Origin: Oscillospiraceae bacterium
GTDB taxonomy: Bacteria; Bacillota; Clostridia; Oscillospirales; Acutalibacteraceae
DNA length: 64,000 nt
Reading direction: 5' to 3'
Assembly (NCBI GenBank): GCA_015066045.1
Contig: SVPD01000001.1
Span: 62,001-126,000 of the forward strand
Shown here: positions 1 through 64,000 of the stretch, one piece after another
Position numbering within the stretch: position 1 is the stretch's first letter
Layout: each line of letters opens with the position of its first letter
The notes under the pieces: model-generated
Database searches by the model: none
The model's input: the letters and a program-made list of their open reading frames with translations, nothing else
What the model was told of the DNA's origin: nothing
Made by a program: the position numbers and the translations under genes

Positions 1-84
1 TGCGGCCCGAATACGCTTAAGCAGTACAGAGTATATCTTAAGGATGAGCTTGAGTTTGAGTTTTATATGAAACCGGCAGAATAA
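1..84 (+). CDS. C-terminal fragment of an unidentified protein (truncated by window edge)
   Basis: Frame 1 is open from base 1 to TAA at 82-84 (CGPNTLKQYRVYLKDELEFEFYMKPAE*); a hairpin follows. Confidence 0.5.
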   Translation, partial: CGPNTLKQYRVYLKDELEFEFYMKPAE

Positions 85-96
85 TTGAAAAAAATT

Positions 97-140
97 TAAA
101 GAACATCTGTATTTTTTATTGAAATATGGATGTTCTTTGT
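97..140 (+). terminator. Probable intrinsic terminator/hairpin
   Basis: AAAGAACATC...GATGTTCTTT inverted repeat after the stop codon. Confidence 0.5.
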
Positions 141-208
141 GTTATACTATCGACGAATGGTGCCGAAAGCACAAAATTCTATTTCCACATTAACGGAGGA
201 TGAAAAAT

Positions 209-1222
209 ATGAAACAGTTAAACATCGGTATTATCGGTGCCGGCCGTATCGGTAAGGTACATATTCAGTCCATTACATATAATGTGCCTACTGCAAAGGT
301 TCTCGGCATAACAGACGTATTTAAAAACGGCTTGCAGGAGCTTGCCGATAAATACGGCATCGAAAAGGTTTATGCCGACTACAAAGAAATGCTCGCTGAC
401 AAGGATATCGACGCAGTTCTCGTATGCTCTTCTACAGACACCCATGCTGACATTTCCATCGAAGCAGCCAAGGCAGGCAAGCATGTATTCTGCGAAAAGC
501 CCGTTGACCTTACCCCCGAAAAGGTTAAGGCAGTTATCGATGCCGTGGCAGAGGCAGGCGTTAAGCTTCAGGTAGGCTTTAACAGACGCTTTGATCATAA
601 TTTTGCACACGTACGCTCTCTTATCAATGAGGGTAAGGTAGGTAACCTCGAGCTTATCAAGATTACCTCCCGTGATCCCGAGCCTCCTCCGGCAGAGTAT
701 GCTGCAGTATCGGGTGGTATGTTCCTCGATATGACCATCCACGATTTCGATATGGCCCGCTTCCTTGCAGGCAGCGATGTTACAGAGGTTTATGCCAGTG
801 CCACCTGTCTCGTGGATCCCGCTATCGGTGAAGCAGGCGACGTAGATACTGCCATCATTAACCTTAAGTTTGAAAACGGTGCTCTCGGTGTTATCGATAA
901 CAGCCGCCGTGCTGCTTACGGCTATGACCAGAGAATCGAAGTATTCGGTTCTCTCGGTGCCGCTATGGCTTCCAACGACACACCGACAAACGTAACCGTT
1001 ATGAACTCTGACGGTGTAACCACCGATAAGCCTCTTTATTTCTTCCTCGAAAGATATATGCAGTCATTCCGTGACGAGATGGTTCAGTTTGTCGATGCAG
1101 TTCTTAACGACAAGCCCACACCCACTACCGGACTTGACGGTCTTAATTCTATTCTTGTCGCTCTCGCAGCTAAAAAATCTGTCAAGGAAGGCAGACCTGT
1201 TAAAATTTCCGAAATTATGTAA
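209..1222 (+). CDS. iolG: Inositol 2-dehydrogenase (Gfo/Idh/MocA family)
   Basis: N-terminal GIIGAGRIGKVH Rossmann motif, CEKPVDL motif; adjacent to iolD/iolE; GGAGG upstream of ATG at 209. Confidence 0.88.
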   Translation: MKQLNIGIIGAGRIGKVHIQSITYNVPTAKVLGITDVFKNGLQELADKYGIEKVYADYKEMLADKDIDAVLVCSSTDTHADISIEAAKAGKHVFCEKPVDLTPEKVKAVIDAVAEAGVKLQVGFNRRFDHNFAHVRSLINEGKVGNLELIKITSRDPEPPPAEYAAVSGGMFLDMTIHDFDMARFLAGSDVTEVYASATCLVDPAIGEAGDVDTAIINLKFENGALGVIDNSRRAAYGYDQRIEVFGSLGAAMASNDTPTNVTVMNSDGVTTDKPLYFFLERYMQSFRDEMVQFVDAVLNDKPTPTTGLDGLNSILVALAAKKSVKEGRPVKISEIM

Positions 1223-1301
1223 TTTTTGCTTTGGGAGTGCAGTAAAATGCACTCCTTGAAGTGTTTAATAAGAGATTAATTATCAGAAAGGATTGATTAT
1301 T

Positions 1302-3149
1302 ATGCGTCTTACAATGGCTCAGGCTCTTGTAAAATTTCTCGATAATCAGTATGTCAGCTTTGACGGAAAAGAAACCAAATTCGTTGACGGAATATTCGGT
1401 ATTTTCGGTCACGGCTGCGTAGTAGGTATAGGTCAGGCTCTCGAGCAGGGCGGACACAGTCTTACCTATTATCAGGGACATAACGAGCAGGGTATGGCTC
1501 ACGCCGCCATTGCCTTTGCTAAGCAGAATAACAGACGTAAAATTATTCCCTGCACCTCCTCTATCGGCCCCGGAGCTCTAAATATGGTTACTGCCTGCGG
1601 TACTGCCACTGCAAACAGAATTCCTCTTCTTGTGCTTCCCGGTGACACCTTTGCCTGCCGTCAGCCCGATCCGGTTCTCCAGCAGGTAGAGCAGCCGCAT
1701 TCCTATTCCACTACCTCAAACGATGCATTCCGTGCCGTTTGTAAATATTGGGACAGAATAGAACGTCCCGAGCAGCTTATGACTGCCTGCATCAATGCTA
1801 TGCGTGTGCTTACGGATGCCGCAGATACGGGTGCCGTTTGTATTGCTATGCCGCAGGATGTAGAGGCCGAAGCTTTCGATTATCCCGACTATTTCTTACA
1901 GAAGAGAGTCTGGTATATGGACAGAAGAGTGCCTACTGACAGAGAAATCGAGGCTGCAGTCGAAATGATTAAAGGCTCCGAAAAGCCTATGATAATCGTC
2001 GGTGGCGGTGTTACCTATTCCGAAAGCTATGAGTCGGTTCTTGCTTTCGCCGAAAAGTATAACATTCCCATCGGTGAAACTCAGGCAGGTAAGGGACAGA
2101 TTCCCTATGCACATCCTCTTAATCTGGGCGGATGCGGTGTTACCGGCGGTGCAGCTGCGAACGCCATAGCTAAAAAGGCTGACCTTGTTATCGCTATCGG
2201 CACCAGACTTACCGACTTTACTACCTGCTCCAAATGGGGCTTCCAGAATCCCGATGTAAAGATGCTTTCCATAAATGTCTGCTCCTTTGATGCGTTCAAG
2301 ATGGATTCTACTGCAGTTATTGCCGATGCGGGCAAATCCGCAGAAGCTATTATGGCTAAGCTTGACGGCTACAGATCCGGCTGGACCACTGAGATTGCGG
2401 AAGCCAAAAACGCTTTTGATGCTGAAATCACACGCTGCTACAATGCTCCCGCATCAGACGGTGTGCTTTCACAGATGAGAGCTTTAGGCGTTATCAACGA
2501 GGTTATAGCTGACGATTCTATCGTTATCGGCTCATCCGGCTCACTTCCCGGCTGTCTTCAGAGAATCTGGAAGTCAAAGGCTCCCTACACCTATCACGTA
2601 GAGTACGGCTTCTCCTGTATGGGCTACGAAATCTGCGGTGCATTAGGTGCTAAGCTGGCCTGCCCCGATAAGGAAGTATATTCTATGGTCGGTGACGGTT
2701 CCTTCCTTATGCTTCACAGTGAGCTTTACACTGCAGTTCAGGAAAACAAAAAAATCAACATAATGCTCTTTGACAATAGCGGCTGGGGCTGTATCGAAAA
2801 CCTCCAGAACGGTCAGGGTACAGACACCTTCGGTACCAGATTTACCAGAAGAACCGATAGCGGACTTCTCGACGGTGAGGTAATCTTTACCGACTATGCT
2901 AAAATCGCCGAGGGCTACGGCTGCAAGGCTTACAGAATCACTACGGACGAAGAGCTTTATGCAGCTCTCAAGGATGCTGAAAAGCAGACCGTACCTACAC
3001 TTTTTGACATCAAGGTAGCACACAAGTCAATGACAGACGGCTATGATTCATGGTGGAGAGTAGGCGTTGCTGAGGTTTCCGAAAGCGAAAGAGTTCACGA
3101 ATGCTACGAGGATATGAAGGCCAATATAGAAAAGGCTCGTTTATATTAA
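1302..3149 (+). CDS. iolD: 3D-(3,5/4)-trihydroxycyclohexane-1,2-dione acylhydrolase (TPP-dependent)
   Basis: ThDP-enzyme fold motifs ([14 protein letters not shown]..., [18 protein letters not shown]), IolD-like length, iol gene context. Confidence 0.9.
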
Positions 3150-3167
3150 TCAAAAGGAGAAATAATT

Positions 3168-4061
3168 ATGCTTAATAAAGAAAAAGTAAATCTTGCCATA
3201 GCACCTATCGCCTGGACAAACGATGATATGCCCGACCTCGGTGCGGAAAATACCTTTGAGCAGTGCGTAAGTGAAATGGCACTCGCAGGCTTTACCGGAA
3301 GTGAAATCGGTAACAAATATCCCAAGGACGTAGAAACTCTTAAGCATAAGCTGGATGTACGAGGTATGAGAATCTGTAACGCATGGTTCTCCTCACTCCT
3401 TCTTTCCGAAGGCTATGAGGCTACTATTGAGGCTTTTATAAAGCATAGAGATTTCCTTCACGCTCTCGGAGCAAAGGTTATCGGTGCTTCCGAGCAGGGA
3501 AACAGTATTCAGGGTAAGGATGTAAGCATCTTCGGTGAAAAGCCTGTTTACACTGATGAGCAGTGGGAGCTTATAGCCAAGGGCTTCAATGAAATGGGCA
3601 GACTTGCCAAAGAAAAGGGTATGTATTTCACCGTTCATCATCATATGGGAACCGGTGTTCAGACTGCTGAAGAAATCGACAAGCTTATGGAAATCACTGA
3701 TCCGGATCTTGTTTACCTTCTCTTCGACACAGGTCATCTTTCATTCAGCGGTGAGGATGTAATCGGTGTGCTTAAAAAATATGTGCACAGAGTAAAGCAC
3801 GTTCACCTTAAGAGCATCCGTAAAAATGTTATTGAGGATGCCAAGACAAAGGGCTACAGCTTCCTCGACTCTGTACGTGCAGGCTCCTTCACTGTTCCCG
3901 GTGACGGCGACTTCGACTTCACACCTGTTTTCGATGTTCTCGATGAAGCAGGCTACGAAGGCTGGGTTGTGGTAGAAGCAGAGCAGGATCCCGCTATTGC
4001 CAATCCTTATGAATATGCGGTTTTAGCCAGAAACTATATCAGAGAAAAGACAGGACTTTAA
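3168..4061 (+). CDS. iolE: Inosose dehydratase (xylose isomerase-like TIM barrel)
   Basis: [15 protein letters not shown] start typical of Iol[11 protein letters not shown]; downstream of iolD. Confidence 0.9.
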
Positions 4062-4069
4062 TTCTGAAT

Positions 4070-4107
4070 AAATCAATCCCTCGGCAGTGATGCCGAGGGA
4101 TTGATTT
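4070..4107. terminator. Bidirectional terminator between convergent iolE and tarJ-like genes
   Basis: AAATCAATCCCTCGGCA-GTGA-TGCCGAGGGATTGATTT perfect inverted repeat. Confidence 0.85.
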
Positions 4108-4114
4108 ATGTTTT

Positions 4115-5140
4115 TTACTTTTCCCATTTCATTACGGTTTTACCGAATGATTTGTTAATATCCAGGTCGAAGGCCTCCATCATATCCTTGATGCTTCTGA
4201 CGGGCTTTACATAGCCTACCATATGACTGAGATATTCCACTATGTCGGGATGCTCTCTGTACATTTCTACTGTCTTTACAAAATCGTCACGGCCGCTTCT
4301 GCTGCTGCCGAAGATACGAAGACCTTTTTCGAGAACCATTCTGGTATTGATGGGAACGGGATATTCGCTTACACCTAAAATCGAAATGGTGCCTTCTGGC
4401 TTAATGTAGTCGATAATCTGATTGATGGCTACCTGTGAACCGTTTCCGCCTACACATTCGAAAGCGTGGTCGAATTTCATATCTGCAGGAATTTCCGTGG
4501 TGAGATAGGTTTCGTCTACGAAAGTGAAATCAGCGAGCTTTTTGGGTACGACACCGAAAACATAAATTTTAGCATCGGGAAAGAATTTTCTCAGGAAAAC
4601 ACAGGTGATATAGCTGAGATTTCCGTCACCCCAAACACCGATGGTTTCTCTTCTTTCGTGAGAAAATCTCATAAAGCGTCTGATAGCGTGAACACTTACA
4701 GAAACGATTTCCGTAAATGAAGCCACGGCAGGGTTGATGTCAGCGGGCAGCTTTACGAGTCTGTCTGCGCTGATTGAAACATATTCCTGCATAAAGCCGT
4801 CGAAGCCGCTTGCTCTGAATTTGCTGGAACGGAGATAGTTTTCAGCGATAATTTCATCTGTTTCCACGGGTGTGTTCGGAATCATTACCACAAAATCACC
4901 GGGCTTGAAATTTTCATCGGGGGAGTAAACCACTTCACCCACTGCCTCGTGAATGAGAGCCATAGGCAGCTTTTCTGCCAAGGCTTTGGGATCACGGGTG
5001 CCCTGAAAATATCTCTGGTCTGCATTACAGATAGAAAGATAGGTAGGCCTTACTATTATATTACCGCTGAAAATATCTATTTCGCTGAATGCGATTTCGA
5101 TTTTTCTCGGCTGAGTTAATCTGAATACTGTGTTAAGCAT
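4115..5140 (-). CDS. Zinc-type alcohol dehydrogenase, ribitol-5-phosphate dehydrogenase (TarJ)-like
   Basis: MDR-family layout; directly downstream of an IspD/TarI-type cytidylyltransferase. Confidence 0.75.
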   Translation of the reverse strand: MLNTVFRLTQPRKIEIAFSEIDIFSGNIIVRPTYLSICNADQRYFQGTRDPKALAEKLPMALIHEAVGEVVYSPDENFKPGDFVVMIPNTPVETDEIIAENYLRSSKFRASGFDGFMQEYVSISADRLVKLPADINPAVASFTEIVSVSVHAIRRFMRFSHERRETIGVWGDGNLSYITCVFLRKFFPDAKIYVFGVVPKKLADFTFVDETYLTTEIPADMKFDHAFECVGGNGSQVAINQIIDYIKPEGTISILGVSEYPVPINTRMVLEKGLRIFGSSRSGRDDFVKTVEMYREHPDIVEYLSHMVGYVKPVRSIKDMMEAFDLDINKSFGKTVMKWEK

Positions 5141-5158
5141 TTATTTATCCTTTCAGAA

Positions 5159-5869
5159 TTACTTGATTTCTTCGTCTAAAAGAGCTTTTGCTACTCTCAG
5201 ATCGTACGGATAGGTGATTTTGATGTTGTGAACCTCACCGTCGATAAGATGCACATCATAGCCCTTCATGCTGAAAATCTTACAGGCATCGGTGAGAATG
5301 TCTTTTTCTTCCTCCGTAAGACTGTAATATAAATCCTTGAGAAGCTTTGCCTTGAAGGCCTGAGGAGTCTGTCCCTGATAAAGCTTGCTTCTGTCGGGGA
5401 TATTGCTGATTACGGTACCGTTCTGACTTTCTACTATAGTATCTGTAGCGGGAACGACAGTATCCGTAGCGCCGTACTTAAGAGCAGCTTCGATGTTTTC
5501 AGTAATGATTCTGGCAGAAACGAAAGGTCTGACTGCATCGTGTGTAACGATGATGGTTTCATCGTCGAGACCGTCGGCTTCCTCGATGTATCTGACAGCG
5601 TTCATAATGGTTTCGTTTCTGGTGCTTCCGCCCTGCAGAACTATTACACGGTCATCCTCGGGAAGATGCTTTTTGAGGATAGATTTGGTGTGATTTACCC
5701 ACTGCTCGGGGCAGAGAATAATTATCTTTTTGAAACAGTCGTTCACATAAAATTTTTCTACAGTATGTGCGATGATGGGCTTGTCCTTGAGAGTAATATA
5801 CTGCTTCGGCTTTTCTACGTTGCCCATTCTGCTTCCGATACCGCCTGCGGCGATGACTGCATATATCAT
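5159..5869 (-). CDS. D-ribitol-5-phosphate cytidylyltransferase (TarI)/IspD-like
   Basis: IAAGGIGSRMGNVEKPKQY nucleotidyltransferase signature; THDAVRPFVS; partner tarJ-like gene downstream. Confidence 0.8.
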   Translation of the reverse strand: MIYAVIAAGGIGSRMGNVEKPKQYITLKDKPIIAHTVEKFYVNDCFKKIIILCPEQWVNHTKSILKKHLPEDDRVIVLQGGSTRNETIMNAVRYIEEADGLDDETIIVTHDAVRPFVSARIITENIEAALKYGATDTVVPATDTIVESQNGTVISNIPDRSKLYQGQTPQAFKAKLLKDLYYSLTEEEKDILTDACKIFSMKGYDVHLIDGEVHNIKITYPYDLRVAKALLDEEIK

Positions 5870-5989
5870 TTTGTTTCACCTCTGTAATATTTTAAGACAG
5901 AAAAAATAAACTGTCTTTCCGATTAATTATATAGGAAACAGTCTGAATTGTCAATGTTTAAAGGAATAAAAAAGCAGACCTATGCAAAA

Positions 5990-6033
5990 CGCCGACGTCA
6001 CATAAAGAAATATTTCCTTATGTGATATCGGCG
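5990..6033. repeat. Short palindromic repeat, member of a family also present at 40423-40711
   Basis: CGCCGACGTCACATAA...TTATGTGATATCGGCG; AAAGAAATATTTCCTTATGTGATATCGGCG matches 26/30 with 40671-40700. Confidence 0.7.
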
Positions 6034-6047
6034 AAGTTCTGTTTATT

Positions 6048-7445
6048 TTATATCTTTTTCAAAAGCTCCTCGAAATCGTCAGCACTGGGGATGAGATGGT
6101 AATCGTCCTTGGGAAGGGGAGTGGCTTTTCTGAATCTGCAGTAGTCATCACCCATCGCCGTGTCGATAATTCTCTGTGTGGCATTTCCGTCGCAGGCACT
6201 CATAAATTTGTTTCTGAAATCTATAACCTCCTGCTTATCGAAGTTGTTTTCGATGTTTTTGATATAATCGATTATTTCTTCGTTGGTTGAGACTATCGGA
6301 CCGGGAGTAAGCTCGTCATAATCATAGTAGAAGCCTCTCCAGTCAAAGAAATTTTCCAGATCGTGTGCGAGGAAAATCATCGGTCTTTCGAAAAGGGAGT
6401 ATTCGAAAATCAGAGAGGAATAGTCTGAAATGCAGATATCACTTACACAGAGAAGTGATTCGATGCTCATATCATCCGTGAAGTCTACCGCAAAAGAGCC
6501 GACAAGCTCTTCGGGTATCTGAGGTCTTTTTCTTACCAGAGGATGATGCTTCATTATAACCACATATTCATCTCCCAGTGCCTCGTAAAGCATATTGAGG
6601 TCCAGAACATTGGGCGATTTAGCCTTGGCCACTCTGCCACGGAAGGTGGGGGCGTAAAGGATTACCTTTTTACCCTTTGCAGACGGGAAGCGCTCATAAA
6701 GAATATCAAAGGATTTACTGATGAATTCCTTATCGTAGAAAATGTCTGTACGGCTGCTGCCGAGAGCCTTAACCACACCGCTTTCGTGAGAATACTGCAT
6801 AGCCTCCTCATAGGCCCAGATAACCTCGGGGCTGCTGACGGTAACGTGGGTGTAGTTTCTGTTAAAGGGATATCTTTCCATATCCTTTCTTGATGCACCG
6901 AAAATAGCGTCGGCGGTGCTGAAGCCGAACTTTTTAAACGCACCGCAGCCGTGCCAAAGCTGAGTTATGACGGTCTCAGGTCTCGTAACGAATCTGCCGG
7001 TGACGTTTGTGGCTTCATCGAAGAAGACATACTTTGCCGTAGCGATGTCACGAATCATAGCCTTACATCTTTCGCGGTACTCTTTTCTGGTTACGAAGGT
7101 GTTTCTGAGGAAATGACAGTGAATATCGAAGTCTGTATTGGCATAAAGATTGTCGTACATAAGCTGGAAGCTGTTTGTAAGCTTCGGAAGTCTTATTTCT
7201 ACGAAAACTACCTTTTTTTCATCTACCGGAAGCTTAGAATACTTTTTATAAATCGAGGGATAGAGGTGAGCTATAACGTATTCTGTATAAATTCTGTTAT
7301 ATTTGCCTCTGAAAAATTTCCTTATTCTCTTTATGAAGCTTTTGGTTTTCTTTTTGATCAGCCTCTTTGTCTTCCTTATGTATTTAACAAAGAAAAGATA
7401 GACGGTATAAAGAAAAGTTTTCTGAAGGGCACTTTTAATTCCCAT
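6048..7445 (-). CDS. CDP-glycerol/CDP-ribitol glycero(ribito)phosphotransferase (TagB/TarF/TarL family)
   Basis: Motifs TQLWHGCGAFKKFGFS, DIFYD, VILYAPTFRG, HHPLVRKRP, CISDYSSLIFEY. Confidence 0.88.
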   Translation of the reverse strand: MGIKSALQKTFLYTVYLFFVKYIRKTKRLIKKKTKSFIKRIRKFFRGKYNRIYTEYVIAHLYPSIYKKYSKLPVDEKKVVFVEIRLPKLTNSFQLMYDNLYANTDFDIHCHFLRNTFVTRKEYRERCKAMIRDIATAKYVFFDEATNVTGRFVTRPETVITQLWHGCGAFKKFGFSTADAIFGASRKDMERYPFNRNYTHVTVSSPEVIWAYEEAMQYSHESGVVKALGSSRTDIFYDKEFISKSFDILYERFPSAKGKKVILYAPTFRGRVAKAKSPNVLDLNMLYEALGDEYVVIMKHHPLVRKRPQIPEELVGSFAVDFTDDMSIESLLCVSDICISDYSSLIFEYSLFERPMIFLAHDLENFFDWRGFYYDYDELTPGPIVSTNEEIIDYIKNIENNFDKQEVIDFRNKFMSACDGNATQRIIDTAMGDDYCRFRKATPLPKDDYHLIPSADDFEELLKKI

Positions 7446-7525
7446 ATAGAACATCCTTTCATATTAGGTTATGCGAAATACTCAGTATATTGTACATAAA
7501 AACCGCATTTTGTCAAGATTTAAAA

Positions 7526-8746
7526 TCAACGTCGGAGGTGTTTCCCGTATTCTTCGCCGAAAACCTTGTCTATGATGCGGTCGGTGGCTTTGCCGTCGCA
7601 GGCACTCATAAACTTCTCACGGAAGCTTTTTACGGTATTTACATCAAAATTATTTTCTATATTGTCGATATAGTCTGTAATTTCCTTGGTTGATTTGAAA
7701 ACAGGACCGGGTGTAAGCTCATCGTAATCATAGTAAAAGCCTCTGCTATCGAAATATTCCTTAAGGTCATAAGCGAAAAATATCATAGGCCTTTCGAAAA
7801 GCGAATATTCGAATATGAGTGAGGAATAGTCTGAAATGCAGATATCACTCACACACAGAAGCTCCTCCACAGACATCGCATCCGAAAAGTCGAAAGCAAA
7901 GCTACTACCCTTGACCTCGGGACGCCTTCTTACGAGGGGGTGATGCTTGATGAGAAGAATATATCTGTCACCGAGAGCCTTTTCCATCGCTTCCGTATCC
8001 AATCTGTCGGGGGCGGCAGCCGCTTCTACATTTCCTCTGAATGTAGGTGCATAAAGTATTATTTTTTTGTTTTCAGCCTCGGGAAGAGCCGAATAAAGCT
8101 TTCTGAAGGCAGCGGCGATAAATTCTTCATCGTAAAATATATCGGTTCTGCTTACACCGGTGGCTTGTACCGTTCCCTTACCCTGTGAATTCATAGCGTT
8201 TTCGAAGTGGGGGATTACCTCCTTACTGCTGACAGTAGCGAGGGTGTAGTTGGTGTGCACTGGGTATCTTTCTTTAGCTCTGCGGGAGGCACCGAATTTT
8301 CCGTCTGCTGCACTGTATCCGAATTTTTTGAAAGCACCGCAGCCGTGCCATAGCTGAACGAGCTCTGTTTCGTTTCTTAACTGTATTCTGCCCAGAATAT
8401 GCGTGGCCTCATCCATAAAAACATATTTAGCAGTGGCCATATCTCTGATAAGCTCTTTACAGTTATTTATATACTCTCTGTTTGAGACGAAGGTTTTTCT
8501 TAAAAAATGAATTTTCAGCTTGTAGTCTGTTTCTTTTCCGAGCCTTTGATAAAGCACCTGAAAGCTGTTTGAAAGCTTATCGAGGCGGGACTCTATAAAT
8601 ATAACCTTGTCGGCATCTAAAGCTTTTTCAGAGTATTTTCTGTATATTGAGGGGTAAAGATACATAATCGTATATTCTGTGATAAGCCTGCTTCGTATGC
8701 GTAAAAGTAATTTTTTTACCTTACTGAATAAAGAGCTGATATTCAT
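7526..8746 (-). CDS. CDP-glycerol glycerophosphotransferase family protein, paralog of the previous gene
   Basis: Same motif set (VQLWHGCGAFKKFGYS, ILYAPTFRG, HHPLVRRRP, CISDYSSLIFEYSLFERPMIFF). Confidence 0.88.
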   Translation of the reverse strand: MNISSLFSKVKKLLLRIRSRLITEYTIMYLYPSIYRKYSEKALDADKVIFIESRLDKLSNSFQVLYQRLGKETDYKLKIHFLRKTFVSNREYINNCKELIRDMATAKYVFMDEATHILGRIQLRNETELVQLWHGCGAFKKFGYSAADGKFGASRRAKERYPVHTNYTLATVSSKEVIPHFENAMNSQGKGTVQATGVSRTDIFYDEEFIAAAFRKLYSALPEAENKKIILYAPTFRGNVEAAAAPDRLDTEAMEKALGDRYILLIKHHPLVRRRPEVKGSSFAFDFSDAMSVEELLCVSDICISDYSSLIFEYSLFERPMIFFAYDLKEYFDSRGFYYDYDELTPGPVFKSTKEITDYIDNIENNFDVNTVKSFREKFMSACDGKATDRIIDKVFGEEYGKHLRR

Positions 8747-8859
8747 GTGAAAACTTCCTTTCGAAACAGTTTCCTTTATTTTACTTTTTTTTGATAGGGT
8801 TTGTCAAGATGCTTATTTTATGCTTTCTAAGATAATCGGCGCAAAAAGTCGTTATTTCC

Positions 8860-8888
8860 TTGACATAGAAAAGAAAAAATAGTATTAT
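8860..8888 (+). promoter_or_regulatory. Sigma-A type promoter for RNase J operon
   Basis: TTGACA-17 nt-TATTAT upstream of the 8988 CDS. Confidence 0.65.
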
Positions 8889-8987
8889 AACTTATAATGC
8901 ATTACTATGGGTTGTTATAGTCAAATTCGAAAATATTTGAACGGAAATAAATTTTAATTACTTTACAAAGGAGTGAACCAAGTTTAG

Positions 8988-10835
8988 ATGAGCGAAAAAA
9001 ATCAAAAGACAAACAGTAACCAGAAAACCAAGCAGACTCAGAAGCAGCATAACACCGCTAAAAATACGGCAGTAAAAAATAAATCAAACAAGCCTTTAAA
9101 CTTCAAAAAGAAAAAAACGCAGCAGGAGGCTCCGTCCAGACGCAAAAATGCAGGACAGAATAAAAACAAAAAGAAGGCAAGCCCCGTCAGAATTGCCTTT
9201 CTCGGCGGCCTTAATGAGGTAGGCAAAAACATTACTCTTTTTGAATATAAAAACGATATAATCCTCGTCGATTGCGGCCTTGCCTTCCCCGATGAGGATA
9301 TGCCGGGCATCGACCTCGTAATCCCTGATTTCACTTATATCGAAAAAAACGCAGACAAGGTCAGAGGTATTTTCATCACTCACGGACACGAGGACCATAT
9401 CGGCTCTCTTGCCTATCTGCTCAGAAATGTAAATGTACCCGTTTACAGTACCAGACTTACTAACGGACTCATCGAATGTAAGCTTAAGGAGCACGGACTT
9501 TTCGGCTCTGCGAAGCTTAATGTGGTCAAAGCAGGCGAGACTGTTAAGGTCGGCGGCTTTACCGTGGAGTTTATACACGTTAACCATTCCATACCCGATG
9601 CGGTAGGCTTCGCCATAAAATGTGAGGGCGGCACCGTGGTACACACGGGCGACTTTAAAATCGACTCTACTCCCATCGACGGCGGTATGATAGATATTTC
9701 ACGCTTTTCCGAGCTCGGTAAAGAGGGTGTTCTGTGTATGATGGCAGACTCTACCAATGCGGAAAGACCGGGCTATACCGAAAGCGAAAGAAAGGTAGGC
9801 GACTCCTTTGAGCTTCTTTTCAGAAAGGCTCAGAAGAGGAGAATTATCGTCGCTACCTTCGCCTCAAACATCCACCGTGTGCAGCAGATTATCAATGTGG
9901 CTGAACGCTTCGGCAGAAAGGTCGCACTTTCGGGCAGAAGTCTGGAAAACGTAGTGGCCATAAGTGCTGAGCTCGGCTATCTTAAGGTGCCTGACGGCAT
10001 CCTTATAAAGCTCGATATGATAAACCGCTACAGTGACGAGCAGGTGGTTCTTATCACCACGGGCAGTCAGGGTGAGCCTATGTCAGCTCTGACCAGAATG
10101 GCTCTTTCCGACCACAGAAAGGTCGCTATCGGACCTAATGATTATGTTATCATTTCCGCCACACCCATTCCGGGCAACGAAAAGACTGTGGGCAGAGTAG
10201 TAAACGAGCTTATGAAGCTTGGTGCTGAGGTGGTTTACGAAAAAATGTACGACGTGCACGTTTCGGGACACGCCTGCCGTGAAGAGCTTAAGCTTATGCT
10301 GAGCATCGTAAAGCCGAAATATTTTATTCCCGTACACGGTGAGCAGAAGCATATTCAGAAGCACGCTGAGCTCGCTATGTCCATAGGTATCGATAAAAAC
10401 AATATTATTCTTGCCGATAACGGTACTCAGGTGGAAATCTGCGAAGATTATATAAAGGCTGTGGCTAATGTGCCGGCAGGCAAGGTATTCGTGGACGGCT
10501 CGGGCGTAGGTGACGTAGGCTCTGTGGTTCTGCGTGACCGTAAGCATCTGGCCGAGGACGGCATAATTATCGTTGTTGCCACTCTTGACGGTGTTACGGG
10601 TGAGCTCGTTTCGGGCCCCGAGGTAGTATCCAGAGGCTTTGTATTCGTGAAAGAATCAGAGGAGCTTATCTGCGATGCCAGAGATACCGCATATGAAACG
10701 ATTATGCGTTGCTTTGATAAAAATATAAGAGACTGGGGTGCCATAAAAGGCAGAATCAGGGACGACATTTCCAGACTTATGTATGAGAGAACCAAAAGAA
10801 GTCCTATGATTTTACCCATTCTTATGGAGATTTAA
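8988..10835 (+). CDS. rnj: Ribonuclease J with Lys/Gln/Asn-rich N-terminal extension
   Basis: Metallo-beta-lactamase/beta-CASP motifs: THGHEDHIGS, HTGDFKID, TGSQGEPMSAL, VHVSGHA, PVHGEQKH. Confidence 0.93.
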   Translation: MSEKNQKTNSNQKTKQTQKQHNTAKNTAVKNKSNKPLNFKKKKTQQEAPSRRKNAGQNKNKKKASPVRIAFLGGLNEVGKNITLFEYKNDIILVDCGLAFPDEDMPGIDLVIPDFTYIEKNADKVRGIFITHGHEDHIGSLAYLLRNVNVPVYSTRLTNGLIECKLKEHGLFGSAKLNVVKAGETVKVGGFTVEFIHVNHSIPDAVGFAIKCEGGTVVHTGDFKIDSTPIDGGMIDISRFSELGKEGVLCMMADSTNAERPGYTESERKVGDSFELLFRKAQKRRIIVATFASNIHRVQQIINVAERFGRKVALSGRSLENVVAISAELGYLKVPDGILIKLDMINRYSDEQVVLITTGSQGEPMSALTRMALSDHRKVAIGPNDYVIISATPIPGNEKTVGRVVNELMKLGAEVVYEKMYDVHVSGHACREELKLMLSIVKPKYFIPVHGEQKHIQKHAELAMSIGIDKNNIILADNGTQVEICEDYIKAVANVPAGKVFVDGSGVGDVGSVVLRDRKHLAEDGIIIVVATLDGVTGELVSGPEVVSRGFVFVKESEELICDARDTAYETIMRCFDKNIRDWGAIKGRIRDDISRLMYERTKRSPMILPILMEI

Positions 10836-10838
10836 AAT

Positions 10839-12800
10839 ATGAAAAGATTATGGAAAGCCTATGATGTGTCTATAATATCCTTTGTGGCCGGTATTGCTTT
10901 TTTTGCTGCGGTGCTGCTGTATAACAGAAATGCGGGTATTATAGGTCTCGTAGCAGTCTGTGCCCTTATGGCAGGCAAAATAAGCTACCATAACCGTCGT
11001 AAATCCAAATTGCTCAGTAAAATCAGCACGGTTTACGACGAGCTTAATTTCGGCCCGGGCAAAGCCTTTGACAAGCTGACAGTGCCCTGTGTCGTCGTGG
11101 AGAGTGACGGCACTGTTATCTGGTTTAACAGTAGCTTCGCTTCCGATTTCAAAATTACCAAGGAAACCAGAAATGTCAAAATACAAACTCTTCTTAAAAA
11201 GGAAAATATTTCTGATATGCTGGAGGGGCGTGGCTATTCCGTTTATTCCCACGGAAATTACTTCTCTGTTTTTACTAATGAAATCGACATCGGTGAGGGC
11301 GAGATAATTTATCTGATTTATTTTTTCAATCAGACCGATCTGAAGGAAACGGAAAAGAAATATTACGACTCCCGACCGTCCGTTATGCTTACTGTCATCG
11401 ATAATGCAGATGAGGTTTACCAGAATTTCAAAGAGAGCGATTGCACCTCCATTTTCAGCTATACGGAGCAGATGATTGACGACTGGGCCTCGTCCTACGG
11501 TTGTCTGTGCAGAAAATTTTCCAATGCCCGAATGCTGATTTTCGCTGAGGAAAAAAATCTTCAGAATATGATAAAGGATAAATTTTCTGTTCTGCAGGAT
11601 GTGCGCAGCTTTACTTACGAGGGCAAAAGCACAGATATTTCACTTTCCATAGGTGTAGGTAAAAGTGACGATATCATCGAAGCGAATAAATTTGCCAGAC
11701 AGGCACTGGATATGGCTCAGAGCCGTGGCGGTGATCAGGTGGCCATTAAAAAGGATACCGAGTATGTTTTTTACGGCGGTGTTTCCGAAGGCTTTGAAAA
11801 GAGAAACAAGGTCAGAACAAGACTTATCGCTAAAACTATGGCTGAGATTATTTCGGACTGTGACAATGTGCTCATTATGGGACATCGCTTCTCCGATTTC
11901 GACTCACTCGGCTCCTCCATCGGTATGATGAGCATAGCAGAGCATTTTTCGAAGCCTGTTCATATAGTTATAAATGAAAAAAATACACTGGCAGGCCCTC
12001 TTCTCGAGCTTTTTAAAGAGGAAAAGGGCACCTCGGGCTTGCTTCATCCGTCCGAGGCTGACGGAGAGGTTACTGAAAATACCCTTCTTATAATTACCGA
12101 TACACATAAGCAGAGCTTCACTGAATGTCCCGAGCTCGCAGACAAGGTAAAAAAGGTAATGGTAATAGACCACCACAGAAAATCCGTGGGATTTATGGAA
12201 GATACTGTTATGTTTTATCACCTTCCCGGCTCATCCTCAGCCTCTGAGATGGTAGCTGAAATAGCCCAGTATGTGGATAACGAGCCGGTAATAAAACGCT
12301 TTGAGGCTACGGCTCTTCTGTCAGGAATAATGCTTGACACACGTAATTTTATTCTCAGAGCGGGTGTCCGTACCTTTGAGGCTGCGGCATATCTTCGCTC
12401 CCGAGGTGCCAATACAGTCGAGTGTAAAAAGCTGTTTTCTAACGATATGGGGCTTTTCAGAAACAGAAACTCCATTATCGATATGGCTCAGGAATATAAA
12501 AACTGCGCGATATCATTTGTGGAAGATGAGTTTGACGGCATCAGACTCGTTACCTCTCAGGCGGCTGATGAAATGCTGAATATCGACGGAATAAAAGCTT
12601 CCTTTGTAGTTTTCAGCCAGAACGGCGGAGTCAATATTTCAGCCAGATCCTACGGAGAGATAAATGTTCAGCTGATTATGGAAAGTCTCGGCGGGGGAGG
12701 ACATCAGACTATGTCTGCCTGTCAGCTCGGTCGGATTACTATGGAAGTGGCTGAGAAAACGCTTAAAAGAGCAATAGACGATTATTATGACAATTTATAA
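10839..12800 (+). CDS. gdpP: GdpP-like cyclic-di-AMP phosphodiesterase (TM + degenerate GGDEF + DHH/DHHA1)
   Basis: N-terminal TMs, GHRFSDFDSLGSSIG, DHHRKS, GGGGHQTMSACQ; followed by rplI. Confidence 0.9.
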   Translation: MKRLWKAYDVSIISFVAGIAFFAAVLLYNRNAGIIGLVAVCALMAGKISYHNRRKSKLLSKISTVYDELNFGPGKAFDKLTVPCVVVESDGTVIWFNSSFASDFKITKETRNVKIQTLLKKENISDMLEGRGYSVYSHGNYFSVFTNEIDIGEGEIIYLIYFFNQTDLKETEKKYYDSRPSVMLTVIDNADEVYQNFKESDCTSIFSYTEQMIDDWASSYGCLCRKFSNARMLIFAEEKNLQNMIKDKFSVLQDVRSFTYEGKSTDISLSIGVGKSDDIIEANKFARQALDMAQSRGGDQVAIKKDTEYVFYGGVSEGFEKRNKVRTRLIAKTMAEIISDCDNVLIMGHRFSDFDSLGSSIGMMSIAEHFSKPVHIVINEKNTLAGPLLELFKEEKGTSGLLHPSEADGEVTENTLLIITDTHKQSFTECPELADKVKKVMVIDHHRKSVGFMEDTVMFYHLPGSSSASEMVAEIAQYVDNEPVIKRFEATALLSGIMLDTRNFILRAGVRTFEAAAYLRSRGANTVECKKLFSNDMGLFRNRNSIIDMAQEYKNCAISFVEDEFDGIRLVTSQAADEMLNIDGIKASFVVFSQNGGVNISARSYGEINVQLIMESLGGGGHQTMSACQLGRITMEVAEKTLKRAIDDYYDNL

Positions 12801-12815
12801 CGGAGGTAAAATATA

Positions 12816-13256
12816 ATGAAAGTTGTATTAAAACAGGATGTTAAAGGCTTAGGCAAAAAAGGTCAGCTGGTAAACGCTTCTGACGGTTATGCCAGAAATT
12901 TCCTTTTCCCTAAAAATCTAGCAGTAGAGGCCAATGCCCAGAATATGTCTGAGCTTAAAAACCGTGAGCAGGCCGAAAAGTACAGAATTGCTACCGAAAC
13001 CGCTGCAGCCAAAAAGAACGCAGAGGAAATTTCGGGTAAAACTCTCCGTCTTACTGCCAAGGCAGGTCAGAACGGAAAGCTGTTCGGTTCCGTAACCAGC
13101 AAGGAAATCGCAGAAAAGCTTGCTGCGGATTTCGGAATCAAGGTTGACAAAAGAAAGATTGTCGTTGATGACATAAAGCAGTTCGGTACTTATGAGTTTG
13201 AAGTAAAGCTTTATCAGGGCATTTCCGCCAAACTCTTTGTAATGGTCGGCGAATAA
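12816..13256 (+). CDS. rplI: 50S ribosomal protein L9
   Basis: MKVVLKQDVKGLGKKGQLVNASDGYARNFLFPKNLA. Confidence 0.97.
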   Translation: MKVVLKQDVKGLGKKGQLVNASDGYARNFLFPKNLAVEANAQNMSELKNREQAEKYRIATETAAAKKNAEEISGKTLRLTAKAGQNGKLFGSVTSKEIAEKLAADFGIKVDKRKIVVDDIKQFGTYEFEVKLYQGISAKLFVMVGE

Positions 13257-13291
13257 TCCGGAATCAGTAAAAAGTAAATGAGGTGAAAATA

Positions 13292-14683
13292 ATGGCTGCG
13301 GAACAGTATAGTTCATATTCATCCTTTGATGATATAAATATGCCTTATTCCCTTGAAGCCGAACAGGCAGTATTAGGCTCCATCCTGATTGATCCTGCCT
13401 GCATCACACAGGTTCTTATTATAGTAAAACCGGATTATTTCTACCTGCCTCAGCATAGAGCTATTTTTACTGTTATGCAGGAGATAGATGCTCTCGGAGG
13501 AAAAATTGATCCGCTCATCGTTCTCGAAAAGCTTAAAAAAGAAAAGGTCTATGACGATGCAGGCGGAAAGCAGTATCTTTTGCAGCTTACACAGGTGGTT
13601 CCTTCTACGGAAAACGTGGAGGAATATTCCGTAATAATCCGTGAAAAATATCATATCCGCTCACTTATAAATGTTTCAAAGCGAATTATCGATGAGGCCG
13701 CCTCGTCCACTGAGCCTGCCGATACTCTGCTCGAATCTGCTGAGCAGCAGATTTACGACATCAGACAGGGCAGAGTTTCCAAAGGCCCCACCAAAATCGG
13801 TGATATCATCGTTAATGAGGTTTACGATAAGCTTCAGAAGCTGAGCTCGGCAGACAGAGACAAATATAAGGGCTATACCACAGGCTTTACTGACCTTGAT
13901 AAGGCGATTACAGGTCTTAACCGCTCTGACCTGCTGATTATCGGCGCCCGTCCCGCTATGGGTAAAACAAGTCTCGCTCTTAATCTTGCGCGAAATACTG
14001 CCATGATGGGCAAAAAGAAGGTTCTGTTCTTCTCTCTGGAAATGACGAAGGAGCAGCTCGCTCAGAGAGTTCTCTCTACCGAAGCCAGAGTAGAAAGCAC
14101 TAAAATGAGAACGGGCAACATTTCCGGTGACGAATGGGCTAAGCTTGCCACTGCCACGGCTCTGCTGAGTAACTGTGAGCTTTATTTCGACGATACATCA
14201 AATATGACCGTGTCGGAAATGAAGTCAAGAATAAGAAGATTGCGAGATGTAGATGCGGTTTTCGTCGATTATCTTCAGCTTATGAAAAGCGGTACGAGGG
14301 TAGAAAGCCGTGTTCAGGAGGTTTCGGAAATCACACGAAATCTTAAGCTTATGGCTAAAGATCTGAATATTCCTGTCGTTGTTCTGGCTCAGCTGGCACG
14401 TACCACAGAGGGCAGAGGTAAATCGCATAAGCCTCAGCTTTCTGACCTTCGTGAATCGGGCTCTATTGAGCAGGATGCCGACATTGTTATAATGCTTTAC
14501 AGAGATGAATATTATGCTACGGAAAAAGATGACGGCCCCACCGAAATGGAAAGTCCTGCCGTAAATGAAGCGGAATTCATCATCGCTAAAAACCGTCACG
14601 GCCCCACTACTACCGTTAAGGTGGCATGGAACGGTGACTACACATTGTTCTCAAATCTGGAGACTATCAGAAATGATATGTAA
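13292..14683 (+). CDS. dnaB: Replicative DNA helicase
   Basis: MPYSLEAEQAVLGSILID, GARPAMGKTSLALNLARN, DYLQLM. Confidence 0.97.
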   Translation: MAAEQYSSYSSFDDINMPYSLEAEQAVLGSILIDPACITQVLIIVKPDYFYLPQHRAIFTVMQEIDALGGKIDPLIVLEKLKKEKVYDDAGGKQYLLQLTQVVPSTENVEEYSVIIREKYHIRSLINVSKRIIDEAASSTEPADTLLESAEQQIYDIRQGRVSKGPTKIGDIIVNEVYDKLQKLSSADRDKYKGYTTGFTDLDKAITGLNRSDLLIIGARPAMGKTSLALNLARNTAMMGKKKVLFFSLEMTKEQLAQRVLSTEARVESTKMRTGNISGDEWAKLATATALLSNCELYFDDTSNMTVSEMKSRIRRLRDVDAVFVDYLQLMKSGTRVESRVQEVSEITRNLKLMAKDLNIPVVVLAQLARTTEGRGKSHKPQLSDLRESGSIEQDADIVIMLYRDEYYATEKDDGPTEMESPAVNEAEFIIAKNRHGPTTTVKVAWNGDYTLFSNLETIRNDM

Positions 14684-15983
14684 GGTTATTGATACGATTG
14701 AAAAACATCGTTTGCTCGAAGGTGTCAGCTCTGTTGCGGTCGGTGCTTCCGGCGGTGCAGATTCTATGTGCCTTCTGCATATTTTAAGTTCATTAAAGGA
14801 TAAATACGGTATAATCCTTAAAGCAGTGCATATTAATCATAATCTGCGAGGCGAAGAAGCTCTCAGAGACGAAGCCCTCGTCAGAGATTATTGCCGTGAA
14901 AAGGGGATTGAGCTTACGGTTCATTCCGTAAATGTCGCCTCTCTGTCGGCTGAGCTCGGTATCGGCACCGAGGAATGCGGAAGACGTGTCCGCTACAAAT
15001 GCTTCGGCGAGTCCGGCTGCGATGCGGTAGCGGTGGCACATTCTCTTTCGGACAGTGTCGAAACGACGGTTTATAATCTTCTTCGGGGAACTGGAATAAA
15101 AGGTCTGTGCGGCATTCCGGTAAAAAGGGAGCCCGATATAATCAGACCGCTTATTGACTGCACACGTGAGGAAATAGAGGCCTACTGTAAAAAAGAGGGT
15201 ATACCTTACGTTACCGACAGTACCAATCTCACGGATGATTATACCCGTAATTATATAAGACATAACATAATCCCGTCCTTCAGCAGGGTAAACGCCTCCT
15301 GTGTTAAAAACATATCACGTGCCTGCTCTGTTCTCAGTGAGGAAAATGACTTTATCGAAAGCTCTGCCCTTCAGCTGATAGCGGCTGCGGCCACAGACGG
15401 AGGATATGATGCACAGACCTTGGCTTCGGCTCATCCCGCTCTCAGAAAGAGAGCCATTCTTACTCTGCTGAACGAAAAAATGAGCAAGCAACCTGAATAT
15501 GTACATACCGACCTTGTAAATTCTATCATAGAAAACAGAGGCGGTAAGGTGGAAATATCTGCCGGTATGTATGCGACGGTAAAGAACGGTCTGCTCTCTT
15601 TTTCCGAAAACAAAAAAAGCGGTGGCTTTTGGTGCGTTCCCTTTGACGGCGGTAAAGCCGATAGTCCCTACGGATGCTACAGAGTTTTCAGCACCGTAAA
15701 AGATGGCGGAAATGCCGATGCTTTTGACGGGGACAAGGTTACGGGAGAGCTTATCCTTTCGTCCAGAAAAGAAGGAGACAGGTTTTTCTTCGGAAAAAGG
15801 GGGATAAGTAAAACCCTTAAAAAGCTTTTCAACGAAATGAAGATACCAGCAGACGAAAGAGATAAAATTGCCGTGCTTCGTGACGGTGAAAATATAATTT
15901 GGGTTGAGGGTGTGGGTGTAAATTTACACTATCTGCCCACAGAAAGCAGTAAAAATTTTACAGCAATAAAAAAGGAAGGATAG
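14673..15983 (+). CDS. tilS: tRNA(Ile)-lysidine synthase
   Basis: GASGGADSMCLLHIL PP-loop, HINHNLRGEEA; start ATG at 14673 overlaps the dnaB stop. Confidence 0.92.
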   Translation: MICKVIDTIEKHRLLEGVSSVAVGASGGADSMCLLHILSSLKDKYGIILKAVHINHNLRGEEALRDEALVRDYCREKGIELTVHSVNVASLSAELGIGTEECGRRVRYKCFGESGCDAVAVAHSLSDSVETTVYNLLRGTGIKGLCGIPVKREPDIIRPLIDCTREEIEAYCKKEGIPYVTDSTNLTDDYTRNYIRHNIIPSFSRVNASCVKNISRACSVLSEENDFIESSALQLIAAAATDGGYDAQTLASAHPALRKRAILTLLNEKMSKQPEYVHTDLVNSIIENRGGKVEISAGMYATVKNGLLSFSENKKSGGFWCVPFDGGKADSPYGCYRVFSTVKDGGNADAFDGDKVTGELILSSRKEGDRFFFGKRGISKTLKKLFNEMKIPADERDKIAVLRDGENIIWVEGVGVNLHYLPTESSKNFTAIKKEG

Positions 15984-15986
15984 ATT

Positions 15987-16535
15987 ATGCTTAAGGACAT
16001 TCAGGAAATTCTTGTTCCCGAACAGGAGATAAAGGAAATCGTAAAGAGGATTGCAGCACAGATAAATGAGGATTACAAGGGAAAAAATCTTCTTCTTATT
16101 TGCGTTCTCAAAGGCTCTGTCTGCTTTATGTCCGACCTTATGAAGGAAATCACCATTCCCTGCAAAATTGACTTTATGTCAGCTAAAAGCTATTACGGCT
16201 CAAGCACCTCCACTGCGGGCGTGGTAAATATCACCAAGGACATAACCTATGACATTTCGGAGTATGATATTCTTGTAATCGAGGATATATTTGACAGCGG
16301 TAAAACTCTCGAAAAGCTTATGATGGTTCTCGAGGGAAGAAATCCCAGAAGTGTAGCCTGCTGCTCTCTTCTCGATAAGCCCGAAAGAAGAGATCCTAAT
16401 GTTAAGCTTAAGCTCAAATATACCGGTAAATGCGTGCCCGATGCTTTCGTGGTGGGCTACGGTCTCGATTATAATGAGTTTTACAGAAACCTACCCTTTG
16501 TCGGCATTCTTAAGCCGGAAGTGTACACGAAATAA
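15987..16535 (+). CDS. hpt: Hypoxanthine phosphoribosyltransferase
   Basis: [32 protein letters not shown] loop; conserved tilS-hpt-ftsH order. Confidence 0.94.
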
Positions 16536-16549
16536 GGAGTGATTATATA

Positions 16550-18478
16550 TTGGAAACAAATAATAATAAGCCGGTGAAGGCGGGAAATCAGAAATGGGGG
16601 AACCTGCTCTATATCATTATCCCCGTATTTCTGGTGATTTCCCTCGCTTATTTTACCGGAGAAGGCAATAAAACAGAAAAACCTCAGTACTATCAGATAG
16701 TTCAGCTTTTCCGCACGGGTGAAGTAGATGAGTTCGCTCTGAATCTTTCCAGCGGTGCGCTCAAATACTCTCTTAAAAGCAGTGAAGAGTATGTAAACTA
16801 CACCGTACCTAATGTAGACATCTTCCTTAAGGACGTACACGATTATGTTACGGAGTACAATCTCAGCTCTGAGACTCCCATAAAATATGACTATATAAGA
16901 GGCTCGGGTAATTCCTGGTGGGCAAGCATGCTCCCGATGACTCTTCTCAGTATAGCTCTGGTAGCGGTTATGCTTTATTTCTACCGTAAAATGGGACAGA
17001 ATATAATGAACGAGAATAACCGTACCCTTTCCTTCGGTAAGGCAAGAGTAAAGCTGGGCAAGGATGAAAAGAGAAAGACAACCTTCAAGGATGTGGCAGG
17101 TGCTGACGAAGAGAAGGCAGAGCTCGAGGAAATAGTCGAATTTCTCCGCTCGCCCGAGAAATTTAATCAGCTGGGCGCCAGAATCCCCAAGGGTGTGCTT
17201 CTCGTAGGCCCTCCGGGTACAGGTAAAACCCTTCTGGCACGTGCAGTGGCAGGTGAAGCCGGAGTACCATTCTTCTCTATTTCGGGCTCCGATTTCGTCG
17301 AAATGTATGTCGGTGTAGGTGCTTCCCGAGTCAGAGACCTTTTTGACCAGGCTAAAAAGAACTCTCCGTCTATACTTTTCATCGACGAAATCGATGCCGT
17401 AGGTCGCCACAGAGGTGCAGGTATGGGCGGCGGACACGATGAAAGAGAGCAGACGCTTAATCAGCTTCTTATCGAAATGGACGGCTTCGGTGCCAATGAG
17501 GGTGTTATCATTATCGCCGCCACAAACAGACCTGACATTCTCGATCCCGCTCTTCTCAGACCGGGCAGATTTGACCGTCAGCTGACAGTTGGTGTTCCCG
17601 ATGTAAAGGGCAGAGAAGAAATTCTTAAGGTTCACGCCAAAAACAAGCCTCTCGCACCTGATGTTGACCTTAAGGTTATCGCTCAGTCCACTGCGGGCTT
17701 TACGGGTGCAGACCTCGAAAATCTTCTTAACGAGGCCGCTCTTCTCGCTGCCAAAAGAAACAAAAAGGCTATCACTATGGTTGAAATTGAAGAGGCAACC
17801 ATCAAATGTGTGGTCGGTACCGAAAAGAAATCCCGTAAGATGAGCGACAAGGAAAAAAGACTCACCGCTTATCACGAGGCAGGTCACGCTCTGGCTACTT
17901 ATTTTACTCCCGGACAGGATCCCGTTCATCAGATTTCTATCGTTCCCACTGGTATGGCAGGCGGCTTTACCATGAGTCTTCCCTCAGAGGACAGAAGCTA
18001 CCGTTCAAAGACGGATATGCTTGACGATATAGTAGTTCTTCTCGGCGGACGTGTAGCTGAAAAGGTGGTTATCGGTGACATTTCCACCGGTGCTTCAAAC
18101 GATATCGAAAGAGCGACAGACATAGCAAGGGGTATGGTTACCCGCTACGGAATGAGCGATGAGCTCGGCCCCATTATGTACGGCTCATCAAATCACGAGG
18201 TATTCCTCGGTAAGGATTACAGTAATGTCAGAAACTATTCAGAGCAGATAGCCTCCGATATTGATGCAGAGGTTAAGAAAATCATTCTTGACTCCTATAA
18301 AAAATGCCATAGCATCATCGAAGGAAATCTTGATAAGCTTACTGTTGTGGCTGAGTATCTTATCGTTCACGAAAAGGTGGACGGTGAAACCTTCATCAGA
18401 CTTATGGAGGGCGAAGCTCTCCCCGAAGCTGCTGCAGCCGATGAAGAAGCAGCCTGTGAAAATGAAAACAATGACTGA
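16550..18478 (+). CDS. ftsH: ATP-dependent zinc metalloprotease FtsH (TTG start)
   Basis: [21 protein letters not shown] region, HEAGHA zinc site. Confidence 0.96.
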
Positions 18479-18480
18479 TT

Positions 18481-18518
18481 TATATGCCTCATCCCGAGTC
18501 GGATGAGGTATATTTTTA
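18481..18518 (+). terminator. Intrinsic terminator after ftsH
   Basis: TATGCCTCATCC-CGAGTC-GGATGAGGTATA + T-tract. Confidence 0.8.
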
Positions 18519-18616
18519 TAATTTTTTAAAAAATAAATTTATTAAATTGTTGAAAATGTATTGCTCTTATGGTAAAATAAACAAATAATAGGAGAATTAT
18601 GTAAAGAGGTGAAAAT

Positions 18617-19084
18617 ATGAGCAGCGTTTCAAAGGAACATGTTAAGCAAAATTGCGGTGCGGCATATATGGTGACGGCTATTCTCGGTCTTGTACTGCTT
18701 GCAGTGAGTGTTTTTATGTATAAGTTTGTTCCCGTTTCCGACATCGCAAACAGTATCGAGCATTCAGGCAAGGATGCCTTGTATCTTCTTGCCCTTTCTC
18801 CCGTGTGTGCTCTTGTTGCGGCTGTCGCATACATTGTCGGCGGTCTGACCGATAAGGCACTCGTTAAAAATTCCGTAGTTCAGCTTGTTATCTTTATCGT
18901 TTCGGCCGTTCTTTCGGTTTTCGTGTGTGCCACATCGGCAGCTATGTTTTTTGACCAACTTTCTCTGGGCTTTGTCGCCCCTCTCGGTGACACTGTCTGG
19001 AATACTCTCGGCAATGTAAATATAATTGCAGCGGTATTGTATGCAGCGGGTAATATCTACATTTTTGCCACGGCGAGAAAATAA
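18617..19084 (+). CDS. Hypothetical integral membrane protein
   Basis: RBS (AGAGGTG) and about four hydrophobic segments. Confidence 0.6.
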   Translation: MSSVSKEHVKQNCGAAYMVTAILGLVLLAVSVFMYKFVPVSDIANSIEHSGKDALYLLALSPVCALVAAVAYIVGGLTDKALVKNSVVQLVIFIVSAVLSVFVCATSAAMFFDQLSLGFVAPLGDTVWNTLGNVNIIAAVLYAAGNIYIFATARK

Positions 19085-19142
19085 TTATGTAATCCGGCGT
19101 TATTTAACGCATAAATAAAAAAACTCTTATATGAGGTGCATT

Positions 19143-22100
19143 ATGAACAAGGACAAAAAAATCTATACCATTGCTACGGCACATCTCGACACAGTGTGGA
19201 ACTGGGATTTTGAGCATGTAATCAAAGTGTGCATCCCTGCCACTCTTGACGAAAATTTCAAACATTTCGAGCAGTATCCCGAGTATCAGTTTAACTTTGA
19301 GGGCTCCTACAGGTATGAGCTTATGGAGGAATACTATCCCGAAAAATTCGAGCAGCTCAGAAAATACATCGACGAGGGCAGATGGAATGTCACCGGCAGC
19401 AGCTTTGAAAACGGTGATGTTAACGTACCCTCACCGGAGGCTCTTTTCAGAAACATTCTCTACGGTAACAAATATTTCGAAAAGAAGTTCGGTAAAAAGA
19501 GCAATGATATTTTCCTGCCTGACTGCTTCGGCTTCGGTTGGGCTCTTCCCTCCATTATCGAGCACGCAGGCATCAAGGGCTTTTCTACCCAGAAGCTTTC
19601 ATGGGGCAGTGCCTACGGTATTCCCTTTGACATCGGCCGTTGGTACGGTGTAAACGGTAAATATGCTCTCGCTTCTCTTAATGCCAAATCATACTGCACT
19701 ACATTTAAAAAGGTACGCTCAAACGCCGGCCTTACCAAAAAGCTCGACAAAAACATCAAAGAATATGACCTTCCCGTTACCTTTGCCTATCACGGTGTAG
19801 GTGATGTGGGCGGCGCTCCGAAGGAGCGTTCAGTAAAAACTGTTTGCGAGGAAATCAGAAGCAACGATTCGTCGGATATCAAGGTTCTTTCTTCCTCTCC
19901 CTCACAGTTCTTTGACGACATTTCTTCTCTTTCACAGGCTGAAATCGAAAAGCTTCCCAAATGGGAAAACGAGCTTCTTATGACCGACCACGGTGTAGGC
20001 TCCTATGTTTCCCGTTCCTTCGGTAAAAGATTTAACCGCCGCAACGAGGAAATTGCAGATATGGCAGAGCGTATGGCCGTCGCTGCAGAGGCTCTCGTAG
20101 GTGCCGAATATCCCAGAACTGAAATCGACAAGGGCTGGAAAAGAACTCTCGCTCACACCTTCCACGACGATATCACGGGCACATCCGTAGAGAGAGTATA
20201 TCAGCGCTCATGGAACGATTATGTTCTCAGTGCAAATCAGCTTACAAACGCTTACGAGGGTGCTGCATCCGAAATAATCAAAAAAATGGACACCTCATGG
20301 ACAAAGGGCACTGCCATCGTCATAAACAATACGATTGAGCACGGCAGAATGGGCGATGTTGACATTATAATCGATGCGGGCGAAAAGGAATATGTCCGTG
20401 TATTCGATAAAAACGGTAAAGAGATTCCCTCTCAGGTAAATTACATCAAGGACGGCAAAATGTCCGTCAGTGTGGCAGATTACATTCCCGCTCTCGGCTT
20501 TAAGGTGCTTGATATCGTAGAAAGCGATGTACCCTGTAAAATCAATACGGGACTTCGCTGCTCAGGCCGTTCAATCGAAAACTTCAAATATATCGTAACG
20601 GTTAATTCCGACGGTGACATTTCTTCCATCATTGACAAGACACTCGATGACACTGAAATCCTCAAAAAGCCCATCAGATTTGAGCTTAATAAATATGACG
20701 GTGCCGGTGAGTATGCTGCTTGGGAGTTAAGATATAAAGAGGTTTGCAAATATCCGTGGGAGTTTGCAGGCAAGGGCAAATGCACTCTTATCGAAAAAGG
20801 TCCCGTAAGAGTAACTCTTAAGGTGGAGCAGAAGGTAAACAGATCATTCTTTACATATTATGTTTCTCTTGTAGCAGGCTGTCCTTACGTGACAGTACGT
20901 AATGAGGTGGAATGGAGAGAATTCAGAAGAACACTTCATAACGGCTTCTACTTCAATGTATCAAATAAAAAGGCTACCTTTGACCTCGGCCTCGGTGCCA
21001 TCAAAAGAGAAAAGGCAAACAAAAAGCTTTATGAGGTGCCTGCACAGAAATGGGCAGATATTACCGACAAGTCAGGCGTTTACGGTGTTTCCGTATTCAG
21101 TGACTCGAAATACGGCTGGATAATGAAGGATGAAAAGAGCCTTCGTCTGACAGTTCTTCACACACCCAAGCAGTATTACAGACACGACAGTGTTCAGGGT
21201 ATGATGGACTTCGGTCTGAACAGATACGGCTATGCTATTTATTCTCACAAGGGTGAATATGACAACGGCACTCAGCTTAATGCCCGCTTCTTCAATCAGC
21301 CCCTTACTGTTTTCGTGACCAATAACCACACCGGTGCTATTGCCGGCGAATATTCCTTCGGTGCTATCAATGATAAGGATGTTATCCTCCGTGCTATTAA
21401 AAAATCAGAGGCTGACGACTGCATCATCGTAAGATTTAACGAGGGCGCTAACAAGAGAGTAAGAGGCGTAGAGTTTACTCTCGGTAAGGGTATCGCCACC
21501 GCTAAGGCAGTTAACGGTATGGAAGAAGATATCGGTCCTGCTACCGTCGTGGACGGAAAGCTCGTATTCGACCTTGATCCCTATGAGGTAAAGAGCTTTG
21601 CTATTACTCTTAAGAGCTGCAAGGTTGCAGATAAGAAGGCCGCTTCAAAGATTGAGCTTCCCTATAATATTGATGTAGTGACCTTTAACCATAACAGAGA
21701 TACTACCGCCATTCCCACAGTCAATGTTTCAATTCCCGGTGAGCTTGTTCCCAAAACAATCGAGTGCGCCGGTGTTAAATTCGAAACAGGAGACATCTGG
21801 GGCGAGGGTAATAACGCTCTTATCTGCGCAGGTCAGCAGATTAATGTCTACGGCAAAAAGCTTTATTTCGTAGGTGCTTCACTTTACGGAGACAAGGTTT
21901 ACGAATTCAAGGTTGACGATGCGACGGTTCCCGTGAAGGTTCAGTCAATCAATGAAAGAATCGGTAAATGGGACCTCTATAACCTTGCAGAGGTTGCGAA
22001 TATAAAAACTGACAGACTTGCCATAGAGTATACCCACACTCATTCTCCGCAGGGTGATAATGTAGCTGCTCAGATTTACTTCTTTATGTATGAAATCGAT

Positions 22101-22313
22101 ACTGCAGGTGCATCCGTAGTGACTCTTCCTGAGGATAACGGACTCATTATTCTCGCTGCTTCACAGAGCAATGAGGAGGATTATGCTAAGCTTGAAACTG
22201 CTCTTTACGACAGAGTAAGCGGCAGAAAATTCGACTATCAGATGACTCGCAGGGAAAAGAAGCATCATAAAAAGCAGATGAAAAAATGGAATAAGACTGC
22301 TAACAAATCATAA
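19143..22313 (+). CDS. Glycoside hydrolase family 38 (alpha-mannosidase-like)
   Basis: ATAHLDTVWNWDFE, FLPDCFGFGWALPSIIEHAGIKGFSTQK, HTFHDDITGTS motifs. Confidence 0.85.
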   Translation: MNKDKKIYTIATAHLDTVWNWDFEHVIKVCIPATLDENFKHFEQYPEYQFNFEGSYRYELMEEYYPEKFEQLRKYIDEGRWNVTGSSFENGDVNVPSPEALFRNILYGNKYFEKKFGKKSNDIFLPDCFGFGWALPSIIEHAGIKGFSTQKLSWGSAYGIPFDIGRWYGVNGKYALASLNAKSYCTTFKKVRSNAGLTKKLDKNIKEYDLPVTFAYHGVGDVGGAPKERSVKTVCEEIRSNDSSDIKVLSSSPSQFFDDISSLSQAEIEKLPKWENELLMTDHGVGSYVSRSFGKRFNRRNEEIADMAERMAVAAEALVGAEYPRTEIDKGWKRTLAHTFHDDITGTSVERVYQRSWNDYVLSANQLTNAYEGAASEIIKKMDTSWTKGTAIVINNTIEHGRMGDVDIIIDAGEKEYVRVFDKNGKEIPSQVNYIKDGKMSVSVADYIPALGFKVLDIVESDVPCKINTGLRCSGRSIENFKYIVTVNSDGDISSIIDKTLDDTEILKKPIRFELNKYDGAGEYAAWELRYKEVCKYPWEFAGKGKCTLIEKGPVRVTLKVEQKVNRSFFTYYVSLVAGCPYVTVRNEVEWREFRRTLHNGFYFNVSNKKATFDLGLGAIKREKANKKLYEVPAQKWADITDKSGVYGVSVFSDSKYGWIMKDEKSLRLTVLHTPKQYYRHDSVQGMMDFGLNRYGYAIYSHKGEYDNGTQLNARFFNQPLTVFVTNNHTGAIAGEYSFGAINDKDVILRAIKKSEADDCIIVRFNEGANKRVRGVEFTLGKGIATAKAVNGMEEDIGPATVVDGKLVFDLDPYEVKSFAITLKSCKVADKKAASKIELPYNIDVVTFNHNRDTTAIPTVNVSIPGELVPKTIECAGVKFETGDIWGEGNNALICAGQQINVYGKKLYFVGASLYGDKVYEFKVDDATVPVKVQSINERIGKWDLYNLAEVANIKTDRLAIEYTHTHSPQGDNVAAQIYFFMYEIDTAGASVVTLPEDNGLIILAASQSNEEDYAKLETALYDRVSGRKFDYQMTRREKKHHKKQMKKWNKTANKS

Positions 22314-22318
22314 AAATT

Positions 22319-22346
22319 TCAATCCCTGCTTATCGGCAGGGATTGT
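22319..22346 (+). terminator. Hairpin between GH38 gene and PHP gene (weak terminator)
   Basis: AATCCCTGC-TTATCG-GCAGGGATT. Confidence 0.5.
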
Positions 22347-22366
22347 TGGTTGAAAAGGTTGATTGT

Positions 22367-23194
22367 ATGGGTATTTTAAAAACAAACTGTCATACTCACA
22401 CTGATTACTGCGACGGCAAAAATACTGCCCGTGAAATGATAGAGGCAGCCATCGGAAAGGGTTTTACCACACTCGGCTTTTCGGGGCATATTCCTATGAA
22501 TTTTGTCAGTGGATGGGCTATGACACAGGATAATCTTGATAAATATTATGCTGAAATCAGAGCACTTAAGGATGAATATGCAGACAGAATAGAAATTCTC
22601 TGCGGAATAGAGCTTGATTCGGATTATGAGCTGAATAAGGACTACGGTTTCGACTATGTTCTTTCCTCGGTACATCAGATACACGGCAAAGATAGAATTT
22701 ATGCCATTGACTATACTGCCGAAGAGCTTACCGAGGCAGTCAACACTGTATATAACGGTGATTGGAACGAAATGGCAGAGGAGTATTTCAGAACTCTTGC
22801 CAACTTGGTTGTTTCAGAGAAAACAGATGTGGTAGGTCATTATGATCTTATAACGAAATTCAATAAGAACTTCCTGCTTTTCGACGAGAATAACCCTGAT
22901 TATCAGAAAAGTGCCCTCAGATGGGTGGATTACATTATTGATAATAAGCCCGACATAGTTTTTGAGGTTAACACGGGAGCTATGTTCCGCTGCGGTAATG
23001 AGACTCCTTATCCGGCCGCCTTTATCCTTAAAAGAATAGGGGAGAGAGGGGTAAGAGTTACGGTGTCGAGTGATGCACACTGTACGCAGGCTCTTGATTA
23101 TATGTTTGATGAAGCTAAAAAATACTGTAAGGAATGCGGCATTGACAGTGTGTGGCATCTTACTAAAAACGGCTTTACCGAAGAAAAAATATAG
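22367..23194 (+). CDS. Histidinol-phosphatase (PHP family)
   Basis: NCHTHTDYCDG, GFSGHIP, SSDAH motifs. Confidence 0.85.
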   Translation: MGILKTNCHTHTDYCDGKNTAREMIEAAIGKGFTTLGFSGHIPMNFVSGWAMTQDNLDKYYAEIRALKDEYADRIEILCGIELDSDYELNKDYGFDYVLSSVHQIHGKDRIYAIDYTAEELTEAVNTVYNGDWNEMAEEYFRTLANLVVSEKTDVVGHYDLITKFNKNFLLFDENNPDYQKSALRWVDYIIDNKPDIVFEVNTGAMFRCGNETPYPAAFILKRIGERGVRVTVSSDAHCTQALDYMFDEAKKYCKECGIDSVWHLTKNGFTEEKI

Positions 23195-23261
23195 AAAATT
23201 CCCTTTGAATATTGACATTGACCGAGTAAAATATTAAAATATAGACAGTTAATTCAGTGAG

Positions 23262-23585
23262 GTGTTTTTTATGAATAAAGACGAAGAGCTTTATATGGAA
23301 GATATTGTAACCGTTATTGACGATGACGGTGTAGAGCATCTGTTTGAGGAAATCGACAGAGTCGAAACTGAGGATGGCAACCGCTATGTTGCTCTTCTTC
23401 CCGTATATGACGATGAGACGGAAATACTTGATGATGACGGCGAGGTGCTTATCCTTAAGGTAATCGAAGAGGACGGAGAAACCTATCTCGTTCAGATCGA
23501 GGATGAAAAGGAATTTAACGAAATCGGTAACATCATCGAGGACAGACTCATCGAAAAATACGAAGCAGAGGATACTGCTGAATAA
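23262..23585 (+). CDS. DUF1292-type acidic protein
   Basis: Short acidic protein with the VTVIDDDGVEHLFEEID / YVALLP / ILKVIEEDGE pattern. Confidence 0.75.
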   Translation: MFFMNKDEELYMEDIVTVIDDDGVEHLFEEIDRVETEDGNRYVALLPVYDDETEILDDDGEVLILKVIEEDGETYLVQIEDEKEFNEIGNIIEDRLIEKYEAEDTAE

Positions 23586-23826
23586 ATCCGGATAAACTGA
23601 ATAGAATAATAATATCCTGCTTTGTTCGATAATTATGATAGTTATAACCCAACACGTAACTAAACGGAGAGATGCTTTGTCAGCGGATTGCAGACCTCCC
23701 GCTTTCGGGCGGACGAAGGGAGCGTGAACCTGACTCGCTATCACCACCCTGCTTTTGAGCAGGTTATACACATCATTTCCGGCAGAGCGGGATATGTTAT
23801 GGCTCTTTTTGAGTCTACATATTTTT

Positions 23827-23911
23827 GCGGGTATGGTGAAATTGGCATACACGCAAGATTTAGGTTCTTGTGTCGCAAGACGTGCAGGTTCGACCCCTGT
23901 TACCCGCACCA
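23827..23911 (+). tRNA. tRNA-Leu (anticodon TAG)
   Basis: Acceptor GCGGGTA/TACCCGC, anticodon loop in CAAGA-TTTAGGT-TCTTG, long variable arm, TTCGACC T-loop, encoded CCA. Confidence 0.92.
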
Positions 23912-23914
23912 AAG

Positions 23915-23946
23915 GATTCCTGTTCGAAAGAACGGGAATCTTTTTA
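23915..23946 (+). terminator. Terminator after tRNA-Leu
   Basis: GATTCCTGTTC-GAAA-GAACGGGAATC-TTTTT. Confidence 0.85.
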
Positions 23947-24126
23947 TCTGAGCCGTCAGTCTGCATATTATCAACTCAAGCTTGCTGCCCTTCGATAAAA
24001 GCGAAACCGTATCATTGCGTTTTTACGGCAGATGTGATACTATTATTCAGCATCAGTTTATATTTATAAAATATCTTTTTCCGTTTCTGTATCAAACGGT
24101 ACACTTTATCTGATTTGGAGGTACTT

Positions 24127-24482
24127 ATGAAAGGAAAAAGAGTTTTTTACAGTGAGTCAGCATATTTTATCGGAATTGCGGTTCTGGCTTTGGGAACTGC
24201 ATTTATGGAAAAAGCGAACTTTGGTATGTCTATGGTTGTGGCTCCGGTCTATCTCGTACATCTGAAAGTGTCGGAATATATGCCGTAACGGTATATGATT
24301 GCTGCAACTATGTGCTCGCCGTTGCCTTATCGCTATGCTTTTTCGGTTCTTTTGTGGGAGTGAAATGGGGTACGATTGCCTGTGCGGCTATCAATGGCCG
24401 GCTGATAGGAAAAATCTGTGATTTTTTAGAAAAGAAATTCAATTTTAAAGATGCTCTTTCTTTGAGAGAAAAAATAATGTAA
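24127..24482 (+). pseudogene. Remnant of a multi-TM membrane protein (YitT/YczE/DUF6198-like), internally deleted and frameshifted
   Basis: 5' part MKGKRVFYSESAYFIGIAVLALGTAFMEKANFGMSMVVAPVYLVHLKVSEYMP* and 3' part VLAVALSLCFFGSFVGVKWGTIACAAINGRLIGKICDFLEKKFNF lie in different frames; GGAGG RBS retained. Confidence 0.65.
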
Positions 24483-24664
24483 TTCCGATTGACAGAGCTA
24501 TTGACATTTTTAACAGTAAACTTAAGGGGGTATAAAAAGCAAAGTTTTTTATAGCTCCTTTCTTTAATTTTACGAGTAATAGCGCTATATTTGTTTTCTT
24601 GACTTTTTTATAAAAATGTTATAAAATATCATAACGTTAAAAAACAAGCTCGGAGGAAAATCCA

Positions 24665-26482
24665 ATGACTGAAAATAAAAAATACTGTATGGGCTGCATG
24701 AAGGAAATCGATATTGATGCTTCTGTCTGCCCCCATTGCTACTATAACGAGGAGTCAGTTCAGCATTATCCCTGTCTGCCGAAGGGTACACTTATCGCTG
24801 AGCGTTATATTTCAGGCAGAGCCATTTCTATGACAAATGACTCCATAACCTATATCGGAATCGATACTCAGACAGAGGAGACCGTTTCCGTACACGAGTT
24901 TTTCCCTGCCAAAATAGCTGAGAGAGCAGCAGACGGATGTGAAGTCAATGTAAAGCTCGGCTATGACGATATTTTCGGCTCGTGTGTACAGAGCTTTATT
25001 TCTATGTGGAAGGCTATCGGCTCCGTCAAGGGCGAGATTTCGCTTCCTACGGTCCGTAATATTCTCGATTTTAACGGTACTGTTTATGCTATCTGCAAAT
25101 ATTCAGACAGTATTACCCTTAAATCCTATTTCGAGGAGACCAGAAAGCCTTTGCCCTGGCAGAAGGCTCATTCTGCATTCAAGAGCATCTTTTCAGCTCT
25201 CGATAAGCTTCACGGCGCCGGTGTTATACACGGCAGCATTTCACCCTCCAGTGTTCACGTCGGTTCAGACGGCAAGCTTCATCTTACTGCTTTCTCCATT
25301 CCCGAATGCCGTTCGCAGAATGAGTATCTCGCTGCGGCTCCCATAAACGGTTTTTCTGCGCTCGAGCTTTACGGCGAAAACAGAGTGGCGGAAACGGGAA
25401 GTGATGTTTATTCGCTGATGGCACTTATTTATTACTGCGTAACGGGTATGGTGCCTCCCAAGGCAACCGACAGAGCCGTAAAGGACGATATGGTGATTCC
25501 CTCCTCGGTTGCTGCTTCACTGCCTAAAAAGGTGGTTACGGCCTTTATCAGAGGTCTTGCCGTAGCTCCGGAAAACAGAGTAAGATCGGTAGCCGAGCTC
25601 AGCTCTGTGGTTTATGCTTCCGATGCACCCGTCGGTGCAGCACGTAACAGGCAGACTGCGACTCCGGCTAAAAGAAATGCTCAGCCTGTAAAGACAAATA
25701 CTTCGGCAGCCAATAAGTCTGCTGCGGATAAAAAGAAGAAAAAGAGTAAGGACTCATCTCTTGCAGTTCTTGCTTTGGGTACATTTACGGCAGTGGTCGT
25801 TATATGTATGATTGTTTTCTGCGTTCTTTACACTACTGTCCTTTATAAAAACTACGATGTGCCTGTTTTGAACGATGCTTTTGCCTCCTTTGATTTTCTT
25901 CCTATGAATCAGGGAAGCAGCGGTGACGATACCACTCTTCCCGCTGAAACCACACAGGCTCCCGTAGCCGAAAACAGATATGTTACCGTGCCGGATTTCA
26001 CGGCCCATACATATGACAGTATCACCACAAACTCTACCTTCACTCAGAATTTCAAAATGGAGTTCACCTTTGAATATAATGATAAGGTGGCCAAAAATGC
26101 CGTTATAAGTCAGGATCTTGTCAAGGGTGAAAGTGTACTTGCAGGCACTACGGTAAAGCTTGTTATCAGCCGAGGGGCCGAAAAAATAGAGCTTCCCGAG
26201 GTAATCGGTCTGCAGTATTCGGATGCTGAATCCGAGCTTAAGGATAAGGGCTTCAAGGTTAAAAAGGTTCTGCTCGAAAATGACGGTACTCACACAGAGG
26301 GTATAGTCGAAATGACTGACCTTGTGGCAGGTCTCGAGTTTGATAAGGGGACTGAGATTATTCTTTCCGTATGGGATGAATATGAGGAGGAAACCACCGA
26401 GGAGACCACGAAGAAGGAAAAGAAGAATAAGGATAAGAAAAGCGATAAGAAAACGACAGAAAAGAAAAATGACAGTGAATAA
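24665..26482 (+). CDS. Zinc-ribbon / pseudokinase / TM / PASTA-domain protein
   Basis: CMGC-CPHC zinc ribbon; Ser/Thr-kinase-like fold (LHGAGVIHGSISPSSVHV, SDVYSLMALIYYCVTG); TM segment; two PASTA repeats (VPDFTAHTYDSI..., LPEVIGLQYSDAESELKDKGF); acidic/basic tail. Confidence 0.8.
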   Translation: MTENKKYCMGCMKEIDIDASVCPHCYYNEESVQHYPCLPKGTLIAERYISGRAISMTNDSITYIGIDTQTEETVSVHEFFPAKIAERAADGCEVNVKLGYDDIFGSCVQSFISMWKAIGSVKGEISLPTVRNILDFNGTVYAICKYSDSITLKSYFEETRKPLPWQKAHSAFKSIFSALDKLHGAGVIHGSISPSSVHVGSDGKLHLTAFSIPECRSQNEYLAAAPINGFSALELYGENRVAETGSDVYSLMALIYYCVTGMVPPKATDRAVKDDMVIPSSVAASLPKKVVTAFIRGLAVAPENRVRSVAELSSVVYASDAPVGAARNRQTATPAKRNAQPVKTNTSAANKSAADKKKKKSKDSSLAVLALGTFTAVVVICMIVFCVLYTTVLYKNYDVPVLNDAFASFDFLPMNQGSSGDDTTLPAETTQAPVAENRYVTVPDFTAHTYDSITTNSTFTQNFKMEFTFEYNDKVAKNAVISQDLVKGESVLAGTTVKLVISRGAEKIELPEVIGLQYSDAESELKDKGFKVKKVLLENDGTHTEGIVEMTDLVAGLEFDKGTEIILSVWDEYEEETTEETTKKEKKNKDKKSDKKTTEKKNDSE

Positions 26483-26549
26483 TCCGTTATTTGTCTGCAT
26501 ATAATATTTTTAGAAGTAAAGAAAAATACAAAAAAATTTAAAAAAGGTA

Positions 26550-26578
26550 TTGACTTTCTCGGGTATATAGGTTATAAT
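26550..26578 (+). promoter_or_regulatory. Sigma-A promoter for tRNA-fMet
   Basis: TTGACT-17 nt-TATAAT. Confidence 0.8.
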
Positions 26579-26605
26579 GACTGAGCACTTGAGAGAGTGA
26601 TATAT

Positions 26606-26682
26606 CGCGGAGTGGAGCAACCCGGTAGCTCGTCGGGCTCATAACCCGGAGGTTGCAGGTTCAAATCCTGTCTCCGCAACCA
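26606..26682 (+). tRNA. Initiator tRNA-Met (CAT)
   Basis: CGCGGAG/CTCCGCA with C1:A72 mismatch, GGG/CCC in the anticodon stem (CGGGCTCATAACCCG), encoded CCA. Confidence 0.94.
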
Positions 26683-26683
26683 A

Positions 26684-26716
26684 AAATCCCTTGGACTTTA
26701 GTTCGAGGGATTTTCT
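26684..26716 (+). terminator. Terminator after tRNA-fMet
   Basis: AAAATCCCTTGGAC-TTTA-GTTCGAGGGATTTT. Confidence 0.8.
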
Positions 26717-26757
26717 TATAAGAAGCATTATTTTTTACATAAAAGGAGAAAAAGGCT

Positions 26758-27357
26758 ATGTCGTTTGAAAAAATGCATTCGGGTGAAATCTATGATCCCA
26801 ATGACAGTGATATTATGAGTGAGCAGGCTAAATGTCTCGAAAAGCTTTACGATTTCAATGCCACACGTCCGTGCGAGGGCGAAAAAAGACAAAAGCTTTT
26901 GAAAGAAATGTTTGCCGAGATTGGGGAGGACTGCTACATCGAACCGCCTCTCCATGCCAACTGGGCAGGAAAGCATGTCCATTTCGGTAATGGTGTTTAT
27001 GCGAACTTTAATCTCACCTGTGTGGACGATACTCATATTTATGTAGGCGACTGCACGATGTTTGCTCCTAATGTGGTTCTGGCCACTGCGGGGCATCCCA
27101 TTCTTCCCGAGCTTCGTGAAAAGGCCTATCAGTTCAATATGCCCATCCGTATCGGCAGAAACTGCTGGCTCGGTGCAGGCGTAATCGTAATGCCCGGTGT
27201 CACCATCGGTGATAACACTGTAATCGGTGCGGGAAGCGTGGTTACCAGAGATATACCTGCGAATGTGGTGGCAGTGGGTAACCCCTGTAAGGTGCTTCGT
27301 CCCATCGGTGAGAGAGACAAGGAATATTATTTCAAGGACAGAAAAATCAATCTTTAA
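26758..27357 (+). CDS. Maltose/galactoside O-acetyltransferase family (hexapeptide repeat)
   Basis: MHSGEIYDPNDSDI; hexapeptide repeats; NCWLGAGVIVMPGVTIGDNTVIGAGSVVTRDIP. Confidence 0.9.
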   Translation: MSFEKMHSGEIYDPNDSDIMSEQAKCLEKLYDFNATRPCEGEKRQKLLKEMFAEIGEDCYIEPPLHANWAGKHVHFGNGVYANFNLTCVDDTHIYVGDCTMFAPNVVLATAGHPILPELREKAYQFNMPIRIGRNCWLGAGVIVMPGVTIGDNTVIGAGSVVTRDIPANVVAVGNPCKVLRPIGERDKEYYFKDRKINL

Positions 27358-27371
27358 TTTGGGTGAATTGT

Positions 27372-28556
27372 ATGACAGATTTACTTCTTAAGGTTTTCGT
27401 AAAGGATACTGCCGATATGAAAAACGCTTCGGCAAGAGCATCTGTAGGTATGCTTTCCGGAGCGGTAGGTATAGTATGTAATATTTTACTTTTCGCACTT
27501 AAGCTTTTCATCGGTACGGTGGCAGGCTCGGTTTCGGTAACTGCCGACGCTATGAATAACCTTTCCGATGCTACGAGCTCGATAGTGACACTGATTGGCT
27601 TCCGTCTGGCGAAAATGCCTGCAGACGAGGACCACCCCTACGGTCACGCCCGCTACGAGTATCTTTCAGGTCTTGCCGTAGCGGCTATGATAATAGTTAT
27701 CGGCTTCGAGTTAGCTAAAACCTCTGTAGGAAAAATCATAGAGCCTTCCGCCGTAGAGCTTTCCGTACCCGCATGCATAGCTCTTGTCGGCTCGGTAGCC
27801 GTTAAGCTTTGGTTATGTATTTTTAACCGTAAGCTCGGTAAAACCATCAGCTCCTCTGCCTTGCTTGCGACCTCTGCTGACAGTCGTAACGATGCAGTAG
27901 CCACTACCGCCGTTCTTTTGGCCGGCATTACAGAGCTGGTATTTCATATTCAGATAGACGGCTTTATGGGACTTTTAGTCGCTCTGTTTATTCTTTACAG
28001 CGGCGTTACTCTTGCCAAGGATACAATCAGCCCTCTTCTGGGTGAAAATGCGAGTCCTGAGCTTAAGGAGCTTATAATAGGTGTAATGCGAACCTGTCCC
28101 GAGGTTCTGGGCTATCACGACCTTATGGTGCACGATTACGGCCCCGGTCAGCGCTTTGCCAGCATACACGTGGAGATGGACCATAAGGCAGATCCTCTTT
28201 ATTGTCATGAGCTTATAGACACTCTGGAGAGGAACTGTCTGGAGGAGCATAATATTCATCTGGTAATTCACTATGATCCGGTGGTAACGGGTGACGAGGA
28301 GCTCGACAGATTACGTCACATCGTTACTGAGCTTCTGCGGGCACAGGATGACAGAATTTCTATCCACGATTTCCGTATGGTAAAGGGCGAAAAGCAGACA
28401 AATCTTATTTTTGATATTGCACTTCCATCTGACCTGATGCCTAAAAGAAAAGAGGTTAAATCAAAGCTCGACAGTTGTCTGGCCGTTATCGATGATATGA
28501 CCTATTACACAGTAGTTGATTTCGATATGGTCACCTTCAATGAGGATTTACACTGA
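27372..28556 (+). CDS. Cation diffusion facilitator family transporter
   Basis: TADAMNNLSDATSSI, DEDHPYGHARYEY, SADSRNDAVATTAVL. Confidence 0.92.
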   Translation: MTDLLLKVFVKDTADMKNASARASVGMLSGAVGIVCNILLFALKLFIGTVAGSVSVTADAMNNLSDATSSIVTLIGFRLAKMPADEDHPYGHARYEYLSGLAVAAMIIVIGFELAKTSVGKIIEPSAVELSVPACIALVGSVAVKLWLCIFNRKLGKTISSSALLATSADSRNDAVATTAVLLAGITELVFHIQIDGFMGLLVALFILYSGVTLAKDTISPLLGENASPELKELIIGVMRTCPEVLGYHDLMVHDYGPGQRFASIHVEMDHKADPLYCHELIDTLERNCLEEHNIHLVIHYDPVVTGDEELDRLRHIVTELLRAQDDRISIHDFRMVKGEKQTNLIFDIALPSDLMPKRKEVKSKLDSCLAVIDDMTYYTVVDFDMVTFNEDLH

Positions 28557-28565
28557 GCATAAAAG

Positions 28566-28606
28566 AAAAAGACTGCATAAAGTGCGACACTTTATGCAGT
28601 CTTTTT
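28566..28606 (+). terminator. Strong intrinsic terminator (works on both strands by sequence)
   Basis: AAAAAGACTGCATAAAGTG-CGAC-ACTTTATGCAGTCTTTTT. Confidence 0.9.
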
Positions 28607-28650
28607 CTTAAGAGTTATATTGGAGTGAGAGAAAGGAAAAACAAATTTGC

Positions 28651-28899
28651 TCAGGCAGCATTGTCGGGTATTCTGCGTACGGATGCGACTCTGCTATGAG
28701 TATATGCTGCGTTTTTCTGCACGTTTTTATGTGTGCTTTTTGTGTATGATGCAGCTTTTACGCTTTTACCTGTTCTGCTTCTTTTAGCCTTAAGCTTTTC
28801 CTCGAGACGGATAAAATGCTTCTCGAAAAGTATCAGAATGAAAAGCACTGCTGCGAGTGTGAAATATACTGCTGAAAAATTACCTAATGTATTGAACAT
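28651..28899 (-). CDS. Small single-TM protein with basic cytoplasmic-type tail; candidate SOS-regulated protein
   Basis: 82 aa, TM FTLAAVLFILILF, RBS TAAGGAGGATATT, consensus promoter and LexA-like boxes upstream. Confidence 0.7.
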   Translation of the reverse strand: MFNTLGNFSAVYFTLAAVLFILILFEKHFIRLEEKLKAKRSRTGKSVKAASYTKSTHKNVQKNAAYTHSRVASVRRIPDNAA

Positions 28900-28918
28900 A
28901 ATTAATATCCTCCTTAAA

Positions 28919-28931
28919 CGAACATTCGTTC
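28919..28931 (-). promoter_or_regulatory. LexA/SOS-like box (downstream of -10)
   Basis: CGAACATTCGTTC = GAAC-N4-GTTC palindrome; reverse complement GAACGAATGTTC is 11/12 identical to the dinB box. Confidence 0.75.
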
Positions 28932-28946
28932 TTTTGTTACAAGTAA

Positions 28947-28974
28947 ATTATAGCAGATTTTATCGAAATGTCAA
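28947..28974 (-). promoter_or_regulatory. Sigma-A promoter of the small TM gene
   Basis: On minus strand TTGACA-16 nt-TATAAT. Confidence 0.8.
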
Positions 28975-28986
28975 TACAAATGTTCG
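28974..28986 (-). promoter_or_regulatory. Second, imperfect LexA-like box (upstream of -35)
   Basis: ATACAAATGTTCG: 10/12 match to GAACAAATGTTC. Confidence 0.5.
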
Positions 28987-29171
28987 ATAAATTTGTTTTT
29001 TGAGTACATATAATCGGACTTTGAACTAAAAATTTTCGGAGATTTTGCTTTTGTCAAAAAAAACTCTGTTTTTTTGTTTGTTTTGCCATCTTAAATCTTT
29101 AATAAAACAAATGAAAAATAACAAATCTTATGATATACTTAATTAAATAATATATTAACGGAGGAGATATT

Positions 29172-30104
29172 ATGATTAAAAACGAATTTACTTTCCCGTC
29201 TGTTTCGAAACTCGCTGATATACATGCAGCTTCCTATAAACCGGAAAACGGAGAAATCAAGGCAGTGATACAGGTAGCACACGGTATGGCAGAGCATCTC
29301 GAAAGATATGAAAAATTTGCTGAAGCATTATGTGAAAGCGGATATGCTCTTTACATCAATGACCATCTCGGACACGGTTCGAGCATAAAGGATAAAGCTG
29401 AGCTCGGATATTTCGGCGAAAAGGACGGATGGAAAAATTTTGTAGAGGACTGTCATCAGCTGACAGGGATTATTAAACAGGAAAATCCGTCAGCTCCCGT
29501 CGTTTTCTTCGGTCACTCTATGGGCTCCTTTGTTGCTCGAGCCTACAGTATCAAATATGCTGACGAAATAGCCGGTGCTGTTTACTGCGGTACTGCCGGA
29601 CCTAATCCTGCTGCCGGTGCAGGCATTCTTCTTACGAACATTATCGCTAAGCTTAAGGGCACACATTACAGAAGCAAGCTTATTGATAAGATAGGCTTCG
29701 GTACATATAACAGTAAATTTGAGGGCAGAACAGCCTTTGACTGGCTCTCAAGAGATAATGAGCAGGTTGACAGGTATGTAGCAGACGAGCTTTGCGGTTA
29801 TCTTTTCACTGCTTACGGTTACCGTGACCTTTTTTCCCTGCTCAGTTACGTTTCTTCTGCCGAGTGGTTTACTTCTTTGCCTGAAAGGCTTCCCGTGCTT
29901 CTTATTGCGGGAGCTATGGACCCTGTAGGTGAATACGGAAAGGGTGTAGAAAAGGTTTATAAGTCCATCTGCGACACCGGCAAAACAAACGTAAAGAAAA
30001 TTCTTTATCCTGATGCACGCCATGAAATTCTTAATGAAAAAGCCTGCTTTGACGATGTGTGCAAGGATGTCATCGGATGGATAGAGGAAATTTTAGGACA
30101 GTGA
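29172..30104 (+). CDS. Alpha/beta hydrolase, monoacylglycerol lipase-like
   Basis: GxSxG as GHSMG, VAHGMAEHLERYEKFAEAL, GHGSS. Confidence 0.85.
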   Translation: MIKNEFTFPSVSKLADIHAASYKPENGEIKAVIQVAHGMAEHLERYEKFAEALCESGYALYINDHLGHGSSIKDKAELGYFGEKDGWKNFVEDCHQLTGIIKQENPSAPVVFFGHSMGSFVARAYSIKYADEIAGAVYCGTAGPNPAAGAGILLTNIIAKLKGTHYRSKLIDKIGFGTYNSKFEGRTAFDWLSRDNEQVDRYVADELCGYLFTAYGYRDLFSLLSYVSSAEWFTSLPERLPVLLIAGAMDPVGEYGKGVEKVYKSICDTGKTNVKKILYPDARHEILNEKACFDDVCKDVIGWIEEILGQ

Positions 30105-30120
30105 AGGAAAAAAGGTGTTG

Positions 30121-32739
30121 ATGATGAATAACATAGCAATCGGTAATTTGCTTATCAGAAAAGAGCTTATAATCAAATCCGACAGAATAATCGGTTTTAA
30201 AATAATCAATCCTGTGACCGGCAGAGCGGTTGAAGGTCTTGACACTACCGAAGAGTTTATTTTTACTTTTAAAAGAGGCTTACGTAAATATACAGTAAAA
30301 GCCTCTGAGCTGAAGATAAAGGATTTTCGTTCGGACGTAGAGGGTGAAGTCAGTAAGCACACAATTACCTTCAGTCCATTTGGATTAAAGGACAACAGAA
30401 TTGAGGCCACTCTCGTTTATTTGCTTAATGATTTCAGAGGATATATCAGAAAATATATAGAACTACGTTATGTTAAAAGAGGAAAGAAAGATGTGCTTCT
30501 CGACAGTATTTCCTTCGAAAATTTTACTTTTGACAGAGGATGCAAATACTGGACCTTACCTAAGCAGAAGGACTCGGTAATTTCAGGCTTTGCTCTTTCT
30601 ATGGGACAGCCGGTTTACGTAGACAGCTTCTATCTTGGGTGTGAATTTCCCACTGCAATAAACAGAATAGAAAAGTTTGCTGCAAAAAGCATATATTACA
30701 GCGGCAAAAAGCTAAGCAGTCTTATCGGCTCAGGTTGCTACACCTCACATAAAAGCGTTATCGGCAGTGCGCCGAGCGATATATTCGAGGATGTGCAGAA
30801 AGCCTTTTATGAATACATAAAGGACATATCAAAGCCGGTTTATCTTCGCAGACAGTATAATTCCTGGTACGATAATATGCTCAATATAACCCGTGAGAAT
30901 ATTACCTCGTCCTTTTTGGAAATAGAAAAGCAGATGTCGGCCACCGGAGAACCGCCCCTGGATTCCTATGTGGCTGATGACGGCTGGAATGATTACGGAG
31001 CTGGCTTCTGGTCCTTTAACAGTAAGTTCCCTGATGAGCTTTACCCTTTCAAAAATTTGGCAGAAAGTCTGGGCTCAAAGTTTGGTCTTTGGCTTGGCCC
31101 ACGTGGCGGTTACACAAACGACACGATTAAATTTGCCCGAAAGATTCAGGCGGCAGGCAACGGTTATGTGAATAAGCAGGCTATGGATATCTGTGTAGGC
31201 AGTAAGAAATATACCGAGAAGACTACAGAGCTGCTTCTGGATTTTGAAAAGCGCTTCGGTATTAATTATTTCAAGCTTGACGGCTTTGCTCAGAGACCTT
31301 GCAAATCAAAAAAGCATGACCATCTGACAGGTGGACCTGATAATATTTATTTTTATACCGACATCTGGGAAAGATGGATAAAATCCTTTGAGAAATTAGC
31401 TTTGGCGGGCGGAAGTGATTTCTGGATTAATCTGACCTGCTATGCGTGGCCGTCTCCGTGGTTTTTACAGTGGGTTAACAGCCTCTGGATGCAGATAAGC
31501 CTCGACCATGGCTTCACGGGTAAAAAGGGTGTGGTTTCGGATAAGGATAGGATGCTGAGCTACCGTGACGATGTTTATTATGATTTCAACCGTATCCGCC
31601 AGTTTCAGTTTCCTCAGAGAGCCCTCTATAACCATGATCCTGTTTACGGCAAGGAAGTAAAGGTTTCTATGACTGACGGTGAATTCAGAGAGTATCTTTT
31701 CACTATGGCTACCAGAGGCACTCAGTTCTGGGAGCTTTATTACAGTCATTCTATTATGAACGATGCCAAATGGAGGATAAACTATTCCTGTATGCGTTTC
31801 ATAGAAGAAAATATGGATATTCTCGCAAATTCGGTGGTTATCGGCGGAAGACCGTCGAAATCAGAGGTTTACGGCTTCAGTTGCTTCGGTGACCACGAGG
31901 GTATAGTTTCTCTCAGAAACAGCAGTGCAGAAGAAAGAAGCTATACACTCAGGCTTGATGAACGTATCGGCGTGAAAAAATCTTTTGCCTTCGGTGAAAT
32001 GTATACGGTTCTGCCTTACTGCACAGACGGTGCCTGCGGTGCCTACTCTTACGGTGACGAGATAAGCTTTACCTTGTCGCCTTATCAGACTAAAATCGTT
32101 CATTTCGGCAAAAAAAACAGAGCACTTAATATTACCTATTGCAGAGCTCTGTCTGAAAACAGTCTGCTTGTAACCTTTAATCAGTTCGTAAATATCAATG
32201 ATGTACACTGTGAGGCTAATGAAATAGTCGGTAAAGAGCTGCTTGAGGACTATATGTCTGTAATATTAACCTTCAGAGACAGCTTTGCGGAAAATAACAG
32301 CTTTGAGCTTTCCTCTCTTAAGAATATAACCGGCAGCGAGTATAACTTAAGCACTGATTTCAGCTATTATCCGAATTATCAGATAACCTCCGGTGCAGTC
32401 AGAGGAAAGAGAGATTTCAGCATAGAGCTGAATCTTACCGAAAATAAGAACGGCACTCTTTATAAGCAGGCAGATGAGCTTGAAATTTCTGTAGGTGCAG
32501 ACGGATTTGTCCGCTTTAAAGTCGGTGCTTCTGTGCTTAAGTCACGTACACCCGTTAACGATGTCGTGCAGATTACTGCCGTAAGAGAGCGTAACAATGT
32601 TATGAAGCTTTATCTTAATAAAAATCTTGATGCGGGTATGCCCGGCTCCGGTTTCGCACTTTCGGGTGCTTCGGGCGTAGCTGCAGACGGTGTGAATGTT
32701 AAGCTTTACGATAAAGCACTTGCCTATGATGAAGTGTGA
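30121..32739 (+). CDS. Alpha-galactosidase-like glycoside hydrolase (clan GH-D-like)
   Basis: YNSWYDNM, VADDGWNDYGAGFW, FGLWLGPRGGY, INYFKLDGF catalytic strand. Confidence 0.7.
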   Translation: MMNNIAIGNLLIRKELIIKSDRIIGFKIINPVTGRAVEGLDTTEEFIFTFKRGLRKYTVKASELKIKDFRSDVEGEVSKHTITFSPFGLKDNRIEATLVYLLNDFRGYIRKYIELRYVKRGKKDVLLDSISFENFTFDRGCKYWTLPKQKDSVISGFALSMGQPVYVDSFYLGCEFPTAINRIEKFAAKSIYYSGKKLSSLIGSGCYTSHKSVIGSAPSDIFEDVQKAFYEYIKDISKPVYLRRQYNSWYDNMLNITRENITSSFLEIEKQMSATGEPPLDSYVADDGWNDYGAGFWSFNSKFPDELYPFKNLAESLGSKFGLWLGPRGGYTNDTIKFARKIQAAGNGYVNKQAMDICVGSKKYTEKTTELLLDFEKRFGINYFKLDGFAQRPCKSKKHDHLTGGPDNIYFYTDIWERWIKSFEKLALAGGSDFWINLTCYAWPSPWFLQWVNSLWMQISLDHGFTGKKGVVSDKDRMLSYRDDVYYDFNRIRQFQFPQRALYNHDPVYGKEVKVSMTDGEFREYLFTMATRGTQFWELYYSHSIMNDAKWRINYSCMRFIEENMDILANSVVIGGRPSKSEVYGFSCFGDHEGIVSLRNSSAEERSYTLRLDERIGVKKSFAFGEMYTVLPYCTDGACGAYSYGDEISFTLSPYQTKIVHFGKKNRALNITYCRALSENSLLVTFNQFVNINDVHCEANEIVGKELLEDYMSVILTFRDSFAENNSFELSSLKNITGSEYNLSTDFSYYPNYQITSGAVRGKRDFSIELNLTENKNGTLYKQADELEISVGADGFVRFKVGASVLKSRTPVNDVVQITAVRERNNVMKLYLNKNLDAGMPGSGFALSGASGVAADGVNVKLYDKALAYDEV

Positions 32740-32824
32740 TTGATTTTAATTTTTCACTTGACTTTCACTGCCGGAATATATTAAAATAAATTAAATTTGA
32801 CAAAAAAGGATAAGAGGTGTTCAG

Positions 32825-33736
32825 ATGTCAGCAAAATGTCCTAATTGCGGCAGACCGCTTAAATGGTACAATATCAAGGCGGACTGTCCCGACTGTAAAA
32901 TCAGTATTCCAAACTATAACTGGGAGGAGCGTCTGGAGCAGGATAACATTTTAGCGGAGGCTAAATTTGCGAAGCTCTATAATACGCTTAACAAATTAGG
33001 CTATTCGGTATACGGTACGAAGCTCAGAATAGCCAGAATCATTATGTCCTTTATACCCATTATCGGTATAATTTTGCCCTGGGCCTCGGTTAAGGGTGAT
33101 GATACTGCTCTGAACTTTGATTTGCTGGGTATTTTCACCGACGGTACAAATACGATAAAGTTTTTCGGACCGCTTTTCAAAAACATCGGCTCGGTAATCG
33201 AAACTATGAGCGCCGAAGGCTTCTCAGGCCCCGTCTCCTTTACTGTTATCGGACTTTTGTGTGTGCTTTTAAGCATAGTCGTTCTGGTTATTGCCTTCTT
33301 CCTGATTTTTATAACCTTCAGAAGACCGAAAACAAACATCATATGGATTTTCGATTTTATCGGTATTGCTCTTATGGGCACAGGTGCAGGACTTTTCTGC
33401 TCCGTAAGCAGTAAAATAGGCGCTGAGCCTTTTACTGTAGCTGACCTTACCTTCGTAAACGCACAGGCATCTGTCGGCTGGGGCATCTTCGTTTTTCTTG
33501 CTCTTGACTTAGTGGCCTTTACAGGCAATCTCCTCGTTTCCCGTGCGGATGTTAAATCTGACGAGCAGCTCGAGGCTGAAAGACTCGAAAGAGTGAGAAT
33601 AAAAGAGGAAAAAGAAGAGCAGGAAAGAATTAAAAAAGAAGCCGCACGTGCAGAGGCTCTTGAAAGAGAAAAGCAGGAGCAGGCCGAGAAGGTAAGAAAA
33701 GCCCGTGAAGCTCTTGCCAAAGAAAACAAAAATTGA
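32825..33736 (+). CDS. Zinc-ribbon membrane protein with charged coiled-coil tail
   Basis: CPNCGRPLKWYNIKADCPDC, about 4 TM segments, Glu/Lys/Arg-rich C-terminus. Confidence 0.65.
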   Translation: MSAKCPNCGRPLKWYNIKADCPDCKISIPNYNWEERLEQDNILAEAKFAKLYNTLNKLGYSVYGTKLRIARIIMSFIPIIGIILPWASVKGDDTALNFDLLGIFTDGTNTIKFFGPLFKNIGSVIETMSAEGFSGPVSFTVIGLLCVLLSIVVLVIAFFLIFITFRRPKTNIIWIFDFIGIALMGTGAGLFCSVSSKIGAEPFTVADLTFVNAQASVGWGIFVFLALDLVAFTGNLLVSRADVKSDEQLEAERLERVRIKEEKEEQERIKKEAARAEALEREKQEQAEKVRKAREALAKENKN

Positions 33737-33767
33737 GAAAAAATTACATATTTGAAAGAGTGATAAA

Positions 33768-35285
33768 ATGTCAGATACAGTAAACACGAGCTCTCTTCAG
33801 GAAAATGAAAAATCCGAAGAAGAGGTGCTTGATAAATTAGCCTACACTAAAAAGCGCTATCTAACGCCCAAAGAGATTGCTGCTTTCGTGCTTGTTAACT
33901 TCGGTCAGAAAAACCTTTCTCAGTTTATCGGAAGTGAAAAGCAGTTCTTCCTTATTCAGTATGCGGGACTCAGCGATAAGCATTATGCAAACATAGAGCT
34001 TTTTGCTACTATTTACGATGCTCTCGATGACACCATTTCAGGTCTCATTATTGACCGTACCAGAACACGCTGGGGCAGAGTAAGACCTTTCTTTATTCTT
34101 CCTCTTCCGCTCTGGATTCTCGGCGGTATGATGCTTTTCTCTACTCCGGGCATCACGGGTGTCGCTCAGGCTATCTATGTCGCCGTAGCTACCGTTATTT
34201 ACGGTCTCGGTATGAGCTATTTCGGCGCATGGAACCTTATGACCTATAACATTACGCCGAACATAAACGAAAGAAACAATCTTATTACCACTACGAAGTT
34301 TGTGGAGCTTTTCGGCACCTTTATTCCTTCTCTTCTTCCGGTGCTTGTTAAGTTTATTCCTACCCTTAACCCTTCCGTTACAAACTCGGACGTTTATAAG
34401 GCGTTTGCAGTGTTTATGCTTATTTTTTCCGCTTCGTTTGCCGTTTACGGATTTTTCAATATGCGTGAGAGGATTCCTCTCCAGAGCCGAGAAGAAATGA
34501 ATAAGACCTCTGTATGGGGCTCCTTAAAGAATATTTTCACTAACAGGCCTCTTATTGTTATTATTCTCGCTGAATTTTTCAATAACTTCAAAGCAGTCGG
34601 CGGCTCTTCGGAAAGCTTTTTCTGGCTTAATAACTCGGGCAACTATGCATATCGCAGCATCTGCGGTCTCTTTACCGGCATTCCGAATTACTTTATGGTT
34701 CCCTTTGCGGCTAAGCTGGTAAGACGCTTTGGTGCCAGAACCACCGCAATCGGTGCAGGTCTTTTCGGCCTCGGTGCCTATATGCTTATGTTTGTGCTCG
34801 GTTATCCTAACGGTGCCATATTAAGTGATAATTTCGAGGATAAGAGCATACTTAACTTTATTCTTGTTGTTGTCTTACTTACCGTAGCAGGTCTGCCGAA
34901 TAAGGTTATTAATGTTTGCAATCCTATTCTAACGGCTGATACTCTCGACTATATGGAGTGGAAGCACGGACTTCGTAACGAAGCTCTCGTTACCACTGTA
35001 CAGGGATACTTCATCAAGCTCGCAACTGCCGTCACAGGCTGGCTTTCAGGTATGGTTCTTCATTGGATTAATTATGTTCCCATGAAGGATGAGCTCGGTC
35101 ACGATATCGCTAACAAGGACCCCGGTGTTCTCAGAGGTATCTGGATAGTATTCTGTATCCTTCCCGCTCTGGCAAGAGGTCTTTACGGCATATCCTTTAT
35201 ATTTTATCCTATCCACGGTAAGCTTCAGGATAAAATGATAGTAGAGCTCGCCGATAAAAGAGCACAGACACTTAACGAAAAATAA
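33768..35285 (+). CDS. GPH-type (MelB-like) sugar:cation symporter, MFS
   Basis: DALDDTISGLIIDRTRTRWGRVRPF motif. Confidence 0.85.
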   Translation: MSDTVNTSSLQENEKSEEEVLDKLAYTKKRYLTPKEIAAFVLVNFGQKNLSQFIGSEKQFFLIQYAGLSDKHYANIELFATIYDALDDTISGLIIDRTRTRWGRVRPFFILPLPLWILGGMMLFSTPGITGVAQAIYVAVATVIYGLGMSYFGAWNLMTYNITPNINERNNLITTTKFVELFGTFIPSLLPVLVKFIPTLNPSVTNSDVYKAFAVFMLIFSASFAVYGFFNMRERIPLQSREEMNKTSVWGSLKNIFTNRPLIVIILAEFFNNFKAVGGSSESFFWLNNSGNYAYRSICGLFTGIPNYFMVPFAAKLVRRFGARTTAIGAGLFGLGAYMLMFVLGYPNGAILSDNFEDKSILNFILVVVLLTVAGLPNKVINVCNPILTADTLDYMEWKHGLRNEALVTTVQGYFIKLATAVTGWLSGMVLHWINYVPMKDELGHDIANKDPGVLRGIWIVFCILPALARGLYGISFIFYPIHGKLQDKMIVELADKRAQTLNEK

Positions 35286-35291
35286 ATATCT

Positions 35292-35320
35292 GAGCCTGCA
35301 TTCATCGTGCAGGCTCTTTT
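35292..35320 (+). terminator. Intrinsic terminator after the symporter
   Basis: GAGCCTGCA-TTCATCG-TGCAGGCTC-TTTT. Confidence 0.85.
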
Positions 35321-35424
35321 ATATTTTTATAAAGTTAAGATAAGATTAAAAATAATTCTTTCCGTTGACATCAAAAAGATTAAAATATATAATTATTACA
35401 GAGAAAAGTGAAAGGAAGAGCAAA

Positions 35425-36372
35425 ATGAAATTAAAGCAGTATATGAGGTTGGCATTTAATTCTCCCGCAGAGGGCGATGAGATAGAGTATTTTAATCTGA
35501 AAAAAAGATGTGCGGGCTACATTTTCACCAAAACACAGAATGACACGGTCGGAGCATCGTGCTTTTATGAGGTCGATGTAACTGAGCTTTGGAATGAATA
35601 CAAGGCATATAAGCAGGAGGCTGATTTTGATTTATCCTTTAATGTAGTAATGATGAAGGCTCTTATCGAAGGCCTTAAGGCTGCCCCCAGACTTAATGCT
35701 CATCTTGACTTTAATAAAAAATCGACCACAGGAAGGCTGATTATTAAAAAGCATATCGATATCTCTATGCCTGTCAGACTCGAAAACGGTGAGACCTTCA
35801 CCGTAAAGGTGCGTGAGACTGAAAACAAAAGCCTTAAGGCTCTTCAGGCACAGGTCGATTTTCTTCTTAAAGCAACCAAAAATTCCGATATTGACAGACT
35901 GCTTCTGGATAATCTTTCCTACAGACTGACCGGCTTTGCTCTTAAGGGTAAGCTTATTACCAGCTTAATGCAGTTATTTACAGGCTTTTTCGGCAAAAAC
36001 AAGGTTATGAGTGTATCTGATTTGTTTAAAAAGAAAAAGCTTCCCAAAAAGGCCACTCTTGTTCCTCAGGATGTCAACGAGGGTACAGTTTGCTTTACAA
36101 ACTGGGGGATGCTCAACGAAAAGTTTACTCCTGCCAATGTAGGATATGCCCCTCTGCTTTATCCGCAGGTTTTTCTTTACGGCATCGGAACGGTAAGCGA
36201 CAGAGAATATGCTTTCAGAAATGAAAGGGGAGAAGTGGACATAGGTGTAAAAAAGATTATGCCTGTTCACTTTACCTTTGACCACAGAATAGGTGCTCTT
36301 GACGATGTGATGCCTCTGCTGAGAAAAATCGAAGAGGTGTTTGAAAACCCTGAAATTATCAGAGAGTGGTAA
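35425..36372 (+). CDS. Stand-alone E2-type (2-oxoacid dehydrogenase)/CAT-like acyltransferase domain protein
   Basis: E2/CAT fold pattern (LNAHLDF, PVHFTFDHRIGALDD), no lipoyl domain. Confidence 0.65.
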   Translation: MKLKQYMRLAFNSPAEGDEIEYFNLKKRCAGYIFTKTQNDTVGASCFYEVDVTELWNEYKAYKQEADFDLSFNVVMMKALIEGLKAAPRLNAHLDFNKKSTTGRLIIKKHIDISMPVRLENGETFTVKVRETENKSLKALQAQVDFLLKATKNSDIDRLLLDNLSYRLTGFALKGKLITSLMQLFTGFFGKNKVMSVSDLFKKKKLPKKATLVPQDVNEGTVCFTNWGMLNEKFTPANVGYAPLLYPQVFLYGIGTVSDREYAFRNERGEVDIGVKKIMPVHFTFDHRIGALDDVMPLLRKIEEVFENPEIIREW

Positions 36373-36387
36373 CGGACCGGTGATATA

Positions 36388-37596
36388 ATGAAAGCAAAAA
36401 AATATATTTTCTGTTTAATTACAGTAATAATACTTCTGCTCGCAGCAGAGGTTGCCGCCTACGGTGCGGATCATCAGCACGTGTTTTCGGCACTTTATAC
36501 TGCCGTGCCCACCTGCACGGAAAAAGGCTACACGGTTTTCAGCTGTGATTGCGGCTATTCCTTTAAGGGCGATATGACAGACTCTCTCGGTCATAATTAC
36601 TCAAAGGAAACGGTTTGCTTTAAGCAGTCAAGCTGCACGGAAAAAGGTGAGGGAGGCAGATATTGCCTCAGATGTTACGCTAAAACCGACACTGTTTTTT
36701 ACGGTAAGACCGCTCACACACCTGTGTATGTAACCGAAAAGGCTACACTGAAAAAAGACGGTGAAAAGAGAAAAGAGTGCAGCGTCTGTAAAAAGCTTTA
36801 TAGCAGCAAAGCTATAAGCAAAGCTTCATCGGTTAAGCTTGAAAGGAAAACCTATACATATGACGGCAAGGTCAAAACGCCTGACGTAACCGTAAAAGAC
36901 TCTAAGGGTAATCTGCTTAAAAAGGGAACCGACTACACCCTGAAATATCAGAAGGGGAGAAAAAAGACAGGCTCTTACAGTGTAAGGGTTACCCTTAAAG
37001 GCAATTATGAGGGCACCAAAACATTATATTTTAAGATAAGACCTGCCGCAGTCAAGAGTATCTCTGCCGTACCTTCACTTACTTCGGTTCTTTTGTCATG
37101 GAGCAAGGCAAAGGGTTCAGACGGGTATGAGATTTATCTTAAAGGGAAAAAGAATACACTGATAAAGGATACCGAAAAGCTTTCATATACCGTAAAAAAG
37201 CTTGACGGTAAAAAGCTTGAAAGCGGTAAAGAATATACCTTTATTATCAAAGGCTACAAAAAATCGGGAGATGAAAGGATTTATTCAGCCTCAAAGAAAA
37301 TCAAGGTAGTAACCAAGCCGCAGAAAGCGAAAATCAGAAAGCTTACTGCCTCGTCGGGCAAAATAACCGTTAAATCGGTTAAGCAGAGCTGCCGTGGCTA
37401 CGAAATCCTTATCAGCACAAATAAGAGCTTCAGCAATGCGAAATCCGTAAGCGTAAAGTCCGGAGCGAGTCTGTCGTATACCTTTAAAAATCTGATAAAG
37501 GGTAAGAAATATTATGTTAAAATCAGAGCGTATGTGGTTTCGGGCGGTGAAAAGTACTGCGGATATTACAGTGATGTGAAAACAGTAAAGGCTTAG
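36388..37596 (+). CDS. Secreted protein with Cys-rich repeats and fibronectin type III-like modules
   Basis: Signal peptide; repeats PTCTEKGYTVFSCDCGY / SSCTEKGEGGRYCLRCYAK; FN3-like modules. Confidence 0.7.
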   Translation: MKAKKYIFCLITVIILLLAAEVAAYGADHQHVFSALYTAVPTCTEKGYTVFSCDCGYSFKGDMTDSLGHNYSKETVCFKQSSCTEKGEGGRYCLRCYAKTDTVFYGKTAHTPVYVTEKATLKKDGEKRKECSVCKKLYSSKAISKASSVKLERKTYTYDGKVKTPDVTVKDSKGNLLKKGTDYTLKYQKGRKKTGSYSVRVTLKGNYEGTKTLYFKIRPAAVKSISAVPSLTSVLLSWSKAKGSDGYEIYLKGKKNTLIKDTEKLSYTVKKLDGKKLESGKEYTFIIKGYKKSGDERIYSASKKIKVVTKPQKAKIRKLTASSGKITVKSVKQSCRGYEILISTNKSFSNAKSVSVKSGASLSYTFKNLIKGKKYYVKIRAYVVSGGEKYCGYYSDVKTVKA

Positions 37597-37650
37597 ATGA
37601 GGGTAGGAAACAGATTTAACTGAGCAGTATTCAGATATAGAAAAGAGATT

Positions 37651-37691
37651 AAGGGGATGTAAAAAATCGTAAGTTTTTACATCCCCTTTTT
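37651..37691 (+). terminator. Intrinsic terminator
   Basis: AAGGGGATGTAAAAA-ATCGTAAG-TTTTTACATCCCCTTTTT. Confidence 0.85.
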
Positions 37692-37900
37692 ACTGCTTAA
37701 AGCTCATAATTTTTCAAGGGTAAGGGGTTTATATTTATGTTTAGGCTAAAAAAGGTAAAACAATAATAAAAAAGAGAGAAAAAATAATTAATTTTATAAA
37801 TTAATGTTGATTTAATTATCAGGATTTATTATAATGTTACTTATGTATGGAATATTTTAATCAGCTTCATATAAATTCCCTGAACGGAGGATTATCTGTA

Positions 37901-39997
37901 ATGGAAAACAGTAATGAAAGAAGAACCGCACCGAAAAAAAACGGTGCCGTTAAGGCTTCTCCTCAGAAAACTAAAAAAGCAAAAAAGAAAAAGAGAAAGC
38001 ATCCGGTGCTTTACACTATCTTTTTATTCTGCTTCTGCCTTTTCACGGCGGGAATGCTTACTGCTATGATCGTCGGCGGCTCGGTTGCGGCTTATATGAG
38101 TAATTATGTAAACGGTGATATAGCGGTTAATCTGGAAAACTATAAGGATTCGCAGAATCAGACCTCCATAATGTATGCCTACGATGAGGATGATAAGCTT
38201 ATCGAGCTTACACGTCTTCACGGTGAGGAAAACCGTATTTGGGTGGATTATGAGGATATGCCCGAAAATCTTCTGTGGGCTTTTATATGTCTGGAGGATT
38301 TCCGCTTCTATAATCATAACGGTGTGGACTGGATAAGAACCATAGCAGTTATTATCAAGCCCGAATATGAGGGACAGGGTGCGTCCACCATAACTCAGCA
38401 GTTAATCAAAAACCTTACTGACGAAAACTCCGCTACCTATTTCAGAAAGTTCCACGAAATCACCAGAGCCTTGAATCTGGAAAAAAATTACTCGAAAAAG
38501 GATATTATAGAGGCCTATCTTAACACTGTTGCCTTGGGTGCAGGCTGCTACGGCGTAAAAACGGCAGCCGAAACCTATTTCGGAAAAGAAGTCGATGAGC
38601 TTAATCTGGCTGAATGTGCTATGCTCGCAGGCATTACAAAGGCTCCTTACACTACTAATCCTTATGTAAATATGGAAAAATGTAAGGAAAGACAGAAACG
38701 TTGTCTTAAGGCTATGGTTGAAGAGGAAAAGATTACTCAGGAGCAGGCTGATAAGGCATATGCAAAAAAAGTGAAAATCAAAAGCAAAAGCACCTCAGAT
38801 AAAGATAGCGAAACTGTAGACCGGTCAGAGATTTTATCTTGGTATGAGGAATATGTGGTTGACCAGGTAATTGCTGATCTTCAGAAGGAGTATGACTACG
38901 ACTATACCGAAGCTCAGAGAATGATTTATTACGGAGGACTTAAGATTTATTCCGCAGTAGATCTGAGAGTTCAGGAGATATTGGAGGATGCCTATGAAAA
39001 CCGTACCGGCTTCCCTCGTTCCCACTATGACTCCAGAGGTGAGCTTCCTGAGTCGTCTATGACGGTAATGGACTATGAGGGCAGAATAGTAGCTCTCGTG
39101 GGCGGCACAGGCAAAAAGACTGCTAACCGTGCCTATAACAGAGCCACTGACAGTCGTGCCAAAAGGCAGCCCGGCTCATCCATAAAGCCCCTTTCCGTGT
39201 ATGCGCCTGCAGTAGATATGGGACGTGTTACTTCTCAGTCTGTTATTCTTGAAGAGGCTATTGTATTAAAGGGTGAAAAATGGCCCAGAAATTTTAACGG
39301 TGACCACGGCTCCGGTGAATATGTTACCGTAGAAAACGCTCTTGCCCGCTCGCTGAATACCGTGCCCGTCCGTATCCTCAATGAGATGATCGGTCTGGAA
39401 AACAGTATCAGATACTGCAACGAGAGATTCCATCTCGGTCTCGTCGATGCTGCTCCCCCTGCAGGTGACAAGGACCTCAGCCCCCTCGGCGTAGGCGGTA
39501 CACGTACCGGTGTTACCACTCTCGAAATGGCTGCAGCGTTTGCCACCTTCGGTAACGGCGGCAGATATTATGAGCCCTATAGCTATTATAAGGTTACTGA
39601 CAGAAACGGTAACGTCCTTCTCGATAATACCGATAATAAGCCCGAACAGGCTATAGCCAGAAACACCGCTTCCGAGCTGCTTTCTATGCTTACGAAGGCA
39701 GTTACCGAAAGCTACGGTACTGCTTACGGCTCGAAAATCAGCGGCTTCCAGACCTTCGCTAAAACGGGTACTACCTCTGATAACTGCGATAAATGGTACT
39801 GTGGCGGCACACCGCATTATGTAACGGCAGTATGGTACGGCTTTGACTACAGAGCGGACCTTCGTACCGGCTCATCCAACCCTGCTAAAACTATTTACAG
39901 GTCTGTGCTGAGCAAGGTTCATAGCGGACTTTCCTCAAAAACCTTCACTCAGGTCAGAGAGAACATCGATAATAAGCTTGTGGATGTGCAGCAGTAA
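37901..39997 (+). CDS. Penicillin-binding protein 1A (transglycosylase/transpeptidase)
   Basis: EDFRFYNHNGVDW, GASTITQQLIKN, RQPGSSIKP, KTGTT motifs; RBS CGGAGG upstream of 37901. Confidence 0.92.
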   Translation: MENSNERRTAPKKNGAVKASPQKTKKAKKKKRKHPVLYTIFLFCFCLFTAGMLTAMIVGGSVAAYMSNYVNGDIAVNLENYKDSQNQTSIMYAYDEDDKLIELTRLHGEENRIWVDYEDMPENLLWAFICLEDFRFYNHNGVDWIRTIAVIIKPEYEGQGASTITQQLIKNLTDENSATYFRKFHEITRALNLEKNYSKKDIIEAYLNTVALGAGCYGVKTAAETYFGKEVDELNLAECAMLAGITKAPYTTNPYVNMEKCKERQKRCLKAMVEEEKITQEQADKAYAKKVKIKSKSTSDKDSETVDRSEILSWYEEYVVDQVIADLQKEYDYDYTEAQRMIYYGGLKIYSAVDLRVQEILEDAYENRTGFPRSHYDSRGELPESSMTVMDYEGRIVALVGGTGKKTANRAYNRATDSRAKRQPGSSIKPLSVYAPAVDMGRVTSQSVILEEAIVLKGEKWPRNFNGDHGSGEYVTVENALARSLNTVPVRILNEMIGLENSIRYCNERFHLGLVDAAPPAGDKDLSPLGVGGTRTGVTTLEMAAAFATFGNGGRYYEPYSYYKVTDRNGNVLLDNTDNKPEQAIARNTASELLSMLTKAVTESYGTAYGSKISGFQTFAKTGTTSDNCDKWYCGGTPHYVTAVWYGFDYRADLRTGSSNPAKTIYRSVLSKVHSGLSSKTFTQVRENIDNKLVDVQQ

Positions 39998-40006
39998 GGA
40001 GAAATA

Positions 40007-40414
40007 ATGGTAATTCTTTCAGTAGATTACGGTGATGTGAGGACAGGCATTGCCGTCTGTGACAAGATGGAAATTTTAGCTTCTCCCGTGACTGTTATCA
40101 CGCAGTCCTATGAGCCTAAGCTGATTGCCGAAATAGAAAAAATTATCGGTCAGTATAAGCCCAAGCTTATAGTAGTCGGTCTTCCGAAAAATATGGACGG
40201 CTCGTGCGGAGAAAGAGCTGAAAAATGCAAAAGGTTTGCTTTAGCCTTGTCAGATAAAACCGGCATCAGAACACAGATGGTGGATGAAAGGCTGACTACC
40301 GTGTCGGCTCACAGAGCTCTTAATGTCACCAATGTAAGAGGAAGCAAAAGGAAAGAGGTAGTAGATGCCGTTTCAGCCGTTATGATACTGGAAAGCTATC
40401 TTGCCTCTAAATAA
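40007..40414 (+). CDS. ruvX: Putative Holliday junction resolvase RuvX/YqgF
   Basis: LSVDYGDVRTGIAVCD, VVGLPKNMDGSCGERA, DERLTT. Confidence 0.92.
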   Translation: MVILSVDYGDVRTGIAVCDKMEILASPVTVITQSYEPKLIAEIEKIIGQYKPKLIVVGLPKNMDGSCGERAEKCKRFALALSDKTGIRTQMVDERLTTVSAHRALNVTNVRGSKRKEVVDAVSAVMILESYLASK

Positions 40415-40422
40415 AGCTTTAA

Positions 40423-40711
40423 GGGACTGAAATTCGCCGATGCCCCATAAGGCAGTATTTGTTTCTCAAACAAAATTCCCTGTATTTTTGCGGGGAAGCC
40501 TCGCAAGGCGACAGCCTTGCTGCGTTTTGTGAAAGAAATTTTCACTTCTTACGAAACTGCGAAGCACTTTAAACTGCGAAATAGCTTTGCAAGAAAAGGC
40601 AGAAATCACCGATAATGCTGACGCATATCGGTGATTTTTAACGCATTATTGTGAAGTTATTTCACTGTTTAAAGAAATACTTCCTTATGAGGTGTCGGCG
40701 TTTGCAGTCCC
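40423..40711. repeat. MITE-like element with ~38 bp imperfect terminal inverted repeats
   Basis: Left arm GGGACTGAAATTCGCCGATGCCCCATAAGGCAGTATTT; right arm reverse complement GGGACTGCAAACGCCGACACCTCATAAGGAAGTATTT; internal hairpin AAATCACCGATA...TATCGGTGATTT. Confidence 0.7.
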
Positions 40712-40713
40712 TT

Positions 40714-41067
40714 TTATTTTTTTGAAAGTAAATCACGTACTCCCATAAGAATGAGAAAACCGCCAAAGGTTTTTCTTAGGAGATTTCCGGGTATAAAATT
40801 AATAATTATATAGCCCGCCACAACCCCTATAAGACCGCATATAACAAAGGTCGTGGCTAATTTTTTATCAATAAGCTTTTCTTTTCTGTACCTCAGCACA
40901 GAGTAAAGGGCGCACGGAATAAAAAAGAACAGATTGATGCCCTGTGCTTCCTTTTGGCTGATATTCATAAACGAAGTAAGAAATATAATAAGGACCGAGC
41001 CTCCGCCGAAGCCCATAGAGCATAGCAGACCTGAAATAAAAGAGGCAAGCACCGTAAACAAATTCAT
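40714..41067 (-). CDS. Half-size TauE/SafE (TSUP) family membrane protein
   Basis: ISGLLCSMGFGGGSVLIIFLT, LIGVVAGYIIIN. Confidence 0.8.
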   Translation of the reverse strand: MNLFTVLASFISGLLCSMGFGGGSVLIIFLTSFMNISQKEAQGINLFFFIPCALYSVLRYRKEKLIDKKLATTFVICGLIGVVAGYIIINFIPGNLLRKTFGGFLILMGVRDLLSKK

Positions 41068-41071
41068 AAAA

Positions 41072-41428
41072 TCACCCGAAAATCATCCTTGCTCCCGCCC
41101 AGAGCATAAACAGGGCAAAAAGCTTTTTCAGCATTTTGTTATTAAGCTTTTCCGTCAGCCTTACCCCGATAACGGCGCCGACCAATCCGAAGGGAACGTA
41201 TTTCAGTGCATCGAGAGGGGAGTAGTCACCGTTGACGGCATATATTGCCGCACTGATTAAGGTCAGGGGTAAAATTACCGCCAGAGTTGTCGCCTGTGCA
41301 TTTTTTTGGTCAAGACCTGATTTTTTCATTACAGGCACACTTATCATCCCTCCTCCCGAGCCGATGGCGGAATTAATAATTCCCGTGAGAAAAGCATAAA
41401 AATAGACAGATAGTTTCATTGTGATCAC
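41072..41428 (-). CDS. Half-size TauE/SafE (TSUP) family membrane protein
   Basis: LTGIINSAIGSGGGMISVPVM, FGLVGAVIGVRLTEKL. Confidence 0.8.
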   Translation of the reverse strand: MITMKLSVYFYAFLTGIINSAIGSGGGMISVPVMKKSGLDQKNAQATTLAVILPLTLISAAIYAVNGDYSPLDALKYVPFGLVGAVIGVRLTEKLNNKMLKKLFALFMLWAGARMIFG

Positions 41429-41578
41429 TCTGTAAAATGATATTTTGTAGTATTTTTCCGAAAAATGACTAAAAATATGTATAAACGGGAGACTTTTTGA
41501 TGATTTTGTTTCATTAAACTATTGTAAATATTATTTTTTAGTGATATAATCACTGTATAAATCTTAGGAGGATTAGTT

Positions 41579-42133
41579 ATGATTTGTAAATTTTGTGGCA
41601 ATGTAATTGATGATAATTCAGATTTCTGTTTCATCTGCGGTCAGAAAAATCCCGCCGAAGAAACCGCAGCTCCCGCAGCTGAAGAAAATAACGATGTTTT
41701 TTCACAGGCTCCCGTAGCTGAACCCGCTGCTCCTCAGGCTCCTGCATTCGTAGTAGGCCAGACTGCTCCCGCAGCTCCCGAAACTGCAGTATACGATGAC
41801 GCTGCAGCACCCATTTATGCACAGTCCGCTCCCATCTATGCACAGTCTGCTCCCGTATATGCTCAGCAGGCTATTATTCAGCAGGTTGCTCCCGCACAGA
41901 TCGTTAAAACGAAGACTGCTGATGAGAGCGTTGCTTCAAAGGGTATGAAGTTCTTTGCAGTTCTTCTTTCTGCACTGTTTATTTTACAGTTTATTCCTTG
42001 GATGTGGTACAGCAAGGCTAAAAAGGCCGGCTACGAGCAGAAATCCATCGATCTTCTTAATTCAATTATGATCGGCCTTTGCATTTTTATGGCTGCTCTC
42101 GGTCTGTTCTTTGTAAAGAGCTTTATGCTTTAA
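41579..42133 (+). CDS. Zinc-ribbon protein with Ala/Pro-rich repeats and C-terminal TMs
   Basis: CKFCGNVIDDNSDFCFICG, tandem APIYAQS repeats, two hydrophobic segments. Confidence 0.65.
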   Translation: MICKFCGNVIDDNSDFCFICGQKNPAEETAAPAAEENNDVFSQAPVAEPAAPQAPAFVVGQTAPAAPETAVYDDAAAPIYAQSAPIYAQSAPVYAQQAIIQQVAPAQIVKTKTADESVASKGMKFFAVLLSALFILQFIPWMWYSKAKKAGYEQKSIDLLNSIMIGLCIFMAALGLFFVKSFML

Positions 42134-42145
42134 TCCGAATTTCTT

Positions 42146-42173
42146 CCCTCCTCTCGCAGGAGGGATTTTTTTT
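42146..42173 (+). terminator. Intrinsic terminator
   Basis: CCCTCCT-CTCGC-AGGAGGG-ATTTTTTTT. Confidence 0.9.
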
Positions 42174-42196
42174 ATTTCCTCTCTGTGTCTGACAGT

Positions 42197-42224
42197 CATA
42201 TACCGTAAGCCATCTGCATAATAT
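42197..42224 (+). promoter_or_regulatory. Candidate sigma-E-type sporulation promoter of spoIVA
   Basis: CATATA-14 nt-CATAATAT resembles a sigma-E -35/-10. Confidence 0.4.
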
Positions 42225-42257
42225 TTCAATGAAGAATTTTTGAAAAGAGGATTACAG

Positions 42258-43736
42258 ATGACGAACACGAGTATATATGAGTCTATAGCCAAGCGTACGG
42301 ACGGAGATGTTTACATAGGTGTGGTAGGCCCTGTCCGCACGGGAAAATCAACCTTTATCAAAGGATTTATGGAGAAATTTGTGCTGCCGAATATAGAAGA
42401 TAAATCCAGAAGGGAGCGTGCGGTAGACGAGCTTCCTCAGTCATCCTCGGGCAGGATGATTATGACCACCGAGCCTAAATTTATACCGGAAGAAGCGGTG
42501 GAAATCAGAATAGGTGAGTCGATGTCACTTAATGTAAGGATGATAGACTGTGTAGGCTATGTGGTGCCATCATCCTTGGGATATATCGAAAACGAGATGC
42601 CCAGAATGGTCAAAACTCCATGGTTTGAAGAGTCTGTACCTTTTAATATGGCGGCAGAGGTCGGCACGAATAAGGTCATAACCGAGCACTCTACGGTAGG
42701 TCTTGTCGTAACCACTGACGGAAGCATAGGGGATATCCCCAGAGAGGAATACTCTCAGGCGGAGGAGAGGGTTATAGCTGAGCTGAAAAGCATAGACAAA
42801 CCTTTTATCGTGGTGCTTAATTCACGTAATCCCTATTCTGCTGAGTGTAAAAAGATCGCTGAGGAGCTTAAAGAAAAATATGCCGCAAGCGTGGTACCGG
42901 TCAACTGTCTGGAAATGAGCGGCGAGGAAATAGAAAAGATTTTTGCAGAGCTTCTTTATGAGTTTCCCGTAAAGGAAATCCTGATTGATTTTCCGAGATG
43001 GATTACGGGGCTGGAAAAAGAGCACGAAATAAGAAAGAAGCTTTATTCCGCTATATCTGCTTCGGCAGCTTCTATGAAAAAAGTAAAGGACTCTGACGGC
43101 TTTGAAAAGGCAATGCTTAAATCGGACTCTGTCGTGAACTGCAGTGTCAGCTCCATAGAGCTCTCTGCAGGCTCGGTAAAGATTAAGATAGATATATCTC
43201 CGGATTTGTTTTATAAGGTTGTAAGCGAAAAAACAGGCTTGGATATAAAAAATGAGCAGCAGCTTATGAACTGTCTTTCAGAGCTTTCCTCTGTAAAAAA
43301 GGACTGGGAAAGATTCCGTACTGCACTCGATGAGGTCGAGGCTACCGGCTACGGTATAGTAATGCCTACCATGAACGAGCTTTCTCTCGAGGAGCCCGAA
43401 ATTATGAAGCAGGGCGGCAGATACGGTGTAAGGCTGAAGGCCTCGGCTCCGTCCATTCATATGCTTAAGGCAAACATAAACACGGAGGTAGCCCCCATAG
43501 TGGGAACGGAAAGCCAATCCGAAGAGCTTATAATGTATCTGCTTAAAGAATTTGAAGAGGATCCTTCCAAAATCTGGCAGTCAAATATTTTCGGTAAAAC
43601 CCTCGACAGTCTGGTTAATGAAGGTCTTCATAACAAGCTTTACAGAATGCCTGCCGATGCGAGAATGAAGCTGCAGGAAACTTTGGAAAGAGTGATAAAC
43701 GAAGGCTGCAGCGGCCTTATCTGTATAATACTTTAA
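42258..43736 (+). CDS. spoIVA: Stage IV sporulation protein A
   Basis: SIYESIAKRTDGDVYIGVVGPVRTGKSTFIKGFMEKFVLPNI; C-terminus GCSGLICIIL. Confidence 0.97.
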   Translation: MTNTSIYESIAKRTDGDVYIGVVGPVRTGKSTFIKGFMEKFVLPNIEDKSRRERAVDELPQSSSGRMIMTTEPKFIPEEAVEIRIGESMSLNVRMIDCVGYVVPSSLGYIENEMPRMVKTPWFEESVPFNMAAEVGTNKVITEHSTVGLVVTTDGSIGDIPREEYSQAEERVIAELKSIDKPFIVVLNSRNPYSAECKKIAEELKEKYAASVVPVNCLEMSGEEIEKIFAELLYEFPVKEILIDFPRWITGLEKEHEIRKKLYSAISASAASMKKVKDSDGFEKAMLKSDSVVNCSVSSIELSAGSVKIKIDISPDLFYKVVSEKTGLDIKNEQQLMNCLSELSSVKKDWERFRTALDEVEATGYGIVMPTMNELSLEEPEIMKQGGRYGVRLKASAPSIHMLKANINTEVAPIVGTESQSEELIMYLLKEFEEDPSKIWQSNIFGKTLDSLVNEGLHNKLYRMPADARMKLQETLERVINEGCSGLICIIL

Positions 43737-43770
43737 TATTAAGCCCGTCAGTTTTTGGCGGGTTTTTCTA

Positions 43771-43799
43771 TTGACAAAAGCAAAGTAATACTATATAAT
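43771..43799 (+). promoter_or_regulatory. Sigma-A promoter of dinB
   Basis: TTGACA-17 nt-TATAAT. Confidence 0.85.
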
Positions 43800-43805
43800 T
43801 ATAAC

Positions 43806-43818
43806 CGAACAAATGTTC
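43806..43818 (+). promoter_or_regulatory. LexA/SOS box of dinB
   Basis: CGAACAAATGTTC, GAAC-N4-GTTC palindrome just downstream of the -10. Confidence 0.85.
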
Positions 43819-43835
43819 TTTTGTGAGGCTTTAAA

Positions 43836-45074
43836 ATGGAGAGAGTTATAATACATTCTGATATGAATTCCTGTTATGCATCCATTGAATGCAGTCTTAA
43901 TCCGGAGCTGAAGGGAAAGCCGGTGGCGGTAGGCGGAAGCGTGGAGGACAGACACGGAATAATTTTAGCTAAAACCGAACAGGCTAAAAAATGCGGTGTA
44001 AAAACGGGTGAACCGATTTATCAGGCGAAAAACAAATGTCCTGACCTTATAATCGTCAGACCTCATTTCGAAAGCTATCTGAAATATTTTTCCTTGGCTC
44101 ACGAAATATATGCCCGTTATACGGATAAAATAGAGCCGATGGGACTTGACGAGGCGTGGTGCGACCTTACGGGAAGCATTGCTCTTTTCGGTTCTGCCGA
44201 AGGTATAGCTGACGAAATAAGAGAAAGCTTTAAAAAAGAGCTGGGAATTACTGTTTCGGTGGGTATTTCTTATAATAAAATCTTCGCAAAGCTCGGAAGT
44301 GATATCGCCGCCAACGACTCCGTTTACAGAATCACGAGAGAGGATTACAAAGAAAAGGTTTGGCCTTTACCGGCGGGAGCTATGATGGGTGTAGGCAGAA
44401 GAACTGCGGTGAAGCTTGCCTCCTACGGAATAAGGACAATAGGTGATATAGCCTCCACGTCTCCCGAATGGCTTGTAAAGGTTTTCGGCGTAGCGGGCAG
44501 GGAAATGTGGATATTTGCCAACGGTACGGATACCTCGAGAGTGATGCCTGACGGCTACTGCCCACCCGTAAAAAGTATAGGTCACGGCATAACCTGTACG
44601 GCTGATCTGGTAAACACGGACGAGGTGTGGAAGGTTTTTCTTTCTCTCAGTCAGGATGTGTCGAAAAGGCTGCGTAGCGCTGCTTTGTCTGCTTCGGCGA
44701 TACAGATCGCCGTAAAGGATAACAGACTCGTTACTAGGCAGTTTCAGTGCGATTTGCCCTATCTTACCCAGTCGGCCACAGAGATAGCGGAGGCTGCGGT
44801 AAGGCTTTTTTCTGATAATTATAACTGGAATTACGATGTCAGAGCAGTGAGCGTACGTGCTATTAATCTTAAGGATGAAAATGCGCCGGAGCAGCTGAGC
44901 CTTTACACGGATTACAAAAAGCACGAAAAGCGGCAAAAAATCGATAAGACTGTTATGGAGCTGAGGCGAAGATTCGGTGATAATTCCGTTTTCAACTGCT
45001 GCCTTTTAACGGAAAATAAAATTCCGGGGCATAATAAGGATAAAATACCTCTGCCTAAAAAGATGTACAGATAA
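43836..45074 (+). CDS. dinB: DNA polymerase IV (Y-family)
   Basis: IIHSDMNSCYASIECSLNPELKGKPVAVGG, GLDEAWCDLTG, GISYNKIFAKLGSD. Confidence 0.93.
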   Translation: MERVIIHSDMNSCYASIECSLNPELKGKPVAVGGSVEDRHGIILAKTEQAKKCGVKTGEPIYQAKNKCPDLIIVRPHFESYLKYFSLAHEIYARYTDKIEPMGLDEAWCDLTGSIALFGSAEGIADEIRESFKKELGITVSVGISYNKIFAKLGSDIAANDSVYRITREDYKEKVWPLPAGAMMGVGRRTAVKLASYGIRTIGDIASTSPEWLVKVFGVAGREMWIFANGTDTSRVMPDGYCPPVKSIGHGITCTADLVNTDEVWKVFLSLSQDVSKRLRSAALSASAIQIAVKDNRLVTRQFQCDLPYLTQSATEIAEAAVRLFSDNYNWNYDVRAVSVRAINLKDENAPEQLSLYTDYKKHEKRQKIDKTVMELRRRFGDNSVFNCCLLTENKIPGHNKDKIPLPKKMYR

Positions 45075-45086
45075 GAAGGGAATTTT

Positions 45087-45329
45087 ATGTATAGTAAAAA
45101 GATTTATGTAGATGTAGTCGCACACATAGACAGTGACGGCAGAGTTACGCCGCTTACTGTTATATGGGAAAACGGTAAACGGTTTGAAATAGACAGGGTT
45201 TACAGTGTGCAGAGAGCCTATGCTACCAAGGTCGGCGGCACAGGTATCAGGTATGAAATTTCCGTTTCGGGTAAAAGAACTTATCTTTTTGAGGATGAGG
45301 GCAAATGGTTTGTTGAGGCTAAAAGCTGA
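45087..45329 (+). CDS. Small conserved-looking protein downstream of dinB
   Basis: 12 bp after dinB with RBS AGAAGGGAA; 80 aa beta-rich. Confidence 0.65.
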   Translation: MYSKKIYVDVVAHIDSDGRVTPLTVIWENGKRFEIDRVYSVQRAYATKVGGTGIRYEISVSGKRTYLFEDEGKWFVEAKS

Positions 45330-45447
45330 TAAGACTTGATTTTTTTGGAAAAATAGTGTAAATTATAACTGTTGTGTTAATTTATATAAAGTTATACAAT
45401 ATTTGGTGTATAATTCTTAGCTTCTGATGAAAGGATTAAGATAAATA

Positions 45448-47427
45448 ATGGCTAAAAAATCCGATTATTCAAACGACGATATTTTAATGCTGGAGGGTGC
45501 CGACAGGGTAAGAAAAAGACCTGCGGTTATCTTCGGCTCAAACGGTATTGCCGGCTGCGAGCATTCCATTTTTGAAATTCTCTCAAACTCCATAGATGAG
45601 GCCAGAGAAGGTCACGGTGATAAAATCATCGTGACGAAGTTTTCTGACGGCTCTGTGGAGGTGCAGGACTTCGGACGAGGTATCCCCGTCGGCTATAACG
45701 AAAAATATGACCGCTATAACTGGGAGCTCGTTTTCTGCGAGCTTTATGCCGGCGGTAAATACAAGACGAACTCGGGCGGCAGCTACGAATATTCTCTCGG
45801 TCTTAACGGTCTCGGTCTTTGCGCCACTCAGTTCGCCAGCGAATATATGGATGCGGAAATAAAAAGCGGCGGTGAAAGACACACTCTTCATTTCGAAAAG
45901 GGTAATAACATCGGCGGACTTGTCAGTGAGCCCTATGCTAAAAAGGATACGGGTACCCGCATAAAATGGAAGCCCGACACAGAGGTTTTCACGGACATAG
46001 ATGTTTCTCTGGAATATTTCCAGCAGGTGATGCAGAGACAGGCTATAGTAAACCCGAAGGTCAGATTCGAGCTTAAAAATCAGATCAAGGGTGGCTTTGA
46101 AACCTTCTCCTATTACTATGAAAACGGCATAAGCGATTATGTAAAGGAGATAGCAGGGGAGGATACTATTTCCTCTGTTCAGTTCTGGCAGGCTGACAGA
46201 CAGGGTAAGGACAGAGAGGATTTACCCGAATACAAGGTTAAGCTCAATGTGGCTCTTACCTTCTCAAACAAAAAGCAGCTTATTGAGTATTACCATAACT
46301 CCAGCTTCCTCGAGTTCGGCGGCTCGCCCGATAAGGCGGTAACCAATGCTCTCGTGGCACAGATAGACGCCTATCTTAAGCAGACGGGCAAATATTCAAA
46401 GAGCGACAGTAAGATTAAATTTCAGGATATAGCGGACTGTCTCATCCTCGTTTCCTCCTCCTTCTCTACGGAAACATCTTATCTGAATCAGACAAAGAAG
46501 GCTATCACCAATAAGTTTATTCAGGAGGCTATGACCGAGTTTCTCCGCCATCAGATGGAGGTTTACTTCATCGAAAATAAGATGGAGGCTGACAAGATAG
46601 CCGATCAGGTGCTCATAAATATGAGAAGCCGTGTAAAGGCTGAAGCAGCGAGAATAAACATAAAGAAAACTCTTGCCTCATCTAACGATATGGCAAACCG
46701 TGTGCAGAAATTCGTTGACTGCCGAAGCAAGGATATAGACAAAAGAGAGCTCTTTATAGTGGAGGGTGACTCTGCTCTCGGTGCCTGTAAGCAGGCCAGA
46801 GATTCGGAGTTTCAGGCTATTATTCCCGTAAGAGGTAAAATCCTTAACTGTCTGAAGTCTGAATATGATAAGATTTTCAAAAGTGAAATCATCACCGACC
46901 TTCTTAAGGTTTTGGGCTGCGGTGTCGAGGTGCATTCGAAGGCGATGAAAAATATGTCTACCTTCAGCCTGGATAATCTCCGCTGGAGTAAAATCATCAT
47001 CTGTACCGACGCCGACGTGGACGGCTATCAGATAAGAACACTTATTCTTACGATGATTTACCGTCTTGTCCCCACTCTCATTAAAGAAGGTAAGGTATTT
47101 ATCGCCGAATCGCCCCTTTATGAAATCACCTGCGGTAATGAAACCTGGTTTGCTTACACGGAAAAGGAAAAATCCGATGCCATCGAGGAAATCGGAAGCC
47201 GTAAGTACACCATTCAGCGCTCAAAAGGTCTCGGTGAAAACGATGCGGATATGATGAATCTTACGACAATGAATCCCGCAACGAGAAGACTTATCAAAAT
47301 TGATCCCACAGATGCGGCTCTTACCGCTGAAAAGTTTGACCTTCTTTTAGGTGATAACCTTACGGGAAGAAAAGACTATATTGCAAATTACGGACATCTT
47401 TACATCGATATGACAGATGTCAGCTGA
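45448..47427 (+). CDS. Type IIA topoisomerase ATPase subunit (GyrB/ParE-like, divergent)
   Basis: EILSNSIDEAREG, DFGRGIPV, FIVEGDSALGACKQARD toprim, DADVDGYQIRTLILT. Confidence 0.88.
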   Translation: MAKKSDYSNDDILMLEGADRVRKRPAVIFGSNGIAGCEHSIFEILSNSIDEAREGHGDKIIVTKFSDGSVEVQDFGRGIPVGYNEKYDRYNWELVFCELYAGGKYKTNSGGSYEYSLGLNGLGLCATQFASEYMDAEIKSGGERHTLHFEKGNNIGGLVSEPYAKKDTGTRIKWKPDTEVFTDIDVSLEYFQQVMQRQAIVNPKVRFELKNQIKGGFETFSYYYENGISDYVKEIAGEDTISSVQFWQADRQGKDREDLPEYKVKLNVALTFSNKKQLIEYYHNSSFLEFGGSPDKAVTNALVAQIDAYLKQTGKYSKSDSKIKFQDIADCLILVSSSFSTETSYLNQTKKAITNKFIQEAMTEFLRHQMEVYFIENKMEADKIADQVLINMRSRVKAEAARINIKKTLASSNDMANRVQKFVDCRSKDIDKRELFIVEGDSALGACKQARDSEFQAIIPVRGKILNCLKSEYDKIFKSEIITDLLKVLGCGVEVHSKAMKNMSTFSLDNLRWSKIIICTDADVDGYQIRTLILTMIYRLVPTLIKEGKVFIAESPLYEITCGNETWFAYTEKEKSDAIEEIGSRKYTIQRSKGLGENDADMMNLTTMNPATRRLIKIDPTDAALTAEKFDLLLGDNLTGRKDYIANYGHLYIDMTDVS

Positions 47428-47445
47428 TTATAGCGAGGTAAAAAA

Positions 47446-49701
47446 ATGGCACGAAAAAAGATAACAAAAAAACAGGATGACGGTGATCTTCTCAAAAACA
47501 CTCACATAGCTAATGCGGGTGAAATGATAGAGCAGCATATCACCGACACGCTTGAAATAAACTATATGCCCTACGCTATGAGTGTTATTCTTTCCCGAGC
47601 GATTCCTGAAATCGACGGCTTTAAGCCTTCTCACAGAAAGCTTTTATACACCATGTATAAAATGGGGCTTCTCACAGGCGGCAGAACAAAGTCTGCAAAT
47701 ATCGTCGGTCAGACTATGAGACTTAATCCTCACGGTGATGCTGCTATTTACGAAACTATGGTACGTCTTTCGAGAGGTAACGAAGCGCTTCTTAATCCCT
47801 TCGTAGACTCTAAAGGCAACTTCGGTAAGGCGTATTCCCGTGATATGCATTATGCTGCTGCCCGTTACACAGAGGCGAAGCTCGACGGAATATGTAACGA
47901 GCTTTTCCGTGAAATAGATAAGGACACCATAGATTTCGTCGATAACTATGACAGTACCATGAAGGAGCCTACGCTTCTTCCCGTAACCTTCCCGTCGATT
48001 TTAGCCAATACCAATCTCGGTATTGCCGTAGGTATGGCCTCATCCATCTGCTCCTTTAACCTTAAGGAGCTCTGCGAAACTACTATAGAGCTTATTAAAA
48101 ATCTCGACCATAACTGCATCGAGACTATGCCTGCTCCCGATTTCGTCGGTGGCGGTACCATCGTTTATAGCCGTGACGAGATGGAAGAGATTTACCGTAC
48201 GGGACGTGGCGGCATAAAGGTGCGTGCGAAGTATGTCTATGACAAAGAGTTCAACTGCATCGACATCAAGGAAATTCCTCCCACGACCACCGCAGAGGCT
48301 ATCATCGATAAAATCATCGAAAGAGTAAAGGCGGGCTCAGTAAAGGAAATCACCGATGTCCGTGATGAAACAGACAAAAACGGCCTCAAGATTACCATCG
48401 ACCTTAAGCGCGGAACCGATGCCGACAAGCTTATGCAGAAGCTTTATAAGCTCACTCCCTTGGAGGACTCCTTCTCCTGTAACTTCAATGTGCTTGTTGA
48501 CGGCTATCCGAGAGTTATGGGCGTCAAGGATATACTTATCGAATGGATACGCTTCAGAGGCAGATGCGTCAGAAGAAGGGTTATGTTTGACCTTAATAAG
48601 GCTGAAGCAAGATTGCATCTTCTCAGAGGCCTGGAAAAAATTCTCCTTGATATTGACAAGGCTATCGCCATCATCAGAAAAACCGAGGAAGAGGCCGAGG
48701 TCGTTCCGAATCTTATGATAGGCTTCGGAATCGATGAAATTCAGGCTGAATATGTAGCGGAAATCAAGCTTCGTCACCTTAACAGAGAGTATATTCTTAA
48801 GCGATTAAAGGATATCGAAAATCTCGAAGGCACCATAAAGGAAATGAAGGAGATTCTTGACTCCAAGGCAAAAATCAAAAAAATCATTATCGGTGAGCTT
48901 ACCGATGTAATCAAAAAATACAGTCAGGAAAGAAAGACAGACCTTTATTATGTGACCGATGAGGACAGCACGGAATATGTGGAGGAAATACCCGACTATG
49001 CCGTAAATCTTTTCCTTACCAGAGGCGGGTACTTCAAAAAAATTACTCCGCTTTCACTTCGTATGGGCGGTGAGCACAAATTCAAAGAAAACGATGAAAT
49101 TTTCCAGAGCTTTGAAACCACTAATAATAACGATCTGCTCTTCTTCACCGATAAGTGTCAGGTTTATAAGGCTAAGGTTTCCGATTTCGCCGACTCGAAG
49201 GCAAGCGTTCTGGGTGAGTATATTCCCTCGAAACTTGAAATGGAAGAGGGCGAAAATGTAATCTATATGGTTATTACCAATGACTATAAAGGCTATATGA
49301 TGTTCTTTTTCGATAACGGTAAAGCCGCAAAGGTTACTCTTTCATCCTATGCCACCAAAACAAACAGAAAGAAGCTTATTAAAGCCTACAGTGATAAATC
49401 ATCGCTGGCTGCTCTTATGTATCTTTCCGAGGATAAGGAGATAGTCCTCGAAACCACGGGCGGCAGATGTCTTCTTATCGATACCTCTGTCATTTCACCC
49501 AAGGCTATGAAGGATACACAGGGTGTAGGCTGCATTACACTCAAAAAAAATCAGAAGCTTTCACTTGTGCGTGACTATGTGCAGGGAGAGTTTGTGAAGC
49601 CTTCGAGATATAAGGCTAAAAATCTTCCCTCGGCAGGTGCCGTTATCAGTAACGAGGATGTTATGAAAAAGAACAATATGACATTTGAGGGATTTGAATA
49701 A
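47446..49701 (+). CDS. Type IIA topoisomerase DNA-cleavage subunit (GyrA/ParC-like)
   Basis: YAMSVILSRAIPEIDGFKPSHRKLLYTM, HPHGDAAIYETMVRLS, ARYTEAKL active-site Tyr. Confidence 0.9.
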   Translation: MARKKITKKQDDGDLLKNTHIANAGEMIEQHITDTLEINYMPYAMSVILSRAIPEIDGFKPSHRKLLYTMYKMGLLTGGRTKSANIVGQTMRLNPHGDAAIYETMVRLSRGNEALLNPFVDSKGNFGKAYSRDMHYAAARYTEAKLDGICNELFREIDKDTIDFVDNYDSTMKEPTLLPVTFPSILANTNLGIAVGMASSICSFNLKELCETTIELIKNLDHNCIETMPAPDFVGGGTIVYSRDEMEEIYRTGRGGIKVRAKYVYDKEFNCIDIKEIPPTTTAEAIIDKIIERVKAGSVKEITDVRDETDKNGLKITIDLKRGTDADKLMQKLYKLTPLEDSFSCNFNVLVDGYPRVMGVKDILIEWIRFRGRCVRRRVMFDLNKAEARLHLLRGLEKILLDIDKAIAIIRKTEEEAEVVPNLMIGFGIDEIQAEYVAEIKLRHLNREYILKRLKDIENLEGTIKEMKEILDSKAKIKKIIIGELTDVIKKYSQERKTDLYYVTDEDSTEYVEEIPDYAVNLFLTRGGYFKKITPLSLRMGGEHKFKENDEIFQSFETTNNNDLLFFTDKCQVYKAKVSDFADSKASVLGEYIPSKLEMEEGENVIYMVITNDYKGYMMFFFDNGKAAKVTLSSYATKTNRKKLIKAYSDKSSLAALMYLSEDKEIVLETTGGRCLLIDTSVISPKAMKDTQGVGCITLKKNQKLSLVRDYVQGEFVKPSRYKAKNLPSAGAVISNEDVMKKNNMTFEGFE

Positions 49702-49724
49702 TAAAAAGCTTAAAAGGGGCTTCC

Positions 49725-49862
49725 GCAGTAAGCGCAGGCCAAAAAGCAAAACAAAAACAGATGTGTTTAAGTTGCTTACGACTTATAAAACACATCTGTT
49801 TTAATTATTGTTATATGGTGTTGCATATAATAAATATTTGCTTTTTTGTCTGCGCTTACTGC
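49725..49862. repeat. Nested inverted repeat (outer 26 bp arms, inner 15 bp arms)
   Basis: Outer GCAGTAAGCGCAGGCCAAAAAGCAAA / TTTGCTTTTTTGTCTGCGCTTACTGC (24/26); inner AAAACAGATGTGTTT (49754-49768) / AAACACATCTGTTTT (49788-49802). Confidence 0.7.
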
Positions 49863-49895
49863 AACAACACCTTGTTAACATCTCTTTTTCTTTGT

Positions 49896-51371
49896 TTATT
49901 TAAGCGTTATGTCTATTATGTCATAATCGCTGAGCCTCGTGTTATAGCCCGAAGCGTAGGATCCGTCATAGCCTGCCGAGAGACTCGTGTAGTAGTTTCC
50001 GTAATATTGCAGTCCGTCTTTGTTATAAACACACAGTCGGAAGCCGGATTTCTCGATGGGCGCAGTGAAGTTTGATTCATCGAAATCATTGGTCACATAA
50101 AGATTTTCTCCGTCCCATTCCGCATCTACTACGGAGTTTTCGTAAATCTCCGTACCGATATAGCTTGTGTAATCCCTTCCTTCGGCTTTTATCTCAGCAT
50201 ATACAGGGGAAGTGAATTCCTTTTTCAATAATCCGTTTTTATCTGCGGTGAAAAGAGTAAAATATGCGTCTGCGTGCTCGTGATAAAGATTTACGACCAC
50301 CAAATCCTTAGCGACATAATTTAAACCGGCAAACTGATTTTCGAAGATGGAGACATTAATTCTCTGCATAACCTCATAATTTTCCGCATCTAAAACTGTC
50401 AGAAAGCAGTCCTTGCCTTCATCGGTAATCATATATATCTGCTTTCCGCTTTCACTTAGTTTAAGATGACTGATTTCGTGTTCATTATCTACAGGGAAAA
50501 TATTTGCGAGCTTATCACCGTGAAAAATTACCTTGTCACCGTTTTCCGAGTAAGAATAGGGGAGACAGTATATTCCGTAGCCGCCGGGGATTTCATCGGT
50601 GTCGATGCTTTTCCCGTTATAGGTTTTATTGCTGAAATATATAAGGCATCTGTCGTCGGTAATTACGCTTTCTCCGTATAAACTGTATTCATCATAGATA
50701 GGGCTTTCAGCTGACGAAGCGACAGAAGAGGAGCCTGACTGAAAAATGTCTCCGCTTTCGTTTACCGTAGCACTGATGGTTACCAGATGATTTTTCAGTA
50801 CGGGTATTCTCAGAAAGTCCTGAATCTGAGCGGCAAGCTGCTCTTCGGCGGTATTATTATAGCCTAAAGAGGAGTGCAGCCTGTATTTGTCACCGAAGTC
50901 TATTTCTAATGTTATGGGATAATAGTCGATGTAGTCAGATACATTAACAACCTTTTTTACCTCTTCATAGGGGGTAGCATCTGCGACCAGCCCTTTGAAG
51001 GCTTCTGCTAAATAGCCGTAATATTCCACTGTGCCGTCAGTGCCGCCACTCACAGTAAAATCACAGGAATAGCCGTATAGCTCGAAGCGGTTTGTCTGTT
51101 TGAAGCTGCGCTGAAATCCCTGTCTGCAGATATCGAAACCGGCCTCTACTTTATTTGCTGCTATGTCATAGCTTATATCCCATAGCAGATGTGAGTAATA
51201 ATTCACTTTAAAATTTATGTCAGCTTTGTCTGCGTATTTTCTGTCACCGTGAATGTAGCTTTCAGTTATTACTACTTTTTCCTTTTCACTGTTTACCGTA
51301 GCGAAAACACAGATATAAAGAGACAGAAAGAGAATGAAAACCGACATAAAAAACGCTAAGGTTTTTCGCAT
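49896..51371 (-). CDS. Hypothetical secreted/membrane-anchored protein, last gene of the gntR-ABC operon
   Basis: N-terminal hydrophobic segment; 3 bp from the ABC ATPase gene. Confidence 0.6.
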   Translation of the reverse strand: MRKTLAFFMSVFILFLSLYICVFATVNSEKEKVVITESYIHGDRKYADKADINFKVNYYSHLLWDISYDIAANKVEAGFDICRQGFQRSFKQTNRFELYGYSCDFTVSGGTDGTVEYYGYLAEAFKGLVADATPYEEVKKVVNVSDYIDYYPITLEIDFGDKYRLHSSLGYNNTAEEQLAAQIQDFLRIPVLKNHLVTISATVNESGDIFQSGSSSVASSAESPIYDEYSLYGESVITDDRCLIYFSNKTYNGKSIDTDEIPGGYGIYCLPYSYSENGDKVIFHGDKLANIFPVDNEHEISHLKLSESGKQIYMITDEGKDCFLTVLDAENYEVMQRINVSIFENQFAGLNYVAKDLVVVNLYHEHADAYFTLFTADKNGLLKKEFTSPVYAEIKAEGRDYTSYIGTEIYENSVVDAEWDGENLYVTNDFDESNFTAPIEKSGFRLCVYNKDGLQYYGNYYTSLSAGYDGSYASGYNTRLSDYDIIDITLK

Positions 51372-51373
51372 AC

Positions 51374-52108
51374 TTATTCCTCCTCACCGCTCAGCTTTTC
51401 TATTGCCTTGCTGACACGGTCACTGTGATAGTTGTATGTTGCTTTGATGTATTCTACGAGATTGCTTCCCTCATCCTGCAGCTCGATAGTGTTTTTGTCA
51501 CCGATAATCCTGCCTCTGTGAATGAGCACTGCTCTGCCGATGAAATCGGAAACCTCTTCGATAAGATGAGTGGAAAGAATGACGGTCTCATCGGGCTCGA
51601 GAATACCTGAAAGCACCTTATAGAAATCCTCACGGTTGAAAATATCGTTTCCCGCAAAGGGCTCATCCATAAGAATATAGTCTGCACCCTGAGACAGCGC
51701 CAGAATTACCTCGAACTGATTTTTCTGACCTGTGGAAAAATTTTTGGTTTTTTTGTTTTTATCGAGCTCGAAAAAGTCCATCAGAGCATCAAATCTTTTT
51801 TCCTTGAAGCTATCGAAGTGTGCTTTATAAAATTCCTTGTGGCCTTTAGCGTTCAGCTCGCAGAAAAATGAATGCTCACCGGTGGCAAAGGAGATGGCGG
51901 CGATATTTTTATTAGTTATCTTCTCTCCGTCCAGAGTAATTTCGCCACTGTATTTTATGAAGCCCAATATTGATTTCATAAGTGTGGTTTTACCTGCTCC
52001 GTTTTCACCGAAAAGGCCGACTATTTCACCTCTCGGAAAGGCTATGCTCACATCGTCGAGTGCGGCTTTTCCTGAGTATTTTTTAGTTAGATTTTTAATT
52101 TCAAGCAT
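51374..52108 (-). CDS. ABC transporter ATP-binding protein
   Basis: GLFGENGAGKTTLMKSI Walker A, FSTGQKNQFEVILALSQGADYILMDEPFAGND. Confidence 0.92.
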   Translation of the reverse strand: MLEIKNLTKKYSGKAALDDVSIAFPRGEIVGLFGENGAGKTTLMKSILGFIKYSGEITLDGEKITNKNIAAISFATGEHSFFCELNAKGHKEFYKAHFDSFKEKRFDALMDFFELDKNKKTKNFSTGQKNQFEVILALSQGADYILMDEPFAGNDIFNREDFYKVLSGILEPDETVILSTHLIEEVSDFIGRAVLIHRGRIIGDKNTIELQDEGSNLVEYIKATYNYHSDRVSKAIEKLSGEEE

Positions 52109-52649
52109 ATATTTTTCCTCCGTAAACAAGGTAATCCCAAAGCTTTTCCCACTGTGCAGGCAAAATCAAACCGTCGGGTGTTACCGTCATATAGTGTGCA
52201 TAAAAAAGCATAAGAAGTATGAATGATAAAAATATACAGGTTGTTATGGCTATAGCCGGTAAAGCTATGCACCTTACGTGCAGCTCGTATTTGTCGGGCA
52301 GCCTTTTCATCGTGTAAATACTTTTACTGTCTCTGTAGTGATAGCTGTAATTCATACCTATCATAGCCAGAAAGATAAAAATTGCTATCTTGAAAACATC
52401 AAATGTACCGTCAGCTATTATGCTGCAGAAATCAGGCATTGCGGCGCCCTCTAAAAGTATTTTTTTCCCGCCGTAGTCATGGAACAAATTATTGTAGGCG
52501 GTGTAGTAGGAAAGAAAATATAAAAGAGCGCGTACAACTGCTATGGAAATTACACTTGCTGAAATCCAGAGCTCTTTTTCGGGCTTGTAGCCGACAGGTA
52601 TGATTTTTCTGATTTTATCTGTCATAGGCCTGTTCCTCCTTTGAAACAC
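52101..52649 (-). CDS. Membrane protein, probable ABC permease component
   Basis: Several TM segments; overlaps neighbours in the operon. Confidence 0.65.
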   Translation of the reverse strand: MFQRRNRPMTDKIRKIIPVGYKPEKELWISASVISIAVVRALLYFLSYYTAYNNLFHDYGGKKILLEGAAMPDFCSIIADGTFDVFKIAIFIFLAMIGMNYSYHYRDSKSIYTMKRLPDKYELHVRCIALPAIAITTCIFLSFILLMLFYAHYMTVTPDGLILPAQWEKLWDYLVYGGKIYA

Positions 52650-53394
52650 GGACTGTCAGCACACCGAGTATAAAGCAGCTCGCTCCGACTATGAAAACAT
52701 CTGAGCTGAAGCCGGAAGTCCATGCTGCGGTAAAATTCAGTAAAATCAAGGGAAGAAGGATAAACGCCTCCAGAAAGAGTCTTTTTCTTCTGACGAAGTA
52801 GGGGATAAAGGCAGTAGAAAAGCTCATACCCAGTATAGCGAAAAATGTGCTGATATATTTGAAATAATCCTCTAAGGGAAGCACTGAATGAATAAGATCG
52901 CTTCTGTAGTGAGCGAGAAATATTATCTGATTGCTCACCGAGCCTTCGAAAGCATACGGATGATTCTCTGCAAAGGACGAATATATGCAGCACAGTGCAA
53001 ACATTATCAGTGCTTCTGAAATGAAGAAAAGAGAATAAGCAAAAACTCCGTAAGTGCCTTTGACAAGCATAGCCTTCTTTTCCGTGATATTGAGCCGTCT
53101 GAGCGTATAGTCCTCACGTGAAGCATATTTGCATCCGTTCAGAGACAGTATCACGGTTACGAGAATAAAGCATATAGCGAAAACTATCGTGATGCTATAA
53201 TTATTCTGCAGGATTTTTTCTATACCCGACAGAAAGGTCTCATCGGTAAACCAAGAGGGAATCAGTATATCACCCGAATTAAGTATATGAATAAACAAAG
53301 TGGTCTGCACTGCGCTCATAAGTAATATTACTGACATAATTCTGACGAAAGTGCTTTTGATCTGAAGGTAAAACACAGATAAATAATTTTTCAT
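52615..53394 (-). CDS. Membrane protein, probable ABC permease component
   Basis: About 6 hydrophobic segments; RBS GGAGG; next to gntR. Confidence 0.65.
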   Translation of the reverse strand: MKNYLSVFYLQIKSTFVRIMSVILLMSAVQTTLFIHILNSGDILIPSWFTDETFLSGIEKILQNNYSITIVFAICFILVTVILSLNGCKYASREDYTLRRLNITEKKAMLVKGTYGVFAYSLFFISEALIMFALCCIYSSFAENHPYAFEGSVSNQIIFLAHYRSDLIHSVLPLEDYFKYISTFFAILGMSFSTAFIPYFVRRKRLFLEAFILLPLILLNFTAAWTSGFSSDVFIVGASCFILGVLTVRVSKEEQAYDR

Positions 53395-53395
53395 T

Positions 53396-53773
53396 TTAAT
53401 CCTCCTCATTCCAGAATTTTTCGATTAGTGCGAAGGCCTCATCCTTGCTGATGCCCATTTGCTTAAGTGTGGTGACTACGCTTTTAGCATCGGTCTCCGT
53501 AAGCTCTGTTCTGATTTTTTCTCTCATTTTTTCATCGGCTACTATGAGGCTTTTAGCGCCGGAATGGGACTGTATGATTTTTTCATCCTCTAATATTTTG
53601 TAAGCCTTTTGTACAGTGTTAGGATTTACACCCAAAAGAGCAGAAAGCACTCTTCTGGAGGGTATTTCATCGTCGGTTACGGCCGTTCCTGCAGAAATTT
53701 CACGCTTTATGTACAGAACTATCTGCTGATAAATCGGTCCGTCTCCGGGTGTGAATCTTTCGAATGAAAGCAA
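53396..53773 (-). CDS. GntR family transcriptional regulator (YtrA-like)
   Basis: PIYQQIVLYIKREISAGTAVTDDEIPSRRVLSALLGVNPNTVQKAYKILEDEKII. Confidence 0.92.
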   Translation of the reverse strand: MLSFERFTPGDGPIYQQIVLYIKREISAGTAVTDDEIPSRRVLSALLGVNPNTVQKAYKILEDEKIIQSHSGAKSLIVADEKMREKIRTELTETDAKSVVTTLKQMGISKDEAFALIEKFWNEED

Positions 53774-53801
53774 AAGTAACCACCGCCTTTCTGAAAAAAG
53801 T

Positions 53802-53819
53802 GTATTAATCGATTAATAC
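53802..53819 (-). promoter_or_regulatory. Perfect palindrome, candidate GntR operator
   Basis: GTATTAATCGATTAATAC. Confidence 0.55.
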
Positions 53820-53826
53820 GGTTTAC

Positions 53827-53861
53827 AACTGTATTATATACGTAGTACAGTTTCTTGTCAA
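53827..53861 (-). promoter_or_regulatory. Promoter and overlapping inverted repeat of the gntR-ABC operon
   Basis: Minus strand TTGACA-17 nt-TATAAT; AACTGTA-N12-TACAGTT overlapping the -10. Confidence 0.7.
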
Positions 53862-53872
53862 TAGCTTTTTTA

Positions 53873-53913
53873 TAAAAAAATAAAACCTCTTTGTCTCTGC
53901 TGAAACAAAGAGG
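53873..53913 (-). terminator. Intrinsic terminator on minus strand (3' of murC or of a small RNA)
   Basis: CCTCTTTG-N12-CAAAGAGG followed on the minus strand by TTTTATTTTTTT. Confidence 0.8.
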
Positions 53914-54015
53914 TGAATCTATGATTGCGCAGGACTTTCTCCGCACAACCGACGGAGAAGCCACAAACGCAATCGACTTATCCGCTGATTATATTATGTG
54001 AAATGTCCTTTGGAT
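53876..54015 (-). ncRNA. Candidate structured small RNA or structured murC 3' UTR
   Basis: Stem GATTGCG/CGCAATC enclosing CTTCTCCG/CGGAGAAAG-type stem, then the terminator; TATAAT-like -10 near 54013. Confidence 0.35.
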
Positions 54016-54033
54016 TATATATGGAAAAATATG

Positions 54034-55404
54034 TTATTTGAGTCTTTTGACCATCATCTGAGCCGCCTTATAAATGTCACCGCAGCCGAGAGTGATGATG
54101 ATATCTCCGCTTTTAGCGTTGGCTAAAACATGGTCGCAAACCTCCTCGAAGGTATCGAACCACACACTGCCGGGGATTTTTTCTGCCAGATCTTTGGTGT
54201 AAATGCCTATGGTATTAACCTCTCTTGAACCCATAATTTCCGTCATAACGCATTTGTCTGGTATTTGCAGCACTCTGACGAAATCGTCGAAAAGGATAGA
54301 TGTTCTCGAGTAGGTGAAGGGCTGGAACACTGCCCAGACGGTGTTATAGCCCATTTTCATCACTGCCTCAAGAGTAACCTTAAGCTCGTTCGGATGGTGT
54401 GCATAGTCGTCGGCTACGGTTATGCCGTCTATTACGCCCAGAATTTCAAAGCGTCTTCCTGCGCCTGAAAATGCGGCTATTCCTTTTTCGCATTCCTCGG
54501 GAGTGCAGCCGGCATTAGCGGCAGCAGCGAAGGCAGCCAAAGAATTAAGTATATTATGCTCACCGGGGATATTCAGAATGAGATGAGCTATCTTACTGCC
54601 CTTGCTCATAACATCGAACTCGGCAAATGAGCCTCTGTTATATGTGATATTTGCAGGGTAGTAGTCGCTTTCGTCCGTTTTACCGAAGGTGATTTTCTTT
54701 CTGTCTACATTTTTTACTGCCTTAACGGTTTCGGGATCACTGTTATTATAAATAAGTGTCGTAGATGTAAGGGTAGCGAACTTTTCGAAGGATTTTATGA
54801 TGTTATCAAGATTTTTAAAATACTCGAGATGGTCCTCATCTACGTTCAAAATTACCGAAACGTCGGGAGACAGGTCGTGATAATGGTCGCAGTATTCGCA
54901 GGCCTCGCACACGAAGGTTTCGTTTTTACCTACTCTGGCGTGACTGTCGATAAGAGGAAGCCTTCCTCCGATAAGTGCCGACGGATCCTTGTCGGCCATG
55001 GTGAGAATCTGAGTAAGCATAGCGGTGACGGTGGTCTTTCCGTGAGTACCGCAAACGCTGATGCAGTTACTGTATTTACGTGTAATGGCACCGAAGATTT
55101 TACTTCTTTCAAAGCAGGGGATGCCGCTTTCCTTGGCAGCTACGAGCTCGGGGTTATCCTTGAGAATGGCGGCAGTGTAAATTATCATTTCGGCACCGAC
55201 TATGTTCTCTGCCTTCTGACCTAAAACCACATCGATGCCCATAGAACGCAGCTTTATAATGTTATCACCGGTATTATTGTCTGAGCCGGTAACGGTGTAG
55301 CCCCAGCTATGAAGTATTTCGGCTATGGGACACATACCCGAGCCGCCGATACCGATGAAATGTATTCTTTTTACTTCACTTAATAATTTATCTATTTCGT
55401 ACAT
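54034..55404 (-). CDS. murC: UDP-N-acetylmuramate--L-alanine ligase
   Basis: HFIGIGGSGMCPIAEIL, CGTHGKTTVTAML, DDYAHHPNE. Confidence 0.96.
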   Translation of the reverse strand: MYEIDKLLSEVKRIHFIGIGGSGMCPIAEILHSWGYTVTGSDNNTGDNIIKLRSMGIDVVLGQKAENIVGAEMIIYTAAILKDNPELVAAKESGIPCFERSKIFGAITRKYSNCISVCGTHGKTTVTAMLTQILTMADKDPSALIGGRLPLIDSHARVGKNETFVCEACEYCDHYHDLSPDVSVILNVDEDHLEYFKNLDNIIKSFEKFATLTSTTLIYNNSDPETVKAVKNVDRKKITFGKTDESDYYPANITYNRGSFAEFDVMSKGSKIAHLILNIPGEHNILNSLAAFAAAANAGCTPEECEKGIAAFSGAGRRFEILGVIDGITVADDYAHHPNELKVTLEAVMKMGYNTVWAVFQPFTYSRTSILFDDFVRVLQIPDKCVMTEIMGSREVNTIGIYTKDLAEKIPGSVWFDTFEEVCDHVLANAKSGDIIITLGCGDIYKAAQMMVKRLK

Positions 55405-55537
55405 TTTAAGCACCTCTTGTCATTATATCACCATATATTATATTGCATCAGTGAAAAATAGTAAACACTTTTAAGTAAATTAACACTAAAAAATTTTTTT
55501 CATATTATGGTGTATAAAAGTTATTTCGGAGGCAGCT

Positions 55538-56377
55538 ATGAATAATATCGTGATTATAGGCGGAGACAAACGGCAGAAAGAGCTTAAAAAGATATTATCG
55601 GATAAAGGCTACACCTGCAGATATATCGGTTCGGGCTACGATATAAAGGGAGAGTCTGTCGTAAGAAGCGGCGACACCGTGATTTTACCCGTGCCCGTAA
55701 GCAAGGACGGGGAAAGCATTTATAGCTCAGAGCGTAATTTGCTTTTAAGCATCAAAGAGACAGTAGATAATGCAGACTGCTCGAACCTTATTTTCGGGGG
55801 TAACATACCGAAGGTGCTTAAGGCTTATTTCGATGAAAAAAATATTCCTTATCTTGATTATCTCGGTTGTGAAGAATTGACTCTTTATAATGCTTATCTG
55901 ACGGGCTTAGGTGCAGTCAGATTACTGTATGAGAACACGGAAAGCGACATAAAAGGCAAAAAAACTCTCGTCACGGGCTTCGGCAGAGTGGCACGCTTCA
56001 CGGCACAGGCACTGCTGAAAGAGGACTGCGATGTTTATGTCTCAGCACGGAATTCTCTGCAGCTGACCGAAGCCGAATGCTACGGATTTAAAACTATTAA
56101 GCTTCGGGAAATCAGCTCGTTTCTGTATCTTTTCGATTATGTCTTCAATACTGTTCCGGAAAATATCTTTTCTTTTGAGGATATATGCCATATCAAGGGA
56201 AAATACTTCGAGCTGGCCTCATCGCCGTTCGGAGTAAAAAAGGAATATTTTACCGACAGAGAAGAAAGCTATGTTTCCGGCGGCTCCTTGCCCGGTAGAT
56301 ATCTTCCGTATTCGGCTGCTGAAAAATTAGCTCAAATAACTGTTGAACATATAAATATGAGAAATGGGGGAGATTGA
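55538..56377 (+). CDS. dpaA: Dipicolinate synthase subunit A
   Basis: Rossmann-type layout (TLVTGFGRVARFTAQAL); overlapping downstream dpaB. Confidence 0.85.
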   Translation: MNNIVIIGGDKRQKELKKILSDKGYTCRYIGSGYDIKGESVVRSGDTVILPVPVSKDGESIYSSERNLLLSIKETVDNADCSNLIFGGNIPKVLKAYFDEKNIPYLDYLGCEELTLYNAYLTGLGAVRLLYENTESDIKGKKTLVTGFGRVARFTAQALLKEDCDVYVSARNSLQLTEAECYGFKTIKLREISSFLYLFDYVFNTVPENIFSFEDICHIKGKYFELASSPFGVKKEYFTDREESYVSGGSLPGRYLPYSAAEKLAQITVEHINMRNGGD

Positions 56378-56949
56378 TGAAAAAACTAACTTTCGGTTAT
56401 GCACTAACCGGTTCATTCTGTACCTTTGAAAGGTCTCTTACACAGATGGAATATATTCTGTCTGAGGGAATAGATATTCTGCCTGTTATGTCCTTTAATG
56501 CTGCAGGTCTTGACACACGCTTCGGCAAAGCAAAGGATTTCATTGAAACCATAGAAGCGATGACGGGTAAAAGGGTGATACGTACTCTCGAGGAGGCAGA
56601 GCCGATAGGACCTAAAAAAATGACCGATCTGATGATAGTTCTGCCCTGCACGGGTAACACTCTTGCCAAATTAGCTTCGGGTATATATGACACGCCCGTT
56701 ACTTTGGCAGTGAAGTCTCATCTGCGTAATCAGAAGCCTGTGCTTATCGGTGTTTCGACGAACGATGCACTTTCTTCATCCGCCAAAAACATCGGCACTC
56801 TGATGAATTACAGAAATTACTATTTTATACCTATGCGTCAGGATGACGTGATAAATAAGCCTTACTCCATAGTCTGCGATTTCGAAAGAGTGCTCGAGGC
56901 GGCTCTTTATGCACTGGACGGAAAGCAGATAGAGCCGATGATATTTTAG
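56377..56949 (+). CDS. dpaB: Dipicolinate synthase subunit B (flavoprotein)
   Basis: FGYALTGSFCTFE, LPCTGNTLAKLASGIYDTPVTLAVKSHLRNQKPV; overlaps the dpaA stop. Confidence 0.92.
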   Translation: MKKLTFGYALTGSFCTFERSLTQMEYILSEGIDILPVMSFNAAGLDTRFGKAKDFIETIEAMTGKRVIRTLEEAEPIGPKKMTDLMIVLPCTGNTLAKLASGIYDTPVTLAVKSHLRNQKPVLIGVSTNDALSSSAKNIGTLMNYRNYYFIPMRQDDVINKPYSIVCDFERVLEAALYALDGKQIEPMIF

Positions 56950-57006
56950 TGTTTTGCTTGACAGTGGAAAGGTTAAAATGCTAAAATATATGCAGAAAAA
57001 GGAGGA

Positions 57007-57498
57007 ATGAAAATGAAACTTTATATCAGACAGAAGGTATTTTCGTGGAAAGATAAATTTAAGGTTTTTGATAGCAGCGGTGAAGAAAAATACAGCATAG
57101 AGGGTGAATTTATTTCTTTGGGTAAAAAGCTTCATATCTATGATTTGCAGGGCAGAGAGGTCGCCTTTATAGCACAGAAGCTTTTCAGCCTTTTACCCAG
57201 ATATTTCGTATATATAAACGGCACAGAGGTGGCAGAGATAGTTAAAGAGTTTTCACTGTTCAGACCTAAATATTCCATAGAAGGTCTCGGATGGGAGATT
57301 AACGGTGACTTTTTTGCTCATAACTACGACATTACAAAAAACGGAAGAAGGATAGTTTCCATAGATAAACAGTGGATGACATGGGGTGATTGCTACGAGC
57401 TGGATATAGAAAATGGAAATGATGAAATCGTGGCTCTTTCCGTTGTACTCGCCATCGACTGTGTTATGGCATCGCAGGCAGCTGCAGCCTCGGTATAA
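57007..57498 (+). CDS. LURP-one-related (Tubby C-like) family protein
   Basis: LYIRQKVFSWKDKFKVFDSSGEEKYSIEGEFISLGKKLHIYDLQGREVAFIAQK. Confidence 0.8.
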   Translation: MKMKLYIRQKVFSWKDKFKVFDSSGEEKYSIEGEFISLGKKLHIYDLQGREVAFIAQKLFSLLPRYFVYINGTEVAEIVKEFSLFRPKYSIEGLGWEINGDFFAHNYDITKNGRRIVSIDKQWMTWGDCYELDIENGNDEIVALSVVLAIDCVMASQAAAASV

Positions 57499-57541
57499 AA
57501 TCAGCGACTCGGTACTTTTCGGTACCGAGTCGCTGATTTTT
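57497..57541. terminator. Bidirectional terminator between convergent genes
   Basis: AAAATCAGCGACTCGGTAC...GTACCGAGTCGCTGATTTTT. Confidence 0.9.
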
Positions 57542-58910
57542 ATAAGGCTTTGAATTTTTCTTTTATTTCAGCGGCTTTTCCGCAGGACATTCTGCCCTCG
57601 GGGCAGGCGTCTGCAGCATAGCAGCTCGGTCCGTAAAAGGAGAATAAAACAGGCGAGATTTTACGGAGCTTTTTAAGAAAGTCCACTGCATATTCCTGTA
57701 TTTCCCACTGAGCTCTGGTGCAGCTTCTGAGCTTGAAAAAGAGCATCATTTCTCTGGCGTTCATTGTGGTGACGAAATCGAGGGTGTTACCGCTTAGAAC
57801 GAGGTAAACGAGCTCTGAAACGTCATAACCCTTTTCTGTGAAATCAAGATAGAGATTTTTCATTTTTTCGAAGCATTCACAGTAAATTCTCAGTGCCTCG
57901 TCGTCTCTTTTCACCGTGTCGGGAATGACATAGGAGGCTCTGTCGGCCTGAATAAGCGACGGAATGGAGATGCTCTGTATTCTGTGTCTGGCGAAATGAG
58001 TGAGACAGGCGAGAGAAACTCCGTTGAATCTGACGGTGCAGTTGAAATGCTCGAGAGCTCTCGGTCTGGATGATTTGGTCACGGCTGAGAGGATTTTCTC
58101 TACATTATCCTCGCTGCTGATAATTTTTTCTATCTGAGCGCAGGAGTAATTGTATTTTTCGATAAGAGCAGCTCTAGCGATATTCCTTTCTCCGTCAGGG
58201 GTGCAGGAAAGAATTTCGCAAAGCTCGGGATTTTCGTCTGTTTCTTTGGCTTCGGCGAAGTCAAGATTAATCTCATCCCTGTATTTTTCACCTCTTATTT
58301 CGAAGTCGGAGAAAATACCGGGAGCCTTTTCTTTGCACTGAGCGTAAAGTGAAAGGCCTAACTCGTAGATTTCCTTAATGCTTCTTCCTCTGCCGTAAAG
58401 CATGGCATTGAGCAGATTTATGAGCTCTCTGCCGCCGAGTGAACAGAGGAAATTACTGTAGAAGCAGTAGGGGAGAACGAAGCGTGCATCCTCCTTCGGT
58501 ATTTCTTTTTCGGTGAGAGCTATGTATGCGCCGAAAAGACTGTCTACAGTGTCTGTGTAAAGCTTTTTGTCTTCCTCACTTCTGAAATCGGGCATATAGT
58601 AGCCTGCCGTGCCGAAATCGACATAGCGGCGTGATTTAACCGTGAAGGAAGCGAGTCTGAATTCGATCAGAAACTGCTCCACTACGACGGAAACGTTTTC
58701 AAATGCCAGATTAAAAAATACGTGCTCTATTGTCGAGGTGTGACCTGATTTTGTAACCTTGCCGATGAGCTTTTCGTTTCGCTCCTTATCCTGAGATTTG
58801 GCGAAAATTTCCAGAGCCGTGCCTTCCTGTGTGGAAATTCGGCCTGCAGCGGCACAGACCTTTTCGTCACAGTCGGATAAACCGATCAGATAAACTCCTG
58901 ATTTTGACAT
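57540..58910 (-). CDS. FAD-dependent thymidylate synthase-like protein with tandem ThyX domains
   Basis: Domain 1 GHTSTIEHVFFNLAFENVS...FRLASFTVKSRRY; domain 2 SRPRALEHFNCTVRFNGVS...ARHRIQSISIPSL. Confidence 0.8.
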   Translation of the reverse strand: MSKSGVYLIGLSDCDEKVCAAAGRISTQEGTALEIFAKSQDKERNEKLIGKVTKSGHTSTIEHVFFNLAFENVSVVVEQFLIEFRLASFTVKSRRYVDFGTAGYYMPDFRSEEDKKLYTDTVDSLFGAYIALTEKEIPKEDARFVLPYCFYSNFLCSLGGRELINLLNAMLYGRGRSIKEIYELGLSLYAQCKEKAPGIFSDFEIRGEKYRDEINLDFAEAKETDENPELCEILSCTPDGERNIARAALIEKYNYSCAQIEKIISSEDNVEKILSAVTKSSRPRALEHFNCTVRFNGVSLACLTHFARHRIQSISIPSLIQADRASYVIPDTVKRDDEALRIYCECFEKMKNLYLDFTEKGYDVSELVYLVLSGNTLDFVTTMNAREMMLFFKLRSCTRAQWEIQEYAVDFLKKLRKISPVLFSFYGPSCYAADACPEGRMSCGKAAEIKEKFKAL

Positions 58911-59102
58911 ATTATCACTTCCGTTTCTCATACTTTCTCTTTCTATTTTAAGTTATTGAGCCGATTTTGTCAATTGTTTTTAATGTTAAATAAAATTAAT
59001 GAGAAATGAAATAAAAAATTAATGAAAAATCATTGATTAAAATGCAAATACTTGCTATAATCATATGGAATATCAAAATTTAAAATAGGGGTAGTGCGAA
59101 TT

Positions 59103-59453
59103 ATGATTAAAAGAAATAATAATATGACTACAGATATCAAGGTTCAGATGCGCGGAGGTAACGGTCAGGCCGTTATAAAAAATGTTCTGGACAAGGGTGA
59201 ATATAAAGGTGCATCCAGACTGGTTGCCACCATTACTCTCGAGCCCGGCTGCTCTATCGGCGCTCATATCCACGAAAACGAAGAGGAAATTTTTTACATA
59301 ATTAAGGGCACTGCCACATATAACGATAACGGTAAAACAGAGACACTCCACGCCGGTGACAGCTGTGTCTGCCTTTCAGGTCAGGAGCATTCTATCTCCA
59401 ATGAAACCGAAAATGAAACCCTCGAGGTTTTTGCCGTAATTCTTACTTACTGA
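59103..59453 (+). CDS. Cupin domain protein
   Basis: GCSIGAHIHENEEEIFYIIKGTATYNDNG...LHAGDSCVC. Confidence 0.85.
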   Translation: MIKRNNNMTTDIKVQMRGGNGQAVIKNVLDKGEYKGASRLVATITLEPGCSIGAHIHENEEEIFYIIKGTATYNDNGKTETLHAGDSCVCLSGQEHSISNETENETLEVFAVILTY

Positions 59454-59463
59454 GAGGTGTCTC

Positions 59464-60138
59464 ATGGGAAGGATGTTTGTAATTGAAGGTCTCGACGGAA
59501 GCGGTAAGGCCACACAGGCTGAGCTTTTGTCTGCTTATCTCAGAGAAAAGGGCTACGGAGTTTATAATCTTGACCTGCCCTATTACTCGGATAGCTCGAG
59601 CACTCTCGTAAAAATGTATCTCGGCGGTGAGTTCGGTGACAAGCCGACGGACGTTAACGCTTATGCCGCATCTACCTTTTATGCCGTTGACCGGTACGGC
59701 AGCTTCAAAAAGCATTGGCAGAAGGAATACGAATCCGAAAAAATCATTGTTGCCAACAGATATACTACCTCCAACGCTGCTCACCAGATGACCAAGCTGC
59801 CCGAAAAGGAATGGGATGCATATCTTGACTGGCTTTTTGATTTCGAATACGGAAAGGTCGGTGTTCCCGAGCCTGACTGTGTTATTTATCTGGATATGCC
59901 TGTAGATATTTCACAGAGGCTTTTACTTAAAAGATATTCCGGTGATGAACAGAAAAAGGATGTCCACGAAAGAGATGTGGAATATCTCGTTTCCTGTCAT
60001 AAGGCTGCGGTGTATGCGGCAGAAAAATTAGGCTGGGAAGTAATAAAGTGCGGAGAAAATGGCGAACCTTTTACTGTCGGAAAAATATCTGAAATGGTTC
60101 GTACCGTTGTTGAAAGGAAGCTTTTAGGTAATGATTGA
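59464..60138 (+). CDS. tmk: Thymidylate kinase
   Basis: FVIEGLDGSGKATQAELL, VANRYTTSNAAHQ. Confidence 0.88.
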   Translation: MGRMFVIEGLDGSGKATQAELLSAYLREKGYGVYNLDLPYYSDSSSTLVKMYLGGEFGDKPTDVNAYAASTFYAVDRYGSFKKHWQKEYESEKIIVANRYTTSNAAHQMTKLPEKEWDAYLDWLFDFEYGKVGVPEPDCVIYLDMPVDISQRLLLKRYSGDEQKKDVHERDVEYLVSCHKAAVYAAEKLGWEVIKCGENGEPFTVGKISEMVRTVVERKLLGND

Positions 60139-61027
60139 TTTTCATAAACCTGAAATCAGTGATAAAAAATGGGTTAAGGAGCGGCTTTCCTGCCGCGATA
60201 ACCTGACATGTGAATATTCTTTTTCAAACATTTTTTCCTATACGGCGAAAATGAGGCTCGAAATAGCCGATGTAGAGGGCTTTCTGGTAACACGGTGCTT
60301 TACTGACGATACCATAGGATATTGCTATCCTGTGGGCAAGGGTGACATCAGAGGTGCTATCTCCCGCATAATCGGTGATATGAAGCTTCAGAATAAGCAG
60401 TGCTATCTTTTCGGTATGGGTGCAGATGAGGCCGAGGAGCTGGGTAAGCTTTTCGGAAGTGAATTTGACATAAGGCTCGACAGAGACGGCGCAGATTACA
60501 TTTATAAAAGTGAAGATCTGATAAGCCTCACTGGAAAAAAGTATCAGCCGAAAAGAAATCATATTTCCTTTTTCAGAAAAAACTATAATTGGACATATGA
60601 AAAAATGTCTGAGGAAAACCTCGAGGACTGCTACAATATGAATGTAGACTGGATTAACACCAGCGGAAGTCTTTACAGTGAGGATCTGGAAAGGGAGCTT
60701 CAGATAATAAGACGTGTATTCGAAAATTTTTCCGAGCTCGACTGCAAGGGTGCGGTTTTACGCATCGACGGCAAGGTTGTCGCTTTTGCTTTGGGTGCTC
60801 AGATAAGAAGCGATACCTTCTGTGTTCATTTCGAAAAGGCTTATTCACATATCAGAGGAGCTTATCCTATGATTAATCAGCAGTTTGTCGAAAATGAGCT
60901 TTCTGACTATAAATACATTGACAGGGAAGATGATCTTGGCCTCGAAAATCTCAGAAAAGCCAAGCTTTCCTACTATCCCGAAATGATACCTGACAAATAT
61001 GAGGCTTGGTTTATAAATGCTGATTGA
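60131..61027 (+). CDS. DUF2156 (phosphatidylglycerol lysyltransferase C-terminal-like, GNAT fold) protein
   Basis: KKYQPKRNHISFFRKNYNWTYE, DLGLENLRKAKLSYYPEMIPDKYEAW. Confidence 0.8.
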   Translation: MIDFHKPEISDKKWVKERLSCRDNLTCEYSFSNIFSYTAKMRLEIADVEGFLVTRCFTDDTIGYCYPVGKGDIRGAISRIIGDMKLQNKQCYLFGMGADEAEELGKLFGSEFDIRLDRDGADYIYKSEDLISLTGKKYQPKRNHISFFRKNYNWTYEKMSEENLEDCYNMNVDWINTSGSLYSEDLERELQIIRRVFENFSELDCKGAVLRIDGKVVAFALGAQIRSDTFCVHFEKAYSHIRGAYPMINQQFVENELSDYKYIDREDDLGLENLRKAKLSYYPEMIPDKYEAWFINAD

Positions 61028-61835
61028 TGTAAAAAAATACAGCCCGTCGCTGAGAAGACTCTGGGCGGAGGTTTTCGGCGATGACGAAGAGTATGCAGGG
61101 CTTCTCTTCAATGAAGATAATCTGCCCTGTGAATGCTTCGCAGAAATAGCGGACGGACAGGTAGTGTCTGTTTTATACCTGCTGGAAAGCGAAATCAGAT
61201 TAAAGGGAAAAGTGTTTTACGGCAGATATCTGTATGCCGCTGCCACTGCCGACAGTTACCGCAAAAAAGGTCTTATGGCAGGGCTGATAAGACAGGCGCA
61301 GGAATACGTCAGAGAAAAAGGCCTTTCATTCATTTCTCTCGTTCCTGCTGACGAAGGCTTGTACGGCTATTATTCAAGATTCGGCTTCGAAGCGGTTATG
61401 AGTAATTACCGTGCGGCTGCTGATGATTTACCGTGGCGTGAAAAAGGTGAGGAAATGTCGCCCGAGGCTTATTTCGCCTTCAGGGACAAGCTTGACCTTT
61501 CGGGCTTTTCCTTTTCAGGCAGTGCGCTTAGGTATGCCTTGTCCTGTCTCGTTTATTCCGATTATGAGTTTTTGTCAAATTCTGACGATAGCTGTTATAT
61601 TCTCAGTGCCGACGGCGGTGATGTATTGGAATATATCAGCTCCGAAGAAAACTTTGCCGTAAATACGCATACCTTTCTCAGCAGACTCGGCAAGGATACC
61701 GACATAGTCTCACCTTATGATTTAAGTGATTTTTGTCAGTGCTCTAAAAATAAATTCGGTATGGCTTATATCACTGACGATGAAATGAAAAATATTTTAA
61801 ACGATAAAATCTATATGAATATAGCATTGGATTAA
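61017..61835 (+). CDS. GNAT family N-acetyltransferase
   Basis: YLYAAATADSYRKKGLMAGLIRQAQEYVREKGLSFISLVPADEGLYGYYSRFGFE. Confidence 0.85.
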   Translation: MLIDVKKYSPSLRRLWAEVFGDDEEYAGLLFNEDNLPCECFAEIADGQVVSVLYLLESEIRLKGKVFYGRYLYAAATADSYRKKGLMAGLIRQAQEYVREKGLSFISLVPADEGLYGYYSRFGFEAVMSNYRAAADDLPWREKGEEMSPEAYFAFRDKLDLSGFSFSGSALRYALSCLVYSDYEFLSNSDDSCYILSADGGDVLEYISSEENFAVNTHTFLSRLGKDTDIVSPYDLSDFCQCSKNKFGMAYITDDEMKNILNDKIYMNIALD

Positions 61836-61846
61836 GGAGTGTAAAA

Positions 61847-62389
61847 ATGATTTACTGTTTTCTGGCTGAAGGATTTGAAGAGGTAGAGGCTCTCGCCGCA
61901 GTGGATATGATACGCAGGGCCGGTATTTCTCTTAAAACCGTGGGCGTTGGCGAAAAGCTTATATGCGGTGCTCACGGCATAAAGGTCGAGTGTGACTGTG
62001 TTTGCGGTGAAATCGTGCTTGACGACTCACTGCAGGCCGTTATTCTTCCGGGTGGTATGCCCGGCACTGTTAATTTGGAAAACGATGCTACAGTACAGAA
62101 GGCGATCGACTTCGCTGCTGCTGACGGCAGACTTATCTGCGCTATCTGTGCCGCACCTTCTGTTTTAGGCCATAAAGGTCTGCTGAGGGGTAAAGAAGCC
62201 ATAGCATATCCCGGCTTTGAAAAGGAGCTGGAGGGTGCCAAAATCAGTGAGAAATACGTAGTGCGTGACGGTAACATTATTACTGCCAAGGGTGCCGGAG
62301 TTGCTATCGATTTCGGTCTCGAAATCGTTTCGGCAGTCTGCGGTCAGGATAAGGCCGATGAGATTCGAAAGGCTATCCAATGCAGATAA
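61847..62389 (+). CDS. DJ-1/PfpI family protein
   Basis: FLAEGFEEVEALAAVDMIRRAGI, ICAICAAPSVLG. Confidence 0.92.
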   Translation: MIYCFLAEGFEEVEALAAVDMIRRAGISLKTVGVGEKLICGAHGIKVECDCVCGEIVLDDSLQAVILPGGMPGTVNLENDATVQKAIDFAAADGRLICAICAAPSVLGHKGLLRGKEAIAYPGFEKELEGAKISEKYVVRDGNIITAKGAGVAIDFGLEIVSAVCGQDKADEIRKAIQCR

Positions 62390-62949
62390 GTAACGATAAG
62401 GCTTTTCTCAGAGAAAAATTCAGACAAATCCGTTCTTCCGTAAAAGCTCAGGAAAAGGACGAAAATATACGCTCTCTTTTTTGTGCAAGTGAAATATACA
62501 GAAATGCAGAGACGCTTTTTATATATTATTCCGTTAAAAATGAGGTCGATACCTTAAAGATAATAGACCTCGCTCTTAAGCAAGGGAAAAAGGTAGCTTT
62601 ACCCAAATGTACTGACCGTAACGGAAATATGGACTTTTATTTTATCGAAAGCACGGATAGCTCACTTACGGACGGTTACTTTTCACTTAAAGAGCCGAAT
62701 GTTTCCGTGTGTAAAAAAGCCGCATATTCAAGCAAAGATGTTTGTGTTTTGCCTGCGTTGGCCTGTGACAAAAAAGGCTTTCGTCTCGGCTACGGCGGCG
62801 GATATTATGACCGCTTTTTAAGTAGATTTGAAGGAAAAACAGTAGCATTCTGCTATGATGAATGCCTCTGTGATGAGCTTCCGACTGACAGATTTGATAA
62901 AAAGGTTGATATGATAATTACCGATCTTAAAATATATGATTTAAAGTAA
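62380..62949 (+). CDS. 5-formyltetrahydrofolate cyclo-ligase
   Basis: FRLGYGGGYYDRFLSRF motif. Confidence 0.92.
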   Translation: MQISNDKAFLREKFRQIRSSVKAQEKDENIRSLFCASEIYRNAETLFIYYSVKNEVDTLKIIDLALKQGKKVALPKCTDRNGNMDFYFIESTDSSLTDGYFSLKEPNVSVCKKAAYSSKDVCVLPALACDKKGFRLGYGGGYYDRFLSRFEGKTVAFCYDECLCDELPTDRFDKKVDMIITDLKIYDLK

Positions 62950-62962
62950 AGGAGGATTTAAT

Positions 62963-64000
62963 ATGGACGACCGCTTCCGCAGTGAAGATACAGTTTCAGG
63001 TGTCGGAAAAACCGGCTCTGTGCCGCCGCATATTACAAAACCAAATTCTTTAGGTGATTTCAGTGAAAATGTACAGTCCACACGAGGTCGTGTTTCACCT
63101 GTGTCCGCCTCTTCTGTTAACCCCCGAGTGGGCAAATTTCAGGTTCATTTACCCGAGGAGGCTTCCTCTATTCCCGATATTGTACCTTCGGCACCCCAAA
63201 AGGCTGAGCCTACGGTCAAAGAGGTGACAGGTAAGGAGTATCTGGAATCAATTCAGAGAAGGAACGCTTCCGTTCAGAATACCAGAGTCGTAAATCCGCC
63301 TTTAACCGAACGTCCTGCCGTACACACGGGCAGCAAAGCGCCCACGGGTGCACCGAAGGCCTCCGCATCGGGAGCTGCTGCCGACAGAGGTGCTCCCGTC
63401 GTTAAAAAGGCTACGGTTAACAGACCTGCCAAAGCAGCACCCGTTCGCAAGAACGTAAAGTCAGCCGCAAAGAAAAAATACGATTTCATAAATTCTGTCC
63501 TCGTGGCATGCGTATGCGTTATCTTTATTTCTATTCTTACGATAACTGCTTCAACTGTTGCCATGAGCACCATCAACGATATTCTCGTCATTGACAAGGG
63601 TGATGATAACGGCAACTACATTTCCGTTTACATTCCTCCCGAAGCTACGGAATATGAGCAGGTATTTGAAATAGTAAAAAATGCAGGTCTTATAAAGCAG
63701 CCTCTGATAACTGATTTTTTCTGCAAATTCCGCCATTACGATGAAGTCAAGGTCAAAAACTCCGAAACGGGCGAGTACGAAAATGTCAGAATCAAATATT
63801 CTCCCGGAACCTATTTCCTTAATTCCGAAATGGGCATAGAAAGCATTCTCGAGGAGATTATGGTTTCGAGCAGCGGTTATAAGGATACCGTACGTCTTAC
63901 CTTCCCCGAGGGCTGGACTATAGCACAGATTTTCCAGAAGCTGGAAAAATATGAGGTTTGTACTGCAGAAAAGCTTTATGCTAATCTTGACATAATCGGT
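62963..64000 (+). CDS. mltG: MltG/YceG-like endolytic transglycosylase, N-terminal part (truncated by window edge)
   Basis: Open frame from ATG 62963 (RBS GGAGG) to the edge: long disordered N-terminus, one TM, then YISVYIPPEATEYEQVFEIVKNAGLI...LTFPEGWTIAQIFQKLEKYEV. Confidence 0.82.
   Translation, partial: MDDRFRSEDTVSGVGKTGSVPPHITKPNSLGDFSENVQSTRGRVSPVSASSVNPRVGKFQVHLPEEASSIPDIVPSAPQKAEPTVKEVTGKEYLESIQRRNASVQNTRVVNPPLTERPAVHTGSKAPTGAPKASASGAAADRGAPVVKKATVNRPAKAAPVRKNVKSAAKKKYDFINSVLVACVCVIFISILTITASTVAMSTINDILVIDKGDDNGNYISVYIPPEATEYEQVFEIVKNAGLIKQPLITDFFCKFRHYDEVKVKNSETGEYENVRIKYSPGTYFLNSEMGIESILEEIMVSSSGYKDTVRLTFPEGWTIAQIFQKLEKYEVCTAEKLYANLDIIG

Follow-up and report, generated by a model that had tools for sequence, protein, structure and literature searches.

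The window (the whole stretch of DNA that was analysed, 64 kb) contains on its minus strand an open reading frame encoding an 82-aa protein with a single transmembrane (TM) segment. It starts with ATG behind a ribosome-binding site (RBS) and is preceded by a promoter flanked by two LexA-type boxes (Table 1). The -35 and -10 hexamers are separated by 16 bp, and the match to the promoter pattern, G000:C54:90947-90985 in the assembly, corresponds to positions 28947-28985 of the window. The box of dinB serves as the reference LexA-type site of the window and agrees in 11 of 12 positions with the proximal box when the latter is read as its reverse complement. The preliminary description had named the ORF, the TTGACA-16-TATAAT promoter and both boxes. 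Its coordinates proved correct, the 11/12 identity to the dinB box was reproduced on the reverse complement, and the TM segment is supported by hydropathy and an AlphaFold2 model. Elsewhere in the window, two neighbouring short ORFs (24115-24482) resemble pieces of a single membrane protein, whose gene may have decayed or been frameshifted.

Table 1. Features of the small-protein locus and of the dinB reference site (window coordinates)
Feature	Position	Strand	Basis
82-aa single-TM protein ORF	28651..28899	-	ORF list, homologues, AlphaFold2 model
RBS AGGAGG of the 82-aa ORF	28909..28914	-	sequence; GGAGG-type site in homologues
Proximal LexA-type box CGAACATTCGTTCT, between -10 and RBS	28919..28932		sequence; kept in homologues
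-10 TATAAT, TGC upstream	28947..28952	-	sequence, homologues, pattern search
-35 TTGACA	28969..28974	-	sequence, homologues, pattern search
Distal LexA-type box CGAACATTTGTAT, half-degenerate, abuts -35	28974..28986		sequence; kept in homologues
Palindrome AGTCC-N8-GTACT (consensus AGTCC-N8-GGACT)	29003..29020		kept in promoter loci
LexA-type box CGAACAAATGTTCT of dinB, reference site	43806..43819		
dinB-type Y-family DNA polymerase, 412 aa	43836..45074	+	ORF; identified by sequence inspection

The number of boxes in the window is not above chance (14 sites with at most one mismatch, compared to 22.9 in shuffled sequences), and thus other evidence is needed to establish their significance. It is provided by the small number of such sites in the genome, by conservation in the genus, and by a promoter scan blind to the protein.

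The assembly (2.24 Mb, 68 contigs) contains one lexA gene, at G000:C53:7516. A pattern search (not a weight matrix) for CGAACAWWYGTTYG with at most one mismatch yields seven places in the whole genome: two at lexA, and one each at recA (49 bp before the RecA match), dinB, the 82-aa ORF, a gene encoding a sigma-region-4-like and XRE protein, and an IMP dehydrogenase-like gene without an evident SOS role. The preliminary description had made its proposal depend on a GAAC-N4-GTTC motif for LexA of this genome; indeed, the sites at recA, dinB and, twice, lexA match it. Judged by its sequence, the operator of the 82-aa ORF is one of the few best LexA-like operators that the genome contains. The lexA promoter has the same two-box layout as the small-protein gene, with AGAACAAATGTTTG just before the -35 hexamer and CGAACATTTGTTTC after the -10 hexamer; it occupies positions 1396-1460 of locus L026. 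By inspection of its sequence, LexA of this organism has a VTAG cleavage site. The sigma-region-4-like gene is a second orphan SOS candidate in the genome: it is a 238-aa ORF (L004 1490-2206 on G000:C51, box at 57938-57951) combining a sigma-region-4-like stretch with an XRE-like helix-turn-helix, and it comes after TTGACA and a perfect CGAACATTTGTTCG.

A protein search identified 16 other homologues of the window protein in the same genus, the aligned ones being 19-59% identical to it. The distal box, the promoter and the proximal box are found upstream of all 16 with nearly fixed spacing, the boxes being degenerate in three of them (L019, L023, L024). A further weak match, L025, comes from another family and is not a homologue. 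The resulting alignment (A1) is too narrow for most relatives outside the genus and has no stretch conserved enough for a protein-based scan, and the DNA pattern was used instead. The query consisted of 21 fixed bases from the distal box and the promoter, GAACATTTGT-N-TTGAC-N17-TATAAT, and GTDB genomes were scanned with it without any protein input. At least 119 loci were found, with record titles such as Clostridia, Oscillospiraceae, Ruminococcaceae, 'Candidatus Fimenecus' and the like. Among the matches listed, 110 loci have a complete downstream ORF by a simple start/RBS rule that mis-called at least one ORF (L147), and nearly all complete loci encode the same family. Its members have 68-137 aa, with an N-terminal TM segment ending in G-h-h-x-E, followed by x-K-h-I-x-F-E and a basic tail.

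In a sample of 370 genomes from the bacterial family of the window, the promoter occurs with at most one mismatch in 66 genomes, and its reversed control in none. In 61 of these 66 cases a match to the protein profile follows on the same strand at a distance of 43-111 bp. One of the promoters lacking the small-protein gene precedes a gene for a Y-family polymerase (G665, L243), a typical SOS gene. In another exception, L231 (G297:C1:162221-162259), a VanZ-like ORF stands behind this LexA/-35/-10 arrangement. The profile (A2, 46 rows) misses divergent members, and it matches 157 of 395 mostly metagenome-assembled genomes, representing 44 of 107 genera of the bacterial family; no match was found outside this family in order-wide and class-wide samples. 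The protein family is thus absent, by this profile, from many genomes of its own bacterial family and is not universal. Some genomes (G565, G640, G725) have two or three profile matches each, so the family may have paralogues. The neighbouring genes vary by clade, with an obgE-type gene in 46 loci and an alpha/beta hydrolase gene in 18, including the window, and no operon partner is conserved across the examined loci.

Most of the best profile matches have the double-box promoter. The short forms of genus g18 (L197-L199, 54-60 aa) lack it; in its place, a single perfect CGAACAAATGTTCG or CGAACATTTGTTCG stands 27-28 bp upstream of the start codon. As the LexA logic is retained here in another promoter, these forms independently support the predicted LexA control. 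Taken together, the operator resembles the genome's own LexA boxes, and operator and gene are conserved together in relatives, as is expected for members of a LexA regulon. On this comparative evidence, LexA control of the small-protein gene is nearly certain.

The promoter region contains one more conserved element. Among the matches listed, the palindrome AGTCC-N8-GGACT scores at least 8 of 10 in 99 of 117 promoter loci, with a spacer of 8 in 97 of them, compared to one of 117 in the shuffle control. In nearly all loci it starts 33-36 bp before the distal GAAC. In the whole genome of the window only four AGTMC-N8-GKACT sites are found. Since the palindrome is retained while the neighbouring gene changes, it belongs to the small-protein gene. 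Its centre lies at about -72 from the expected transcription start, a position that would suit an activator. The palindrome suggests another, putative regulator besides LexA. We found no match of the pattern to regulators known at SOS promoters. In particular, the WYL regulator DriD was considered and rejected as the binder, as the half-sites of its published target, ATACGAC-N7-GTCGTAT, come in the opposite order and this target overlaps the -35 hexamer (PMC12340889).

The window protein has its TM segment approximately at residues 8-25, followed by the conserved F25-E26-x-x-h-I-x-L-E33 and then the basic tail ending in ...RRIPDNAA. In the AlphaFold2 model (pLDDT 80, pTM 0.36) the TM helix spans residues 3-24 and a second helix residues 26-71. 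The amphipathicity of the post-TM helix is only weakly higher than in shuffled sequences (mean z 1.1), too little to build on. Outside the TM segment, the conserved residues are E26, I30, F/L32 and E33.

The distribution of basic residues is strongly asymmetric. Over the 110 proteins from the listed blind-scan matches, the mean number of lysines and arginines is 0.36 before the TM segment and 15.9 after it, and all 110 carry at least eight after it. By the positive-inside rule, this excess makes it very probable that the N-terminus is outside and the C-terminus inside the cell. The tail varies in length from 40 to 105 residues and its sequence is not conserved, except for its very end. The last residue is alanine in 100 of 110 proteins (10 lack it), compared to 35 of 500 long ORFs from the same loci, and the final two residues are VA, AA or IA in 97 of 110, compared to 6 of 500. 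The entropy at the final two positions is 0.5 and 1.5 bits, rising to 3.4-3.9 immediately before them. The short forms L197-L199 have no -VA/-AA end.

A conserved end on a non-conserved tail looks like a C-terminal recognition signal. With the C-terminus inside, the -VA/-AA end would face the cytosol, and a small hydrophobic residue followed by alanine at a terminus predicted to be cytosolic is what is expected of a ClpXP substrate. The tmRNA tag of this organism ends in ...LKAA, and the end of E. coli LexA that is exposed by cleavage is a ClpXP degron (PMC5742171). We consider it somewhat probable that the V/A/I-Ala end is a ClpXP-type degron and that ClpXP reads this tail, the -VA ends being less canonical than -LAA in this role.

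Small single-TM proteins induced by the SOS response act as division inhibitors in several phyla, often via FtsW (PMC6851548, PMC13396833, PMC4211646); YneA stops division by binding TM7 of FtsW (PMC13396833). The present family resembles YneA of Bacillus subtilis and Listeria and ChiZ of Mycobacterium in encoding a small protein under LexA, a presumed SOS effector, with a single N-terminal TM segment by hydropathy and the structural model. In B. subtilis, yneA adjoins lexA, whereas the gene in the window does not, as the only lexA of the genome is on another contig. Moreover, none of 46 family members has a LysM domain, which rejects a YneA-like LysM protein. Both points, an orphan position and no visible LysM domain, had been made in the preliminary description, and both hold. 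The C-terminus predicted here is cytoplasmic, unlike those of the Gram-positive inhibitors YneA, SosA, ChiZ and DivS, which are extracellular (PMC6851548), and therefore the family is not filed with them. SosA of Staphylococcus aureus is otherwise similar, with 77 aa, one TM segment, no LysM domain, a conserved stretch right after the TM segment and a C-terminal end that is also conserved to some extent (PMC6851548). However, fusion assays place its tail outside the cell, and it is regulated by CtpA (PMC6851548); in the comparison with family models, none of Pfam or NCBIfam is common to the two. DivS of Corynebacterium glutamicum, likewise SOS-induced with a single TM segment and no LysM domain, belongs to another phylum and has a C-terminus predicted to be extracellular (PMC6851548). 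SidA and DidA of Caulobacter crescentus are small TM proteins induced by DNA damage, SidA being under LexA; they also come from another phylum, and DidA is controlled by DriD, not LexA (PMC4211646).

These observations suggest the following mechanism. In an undamaged cell, LexA dimers on both boxes, one against the -35 hexamer and the other between the -10 hexamer and the RBS, would shut a near-consensus promoter. Upon DNA damage, RecA-triggered cleavage of LexA would release this strong promoter, and the protein would enter the membrane, inserted by its one helix with the N-terminus out and the C-terminus in. The juxtamembrane E-x-K-h-I-x-F-E helix and the basic tail would then work from within the cytoplasm, with the divisome as the most likely target, and hold division until repair is done. 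Finally, the cytosolic V/A/I-Ala end would serve as a ClpXP-type C-degron, so that the block would be lifted quickly once LexA recovers. The divisome as the target is an even guess that draws an analogy to other small membrane proteins induced in the SOS response. A division checkpoint is favoured by this analogy and by the regulatory design, that is, double repression, a strong promoter and a probably destabilising tail. The chances of the complete proposal, an SOS-controlled checkpoint with an internal C-terminus and a degron, seem to us about balanced.

Several other explanations are less probable. One possibility, which we regard as unlikely though worth keeping in mind, is a regulator or adaptor that is anchored in the membrane and serves some other SOS task. 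For example, it might use the basic tail to tether the chromosome, a protease or another protein to the membrane, or modulate envelope synthesis not related to division. Nucleic acid or acidic lipids are conceivable ligands of the tail, which is predicted to be cytoplasmic, and the juxtamembrane helix of the model is conserved; however, the neighbouring genes vary by clade and offer no conserved partner for such a task. Slightly less likely is a membrane-active peptide that lowers the proton motive force and thus causes growth arrest or persistence rather than a specific block of division, similar to TisB or DinQ. TisB of Escherichia coli is a LexA-controlled small hydrophobic protein of 29 aa with an RNA antitoxin. 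LexA control, small size, one hydrophobic helix and a strongly basic tail of non-conserved sequence agree with this explanation. On the other hand, the window protein has 82 aa and its conserved part is predicted to be cytoplasmic, and for the family as a whole both the length of 68-137 aa and the conserved residues outside the TM segment point to a protein partner. It is still more doubtful that the C-terminus is outside and the -VA/-AA end is a signal for turnover by CtpA, an extracytoplasmic protease. Both YneA and SosA are acted on by CtpA (PMC6851548), and a small hydrophobic C-terminus could equally be recognised by a carboxy-terminal protease, but the positive-inside rule is unambiguous over the 110 proteins. 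Chance boxes before an unrelated or spurious ORF, with which the unremarkable box count in the window would agree, have a negligible probability and are refuted by the conservation of the ORF, the boxes and their spacing across the genus and the bacterial family.

The preliminary description had suggested an undescribed SOS effector of this lineage and had tied this to conservation of the ORF and the boxes. Both are kept across the genus and dozens of genera, and together with the LexA boxes of the genome itself they strongly support a real, previously undescribed family of LexA-controlled small membrane proteins, as predicted from sequence comparison. No covering family or structure was found in Pfam, NCBIfam, PHROGs or PDB, nor did these searches reveal similarity to a known family of inhibitors; DUF4636, Ctr and HemY_N were rejected as the identity of the family, as such scattered matches are weak and concern one or two members only. 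A literature search combining LexA, the SOS response and Oscillospiraceae found no paper, and a term search in the main texts of a study on the SOS meta-regulon of the gut (PMC3998124) and of one on LexA in C. difficile (PMC4234289) showed no matching family. As far as searched, the family, its predicted inverted topology, the conserved tail end and the putative second operator are undescribed, whereas SOS-induced small membrane proteins as a kind are already known. More tentatively, and with less than even confidence, the family may represent an unnamed widespread class of SOS checkpoints, with inverted topology, action on division from the cytoplasmic face, ClpXP as the off-switch, and control by LexA and a second regulator.

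SOS-induced arrest of division is known in few model bacteria, and the inhibitors are so divergent that similarity searches hardly detect them; here the family is found through its promoter rather than through the protein. A candidate for the SOS effector that had been missing is thus available in dozens of genera of gut Clostridia, together with a fixed residue motif, a putative degron that can be put to the test and a putative second operator. If the predicted topology is true, it would show that a DNA-damage checkpoint of Firmicutes can work on the membrane from the cytoplasm, unlike YneA and SosA.
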